Assembly: GCA_029561505.1 (NCBI GenBank)
Contig: JAKQXK010000329.1
Span: 1 to 21,494, forward strand
Length of the DNA: 21,494 bases
Origin: Spirochaetota bacterium
Lineage (GTDB): Bacteria > Spirochaetota > Leptospiria > Turneriellales > Turneriellaceae
Direction: 5' to 3'
The notes beneath the pieces were generated by a model, which was not told the origin of the DNA, ran no database searches, and saw only the letters and a program-made list of their open reading frames with translations. Shown here piece by piece: positions 1-21,494 of the stretch (position 1 is its first letter; each line of letters begins with the position of its first letter). A program made the position numbers and the translations under genes.

Positions 1-413
1 GCAATGACCGCGACGCGCTGCAGCATTATTACCTTAAGCGCACCGAAGTGCTCGACTACCTGCTTGAGAACACACCTGGCGGCTATCGTACTAAAGATGC
101 AACCTTCGCCAAAGCAAAAGTTTTCTGGGAAAGCGCAGACCCCATGAACCCCGGTACATGGCAGAATGCGAAGCGCGCCGTTGACCTTTGGCGCAGCATT
201 GACCATTTGAGCGATGCAGGTGATTTCGTTGCCGGCGAAGCGCACACGGCGATGCGCGAAGCATTGCAGAAGTTTAAGGCGTTTGCATCACCCGAAACGA
301 CACAGATACGTATCGCACTCGACAAAGAAACTTTCAAGATCATGCAGAAAAAAACAGAGCGCGAAAACCGCATTCTCTGGTCATCTAAGAAATCAGCAAC
401 GGCAGGCAAATGA
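1..413 (+). CDS. 3' end of an unrecognised gene (partial)
   Basis: The reading frame is open from base 3 with no stop before the window edge, so this is the C-terminal part of a larger gene. An in-frame GTG at 48 could be mistaken for a start, but coding sequence continues upstream of it. About 136 residues are visible. They are charged, soluble and helix-prone (Trp/Lys/Glu-rich), with no membrane segment and no motif I recognise. The tail is basic. Its TGA at 411-413 overlaps the ATG of the next gene (ATGA, 410-413), so the two are translationally coupled and probably co-transcribed. No function can be assigned from this fragment. Confidence 0.75.
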   Translation, partial: NDRDALQHYYLKRTEVLDYLLENTPGGYRTKDATFAKAKVFWESADPMNPGTWQNAKRAVDLWRSIDHLSDAGDFVAGEAHTAMREALQKFKAFASPETTQIRIALDKETFKIMQKKTERENRILWSSKKSATAGK

Positions 414-808
414 TGAGCAATGGTAAGCAGGCGTGGCAGGTACGTGTCATTCGGGTCTCGTTTCGGGTGCTGGCGTTGCTGGTGATTGATCTTGTGGTGC
501 AGATTGTCAATATTCAGATCATGGGCCTCGATAAATACCTGGCTCCCGTGCTCGTAACATTGCTCGGTATGCTTCTCGTTATTGCACTGTTCTACTTTTT
601 AATTTCGTACATTGAAGAATCTACAAATGCCGTGTTGAAGTATGTCGTCGAGCTCGGCAAAACCTTCAAGTACCGCAAGACTGCTGTCATGGCTATTATC
701 ATTTTGCTCTACTTTGCCTGCTTCTTCGCTTATTACCGCCTGTGGTTTCACAAATGGATTGGATTCTCTGATCTGCCTGCGCTCTTTTCGGGCAAAATGA
801 TTCGCTAA
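410..808 (+). CDS. small integral membrane protein, unknown function
   Basis: The protein has 132 residues. Three hydrophobic segments are visible: about residues 17-37, 44-66 and 94-112. A basic, amphipathic stretch lies between the second and third (after 'YIEES', through 'KTFKYRKT'). The N-terminus is positively charged. There is no signal-peptidase site and no family motif I recognise. The start is either the ATG at 410, which overlaps the previous stop, or the ATG immediately after it at 413. The next gene begins 21 bases downstream, so this sits inside a plus-strand operon. It could be an accessory membrane subunit or assembly factor, but nothing in the sequence fixes its role. Confidence 0.8.
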   Translation: MMSNGKQAWQVRVIRVSFRVLALLVIDLVVQIVNIQIMGLDKYLAPVLVTLLGMLLVIALFYFLISYIEESTNAVLKYVVELGKTFKYRKTAVMAIIILLYFACFFAYYRLWFHKWIGFSDLPALFSGKMIR

Positions 809-829
809 TCGAATTCAAGTTTACCCGCT

Positions 830-1708
830 ATGCAGCGGTTAGCCCGTAACCGTATGCAACAGACGGCCTCGACGCTCAGAAATCCTCAAGATGGTTTTGA
901 GCTTTTCACGCAAACCTGGAAACCAGGCAAGAACAAGCCAAAGTTTATCGTGGTTATTCAGCATGGTTTTGGCGAGCATTCGGGCCGGTACAACAATATT
1001 ATCGCCGCGCTCGAAGCAGAGAAGGCAGTTGTCTATGCGCTCGATGCGCGTGGTCATGGCAAAACCCCTGGTAAGCGCGGCCACATTGATGACTTTAACG
1101 TTTATGCCGATGACCTCGCCGTATTGATCGAGAAGGCGCGCAAAGAAAACGGCAAACTGCCGATGATTCTGCTCGGGCATTCGATGGGGGGTCTTATTGC
1201 AACTCTTGCGGCGCTGAAGAGCAACATCGCGAAAGAGCTCAGCGGCCTCGTCGTTTCGAGTGGCGCCTTTAAACCTGCTCTCGACACGGTGCAGGCAATC
1301 AAGAAAGCAATTGGCACCGTACTCGCCCGGGTTGCGCCTGCAATGACAGTACCGGCAGGCCTTGACGTCAAACTGATCTCGCGCGATGACAACGTGGTTC
1401 AGGCATACCAGAATGATCCGCTGGTTCATGGAAAAATTTCGATGAAAATGGGTGTCGATCTGTTTGCGACGGGCAAGCAGCTTCTGAACGAGGCCAGCCG
1501 CATTACGCTTCCTGTTCTGGTTTTTCATGGCGATGCCGACGGTATCGCGCTTGCTGAAGGCAGCCGCGAATTCTTTCAGGGGCTCAGCTCAAAAGACAAG
1601 ACGCTGAAAATCTATCCAGGTTTCTATCACGAGACCATGAATGAGCCTCTGGGCGATCGCAAGCAGGTAATTTCTGACATCATCAATTGGATCAAAAAGC
1701 ACGTCTGA
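830..1708 (+). CDS. alpha/beta hydrolase, monoacylglycerol lipase-like (lysophospholipase)
   Basis: The protein has 292 residues in the Hydrolase_4/monoglyceride lipase family, which hydrolyse monoacylglycerols or lysophospholipids. The HGFGEHSGRY oxyanion-hole motif is at residues 45-54. The nucleophile elbow GHSMGG places the catalytic serine at 118. The acid lies in HGDAD (Asp237 best matches the family position) and the base is His267 in 'FYHET'. The order and spacing fit a complete enzyme. There is no signal peptide, so it probably acts in the cytoplasm or at the inner leaflet. The start could instead be the ATG at 854, eight residues in; neither has a clear Shine-Dalgarno. Its TGA (1706-1708) lies inside the reading frame of the next gene. 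The substrate cannot be inferred from sequence. Confidence 0.9.
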   Translation: MQRLARNRMQQTASTLRNPQDGFELFTQTWKPGKNKPKFIVVIQHGFGEHSGRYNNIIAALEAEKAVVYALDARGHGKTPGKRGHIDDFNVYADDLAVLIEKARKENGKLPMILLGHSMGGLIATLAALKSNIAKELSGLVVSSGAFKPALDTVQAIKKAIGTVLARVAPAMTVPAGLDVKLISRDDNVVQAYQNDPLVHGKISMKMGVDLFATGKQLLNEASRITLPVLVFHGDADGIALAEGSREFFQGLSSKDKTLKIYPGFYHETMNEPLGDRKQVISDIINWIKKHV

Positions 1709-2102
1709 CGAGACGCCCGTAATCTTTTTTGACGGCGTTTGTAATCTTTGCAACGGCGCTGTACAATTCATCATCATGCATGAACGCAATCATGTTCTAA
1801 AGTTTGCACCTTTGCAAGGCGAAACGTTCAGGCAGCGACACAGCATCGGGGCAAAGACCCTGCCAGACAGTATCGTATTTTCAATGGCAGGTCGCCTCGT
1901 TGTCGAAGCCGAGGCCGTCATCGCGCTCAGCGAATGGCTGAATCAGCCGTGGCGATTCTTGGGAAGTATCGGCAGGCTCGTGCCCAACTTTATTGCTAAT
2001 GGCGTTTATCGGTTCATTGCCCGCAACCGCTACCGCTGGTTTGGCAGACGCGAAACCTGTTATCTGCCGACCCCTGAGCTAAAAGGGCGGTTTCTCGATT
2101 AG
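1701..2102 (+). CDS. DCC-family (DUF393) thiol-disulfide oxidoreductase-like protein with non-standard start
   Basis: The C-terminal part has the family signature: FAPLQ, a 'WRFLGSIGRLVP' helix and the end motif 'ARNRYRWFGRRETC'. The first in-frame ATG (1776) would omit the family-defining active site, yet that site is present upstream in the same frame: bases 1719-1754 encode VIFFDGVCNLCN, the DGxCxxC motif. The frame is open back to 1671 but contains no ATG, GTG or TTG. I place the start at ACG 1701, one base from ATG. It would give N-terminus MSDETPVIFFDG, typical of the family, and has TGGA nine bases upstream. CTG 1674 or ATT 1686 are alternatives. It overlaps the hydrolase stop by eight bases. 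Family members are predicted thioredoxin-fold redox proteins of unknown partner. Confidence 0.75.
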   Translation, partial: TSDETPVIFFDGVCNLCNGAVQFIIMHERNHVLKFAPLQGETFRQRHSIGAKTLPDSIVFSMAGRLVVEAEAVIALSEWLNQPWRFLGSIGRLVPNFIANGVYRFIARNRYRWFGRRETCYLPTPELKGRFLD

Positions 2103-2132
2103 CATCTCTTACGCGAATTTACGGAGCTCACA

Positions 2133-2798
2133 ATGAAAACAAACTATCTGCTGGCGGGCGCGACGGGTCTCGTCGGAACCGAGATCGTGAAACAGCTGGT
2201 GGCGAATGCTGAGGCAGAGGTCTGGTGTCTGGGCCGGCGGCCGCCTGAAGTGAGCGCAGCCAATCTGCATTTCGTCGAGCATGATTTCAAATCAGAAGTA
2301 GACTGGTCACGCCAGAAGCCTGTGTCGCCCGTGGCGATCTGCACGCTTGGTACGACGATTAAGAAGGCCGGTAGTCAGTCGGCCTTTCGTGAGGTGGATT
2401 TCGATTTTGTGGTGAACTTTGCGACAGAGGCGCTCGCGCTCGGTGCGCGCTCGCTGCATGTCGTGACTGCACACGGCGCATCTGCCAGCTCAGCAATTTT
2501 CTACAATCGGGTAAAAGGTGACCTTGAAGCCAAGCTCTTGTCAATGCGGCTGCCCTCGCTGCATATTTACCGGCCCTCGCTGCTTCTCGGCTCCAGAAAA
2601 GAGCATCGCGCAGGGGAAAATATCGCGAGTGTTGTCACCAGCGTACTTTCACCGCTTTTTAAGATTCCGGGACTCAGCAGCATTCAACCGACGCCGGCCG
2701 ACCGTCTCGCCGCATACATCATCAAAACAAGCGCATCTGCTGCCACGGGCAACCACGTTCACACCAACCTGCAGATCATGCAGGGTTCAATCACCTGA
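2133..2798 (+). CDS. NAD(P)-binding Rossmann protein, TIP30/HTATIP2-like atypical SDR
   Basis: The protein has 221 residues. The N-terminus has an extended-SDR nucleotide-binding loop, GATGLVG (residues 9-15). It is followed by the motif CTLGTTIKKAGS (about 70-81), seen in the TIP30/CC3 and bacterial NAD(P)H-binding relatives. The active-site-like YNRVKG (about 123-128) carries the Tyr-x3-Lys pair, and IYRPSLLLGSR matches the conserved 'RP..L.G' stretch. It is complete for this short family. The start ATG is preceded by a good ribosome site (GGAG at 2122-2125). It ends the plus-strand run, 30 bases after the DCC gene, and a GCGA-loop hairpin follows its stop. An oxidoreductase or a redox-sensing NADPH-binding role are both possible; the substrate is unknown. 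Confidence 0.88.
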   Translation: MKTNYLLAGATGLVGTEIVKQLVANAEAEVWCLGRRPPEVSAANLHFVEHDFKSEVDWSRQKPVSPVAICTLGTTIKKAGSQSAFREVDFDFVVNFATEALALGARSLHVVTAHGASASSAIFYNRVKGDLEAKLLSMRLPSLHIYRPSLLLGSRKEHRAGENIASVVTSVLSPLFKIPGLSSIQPTPADRLAAYIIKTSASAATGNHVHTNLQIMQGSIT

Positions 2799-2809
2799 CG
2801 CTTTTAGCT

Positions 2810-2828
2810 ACCCCGCGAGGGGTTTGGG
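2810..2828 (+). terminator. short GC hairpin with GCGA tetraloop
   Basis: ACCCC (2810-2814), loop GCGA, then GGGGT (2819-2823), followed by TTGGGTT. A compact GNRA-loop stem 12 bases after the stop of the NAD(P)-binding gene. The U-tract is short, so this is a plausible but not ideal intrinsic terminator for the plus-strand operon. Confidence 0.55.
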
Positions 2829-2849
2829 TTCTGAGCACACAACTCAGAA
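2829..2849. repeat. perfect 7-bp inverted repeat overlapping the hppA-like stop
   Basis: TTCTGAG (2829-2835), a 7-base loop, then CTCAGAA (2843-2849). The right arm covers the stop codon of the minus-strand gene (2844-2846). It sits between convergent genes and may help end minus-strand transcription, though no T-run follows on that strand. Confidence 0.45.
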
Positions 2850-4919
2850 AAGTGTTTTCACCAGCTCACGCAGCCGTGCGTGCAGCTCGAGCGTTGCGGG
2901 CGTGAATATCAGCGATGCTATGATTGTCACATGCACAGCAGCGGCCAGCGTCGGTGCCGCAGCTTCGTGCATTGAATCTCCCACGATGTCTGCCTGTATG
3001 AGCGCTTCGAGTTGAGCGGTGTGGCGTGAAACCTGCACGTCTGCTTCAGCTGCATGGCGGGCACTTGACCAGGCGGCTCCTGTTGTGAGCCAGCTATTGG
3101 CTCCGAGAAATGTAAAGAAGCCAAACCCGATCAGATAGCCTGTGAGGCCATACGTGCCGCCGAACAGGCAGGCAATCGCGGGCAAAAGCATCGTGAGCAA
3201 GAACAGCGGCATTATCTTGCGGGTAAGGTAGGCGCGCGAAATCGTGAGTAACGCCGCGGTGTCTGGTTCAACCTCTCCCGACGTAAGGCCGGGTATTTCG
3301 CGAAATTGGCGGCTCGTCTCGCGCACCATCAGCGGACCAAGATTCAGCACCAGTTCGTTGACGCGTGCCGCCAGATAATAAGATGAAATGCCGCCAATCA
3401 ATAAGGTCGCTGTTTCAGTTAAATGCTTGAAGAGCGACGCCGCGCCGGCTTCGCTTAAAATCTGCGTATAAACGAGAAAAATCAGCATCACCAGTGCCGA
3501 TAGCATGATCTTGGCGTGCAGAACGTACGAGGGCAGCGAGACGCTGCGCAGAATTCTGAACTTATCTAGCACTGAATTCAAGTCGCCTTTGCGCTGATTG
3601 AGCCTAGCCTCACCGATAAACTGAGAAGCGATCGGGGTAATTACCGCCGTTGCCTGAGCGACGGTAAATAACGACACCATTGAAGTTAATGCCAGCGCCA
3701 GCGCGAAAAGACCGTAGGTAAACCGGTCTTCTCCCTTTTCGTCGACTACGCCCATGAGGTAGACAAGGCCCATCATCATTGCAACTATCAGCGCAGGTAT
3801 TGCCGCACCCCGCATGCCAGCTGCAATGCCGCGATGGATTACTGTCGATACCGAACTGGCTGCCGCTGCGATCAGGCCACGGGCTGTCTTATGATTTTCT
3901 GCCACATATGCGGCCGAATAAACGTTCAGCAACAGCGCCGTCAGCGAGCCAACGAAAGTGATCCAGAAATATTTGATGTGCATTTCAGCAAGCACAACAA
4001 GCACGACATAGGTAATTACAGCCTGAATGCCGAGCGATGCCACGTAACCGATGCGAATGTTCCACAAGAATGTTTCAGGCGATGTCTTTTCCCTTACGCG
4101 CATAATGAACAATGCGGGTATCGTTGCGATCACGCCAATAGCGAAAACGGTCAGGGAAACTGTCGCGCCCAGCGTCGCCGGCAACTTCGTTTGCGTCTCA
4201 ATCTGGTGTGATACGGTCAGCACAACGACTGCCAATAACATATATTCCAGGTGTGAAAACAGAAAGCGGTTGATCGCTGCGAATGTCTGCCTCAAACGCC
4301 ACAGCGGGTTCGATGCACCCGCAAGTGGTAAGAGCGCTTCTTGCCGTGCCATCAGCTCGAACGCGTAGTCTGCCGACCGCGCGGTTAATGCGACCTGAAA
4401 GCGCTGATAAAACATGAGCAGCGCCCCCGCATATGCCGGTATCAGGTAGAGTTGCGTCATCAGGTTTTTTTGTTTTTGCGTGAGCCAGGCATAAGTCATA
4501 GCCAGCAGAACAGCCCCGAGCCCCATGAGGGCCCCAGCGTAGAGTATCTGTCTGAAGATGCGGCTGATGGTCTCTTTTTGTAACTGCATGACGCGCCGCC
4601 GCATGTACCGCAACAAAGCTTCGCTTGCGAGCGCCGCAATCAGAAAAATCAGAAATCCGCATGAGCTGAGAAGAAGAACAGACCAGTCTGAAATTTTGTT
4701 TCTCGCGAAATCAAAATAGTAGACCAGCGCGAGCATGAGCGCGAACAGCAAAGTTGAGGCAGCCGCCGAACGGTAAAGAGGCTTGCGGTATATCAACGCG
4801 CTTTGACCCGAAGCCGCAATGGCGGCAGCATTCTCAGGTTTACGCGCGAGCTGGGCAATACATAAGACTGAAATTGCGAGCGCAAACGCGATAGAAATAT
4901 AAACGATAAGGGCGAACAT
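2844..4919 (-). CDS. divergent membrane pyrophosphatase (HppA) homologue lacking catalytic residues
   Basis: The protein has 691 residues and about 16 hydrophobic segments, matching the HppA fold and length. HppA couples PPi hydrolysis to H+ or Na+ pumping. Landmarks are collinear: 'RQFREIPG' (residues 537-544, nearly identical to HppA), then 'PD...L..I', 'GAAWSSARH' (614-622; HppA GGAWDNAKK), 'IVGDSMHEAAAPTL' (645-658; HppA VGDTVGDPxKDTxGPxxN) and a closing 'IFTP'. The catalytic sites are gone. HppA ADVGADLVGKVE is ADYAFELMARQE (183-194). DDPRNPAxIADNVGDNVGD is replaced by 'ASNPLWRLRQTFAAINRF'. DNAGGIAEM is SQFIGEARL (432-440). DALDAVGNTT is about VLDKFRILRS (450-459). Pyrophosphatase activity is therefore unlikely. 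The reading frame is intact. It is the last gene of the minus-strand run, 13 bases after the secreted-protein gene. Confidence 0.85.
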   Translation of the reverse strand: MFALIVYISIAFALAISVLCIAQLARKPENAAAIAASGQSALIYRKPLYRSAAASTLLFALMLALVYYFDFARNKISDWSVLLLSSCGFLIFLIAALASEALLRYMRRRVMQLQKETISRIFRQILYAGALMGLGAVLLAMTYAWLTQKQKNLMTQLYLIPAYAGALLMFYQRFQVALTARSADYAFELMARQEALLPLAGASNPLWRLRQTFAAINRFLFSHLEYMLLAVVVLTVSHQIETQTKLPATLGATVSLTVFAIGVIATIPALFIMRVREKTSPETFLWNIRIGYVASLGIQAVITYVVLVVLAEMHIKYFWITFVGSLTALLLNVYSAAYVAENHKTARGLIAAAASSVSTVIHRGIAAGMRGAAIPALIVAMMMGLVYLMGVVDEKGEDRFTYGLFALALALTSMVSLFTVAQATAVITPIASQFIGEARLNQRKGDLNSVLDKFRILRSVSLPSYVLHAKIMLSALVMLIFLVYTQILSEAGAASLFKHLTETATLLIGGISSYYLAARVNELVLNLGPLMVRETSRQFREIPGLTSGEVEPDTAALLTISRAYLTRKIMPLFLLTMLLPAIACLFGGTYGLTGYLIGFGFFTFLGANSWLTTGAAWSSARHAAEADVQVSRHTAQLEALIQADIVGDSMHEAAAPTLAAAVHVTIIASLIFTPATLELHARLRELVKTLF

Positions 4920-4932
4920 TCAGTGAGTACGC

Positions 4933-5712
4933 TTATTTCATTTGGCCTTTGCGTAAAGTTTTATTGCCTTTTGCGTCTAAATTGCCTTCACCGGGCGATT
5001 CGAGTAGACTCTGAATGCCCTCGGGAAACAGGGCTTCAAGGGTCTCGAGGCCTGTATCATCGGCTGTGACGGGTTCTATGAGTTTTTCGAGAAACCCTTC
5101 AAGCTGTTGTCGCTCGGCGAGCAGAATCGCCAACCTGCGCAAAGTTGCCCGCTCGGTTCTGCCCGGCCAATGGTTTGAGAGCAAAACAGCAAGTAGTTTT
5201 GCCCGTTTATCTTTTTCGGCGTCGGCGAAAGCCGCGAAAACTCTATTCTGCGATACCAGCGGCAGCAACTCTGCGATGAACACGCGCTGCCATTTACGCA
5301 GAGGTTTCGCCGCAAGCGCGTGCAGGTTTAGTTGTTCGGCAAGCATAATCGCTGAAACGTCACAGTAAGAAACAATCAGGTTCAGGCGTTTGTTAAAATG
5401 CCCGTCTCGGTATTTTGAGAACTTCAGGTTGCGCCGGTAATCGGCCGCAGAAGCATATAGCCTCACCTGAAGAAGTGGCTCGATTTCGGGATCTGATTCT
5501 CTTGAGGGTGCCCCGAGGTAATTTTCGATGCGCCGCGCGTGCAGGCGCATTTGCGCGTCGTTGCAGCGGTGTTGCGCATAAAAATGAGCGCCGGTGTAAT
5601 AGCGCCATTTGCCGGGCAAATCGAGAGGTTTATCGAGATCATATTCGACTGCTATCGCCGCCAACGTTGAAGCGCAGCAAAGTAAACAAATAAAAGGGAT
5701 CAGCCTTGCCAT
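4933..5712 (-). CDS. secreted/periplasmic protein of unknown function, possible degenerate gluzincin
   Basis: The protein has 259 residues and an N-terminal signal peptide: basic MAR, then a hydrophobic core with LLCCA. Cleavage is likely near residue 19-21, though CC at 12-13 leaves a loose lipobox conceivable. After a 'GKWRYYTGAHFYAQ' opening, residues 83-150 resemble the layout of peptidase-MA-like gluzincins: 'VRLYASAADYRR', a 'HFNKRLNLIV' strand, a helix, and 'W....IAELLP'. No HExxH is present, however (the helix reads AEQLNLHAL), so metalloprotease activity is not supported. The C-terminal third is Leu/Glu-rich and helical, ending in a basic tail. The start overlaps the ubiX end by 13 bases and the hppA-like gene follows after 13 bases, so the three are probably co-expressed. 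Confidence 0.8.
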   Translation of the reverse strand: MARLIPFICLLCCASTLAAIAVEYDLDKPLDLPGKWRYYTGAHFYAQHRCNDAQMRLHARRIENYLGAPSRESDPEIEPLLQVRLYASAADYRRNLKFSKYRDGHFNKRLNLIVSYCDVSAIMLAEQLNLHALAAKPLRKWQRVFIAELLPLVSQNRVFAAFADAEKDKRAKLLAVLLSNHWPGRTERATLRRLAILLAERQQLEGFLEKLIEPVTADDTGLETLEALFPEGIQSLLESPGEGNLDAKGNKTLRKGQMK

Positions 5713-6332
5713 GGATGAATAACACGCTTGTCAATTTCCATGTGCTGCATGATACGATCTACCATGAAGTCATAAAGATCAGTGATGGTCGTGGGTTTGT
5801 GGTAATAACCCGGCATCAGGGGCATAACCACGGCGCCGGCCTCACTCAGCGCGAGCATATTGCGCAGATGAATAATACCCAAGGGTGATTCGCGGGGGCA
5901 AACGATAAGTGTTCGACGCTCTTTGAGTGAGACATCTGCCGCACGTTCAATCAGATTTTGGCTGAGACCGGTGGCAACTGCCGCTAAGGTTTTCATGCTA
6001 CAGGGCACTATGACCATTGCCTTATACCACTGCGAGCCGCTGGCGGCGCGAGCTCCGATATCCCGGTAGTCGCAATAGTTGAATTTATGTACGGTCTCTC
6101 TGTCGCCAAAACGCTGCTTCGAAAGTTCGACCAGATTCTCTGCGCGGCTATCGGTTACACCCGCCTCGCTCGCAAGAACTTTGAAAAAATTCGGTGAAAC
6201 AATAAGTTCGCTTTCACCTTCAATTTTGCACAGTTGCCAGATCAGCCGCAGCGCAAAGTCTGCGCCCGAAGCCCCTGTGACGCCAACAATGAAACGATTC
6301 GGTGATTGCTGCCTCTGCGGTTGCATGCTCAT
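5700..6332 (-). CDS. ubiX: UbiX/Pad1-family flavin prenyltransferase
   Basis: UbiX makes prenylated FMN, the cofactor of UbiD-type reversible decarboxylases. The FMN-binding opening is GVTGASG, followed by 'VSPNFFKVL'. The conserved block 'VPCSMKTLAAVATGLSQNLI' carries the PCSM motif. 'CPRESPLGIIHLRNM' and 'VMPLMPGYYHKP' complete the family set, so the enzyme looks functional. The chosen ATG overlaps the stop of the SPL-like gene (ATGA). ATG 6326 and TTG 6341 are alternatives, and ATG 6326 has a GGA about six bases upstream. No ubiD or quinone gene lies nearby, so the decarboxylase partner must be elsewhere, or the cofactor may serve another enzyme. It is the fourth gene of the minus-strand operon. 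Confidence 0.93.
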   Translation of the reverse strand: MSMQPQRQQSPNRFIVGVTGASGADFALRLIWQLCKIEGESELIVSPNFFKVLASEAGVTDSRAENLVELSKQRFGDRETVHKFNYCDYRDIGARAASGSQWYKAMVIVPCSMKTLAAVATGLSQNLIERAADVSLKERRTLIVCPRESPLGIIHLRNMLALSEAGAVVMPLMPGYYHKPTTITDLYDFMVDRIMQHMEIDKRVIHPWQG

Positions 6333-7333
6333 TCCATGCAAAAATAAATCTTATCTTCAGGGCAACCATGCTTTTTCAGAAGTTCCCTTCCCGTTTCCAG
6401 CATCTGCATGCGCAAAGGGCGAATATAGCGCATTTTCTGGTCAGTGCCCTGAATGAAGTTTCTGGCGAAAATTTCCGAATCGGCGTAATTTTGCTTTGCT
6501 TCGCGATAAACATCTTTCGCAAAGCGCACAACGCCAAGCGACAGGTAATCAATCGCGCCGAAGCCGATTATGTTGGCGAGCTCTGCCACGAGAGTCTCGA
6601 AATGCTGCGCAAAGTCTGTAGCGTAAATTAGCGGGTCAAAATGAACACCTAGCCTGAACCCGCGCTCTTTGAGGCGCAGCATCGCGGCCATGCGTTGACT
6701 GACCGGCGGAGCTTCGCGGTCGTACTTTTCGGCCTGAGCAGGTGTTGAAAGTGAAAAGCTCACCACTGCATTTGGCAATGGGTTAAGTTTGCGCATCACG
6801 TGCAAGTTAATCGATTTTGTGCGCAGCTCGAGCCAGGCATTAGGGGTTTCAGCAAAAAAATCCCAGTATTCGCTGAGCTCGTCGGTGATATGCGATAGCG
6901 CCAGCGAGTCGCTGAATTCGCCCGCATGAAACCAAACCCGCTTCGACGCGTGTTTTGCCACCAGTTGCCGCATTTCGCCTATAATTTCTGCATGGTTAAC
7001 GAAAAGAACCAGATCGGGTGAACTGAAGTATCCCTGCAAATAGCAGTATTCGCATTCATAAATGCAATTGTACGCGTGAATATAATAGTAGTGCAGATCA
7101 TCGCTGCCGTAACCATATGCGACAGGTGCTTCTTTAACGAGTGCCCCGCGCTTGACCGCGATGAACAGATTGCGCGTTGTCCGTTTGGTTAGGTAGTTGG
7201 TGCCGCGCCGGGAAAAGACGCTCTGGTGGTCTTCAATTTCTTCGACCCGCTGCGCACTCAGCTTGCTGACTATTTTCGCCGATGCCGGGTATGCCAGAGC
7301 TGCTCTCTCTATATACAGAGTGTCAATCTGCAT
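6329..7333 (-). CDS. radical SAM protein of the spore photoproduct lyase (SPL) family
   Basis: The protein has 334 residues. The radical SAM cluster motif CxxxCxxC is in 'NCIYECEYCYLQGY', with cysteines at 90, 94 and 97. That is the position and local context seen in SplB, which repairs the spore photoproduct in DNA. The TIM-barrel regions 'VVSFSLSTP' and 'LGVHFDPLIY' (which matches SplB) are also present. The SplB H-atom-donor cysteine, in a CTSD-like context, is replaced by GEFSDSLAL (about residues 138-146), with no cysteine there. It therefore probably belongs to a non-lyase SPL-like subgroup. I start at ATG 7333 rather than TTG 7378 because it overlaps the upstream stop by 11 bases and the domain begins soon after. 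DNA repair or small-molecule chemistry are both open. Confidence 0.88.
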   Translation of the reverse strand: MQIDTLYIERAALAYPASAKIVSKLSAQRVEEIEDHQSVFSRRGTNYLTKRTTRNLFIAVKRGALVKEAPVAYGYGSDDLHYYYIHAYNCIYECEYCYLQGYFSSPDLVLFVNHAEIIGEMRQLVAKHASKRVWFHAGEFSDSLALSHITDELSEYWDFFAETPNAWLELRTKSINLHVMRKLNPLPNAVVSFSLSTPAQAEKYDREAPPVSQRMAAMLRLKERGFRLGVHFDPLIYATDFAQHFETLVAELANIIGFGAIDYLSLGVVRFAKDVYREAKQNYADSEIFARNFIQGTDQKMRYIRPLRMQMLETGRELLKKHGCPEDKIYFCME

Positions 7334-7754
7334 TGATACGCTCGCTTTCGCAGGCTTCGCGCCACCTGTCAAAATCAAATGCCTGTAGCCGCTTGAGCAG
7401 AAGGTCGAAATCCGTTTTGTTGTGTATTGTCGCGTGTATCGTCAACGCGCTGGTTTCAAGAGATTGATCAAAATGCGTGCGTACCGGCCCTCCGTTCAGC
7501 GGGCGCAATGCTTCTGCCCGTTGGCGGCGCAGCTGGGTTTCTTGCGGAAATAACTCCGCTCTAAGGGCGTCGATGCAGTCAGCAGCAGTGGTGATGGCGC
7601 GTGAGTTTAAAAAATCCGCATTTTTCCATATCGAAATATCGGCACCCCGCAGAGCCGCAACCGATAACAATTCTTTTATGATTCGCTGTTCAGACTGCGT
7701 GGCGCGAAACGGAAGTTCATTTTCGTGGGCGCCGCGCGGCGGCAACGTCTCCAT
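7323..7754 (-). CDS. hypothetical 143-aa soluble protein
   Basis: No family is recognised. The protein is soluble and mixed alpha/beta in character, with no membrane segment or signal peptide. The middle is Arg/Leu-rich ('QLRRQRAEALRPL'). The C-terminal 45 residues look like a small alpha/beta unit: 'SALTIHATIHN' as a strand, then two charged helices ending in 'RWREACESE'. Its ATG begins one base after the stop of the MBL/cNMP gene, and its 3' end overlaps the SPL-like gene. Translation of all three is therefore coupled, and an accessory role to the radical SAM protein is a reasonable guess. Confidence 0.75.
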   Translation of the reverse strand: METLPPRGAHENELPFRATQSEQRIIKELLSVAALRGADISIWKNADFLNSRAITTAADCIDALRAELFPQETQLRRQRAEALRPLNGGPVRTHFDQSLETSALTIHATIHNKTDFDLLLKRLQAFDFDRWREACESERINAD

Positions 7755-7755
7755 A

Positions 7756-9900
7756 TCAGAACTCGTATTGCAGTTTCATTTTGACGCCCGGGTTGCGGTC
7801 AAAAAATTTCAGCGCGTCTTCGCGTGAGACTGCATAGAGCGATGCTTCACCTTTGTTTATAAATCCGTAAGCAAAGTTTTCACGGCCTGTTTTTAATAGC
7901 TGGCTATGGACGATGACGTCGCCTCTCGTGAGCAAACCTTCTTCAATGCCGTTATTCGTGAGTGTCACTTCACCCGAACGGATAATGTAGAAATATTGCG
8001 GCACGACACCTTCGGGGTAAATCGGGCCTTTTTCGGTGAATTCAACCGGAATCAGCATCGATTCGAGCCAGGTTTTCTGCGTCGATGTGAGAAAGTTCAG
8101 CTGGCGGCTCTGTGAGATGACGTTCCACGTTTCGGCGTCACGCACCTTGGCGAGTTTCAGCAGAATCTTCTCGAATTCTGAACCCGATATGAAATTCAGA
8201 AACTTATCTTTCTCGACGGTGAAGAGAGTCACTTCGGTTTCTGCGACCACGTCGGCTGTGCGTAGCTGGTTCGTCACCAGAGCCACCTCGCCGAAATAAT
8301 CGTAGGCGCCATAAATCTTTCGCGATTGCAGATCTTGCGTGCGCACCGATACAGAACCGAAATAGATTATGTAGAAGCGATCGCCGCTCGTACCCTGCTG
8401 AATGATCAGGTCACCCTTTTTATACCGTTCAATCTGAACAATGTCAATAAACTCTTGTGCGCGTGAGATCGGCATATCTTCGAAGAAGTCAAGTTGTTTC
8501 AGCGTGCTTAGAATTTGCGAAGCCTTTACATTTTCAGGTGCTGCAGCGTTAAAATAAAGTGTATTCTCAATACCAAACTTTGCAAGCGTCAGGTGCGTTT
8601 GCTTCGGAAAATCTTTTTCACTGATGTGATAAACAACGATACGTTTTTTCACGTCATCGGGTAAAGAGTCGAGATGCGCGATCGGCGTATGCAGCGGGGC
8701 TATACCCGATTCGTGGTATATGACATTGCTGTGCCAAGGAAAGTTGCGCAGCGCCTTGTAACGCGATTCGCTGATGATCTGCTTTTCTCGCAGCTGTTCA
8801 TGAATTACAGGGTCATTATTATGGTCTGATGAATAAACGAACGATTGATCTTGAAATTTTAAGGTAAAGCCAATCGCGGGAATCGAATGCAGTGTGTAGA
8901 AAATGTCGAACCTGCCACCGTGAATAAAGAAAGGCTGACCGACTTTCACAGCTTTAAAGTCAAAGAGACGGCGCATGTAACTTTCGTCGATGTCGGCGAG
9001 TGCTGCATACTTCTTCAAAAAGCTACCCATCACCGTTTCAGTGGTATAGATCGTAATCTTACCTTCTTCAAGAATCTTCTGAAATGTGCCGGCGTCGTGG
9101 TCTGCGTGACAGTGCGTCAGAATAATACTGTCGATGAACTTTGGGTTAACATTCGAATCTTCGAGCCATTCGGTTGTGTTCACCGGCGGGTCGATCATGA
9201 TGCCGCTGTGGTTTAGCCAGATGATAAAGCCCGAGGTGTTCTCGCTGGGGTCGAACCCATGGCTTGGGCCTAAGCAAGTGACGCCGAAGAGCGGCGGCAC
9301 AAACGGTTCGTGCAGACGCTCGCCGATGCGATACACTGTCTTGAATTCTATTTTACCAGGAATATCGGCGATATGTTTGTTTGCGCTTGTAACAGCAAAG
9401 TTATCATCGGCATCTTGACTGACAGTGACACCGCGGTAAGTGAAGCGGCGCTTTTCGTTGAAAATACCGAAGCCCACCATATCGGCGAACTTAAAAGTGC
9501 TGCTGAAGAATTTCATTTCGCGCTTTAGCGCAGGTACTTCGAGCCCTTCCATATAGTCGCCCGAAACATCGAGGTTCTTTGGGCCGAAGACGGCTTCGTT
9601 AAACACGGTCTTGAAGCGCAGAAACTGCTCTTCATTGCAGATAAGAATGGTCTTGCGCTTCTTTAGAAAGAAGTTGTAATAGATCGGAAACTCAAGTTCG
9701 GCGACGCTGATGCCCTTGCGCCAGTTGAAGAAGTGCTTGGGCAAAACAAAAACCGTCGGTACACCCTCGGGCAGAAACATCGTGTCTTTAATCGTTTCGG
9801 GCGGCGCTCCGAATTGAAAGTAGCCACCGGGCGTTTGCACCAAATAACCGCCTCGCGGCAATTCTGTAACAACATGCGAAAGCTCTTTAAGCGGTTCCAT
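7756..9900 (-). CDS. MBL-fold metallohydrolase fused to two cyclic-nucleotide-binding domains
   Basis: The protein has 714 residues. An N-terminal region (1-200) without a recognised motif is followed by a metallo-beta-lactamase fold (about 200-450). It has the metal motif THCHADHD (His263, His265, Asp267, His268), then His338, Asp359 in 'SSDHNND' and His425. These suffice for a dinuclear centre. Residues 470-590 form a cNMP-binding domain with a good phosphate-binding cassette, 'FGEVALVTNQLRTADVV' (Glu538, Arg547). Residues 595-705 form a second, degenerate cNMP-like domain without the FGE..R signature. This suggests a hydrolase or phosphodiesterase controlled by cAMP or cGMP. It heads the minus-strand operon. 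No clear Shine-Dalgarno precedes the ATG. Confidence 0.92.
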   Translation of the reverse strand: MEPLKELSHVVTELPRGGYLVQTPGGYFQFGAPPETIKDTMFLPEGVPTVFVLPKHFFNWRKGISVAELEFPIYYNFFLKKRKTILICNEEQFLRFKTVFNEAVFGPKNLDVSGDYMEGLEVPALKREMKFFSSTFKFADMVGFGIFNEKRRFTYRGVTVSQDADDNFAVTSANKHIADIPGKIEFKTVYRIGERLHEPFVPPLFGVTCLGPSHGFDPSENTSGFIIWLNHSGIMIDPPVNTTEWLEDSNVNPKFIDSIILTHCHADHDAGTFQKILEEGKITIYTTETVMGSFLKKYAALADIDESYMRRLFDFKAVKVGQPFFIHGGRFDIFYTLHSIPAIGFTLKFQDQSFVYSSDHNNDPVIHEQLREKQIISESRYKALRNFPWHSNVIYHESGIAPLHTPIAHLDSLPDDVKKRIVVYHISEKDFPKQTHLTLAKFGIENTLYFNAAAPENVKASQILSTLKQLDFFEDMPISRAQEFIDIVQIERYKKGDLIIQQGTSGDRFYIIYFGSVSVRTQDLQSRKIYGAYDYFGEVALVTNQLRTADVVAETEVTLFTVEKDKFLNFISGSEFEKILLKLAKVRDAETWNVISQSRQLNFLTSTQKTWLESMLIPVEFTEKGPIYPEGVVPQYFYIIRSGEVTLTNNGIEEGLLTRGDVIVHSQLLKTGRENFAYGFINKGEASLYAVSREDALKFFDRNPGVKMKLQYEF

Positions 9901-10031
9901 AATTCAGTTTATTTTTGCGGATTGCTTTGCGAAAGCACCGGATAATTCCCTGCTGCAAACATCGCTTCGAGTGCAGAGGGTCAAGTGCAAATTCCGGTTC
10001 AATGTACTCAATTTTACTGGGGCTCCGGGGC

Positions 10032-10056
10032 GGCCGGCACCTTAACCCTGCTGGCC
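10032..10056. terminator. GC-rich hairpin downstream of the perR-like gene
   Basis: GGCCGGCA (10032-10039), a 9-base loop, then TGCTGGCC (10049-10056). The stem is 8 bp with one G-T pair and sits 23 bases past the perR stop. No T-run follows on either strand, so it is a weak terminator candidate or another RNA structure. The rest of 9901-10078 shows nothing clear. Confidence 0.35.
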
Positions 10057-10078
10057 GGGGCTCGTTCTTAATCTTGCA

Positions 10079-10489
10079 TCAGACGTGAACCACAACCGAG
10101 GCAGGGCGCCCCTTTGGCAGATGCGGATTTTTCGCCCACACCGACCTCAACAGCGACTGCTTTTCTTTCTCTGGCAGGTGTACATCGAATATCTTACCCG
10201 TTTCGCCAACGACCACGTGGTCATGGTCTTCGACGTTCGAGTCATAGAGCAGCACATCGCTGCGCGCGCGCACCGTTTTTAAGAGCCCATGTTCGACGAA
10301 CAGATTCAGCACATTAAACACCGTGGCCCTCGAGACGCGCGTGAATTCGGCATTCACCTCTTTGAAAATTTCTTCAGCGGTAAAGTGGCGGTGCACACCC
10401 AGTACATGCCGGGCAATTTCGAGCTTCTGCAACGAGACGCGCAGCCCCCTGTCTTTGAGAAACTTTGCGATGTCTGCCTGTTTCTTCAT
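10079..10489 (-). CDS. perR: Fur-family regulator, PerR-like, without any cysteine
   Basis: The protein has 136 residues. The winged-helix DNA-binding half includes 'TAEEIFKEV' and 'RVSRATVFNVLNLFVEHGLL'. The metal-dependent regulatory site of PerR is intact by alignment: His35 (HFTAEE), Asp83 (LYD), His89 and His91 (DHDH) and Asp102 (IFDV). An Asp at the position of 83 is characteristic of peroxide-sensing PerR rather than Fur. The two CxxC pairs that hold structural zinc in classical PerR/Fur are absent: the first reads VGET and the protein ends in 'SVVVHV'. Leptospira interrogans PerR is known to lack the structural metal site, which supports both the call and the lineage. It has its own upstream region. 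Target genes are not evident here. Confidence 0.85.
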   Translation of the reverse strand: MKKQADIAKFLKDRGLRVSLQKLEIARHVLGVHRHFTAEEIFKEVNAEFTRVSRATVFNVLNLFVEHGLLKTVRARSDVLLYDSNVEDHDHVVVGETGKIFDVHLPEKEKQSLLRSVWAKNPHLPKGRPASVVVHV

Positions 10490-10503
10490 GGCTTTATGCC
10501 CTG

Positions 10504-10532
10504 AATATAGTCATGAGTTTAGAGTTCGTCTA
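10504..10532 (-). promoter_or_regulatory. possible sigma-70 promoter upstream of perR
   Basis: On the minus strand, TAGACG (10532-10527) and TATATT (10509-10504) are separated by 17 bases. The -10 is good and the -35 has four of six matches. It lies very close to the ATG (10489), which would leave a leader of only about 8 bases, so I hold it loosely. Confidence 0.25.
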
Positions 10533-10625
10533 TTTTTAGATGGGGGGAGAGCCGGCTTTTCACAAGGCCTTTCGCAGCCTCTGCCCGAGTTGGCCAGTCC
10601 CGCCGGACAAAATGATTTTCATATG

Positions 10626-11573
10626 TTAGGGGTTTACCGTGACAACCGCTGAGCATTGGTCGCTCACGCCTGCTGCCTGTGCACGAATGCGTATCGATTC
10701 CGCAACCAAGGGGTTGGTGAGGGTGTACGTCAGCGTCGCCCAACTTGCGACACCTGCGACAGCACTTTTGGCGAGAACGTCACCGCCGAGCGAGCCCGGG
10801 GCCGCATTAGGGCATACTGTTACATGTGCCGAGATCGTAATTGAGGCGGTGAAATCAGTATCGACCCGCCCGTTCACATCTGTGGCGTAAATGGATTGCG
10901 TACCGGGAAAGTCATTCGTGTGCGTGGCGATCAGACCAGTAAACGAACTCTTTCCCTGCAGCTCGCTCGCGACAATCGTGATCGCTGCCGAGCCGCTCGC
11001 AAAGGCAGCCACCGAAGGCAGCATATTCGACGAAGCTTCGATTACTTCAGCATCGATCGAAGGCGATATATTTACCGCAATCGTCTGGTTGTCGGTGGTT
11101 GCACCGTTGACGCTACTGCGTATCTGCGCTTTTAGCTGGTAGGTTTTTCCGGTTTGGTCACCATCGGTGATGATGATGTCGCCAAAATCTTTGAAGATGA
11201 TCGAATTACCGCTGGTTGTTGCAACGGTATTGTTGCTGCCAGGCCCTTCGAGTACAAAGCGCAGTTCGGCTATATCGGCTGTGCCAGTGTGCGTGAATTT
11301 TAGCGTGCGAATCTGCAGCGGATAGCCGTCACGCGAGCCATTCTCTTTCACTGTGAATTCAAGAATCGTGACTGCCTGATTGACGTTATTCAAAATTGAA
11401 CTAATGGTCGGGGGTGTTGCAAGCGCCGTTTTAACGATGTCACCCGATTCAACACCCGCGCCTTTGCCTGATTCTGTGAAGATGAGGTCGATGGGTTTCT
11501 GCGCAATGCACGCAACCAGTAAGAATGGTATCCATAGAAATATAGATCCACGTATTTTCTCAAACCCTCGCAT
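10626..11573 (-). CDS. lipoprotein with Ig-like/beta-rich repeats
   Basis: The protein has 315 residues. The N-terminus has a basic start (MRGFEKIR), a hydrophobic stretch and a spirochaete-like lipobox LLVAC, so it is probably a lipoprotein with the mature Cys near residue 22. The rest is Ser/Thr/Ala-rich, beta-strand-prone and low in charge. Two or more Ig-like/invasin-type modules are suggested by 'GKTYQLKAQIRSSVNGATTDNQT', 'TNDFPGTQSIYATDVNGRV' and 'ASWATLTYTLTNP'. I start at ATG 11573 rather than further upstream because it gives the signal peptide and forms a TGATG junction with the preceding barrel gene. It is probably exposed at the outer membrane. The ligand or partner is unknown, but the coupling suggests it works with the barrel protein. 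Confidence 0.8.
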   Translation of the reverse strand: MRGFEKIRGSIFLWIPFLLVACIAQKPIDLIFTESGKGAGVESGDIVKTALATPPTISSILNNVNQAVTILEFTVKENGSRDGYPLQIRTLKFTHTGTADIAELRFVLEGPGSNNTVATTSGNSIIFKDFGDIIITDGDQTGKTYQLKAQIRSSVNGATTDNQTIAVNISPSIDAEVIEASSNMLPSVAAFASGSAAITIVASELQGKSSFTGLIATHTNDFPGTQSIYATDVNGRVDTDFTASITISAHVTVCPNAAPGSLGGDVLAKSAVAGVASWATLTYTLTNPLVAESIRIRAQAAGVSDQCSAVVTVNP

Positions 11574-12703
11574 CAGAAATAAAACCCCGCGCCCAATCGG
11601 GCATTCACTTCTGCCTGCGCACCACCCGCGAAATGGAATACTGTAGCCGAAGGTATAAACACCACAGCCCAGCGGGGGTGCAGCATCCATTTGATGTTCG
11701 CGCCGGCCTGCGAGAGAAAATAAAACTGGTCAAGCGTCTGCTCGGGCACGCTCTGCGCAACCGCAGTGTCGACAGGCTTTCGCGCGAGACCAGAATAATC
11801 AAACAAAAAGTTTGAATAGCCAAAGCCGAAACCGGCGAAAGGTTCAAGCCGCAGCGAACCCAGATTGAAAGCATAGCCGAGCGAGGGTATGGCCTCGCCG
11901 GTAATGAGTCGTGTCGGCACCTCGCTGCCGCTGCGCGTGTAGATGCGCCGTGCAAAACCCGCGTTCAGCCCAAACTGAGCAAAAACAGGCAGTTTGCTGC
12001 GCCGAACAAAAAGTTCTGCGACCTGATGGCGTTGGTAAGTTAACTCGGCATTGAAGTGCGCGAATTCTGCGCCCGATACGGTCGTCGAGCCAGTGAGGTT
12101 GCCCGTCTCGGGCGCAAAACCCGCGGCGCGCATGCCGGCCGAAAGCAACAGCGTGCGCTTGCCTTTTTCAGGGTCATAATACGACCCGCCGCTGGCGGCG
12201 AGCGCCTGCTGCGACGGCAGCGCTTCAGACATCTTTGTGCCAAGCTCTGCTGCGATTTTGTTAAACGTGTCGAACATTTTTGCCGACAGCGGTGCCTCGG
12301 TTTTAAAATTCACCAGCATGCGGCCCGTTTCGATTTCGTACAGGCTGAGGTTCAGGCGCAGCCTGTTATTCGCGACCGCATAACGCCCGTTCAGCACAAG
12401 ATCTTGCCGCAGCCATTCACCCATTTGCAGCGCGGCTGATTTTGTGTGCATGTCTTCGTCTTGAATGAGGTTGCCCGACTGCGTTTCACCAATCGCCTCT
12501 TCAGGCGGATGTAAAAAGAAATAACTTTCGGCGAGCGTGTTGCGTATGGCTTCGGCAAGTGAAGGGCCAATGTAAGCAAAGTCTGCCTGTGCGCCTTCGT
12601 TCACAGGGTTCAGCACCAGAAGGCGCTTAACCGTCGGGGCTGCACTGAGACTACCTGCCAATAGGCAGAAAACTGCGGCGGCATTAAGTCGCATTGCGGG
12701 CAT
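11573..12703 (-). CDS. outer-membrane beta-barrel protein with FlgO/TolB-N-like periplasmic domain
   Basis: The protein has 376 residues. A signal peptide (to about residue 22, 'GSLSAAP') is followed by an alpha/beta domain (about 24-150). This resembles the FlgO/CsgG/TolB-N fold: 'KRLLVLNPVN', 'IGPSLAEAIRNTL', 'LRQDLVLNGRY', 'LRLNLSLYEIETGRML'. From about residue 180 there are alternating aromatic/polar strands ('LLLSAGMRAAGF', 'LRLEPFAGFGFGYSNF'). It ends in 'LGAGFYF', a terminal Phe typical of BamA-assembled barrels. ATG 12694 is an alternative start. It is coupled to the lipoprotein gene by a one-base stop/start overlap. No specific transport function can be named. Confidence 0.75.
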   Translation of the reverse strand: MPAMRLNAAAVFCLLAGSLSAAPTVKRLLVLNPVNEGAQADFAYIGPSLAEAIRNTLAESYFFLHPPEEAIGETQSGNLIQDEDMHTKSAALQMGEWLRQDLVLNGRYAVANNRLRLNLSLYEIETGRMLVNFKTEAPLSAKMFDTFNKIAAELGTKMSEALPSQQALAASGGSYYDPEKGKRTLLLSAGMRAAGFAPETGNLTGSTTVSGAEFAHFNAELTYQRHQVAELFVRRSKLPVFAQFGLNAGFARRIYTRSGSEVPTRLITGEAIPSLGYAFNLGSLRLEPFAGFGFGYSNFLFDYSGLARKPVDTAVAQSVPEQTLDQFYFLSQAGANIKWMLHPRWAVVFIPSATVFHFAGGAQAEVNARLGAGFYF

Positions 12704-12823
12704 AAGCTACCGGCCTTAGTGCGCTACTGTCAATCAGAATCAGGCCTGGCCAGAGCCGAGAGACAGCAGCACTCGCATTCTTTTTTGGTTGACCGCAAGC
12801 TACCGTGCGTAACTTAGCGGCAG

Positions 12824-13558
12824 ATGCATCGGGGTATCCTCGAAACAGTATTTTTTGCCGGGGTGCACGGCAGCGCAGAGAACCTCAAACAGTGGGTTGA
12901 GATGTACCGCAAGCTGGCATCGCAGCCCTTGCCGCAAAACCTTTCAGAATACCAGCAAGCGCTTGATAAACAGGTGAACCCTATTCGGGGTTTTGAGACC
13001 GTTCAATTAACTGACGACTTTCTGCAAAAAGAAGTAATTCGGCTGTTCGACGCGGGCGCTACCGAAGTGATTTTGCCCTACAGCGAGCTGCGCTGGCGCA
13101 AGCAGGCCGACTGGGTGTTTCACTCAGAAAACGAAGAGAGTTTTTTTGTCGCTAACGAACTGAATCTTTCGCCGCTGCAATATATCAGATCACGAGTGCA
13201 GAACTTTTGCGAAAGTAAGGGCATGATCGACTCACACCGCGACGAAGTTGTTATATCGGTAACAGAAGCGGCAGAAAACGCCATTAAGTATTCGAACGTT
13301 CTGCCGGTTTATATTCACCACGGCCTTGAAAAAGATGAATATTTTATCCGGGCGATCAATTCAGTAACAGACCTCAACCTTAAAGACGAAATTTCGCGCG
13401 GCAAATTTTCAGAAGATGTCTCGCTCATGCGCGGGGTTTTGGTGATGTCAAAGCTGCTCGACTTCTTAGATATCGTGCGCGACGTCGAACGCCGCCGGGT
13501 CGAGTTTGTTGGCCGAAAGAAAGTAACCCTGAAAACAGCGAAACTGGCTGCAGTTTAG
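12824..13558 (+). CDS. RsbW/SpoIIAB-like GHKL ATPase-fold protein with extra N-terminal domain
   Basis: The protein has 244 residues. Residues 115-235 resemble the HATPase domain of anti-sigma-factor kinases: the N-box 'SVTEAAENAIKYS' (Glu148, Asn152), a middle strand 'YFIRAINSV', and a G2-like 'LMRGVLVMSKLLDFLD', where Arg203-Gly204 match the GRGL region. The G1 box DxGxG expected after 'INS' is missing ('VTDLNLKDE'), so ATP binding may be altered. Residues 1-110 are an extra domain not seen in typical RsbW proteins (about 150 residues), and I do not recognise it. No partner sigma factor or STAS protein is adjacent. It is transcribed divergently from the barrel/lipoprotein pair. The start has a weak ribosome site. 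Confidence 0.75.
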   Translation: MHRGILETVFFAGVHGSAENLKQWVEMYRKLASQPLPQNLSEYQQALDKQVNPIRGFETVQLTDDFLQKEVIRLFDAGATEVILPYSELRWRKQADWVFHSENEESFFVANELNLSPLQYIRSRVQNFCESKGMIDSHRDEVVISVTEAAENAIKYSNVLPVYIHHGLEKDEYFIRAINSVTDLNLKDEISRGKFSEDVSLMRGVLVMSKLLDFLDIVRDVERRRVEFVGRKKVTLKTAKLAAV

Positions 13559-13590
13559 ATCTGACCAGCACTGCGCTGCTTTCCGCTCTT

Positions 13591-13621
13591 TCGGTCCCGC
13601 AGCTGGCTGCGGGTTTTCCGA
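13591..13621 (+). terminator. intrinsic terminator after the RsbW-like gene
   Basis: CCCGCAG (13596-13602), loop CTGG, CTGCGGG (13607-13613), then TTTT. Flanking TCGG (13591-13594) and CCGA (13618-13621) can extend it. A textbook stem and short T-run 38 bases past the stop, between convergent genes. Confidence 0.75.
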
Positions 13622-13633
13622 GACGAAAAACCC

Positions 13634-14533
13634 TTACGTGCCGATCGGGTGCCAGATAGTTTTGTATTCTTGAAAATCAGTGATGTAGTCGAGTTTTTGC
13701 CCGGCATCGCCATAAAGATCTTCTGCCGATTTCCATGCTTTGGTGCGTATACGCTTCAGGTTTTCGGTCGCGGCTTTTTCTGCTTCGACGCGCAATTCTG
13801 TTGAAATGCCTGCGAGGTCGAGAGCGTTGACATCCATGTGCTGCGCGAGCCCTGGCAAAAGTTCTTTTGCATAGCCGGTGAGCACGTTGACGACGCCGTG
13901 TGTCAGGTCAGATGTTGCGAGCACTTCTGTCATGCTCACGACCACCGCCGGGTTTTCTTCAGAGCAAATCGCGATGACGCTGTTGCCACCAGCAATAATC
14001 GGCGCTACCTGCGAAATGAACCCTAATACCGGTGCAAATGCCGGTGCCACAGACACGACTACACCCGTAGGCTCGGGAATCGTAAAGTCAAAATATGAAC
14101 CCGCTACAGGGTTGTGGTTACCGACGAGCTGCTGAAATTTATCGCACCAGCCTGAATACCAGACCAGACGATCAATGGCGGCATCAACTTCTTTCGACGC
14201 TGCTGCCGCTGTGATGCCAGAGACGAGTTTCAACTCGGCGCTAATCTCGTTGGCCCGAGCTTCGAGCATTTCAGCCATGCGGTAAAGAATCTGCCCGCGG
14301 TTGAATGCGGTTTTTTTCGACCAGCTGCCAAAGGCCTTGCGCGCCACTTCGACAGCATTGCGTGCGTCTTTGCGGCTTGCCTGAGCGATGTTGGCATAAA
14401 ACTTACCTGTTTCGCGCGCGTTCAGCGGAAATGACCGGCCAGATTCAGAACGGGGAAACTCCCCCCCTATAAACAGCTTCTTGGTCTTTGCGACCGCGAG
14501 GCGCATGTGGGTTTCTTCAGCAACTTCAGGCAT
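13634..14533 (-). CDS. truncated aldehyde-dehydrogenase-like protein lacking the catalytic domain
   Basis: The protein has 299 residues against about 480 for the family. The N-terminal NAD-binding half is clear: 'KLFIGGEFPRSESGRSF', 'AFGSWSKKTAFNRGQILYRM', 'EPTGVVVSVAPAFAP', 'PIIAGGNSVIAICSEENP', 'GVVNVLTG', 'DLAGIS'. The last 20 residues, 'LDYITDFQEYKTIWHPIG', match the extreme C-terminus of ALDHs. The middle catalytic segment with the nucleophilic Cys and the general-base Glu is absent. The NAD-binding Lys of VKPSE is also changed (AICSE), as is the Asn of PWN. It is in frame with no internal stop, so it is either a stable pseudoenzyme or a partner subunit of another ALDH. ATG 14506 has a GAAG-like site and is an alternative start. 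Confidence 0.85.
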   Translation of the reverse strand: MPEVAEETHMRLAVAKTKKLFIGGEFPRSESGRSFPLNARETGKFYANIAQASRKDARNAVEVARKAFGSWSKKTAFNRGQILYRMAEMLEARANEISAELKLVSGITAAAASKEVDAAIDRLVWYSGWCDKFQQLVGNHNPVAGSYFDFTIPEPTGVVVSVAPAFAPVLGFISQVAPIIAGGNSVIAICSEENPAVVVSMTEVLATSDLTHGVVNVLTGYAKELLPGLAQHMDVNALDLAGISTELRVEAEKAATENLKRIRTKAWKSAEDLYGDAGQKLDYITDFQEYKTIWHPIGT

Positions 14534-14569
14534 AGGGGAAAGCGTGCGCCGCCCCTTCGATGCGTCAAA

Positions 14570-15220
14570 TCATTTGCAGAGCACAGCCGCGCCCGCAGGG
14601 TCGGTGGCGTTGCCAAACCATGCGACCGCGTAACCGCCATAAATACCGACGCCGAAGGCTTTCCAAGGGCGGTTCCACATTCCTGCATTGATGATGACCT
14701 GGTTATGGCCCGACGATTTCTGCCACAGGCCGAGAGCTGTCTCAGCCGAAACGGCGCCGCCTGAGCTGCCAGCAGAGACTTCAAAGCCGTCTCCCTGATA
14801 GACTGTCAGCTCGCGTGGCTTTTTCCACATGCAGGCCGCCTGTTTGTGGTCAGAGGTGTAGCAACAGCCCGTCCATTTGCCGCCCGAAGACCAGCTGTGC
14901 ATGTTGCAGCGACCGTTCGCGGGTCGCTTGGTCGCAAGATCGGCGGCGTGCGTGCGCGCGACAGTCGTCAACGAAGCGGTCGCGGTGATGGCAGGCAGCC
15001 CTTTGCTGCGACGGTATCGGTTAATAGCGTCGACGAGCTTCTGCTCTTCTGGGGTGATGCAGGCAAGAGCAGAAGCCGGTGCAACTGGTTTTACGACGAC
15101 ATTCTGCGGCAGATTTTTTGCCGGTTTTCTTTGCGAAGAGCCACCGGCTTGGGCAAAAAGCCCGAGCGCTGAGGCTACAATCACGATTGCACCAATAAAT
15201 TGAAGGTGTATGGTTTTCAT
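14570..15220 (-). CDS. secreted CAP/SCP-domain protein
   Basis: The protein has 216 residues. A signal peptide with core 'IGAIVIVASALGLFAQAG' is followed by a Pro/Lys linker and a CAP (SCP/PR-1-like) domain. CAP signatures include 'VDAINRYRRSKGLPAI', 'LTTVARTHAADLA', 'MHSW', 'LWQKSSGHNQVIIN', 'WKAFGVGIYGGYAVAWFG'. The two conserved His (MHSW and SGHN) are present. Several cysteines (CNMHS, GCCYTS, AACMW and a Cys near the end) could form disulfides. Bacterial CAP proteins are secreted and of varied function. A purine-rich ribosome site (AGAGA) precedes the ATG. It lies 19 bases after the preceding small secreted-protein gene, probably in one transcript. Confidence 0.88.
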   Translation of the reverse strand: MKTIHLQFIGAIVIVASALGLFAQAGGSSQRKPAKNLPQNVVVKPVAPASALACITPEEQKLVDAINRYRRSKGLPAITATASLTTVARTHAADLATKRPANGRCNMHSWSSGGKWTGCCYTSDHKQAACMWKKPRELTVYQGDGFEVSAGSSGGAVSAETALGLWQKSSGHNQVIINAGMWNRPWKAFGVGIYGGYAVAWFGNATDPAGAAVLCK

Positions 15221-15239
15221 TAAATTCTCTTTCTCGCTA

Positions 15240-15842
15240 TTACAACTTCTTCACGGCGGTGATGATCTTTACCTTGTTGTACTCTTTGCGCGCAAAAAAG
15301 AAAACTTCTTTTTCGACGTAAGTAAATTCAAAACGGGCCGTCTTGTCGCCGAGATTCTTCAGCAATAGATTAGAATTCTCGAAGTTGAAAATCCAATAGA
15401 GCGTCGTGGTTTTGCCCGCAGTATCTTCAACCGTCAGTTTTGTGTAAGCAGCCCCGTTCGTGTCGGTGATGCGGCCCGAGACCGTGCCTTCAAACGAACC
15501 TTCTGCATCTGCCGTGAATTTGCCCAGAGTCTCAGGACAAACAGCAGCAGCTTCGACCGCGAAAAGGTACCCGAGCCTTGTGCCGTGATCGGTATCGCCG
15601 ATTCTTTCCATATCAATGTTTTTTTCGCTCTTCAAAAATTTCTCGAAACCCTTTGCGCTCTTGATGACGCAGAGGCCCAGCTGCACATTGCGCTGTTCTG
15701 AATTTTTTAACTTTGTGAGATCGAGCTTCTCAATGCATTGGCAAGATCTTTCGGTTATCGCCCGCATCGGCTCTATGTGCGTCTCCGCCTCGAGTGCATA
15801 AATGCAGAGCACCAGCAGACAGATCGTGGCATAAAATTTCAT
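15240..15842 (-). CDS. small secreted protein, unknown function
   Basis: The protein has 200 residues with a signal peptide ('FYATICLLVLCIYALEAE', cleavage near residue 19). The N-terminal half is helical and has Cys residues in 'SCQCIEKL' and 'LGLCVIKS', plus one in 'AAAVCPE', likely disulfide-bonded outside the cytoplasm. The C-terminal half (about 110-200) is beta-rich ('FEGTVSGRI', 'KLTVEDTAGKTTTLYW', 'ARFEFTYVEKEVFFF') and might be an OB- or barrel-like domain. No family is recognised. It lies 19 bases upstream of the CAP gene and 65 bases downstream of the lpd stop. Confidence 0.78.
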   Translation of the reverse strand: MKFYATICLLVLCIYALEAETHIEPMRAITERSCQCIEKLDLTKLKNSEQRNVQLGLCVIKSAKGFEKFLKSEKNIDMERIGDTDHGTRLGYLFAVEAAAVCPETLGKFTADAEGSFEGTVSGRITDTNGAAYTKLTVEDTAGKTTTLYWIFNFENSNLLLKNLGDKTARFEFTYVEKEVFFFARKEYNKVKIITAVKKL

Positions 15843-15907
15843 GGCAGCAAATAGCGAACCCGGTTAAGCCCGTCAAGTATGCTAAATTTCTTGCTGGGGG
15901 TGCCCGA

Positions 15908-17293
15908 TCAATAGTCGACGGCCACGCCCTCAAGCACCGCGAACGCCTGAAACACCGTTTCAGAAAACGTCGGGTGTGGAAAAACAGCGTGCAAGAAGTC
16001 TTCGGCCAGAAGCTCAGACCCCATCGCGAGCGAAACCTGCCCGATTAATTCTGCGGCGTTTTCGCCGACGATCTGCGCGCCGAGAATTTCACCTGTTGTC
16101 GAATCGGTGAAAACACGCGAAAAGCCATTTTGTTCAGCTGCCGCAAGCGCCATACCAGAAGCTATCCACGGAAACTCGCCAGTCTTGAACGCGCGTTTAC
16201 TCTCGCTCAACTGTTTTTCGGTTAAGCCGATGGTTGCAACCTGCGGCGAAGTATAGATGCAACCGGGTATCTCACCTGGCGGGTGTGGTTTTTTGCCCGC
16301 GATAAGTTCTGCCACGTAAACTCCCTGGTGGGCTGCGCGGTGCGCCAGCAATTTGCCCTGGGTCACATCGCCAATCGCGTAGATATTGGGGGCTTTCGTG
16401 CGCTGGCTCGGGTCGACAGCGACGAACTTGCGGTCGTCGAGAATGCCGAGGCCTTCGAGGCCGACACCTTCGGTATTCGGCTGCACACCGATGGCGACGA
16501 GCACTGCGTCGGCCTGAATCTTCATCTCTTTGCCGTCGGTGCTTTTGAGTGCAAACTGAACGCCGCTCTTGTCTTCTGCACTCGAAATAATCTGAGCACC
16601 TTCTAAAATGTGCATGCCGCGTTGCTCGAGCGCTTTGCGCAGGTGCGACGCAACCTTGATGTCGTCATTCGGCAGAATATGCGGTGCCATCTCGATGAGC
16701 GTCACTTTGCTGCCGAGGCATTGGTAGAAGTCAGCGAACTCAAGGCCAATGGCGCCACCGCCGATTACCACGAGTGACTTGGGCAGCTCTCGCTGCACCA
16801 GAGCATCACGGTATTGCCATACCCGTTTCGAAAACGGCAGTTGCGGTAAGGCGCGGGCCCGCGCCCCTGTAGCAATACAGACGTTCTTGAAAGTAATCTG
16901 GCGTTTATCGTTTCCGTGCGCCACCACAAGCTGCGCCGCCGATTCGAATGCAGCCGAGCCCTCGATGAGCGTGACACCATACTTTTTGAAAAGCGACTTA
17001 ATGCCGTTCTGCAGGCGGTTCGCGATCGACCTTGAGCGCTCGATAATTTCTGGCAGATTGGCTTCGACAGAGCCATTGACTTTCAGGCCGAGTTTTCCGC
17101 TGTGCAATTTATGCAAGAGGTGCGCCGAAGACAGCAGCGCCTTTGTCGGTATGCAGCCCCAGTTGAGGCAGACGCCACCCGCGTTTTCTTTTTCGATTAC
17201 AGCGGTCTTTAAGCCGAGTTGCGCCGCGCGTATGGCAGAGCTATATCCGCCTGGGCCTGCGCCGATCACCACGTAGTCAAAAGTTTCTGCCAT
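15908..17293 (-). CDS. lpdA: dihydrolipoamide dehydrogenase (E3)
   Basis: The protein has 461 residues, standard for the family. It reoxidises dihydrolipoamide of 2-oxoacid dehydrogenase complexes or the glycine cleavage system with FAD and NAD+. The FAD motif GAGPGGY (11-17) and redox disulfide GGVCLNWGCIPTK (Cys42, Cys47) are present. So are the NAD motif VIGGGAIGLEFA, the second FAD motif 'IYAIGDV', and the active-site His440/Glu445 pair in 'FPHPTFSE'. I start at ATG 17293, 15 residues inside the longer frame, because the FAD fold begins directly after it. No E1/E2 or gcv genes are adjacent, so it is an orphan E3 that could serve several complexes. It is transcribed divergently from the PAP2 gene across 93 bases. 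Confidence 0.93.
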   Translation of the reverse strand: MAETFDYVVIGAGPGGYSSAIRAAQLGLKTAVIEKENAGGVCLNWGCIPTKALLSSAHLLHKLHSGKLGLKVNGSVEANLPEIIERSRSIANRLQNGIKSLFKKYGVTLIEGSAAFESAAQLVVAHGNDKRQITFKNVCIATGARARALPQLPFSKRVWQYRDALVQRELPKSLVVIGGGAIGLEFADFYQCLGSKVTLIEMAPHILPNDDIKVASHLRKALEQRGMHILEGAQIISSAEDKSGVQFALKSTDGKEMKIQADAVLVAIGVQPNTEGVGLEGLGILDDRKFVAVDPSQRTKAPNIYAIGDVTQGKLLAHRAAHQGVYVAELIAGKKPHPPGEIPGCIYTSPQVATIGLTEKQLSESKRAFKTGEFPWIASGMALAAAEQNGFSRVFTDSTTGEILGAQIVGENAAELIGQVSLAMGSELLAEDFLHAVFPHPTFSETVFQAFAVLEGVAVDY

Positions 17294-17386
17294 ACCACAT
17301 TCAGCAAATGCTCTGCGCAGAGGCAAGTGACTTTGCAATTGCCCGCATGGCGGGGTTCTGGGGCATTGCTCACTTTGAAGGTGGCC

Positions 17387-17905
17387 ATGTTTCTGATTGA
17401 AATCGACAAGCGCGTATTCGAATACCTGACGCTCTATGCTAATCCGCCCTGGCTTTCAGCATTTTGCGAGAAGCTCGGCGACTGGTCAACGTACACAATA
17501 CCGGTTATTGTTTTTTTTGTACTCTATTACTGGCTCAATAGCCCACGCTTTCTGCGTTTCTTGCTGCTGCTGATCGTTGTGCTCGCCGCGAGTGAAGCGA
17601 CGGCGCAGCTTCTGAAGTTTCTGGTTGCCCGCCCCCGCCCGGCAGTCGAATGGCTCATTTACGTCGACCCGAAGGCGCTGGGATTTCCTTCGGCGCACGC
17701 CGTGAATACGATGGCGCTGGCTGTTCTGTTTGCGCGCTGGTTCGGCAACAGACTCTACTGGTATCTGCCGCTGCCGCTGATTATTGGCGCCTCGCGAGTG
17801 CTGGCTAATTACCACTATCCGCTCGATGTCGTGGGGGGGTGGACAATTGGCTACGCCATTGCAACTCTCATCTGCAGCATTTGGCTACGCCGCTTCGCGC
17901 CGTAG
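17387..17905 (+). CDS. PAP2-family membrane phosphatase
   Basis: The protein has 172 residues and about five membrane segments. The lipid phosphate phosphatase signature is complete: KFLVARPRP (Lys77 through Arg84-Pro85), FPSAH (Ser102, His104) and SRVLANYHYPLD (Arg137, His143, Asp147). Likely substrates are undecaprenyl diphosphate or other lipid phosphates at the outer face of the inner membrane; sequence alone does not choose. I start at ATG 17387 because AAGGTGG sits just upstream and the first membrane segment follows. An 11-bp inverted repeat overlaps its stop codon. Confidence 0.9.
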   Translation: MFLIEIDKRVFEYLTLYANPPWLSAFCEKLGDWSTYTIPVIVFFVLYYWLNSPRFLRFLLLLIVVLAASEATAQLLKFLVARPRPAVEWLIYVDPKALGFPSAHAVNTMALAVLFARWFGNRLYWYLPLPLIIGASRVLANYHYPLDVVGGWTIGYAIATLICSIWLRRFAP

Positions 17906-17911
17906 CCAAAT
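17879..17911 (+). terminator. 11-bp perfect hairpin overlapping the PAP2 stop codon
   Basis: ATTTGGCTACG (17879-17889) and CGTAGCCAAAT (17901-17911) are exact complements. An inner CGC/GCG pairing (17891-17893 with 17897-17899) extends the fold. The TAG stop (17903-17905) lies in the right arm. No T-run follows, so it may act as a weak terminator or an RNA-stabilising 3' structure. Confidence 0.5.
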
Positions 17912-17916
17912 GTAAC

Positions 17917-17990
17917 CACAACTTTGTGCTTTACGCTATGTGCGGCGCACAATTCTTGTGCATAGAAACACTGCACCGCAAGATGCAGTG
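17917..17990. promoter_or_regulatory. cluster of three inverted repeats upstream of the phasin-like gene
   Basis: CACAA-CT-TTGTG (17917-17928), GCACAA-TTC-TTGTGC (17947-17961) and CACTGCA-N8-TGCAGTG (17969-17990) are all perfect dyads. The first two share a CACAA/TTGTG core about 31 bases apart, like a repeated operator. They fall in the 158 bases between the PAP2 stop and the phasin ATG. Confidence 0.4.
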
Positions 17991-18063
17991 AATAAGCCAC
18001 GGGGGCCCGGCAGCCGGCGTTTTAGCCGTCGCAAAGCTACCTCGGGCAGCAAAGGAGCTTAAA

Positions 18064-18387
18064 ATGGAACAAGGTGTAAATAAAGTCGTCAGCTTCGGTA
18101 TCGGAGCATTTGAATCAGCACGTACAAGCGCTGAATCGCTTCTGAAAAACCTCGAAGTTGAAATCAACGCGCTGATCGCATCAGGCGAATCAGTTCAATC
18201 AGAAAATGCAGTGAAAGTGCGCAGCGCGGTCACGAACGCATCAGCAAAGATTTCTACGCTGGTTGATCAGGCAAAAGCACAGTATACTGACCTGAGCGCA
18301 AAAGCTCAGAAAGCAGTTGCTGAACTGCAGGCAAAAGCAAGCGAACTCGCTGCGAAACTGCCCGGTTCAAAGCAAGAAGCCGCTTAA
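18064..18387 (+). CDS. phasin-like coiled-coil protein
   Basis: The protein has 107 residues, is almost wholly alpha-helical and is rich in Ala, Lys, Glu and Ser, with heptad-like patterning from about residue 20 to 100. It has no Cys, Trp or membrane segment. Composition and layout ('IGAFESARTSAESLLKNLEVEI', 'AKAQKAVAELQAKASELAAKL') fit the phasin-related family, which coats polyhydroxyalkanoate granules in other bacteria. No PHA synthase gene is in the window, so a granule role is only inferred. A strong ribosome site AAGGAG (18052-18057) and an excellent terminator suggest an abundant, monocistronic product. Confidence 0.72.
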   Translation: MEQGVNKVVSFGIGAFESARTSAESLLKNLEVEINALIASGESVQSENAVKVRSAVTNASAKISTLVDQAKAQYTDLSAKAQKAVAELQAKASELAAKLPGSKQEAA

Positions 18388-18389
18388 CA

Positions 18390-18425
18390 ATTTTGTCCGT
18401 TGCGCGTAAGCGCAACGGACAAAAT
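18390..18425. terminator. 16-bp perfect stem, bidirectional terminator
   Basis: The left arm 18390-18405 begins ATTTTGTCC and the right arm 18410-18425 ends GGACAAAAT. All 16 bases are complementary around a GTAA loop. It lies between the convergent phasin and cheX genes, just after the phasin stop, with T-rich DNA on both sides. A strong intrinsic terminator for both strands. Confidence 0.85.
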
Positions 18426-18446
18426 CTTCTTCATCCGCGGCTTTTT

Positions 18447-18908
18447 TTATGTTAGGCCAATTATTAAATTCGCCGCATGACCCTTCCAGGTCATGGGTAT
18501 TACGAGCGTCGGCTCGGCTAAAACAAACTTAAACTCTTCGGGTTCGCCCACAACTACGCTCGGCACTGATATGTCAAAGCCGCTGCCAAAATGCGTACGC
18601 GCGTTACCAGAAATGGTATTTGCCATTTCGGCGATCATCGGTATCAGATCTTCGTCGCTTTCAGCTGCGCTTCCCAAAACAACCTGAACCAGATCTTCAA
18701 TCACCGGCTTTTCACAGGTTATCACAAGCCCGCCGCGGTGGCTGCCCGAAATGCCGATGTGGCCTGAGTACGCGAGCAACGGGTGCTTCTGTGATTTGTT
18801 GTCGAGGTTATACGGTACGCCGAACTCGGGTTTGGGTGCGCCGAGTGCGGTAAAATATTGTGTCGTTGAATTCAAGAGCGCCGTGATGTCGCTGTCGCTC
18901 AGCCGCAT
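18447..18908 (-). CDS. cheX: CheX-like chemotaxis phosphatase (second copy)
   Basis: The protein has 153 residues, the usual size for CheX, which dephosphorylates CheY-P. The catalytic ExxN pair sits in 'EMANTISGNA' (Glu94, Asn97), the CheX signature. It is flanked by 'YSGHIGISGSHRGGLVITC' and 'FDISVPSVVVGEP'. It is clearly paralogous to the gene just upstream, sharing 'YSGHIGISG', 'ANTI.GNAR' and 'TWKG/NWKG'. Only five bases separate the two, so they are one transcript with cheY. Confidence 0.87.
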   Translation of the reverse strand: MRLSDSDITALLNSTTQYFTALGAPKPEFGVPYNLDNKSQKHPLLAYSGHIGISGSHRGGLVITCEKPVIEDLVQVVLGSAAESDEDLIPMIAEMANTISGNARTHFGSGFDISVPSVVVGEPEEFKFVLAEPTLVIPMTWKGHAANLIIGLT

Positions 18909-18913
18909 TGTGG

Positions 18914-19360
18914 TTAATCTATCCCCACTACCAAATAAGCCTGATAGCCTTTCCAGTTAATAGGCAGCACCACAACCGGCGTGCGCAACACGATGCGAAA
19001 ATTCGCAGGCTTGCCCTTGAAAATTGTCGGTACAGAAATGTTAAAGTCAGAACCAAATGACGTGCGCGCATTACCTGCGATAGTGTTCGCGATTTCGCCG
19101 ATCATGTCGAAAATCGACTGGTCGTCGACTTCATCGGTCAGCAGAATCTTGCGTGTGACATCGGCGAGCATTTCGCGCGGGCAGGTAATGTAGAGACCGC
19201 CACGGCGGTTACCAGAAATGCCGATGTGGCCCGAATAGTCGAGCAGCAACTGTTCAGGGCCTTTAGTATAAGGGATACCGAGCTCGGCCTTCTCGCCGGT
19301 GACCTCTGCGAAATACGAGATCGTGCCGTTAATGAAGACCTGTATTTCTTCTTGCTTCAT
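18914..19360 (-). CDS. cheX: CheX-like chemotaxis phosphatase (first copy)
   Basis: The protein has 148 residues. ExxN is in 'EIANTIAGNA' (Glu89, Asn92), matching the CheY-P phosphatase site, with 'DYSGHIGISGNRRGGLYITC' before it and 'FNISVPTIFKGKP' after. The ATG lies three bases after the cheY stop, so translation is coupled. Both copies keep the catalytic residues, which points to a retained tandem duplication rather than decay. CheX proteins act as dimers, so the pair may form heterodimers; this is inference. Confidence 0.88.
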   Translation of the reverse strand: MKQEEIQVFINGTISYFAEVTGEKAELGIPYTKGPEQLLLDYSGHIGISGNRRGGLYITCPREMLADVTRKILLTDEVDDQSIFDMIGEIANTIAGNARTSFGSDFNISVPTIFKGKPANFRIVLRTPVVVLPINWKGYQAYLVVGID

Positions 19361-19363
19361 GTA

Positions 19364-19723
19364 TCAGTCAGCAACAACCTGATCGAAAGCTTCTTTGATG
19401 CTCTCTGGGGTAAAAGGTTTGCCAAGAAAGCTGCGCGCACCTTTCTTGAGTGCTTCGAGTGCAGTCGCTTCGTCTTTGAGAGCAGAAACGACCATGACCT
19501 TGACGTCAGGCTTGATCTTGAGAAGTTCTTCGAGGCACTGCAGGCCATCCATCTCAGGCATCGTGATATCGAGCGTCACAACGTCGGGCAGCGTGGTTTT
19601 AAATAGTTCAACAGCCTGTTTACCGTCGGCGGCCGTACCAACGATTTCAATACCTGCAACGGTCAGATATTTTTCAATCGCCTTGCGCATAATACTCGAA
19701 TCGTCGACAATCATCAGCTTCAT
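19364..19723 (-). CDS. cheY: CheY-like single-domain response regulator
   Basis: The protein has 119 residues and a receiver domain only. The acidic pocket Asp7-Asp8 (VDDSS), phospho-acceptor Asp52 (LDITMPEMDG), Ser80 in 'VVSALKD' and Lys102 (GKPF) are all present. I start at ATG 19723, with AAGGTGAG just upstream, rather than the longer frame. It is the first gene of cheY-cheX-cheX. The next genes encode its likely phosphatases. No kinase or flagellar gene is nearby. Confidence 0.93.
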   Translation of the reverse strand: MKLMIVDDSSIMRKAIEKYLTVAGIEIVGTAADGKQAVELFKTTLPDVVTLDITMPEMDGLQCLEELLKIKPDVKVMVVSALKDEATALEALKKGARSFLGKPFTPESIKEAFDQVVAD

Positions 19724-19795
19724 AGGCTCACCTTGAGGCTTTGCCAGTGCCGTCACGTGTTTTTCGCTGATCATGATGCCCGCCGAAAAAAGCAG

Positions 19796-19824
19796 GATAT
19801 ACCACCCTGAACAAGCATTCGCAA
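19796..19824 (-). promoter_or_regulatory. candidate sigma-70 promoter for the cheY-cheX operon
   Basis: On the minus strand, TTGCGA (19824-19819), a 17-base spacer, and TATATC (19801-19796). Each box matches four of six consensus bases. It would give a leader of about 65 bases before the cheY ATG at 19723. Confidence 0.35.
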
Positions 19825-19891
19825 CTGCGCGCGACATAATCCCTCGCGTAACAGATTCTTGTCACTGCACCCGGCTCTGGCAAATTGCCGC

Positions 19892-20452
19892 ATGGCAGAC
19901 AACGAAAAAGAATTTTATGGCCCGTTATATCCTCTGATCGGGGTGTGGCAAGGTGACAACGGCATGGATGTCTCGCCCGAACCCGACGGCGAAGAGATGT
20001 CTCCGTATTTTGAGACAATCACTATTGTGCCGGTCGGTGATGCCAACAATGCCGAAGAGCAGACTCTTGTGGCACTGTCGTATACACAAGTTGTCACGAA
20101 AAAATCGACGGGTCAGGTTTTTCACCATCAGACCGGGTATTTTTATTATGAAAAGAAAACAGATGAAATACTGTATTCGCTGACGATACCCCGCGCAGTC
20201 TCTGTGCTCGCTAAAGGCAAGGCTTCGGTCGCTGGCACCAAAACAGAAATCAGCGTGCATGCCGAAGCAGTCGATAAGAACTATGGCATTATTGAATCCT
20301 CATTTATGGCGGCAAAAGCATCGACACGCGCCTTCGATATGCAACTCGTCGTCGACGGCGATGCGCTCAGCTATTCGATGAAAACCAGCGTTGATATCTA
20401 TGGCAAGAAGGGTTTTGCGCACACCGATGAAAATTCTCTGAAAAGAAAGTAA
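19892..20452 (+). CDS. nitrobindin/THAP4-like heme-binding beta-barrel protein
   Basis: The protein has 186 residues. The opening 'LYPLIGVWQGDNG' carries the GxWxG motif of the FABP-like nitrobindin/THAP4 C-terminal family. 'QVFHHQTGYFYYEK' and 'LSYSMKTSVDIYGKKGFAHTDENSLKRK' follow the family's strand order and place a His near the C-terminus (FAHTDENSL), where the heme ligand usually lies. Characterised members bind heme b and interact with nitric oxide or peroxynitrite. I start at ATG 19892 rather than an upstream TTG because the fold begins there. It is divergent from cheY and likely cytoplasmic. Confidence 0.8.
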   Translation: MADNEKEFYGPLYPLIGVWQGDNGMDVSPEPDGEEMSPYFETITIVPVGDANNAEEQTLVALSYTQVVTKKSTGQVFHHQTGYFYYEKKTDEILYSLTIPRAVSVLAKGKASVAGTKTEISVHAEAVDKNYGIIESSFMAAKASTRAFDMQLVVDGDALSYSMKTSVDIYGKKGFAHTDENSLKRK

Positions 20453-20498
20453 TCTCTTCGGCGACATTTTTCGCCTTGCAGCCCCGCATTGAGTACAT

Positions 20499-20520
20499 TG
20501 CCTTTGTCTGTAGCAAGGCA
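20499..20520 (+). terminator. weak hairpin after the nitrobindin-like gene
   Basis: TGCCTT (20499-20504) pairs with AAGGCA (20515-20520). A second small stem, GGCGA/TCGCC (20460-20475), precedes it. T-rich sequence follows. Either might end the transcript; neither is strong. Confidence 0.3.
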
Positions 20521-20546
20521 TGAATTTAGGTTTTATTTGGGGAGCT

Positions 20547-20622
20547 TTGACAATCCTCAGCTAATGCAAAAACTCATGCAGGCCCAGACGACAGGTGCAT
20601 TGCATTCATTATGCAATGTGCA
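20547..20622 (+). promoter_or_regulatory. yceI upstream region: TTGACA box and clustered TGCA motifs
   Basis: A perfect TTGACA (20547-20552) has no good -10 at 16-18 bases. Six TGCA motifs follow within 58 bases (20565, 20577, 20596, 20601, 20612, 20619). Four fall in a dyad, ATTGCAT (20599-20605), TCATT, ATGCAAT (20611-20617), with GTGC/GCAC flanks. A candidate operator or 5' UTR hairpin ahead of the yceI ribosome site (AGAGG). Confidence 0.35.
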
Positions 20623-20644
20623 CTACAACCATTAAGAGGCTTAA

Positions 20645-21271
20645 ATGAAAAAAACGATGACGATCGCAGCATTGGCTGCGGCAGCACTGCTGTTTACAGC
20701 GTGCGAAAAACCACCCGTTGCACAAGCGGCAGCGGCGGTAGAGGTGTTTACCCCGGCGAAAGCTGAAGGCAAAGAATTCAAAATCGATGCTGCGAGCAGT
20801 AAAATCACCTGGATAGGCACAAAAGTCACAGGCAAACACAACGGTACTATCAACCTCAAAGAAGGTTCTGTCTTTGTAAAAGACGGATCTATCGTTGCGG
20901 GCAAATTCGTCGCCGACATGGCGTCACTCGACGATAAAGATCTGTCAGGTGAATACCACGACAAACTGAACAAGCACCTCAAGAGCGACGAGTTTTTTGA
21001 CGTGGCAAAATTTCCAGAAGGTCTGTTCGAAATCAGCGCCGTTGAAAAATCAGAAAAGGGCGCGACAATCAAGGGCAACCTGACGCTGAAGGGTATCACT
21101 CATGGCGTGACATTCGACGCAGAAATTGTTTCTGATAAGAACATACCCAAAGCGGCAAAAGCCACTTTCAACATCGATCGTAAGAAATGGGGCATTGTTT
21201 ATCCAGGTAAACCAGACGACCTGATCTCTGACACGATTAACCTGACCCTCGATCTGAAGATCAAGAAATAA
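20645..21271 (+). CDS. YceI-family lipoprotein
   Basis: The protein has 208 residues. The signal peptide ends in the lipobox LFTAC (Cys20), so the mature protein is membrane-anchored. The YceI lipocalin-like barrel follows: 'FKIDAASSKITWIGTKVTGKHNGTI', 'LKSDEFFDVAKFP', 'IKGNLTLKGITHGVTFDAEI', and 'WGI' near the end. YceI proteins bind polyisoprenoids or similar lipids in the periplasm. A good ribosome site (AGAGG) precedes the ATG. It is flanked by a possible regulatory dyad upstream and a terminator downstream, so it is probably monocistronic. Confidence 0.93.
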   Translation: MKKTMTIAALAAAALLFTACEKPPVAQAAAAVEVFTPAKAEGKEFKIDAASSKITWIGTKVTGKHNGTINLKEGSVFVKDGSIVAGKFVADMASLDDKDLSGEYHDKLNKHLKSDEFFDVAKFPEGLFEISAVEKSEKGATIKGNLTLKGITHGVTFDAEIVSDKNIPKAAKATFNIDRKKWGIVYPGKPDDLISDTINLTLDLKIKK

Positions 21272-21279
21272 CCAACCTA

Positions 21280-21303
21280 CCTGCGCGCCTGTCTGCGCGC
21301 AGG
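21280..21303. terminator. 9-bp GC-rich hairpin between convergent genes
   Basis: CCTGCGCGC (21280-21288), a 6-base loop and GCGCGCAGG (21295-21303). It lies eight bases past the yceI stop and four bases past the cyclase stop on the other strand, followed on the plus strand by a CTTTTT stretch. A likely bidirectional terminator. Confidence 0.7.
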
Positions 21304-21307
21304 GTCT

Positions 21308-21494
21308 TCACCTTTTTACCAGTTCGTCGAGCGAAAAAATTTCAATCTCTTGCAACTTGCCGCGTACACCTGAATGCGCAACCTTTCGGCACTTGATCAG
21401 ATTACCCAATCTGTTTCGTGTGTTGCCATCGATCAGAATGTCGACACCCGCTTCTTTTGTCATCGACTCAAGCCGGCTGGCTGTGTTCACTGGG
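21308..21494 (-). CDS. class III adenylate/guanylate cyclase, C-terminal end (partial)
   Basis: The gene runs in from the right edge. About 62 residues are visible. 'PVNTASRLESMTKEAG' is the conserved class III cyclase stretch in which the Asn and Arg of NxxxR stabilise the transition state, so the catalytic domain is probably active. 'GVRGKLQEIEIFSL' is the typical end of such domains. The V of VNTAS is encoded by GTG and could be mistaken for a start; the frame continues beyond 21490. N-terminal sensor domains are outside the window. Confidence 0.88.
   Translation of the reverse strand, partial: PVNTASRLESMTKEAGVDILIDGNTRNRLGNLIKCRKVAHSGVRGKLQEIEIFSLDELVKR

Follow-up and report, generated by a model that had tools for sequence, protein, structure and literature searches.

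Membrane pyrophosphatases (mPPases), a small class of primary ion pumps, are well known structurally. Pseudoenzymes in general are catalytically dead relatives of enzymes, kept within enzyme families for regulation or binding. In PMC6882861, the hydrolytic centre of mPPases is given as 16 residues (12 acids, three Lys, and one Asn), water activation is assigned to the Asp pair 6.43/16.39 (D287/D731 in the Vigna radiata [Vr] numbering used here for catalytic-site positions), and TM10, TM13, and TM15 form the dimer interface. Working mPPase dimers are functionally asymmetric, according to PMC8469034 and PMC6882861. Among the matches listed by a search of open-access full text, a scope outside which most subscription papers and bioRxiv preprints lie, there was no description of a dead or pseudoenzyme mPPase paralogue.

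Here we analysed a 21,494-nt stretch of spirochaete DNA (the window) encoding psHppA, a catalytically degenerate mPPase paralogue of 691 aa (positions 2844..4919, minus strand, stop codon included). It has in common with pseudoenzymes in general the apparent loss of catalysis, a retained fold, purifying selection, and an active-type paralogue alongside. The fold and ancestry of psHppA are already known; what appears to be new is its conserved, probably non-catalytic state with inverted constraint.

Homology, fold, and distribution of psHppA

The homology of psHppA to mPPases is far beyond chance. The protein matched PF03030 with 140.6 bits, against a curated cut-off of 29.7, and the Pyrobaculum aerophilum enzyme PaPPase (8b37) at E=4.8e-15. 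Twelve NCBIfam mPPase equivalogs were also matched, the best of which, at 126.6 bits, missed its cut-off of 546. The predicted structure is the full-length 16-helix mPPase fold; the model aligned over 632-666 residues with 8b37, Thermotoga maritima 4av3, and V. radiata 4a01, at an identity of just 16-18%. Collinear landmarks, R5.50, and some of the polar site in TM5 and TM16 are shared with these enzymes; psHppA differs in having lost eight of the 16 hydrolytic-centre residues and in that constraint now weighs on the dimer interface instead of the active-site helices. A preceding sequence-only reading of the window had described an intact open frame for a full-length HppA homologue with its fold kept and with RQFREIPG, GAAWSSARH, and IVGDSMHEAAAPTL in collinear positions, and all of this was borne out. 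An assembly or sequencing artefact was rejected, since the frames are free of inner stops in all eight carrier genomes, including a genome of only two contigs (G004); it is further ruled out by the 35 family clusters, including two fragments, that came from searching proteins.

Of the genomes searched, all seven from the window's genus contain full-length psHppA, as does one from a second genus. Carriers thus make up 8 of 13 genomes of the family and eight of the 392 searched in the phylum, which were drawn from a larger group. Across these 392 genomes the eight members scored 986.8-1218.6 bits, and the other listed matches scored at most 73.5 bits. Two protein searches, in which the 8000 candidates sharing most words were scored, agreed on 35 members plus P0036, which was dropped as an ordinary HppA. 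The 35 members gave 33 rows, with P0001 replaced by the window's own translation and with P0012 and P0013, near copies of P0011, left unaligned; the site alignment and the conservation and entropy comparisons used 31 rows, that is, without the fragments P0034 and P0035. Source names of the members point to Turneriella and Leptospiraceae MAGs, and a scan of genome contigs gave six named loci, all in MAGs titled Leptospiraceae, Turneriella, Spirochaetes, or Spirochaetota. Turneriella parva is described as a free-living aerobe in PMC3746428.

In a tree of 51 rows, the psHppA family formed one clade with 100/100 support and a very long stem. Descent from long-type HppA is undecided from the sequences, as similarity by helix is mixed and the clade is attached by this very long branch. 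A weak PF03030 match in the carrier G007 (17.4 bits) was set aside; it lies in a frame for an MMPL-type transporter. One genome of another spirochaete family has a diverged mPPase-like frame of 727 aa (L074:7517-9697, minus strand, equal to G180:C55:35516-37696; PF03030, 71.9 bits) beside an intact-looking HppA. Its acids in TM5-6 and TM11-12 look mostly lost in an alignment that reaches up to before TM15-16, and dead paralogues of mPPases may have had more than one origin. The phylum-wide PF03030 survey listed matches of at least 833 bits, and 29 of its genomes were rescanned individually; further dead mPPases may have been overlooked in the remaining surveyed genomes.

Remodelling of the catalytic site under purifying selection

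We aligned the 31 psHppA-family members with 33 working mPPase rows of spirochaetes (including two partial and two identical rows) and V. radiata, using MAFFT. In the hydrolytic centre, the family has three identical residues (D253 in 30/31, D723, and D727), five charge-conservative replacements (K250R, D257E in 30/31, K694R, K730H, and D731E), and eight losses (E268, D269, D279, D283, D287, D507, N534, and D691). Here the Asn given as 12.53 is taken by us to be Vr N534. The E268 column holds Leu in 30 members and Val in one, the D269 column is variable without any acid, and the D279 column is Arg in 31/31. The D507 column holds Ser in 29 and Ala in two, the N534 column is hydrophobic throughout, and the D691 column is Ser in all 31. 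R242 (R5.50) is retained in every member. The water-activating Asp pair is broken, with D287 lost and D731 changed to Glu.

Alignment and conservation delimit two half-sites. In the TM5 half-site (residues 173-194; 4338..4403, minus strand), R173, R181, D184, E188, R192, and E194 stand in place of Vr R242, K250, D253, D257, K261, and E263, and the cluster ADVGADLVGK persists in the altered form SADYAFELMAR. In the TM15-16 half-site (residues 615-652; 2964..3077, minus strand), S618, S619, R621, H622, D644, D648, H651, and E652 stand in place of Vr D691, N692, K694, K695, D723, D727, K730, and D731. Where mPPases have a strongly acidic Mg-PPi site, the cytosolic pocket of psHppA appears to have acquired a set of Arg, His, Asp, and Glu residues whose charges roughly balance.

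The register of TM6 depended on the aligner: phmmer left it ungapped, MAFFT introduced a six-residue gap, and hhalign disagreed with both, in TM12 as well as in TM6. Single replacements in these two helices, such as D294 to E225, are therefore not firm. The window protein has no acid on 279, 283, or 287 in any register tried, and D283 falls on a gap, Ala, or Gln depending on the register. Its sole TM6 acids are E225 and E241. Between residues 204 and 237, the 31 members have acids in column 212 (5/31), which is D287 according to MAFFT, and at E225 (Glu in 31/31), which is D294 in the ungapped register.

Six motifs of working mPPases (GDNVGD-like, DDxRNP-like, (S/T)DNA, GNT, GGAWDNA-like, and GDTxGDPxKD) were searched for, and none occurs in any of the 33 family sequences, two of which are fragments. 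Five of them were present in 33/33 working mPPases and the sixth in 25/33, in a control biased by the fact that 31 of the 33 had been chosen for bearing at least one such motif. The disappearance of the signature motifs, claimed by the sequence-only reading, is seen in all 33 family sequences. Its further claim that almost all catalytic and metal-binding residues had become hydrophobic or neutral holds for the loss itself (8/16) and overstates its extent, since five positions keep their charge and three are identical; alignment with mPPases brought back the TM5 cluster, in altered form, and, in the window protein, no acid at 279, 283, or 287 of TM6. The three identical acids, the five conserved charges, and the acid of column 212 in five members would suit a protein that still hydrolyses PPi or a related compound by altered chemistry. 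We regard this as highly improbable, because E268, D279, D507, D691, and N534 are replaced in all 31 members, acids are missing from the D269 column, D283 corresponds to a gap, Ala, or Gln depending on the register, and the constraint on TM5, TM11, and TM12 is gone (see below).

The gene is under purifying selection. The proteins of the window genome (G000) and G004 are 85% identical, with dN of 0.10 and dS of 1.5-2.6; dS is saturated, so omega is approximate. Codons of the two genes differ at 0.56 of third positions versus 0.06 of second positions. Eighteen old-site columns, kept and replaced ones together, had a mean entropy of 0.33, whereas columns drawn at random from the helices concerned had 0.91 (P=0.00035); D283, D287, and N534 were omitted from this set because their register is uncertain. 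The old-site columns that are not conserved are D269 and K261, and the replacements R181, R210, S618, S619, R621, H651, and E652 are invariant. Substitution rates and site conservation reject a decaying pseudogene. The idea that the protein was repurposed rather than decaying is supported by this selection, by the near-invariant remodelled site, and by an intact paralogue in the same genomes. Half of the catalytic site is lost, yet the fold and the pocket are under strong selection, which makes a different job probable.

Inverted constraint and the intact long-type HppA

We compared entropy per helix between two sets of similar diversity. One set held the 31 family members, with a mean pair identity of 0.62 and an effective number of 16.9; the other, with 0.59 and 16.0, held 24 working mPPases of related spirochaetes, these being the 33 rows without two partial and seven long-type rows. 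Helix limits were taken from the AF2 model of psHppA. The tightest parts of working mPPases were loop 5-6 (0.26), TM5 (0.38), TM11 (0.55), TM12 (0.58), and TM6 (0.70), for which the psHppA family had 1.26, 1.07, 1.03, 1.08, and 1.15, respectively. The tightest parts of the psHppA family were TM15 (0.39), TM13 (0.54), TM9 (0.59), and TM10 (0.59), for which working mPPases had 0.76, 0.92, 1.38, and 1.28. The entropy ratio of TM10/13/15 over TM5/6/11/12 was 0.46 in the psHppA family (bootstrap 0.42-0.49, 31 sequences) and 1.83 in the 24 working mPPases (bootstrap 1.66-2.05), and both ratios were stable over clustering thresholds of 0.7-0.95. Eleven long-type HppAs, which look catalytically intact, had an intermediate ratio of 1.17 (unweighted), so the contrast is weakened and partly reflects the choice of sequences for comparison.

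Two stretches stand out. TM13 (residues 496-541; 3297..3434, minus strand), an interface helix of mPPases according to PMC6882861, is highly constrained in psHppA. The TM9-TM10 junction (residues 340-375; 3795..3902, minus strand) varies among working mPPases but is under strong constraint in the psHppA family. Loops 7-8 (0.49 versus 1.27 in working mPPases) and 9-10 (0.41 versus 1.50) are constrained as well, and by mPPase topology both are presumably cytosolic. Loops 2-3, 4-5, and 6-7, which we expect to be periplasmic, are free, with lower conservation than any other loop measured in the psHppA family.

The relaxation of TM5, TM6, TM11, and TM12, which line the old central path, argues against a pump or channel along that route. 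A passive channel or carrier that uses this path for another ion or solute is unlikely, even with the pump fold kept, R5.50 present in 31/31, and the TM6 carboxylate E225, also in 31/31, at gate position 6.50 in the ungapped register; the gate residue K742 has become L, H, or T, and in the gapped register D294 becomes Phe and E301 becomes Tyr or Phe. Where the sequence-only reading had offered a channel, transporter, sensor, or scaffold, the readings that need the old ion path are disfavoured by the relaxed helices, and the dimer interface and the cytosolic face are favoured, with function unproven.

A paralogue of psHppA, the long-type HppA recognised by NF001950, is found in the same genomes. 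It was above the cut-off and whole in seven of the eight carriers (frames of 827-863 aa), and each of the seven has all seven tested catalytic motifs intact. In the window genome it is a contig-end fragment (620.9 bits, positions 9-389) with the three motifs of the N-terminal part intact. Within the family, it occurs in 8/8 psHppA carriers versus 0/5 non-carriers, and among 40 other genomes of the class in five. It diverges 2.5 times more slowly than psHppA (mean 0.17 versus 0.42; 15 pairs, six genomes).

Given the asymmetry of mPPase dimers, one dead subunit could be tolerated or even useful. We consider unlikely the main rival to a receptor role, namely that psHppA is a non-catalytic regulatory subunit that heterodimerises with the intact HppA of the long type in the same cell, throttling or tuning its activity. 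The co-occurrence in all eight carriers (seven whole, one contig-end fragment) and in none of the five non-carriers speaks for such a pair, but it covers two related genera, so plain ancestry may suffice, and five genomes have long-type HppA without psHppA. Constraint on psHppA is particularly high in the dimer-interface helices, as a heterodimer would have it, but the affinities of single helices diverge. TM15 and TM14 are nearer the long type than ordinary mPPases by substitution score (1.24 versus 0.92 and 0.51 versus 0.15), as are TM5 and TM9 by identity (0.21 versus 0.15 and 0.17 versus 0.12), whereas TM10 and TM13 are nearer ordinary mPPases than the long type by identity (0.29 versus 0.23 and 0.25 versus 0.17). 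Distances of psHppA and HppA correlate (r=0.81, seven genomes) as expected of two genes on one species tree, which is uninformative.

Gene neighbourhood and proposed function

In the window, psHppA follows three close-packed frames on the minus strand. They encode a radical-SAM protein resembling spore photoproduct lyase (SPL; 6329..7378; PF20903 and PF04055), a UbiX-family flavin prenyltransferase (5700..6341; PF02441 and NCBIfam PRK06029.1), and a protein of 259 aa (4933..5712), hereafter the partner, which has a hydrophobic N-terminus and is probably secreted. The first two have mechanically assigned TTG starts. With such mechanical starts, ubiX shares 13 bases with the SPL frame and another 13 with the partner frame, the partner starting inside the end of ubiX, and the partner stop lies 13 bases before psHppA. 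This packing suggests an operon in the window, where counts from a promoter and terminator scan were no higher than in shuffles.

The neighbourhood is not conserved across the eight carriers. By blastp of open reading frames, the partner adjoins psHppA in four (G000, G001, G002, whose contig ends there, and G004). In G005, ubiX lies directly beside psHppA, and in G003, G006, and G007 neither gene does. When whole genomes were searched, the partner was present in five of the 13 genomes of the family, in G007 on another contig, and at E<=0.001 it was not found in the carriers G003, G005, and G006 (completeness 82, 93, and 99% among these three). The partner is therefore not always adjacent, a point that the sequence-only reading had left to be checked.

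A search for the partner gave 16 proteins, and they have two invariant cysteines. The model is modest (pLDDT 78.5), and Foldseek gave weak, consistent matches to gluzincins, the best being an M9 collagenase (7zoc, E 1.9e-3), followed by M1 aminopeptidases and M9 collagenases, with none at E<=0.001. A Pfam scan of the 16 members gave nothing below E 0.08, and the HExxH zinc motif is absent from 16/16. The partner is probably a second pseudoenzyme, possibly a dead peptidase of the gluzincin type, as far as the weakly matched predicted fold indicates. We consider it very unlikely that psHppA serves to anchor or scaffold envelope proteins of the operon, above all the partner, at the membrane. Close packing, adjacency in four of eight carriers, and a partner that is likewise a probable pseudoenzyme are consistent with such a role, but three carriers gave no partner at E<=0.001, and the putatively periplasmic loops 2-3, 4-5, and 6-7 are the least conserved of those measured.

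Elsewhere in the window, positions 7756-9900 encode a 714-aa protein in which a metallo-beta-lactamase domain is joined to two stretches of the cyclic-nucleotide-binding type. The window and G004 versions of this protein are 97% identical; the next genes are 59 and 74% identical. Positions 10626-12703 hold two overlapping frames of 354 and 376 aa, the former without a Pfam match and the latter with a weak beta-barrel match below its cut-off. An aldehyde dehydrogenase frame (13634-14533) matches only the first half of its profile (5-232 of 461) and is truncated or interrupted. At 18447-19837, two tandem CheX-type phosphatase genes adjoin a receiver-domain gene.

The Arg/His/acid pocket, the constrained interface, and the constrained cytosolic loops together point to a putative dimer that would bind a cytosolic ligand and report or transmit its presence. 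We put it at about an even chance that psHppA is a conserved pseudoenzyme acting not as a pump but as a ligand-responsive receptor or regulatory device in the membrane. In the mechanism that we propose, psHppA would be a dimeric mPPase paralogue that has lost PPi hydrolysis and ion pumping and keeps the 16-helix fold and, most likely by analogy, the homodimer. Its remodelled pocket would probably bind another anionic, Mg-independent cytosolic ligand, and occupancy would be relayed via TM10, TM13, and TM15 and the conserved loops 7-8, 9-10, and 15-16. The full conversion, in which a pump turned into a non-pumping dimeric receptor, the Mg-PPi pocket into an Arg/His-rich site for an anionic metabolite, and selection moved to the interface and cytosolic loops, is put forward tentatively, at somewhat less than an even chance. 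A heterodimer or a scaffold would also be consistent with the pattern of constraint, and the invariant pocket charges could be an internal salt-bridge network without a ligand.

In the sources, relatives of psHppA are labelled 'sodium/proton-translocating pyrophosphatase' or 'K(+)-stimulated pyrophosphate-energized sodium pump', and psHppA is probably misnamed as a pump in databases. Metabolic reconstructions based on such names would count as a pump a protein that very probably is none. If true, a conserved dead paralogue would mean that the mPPase fold can serve without PPi chemistry, and psHppA would offer a natural experiment to tell which regions of the dimer are important for reasons other than catalysis.
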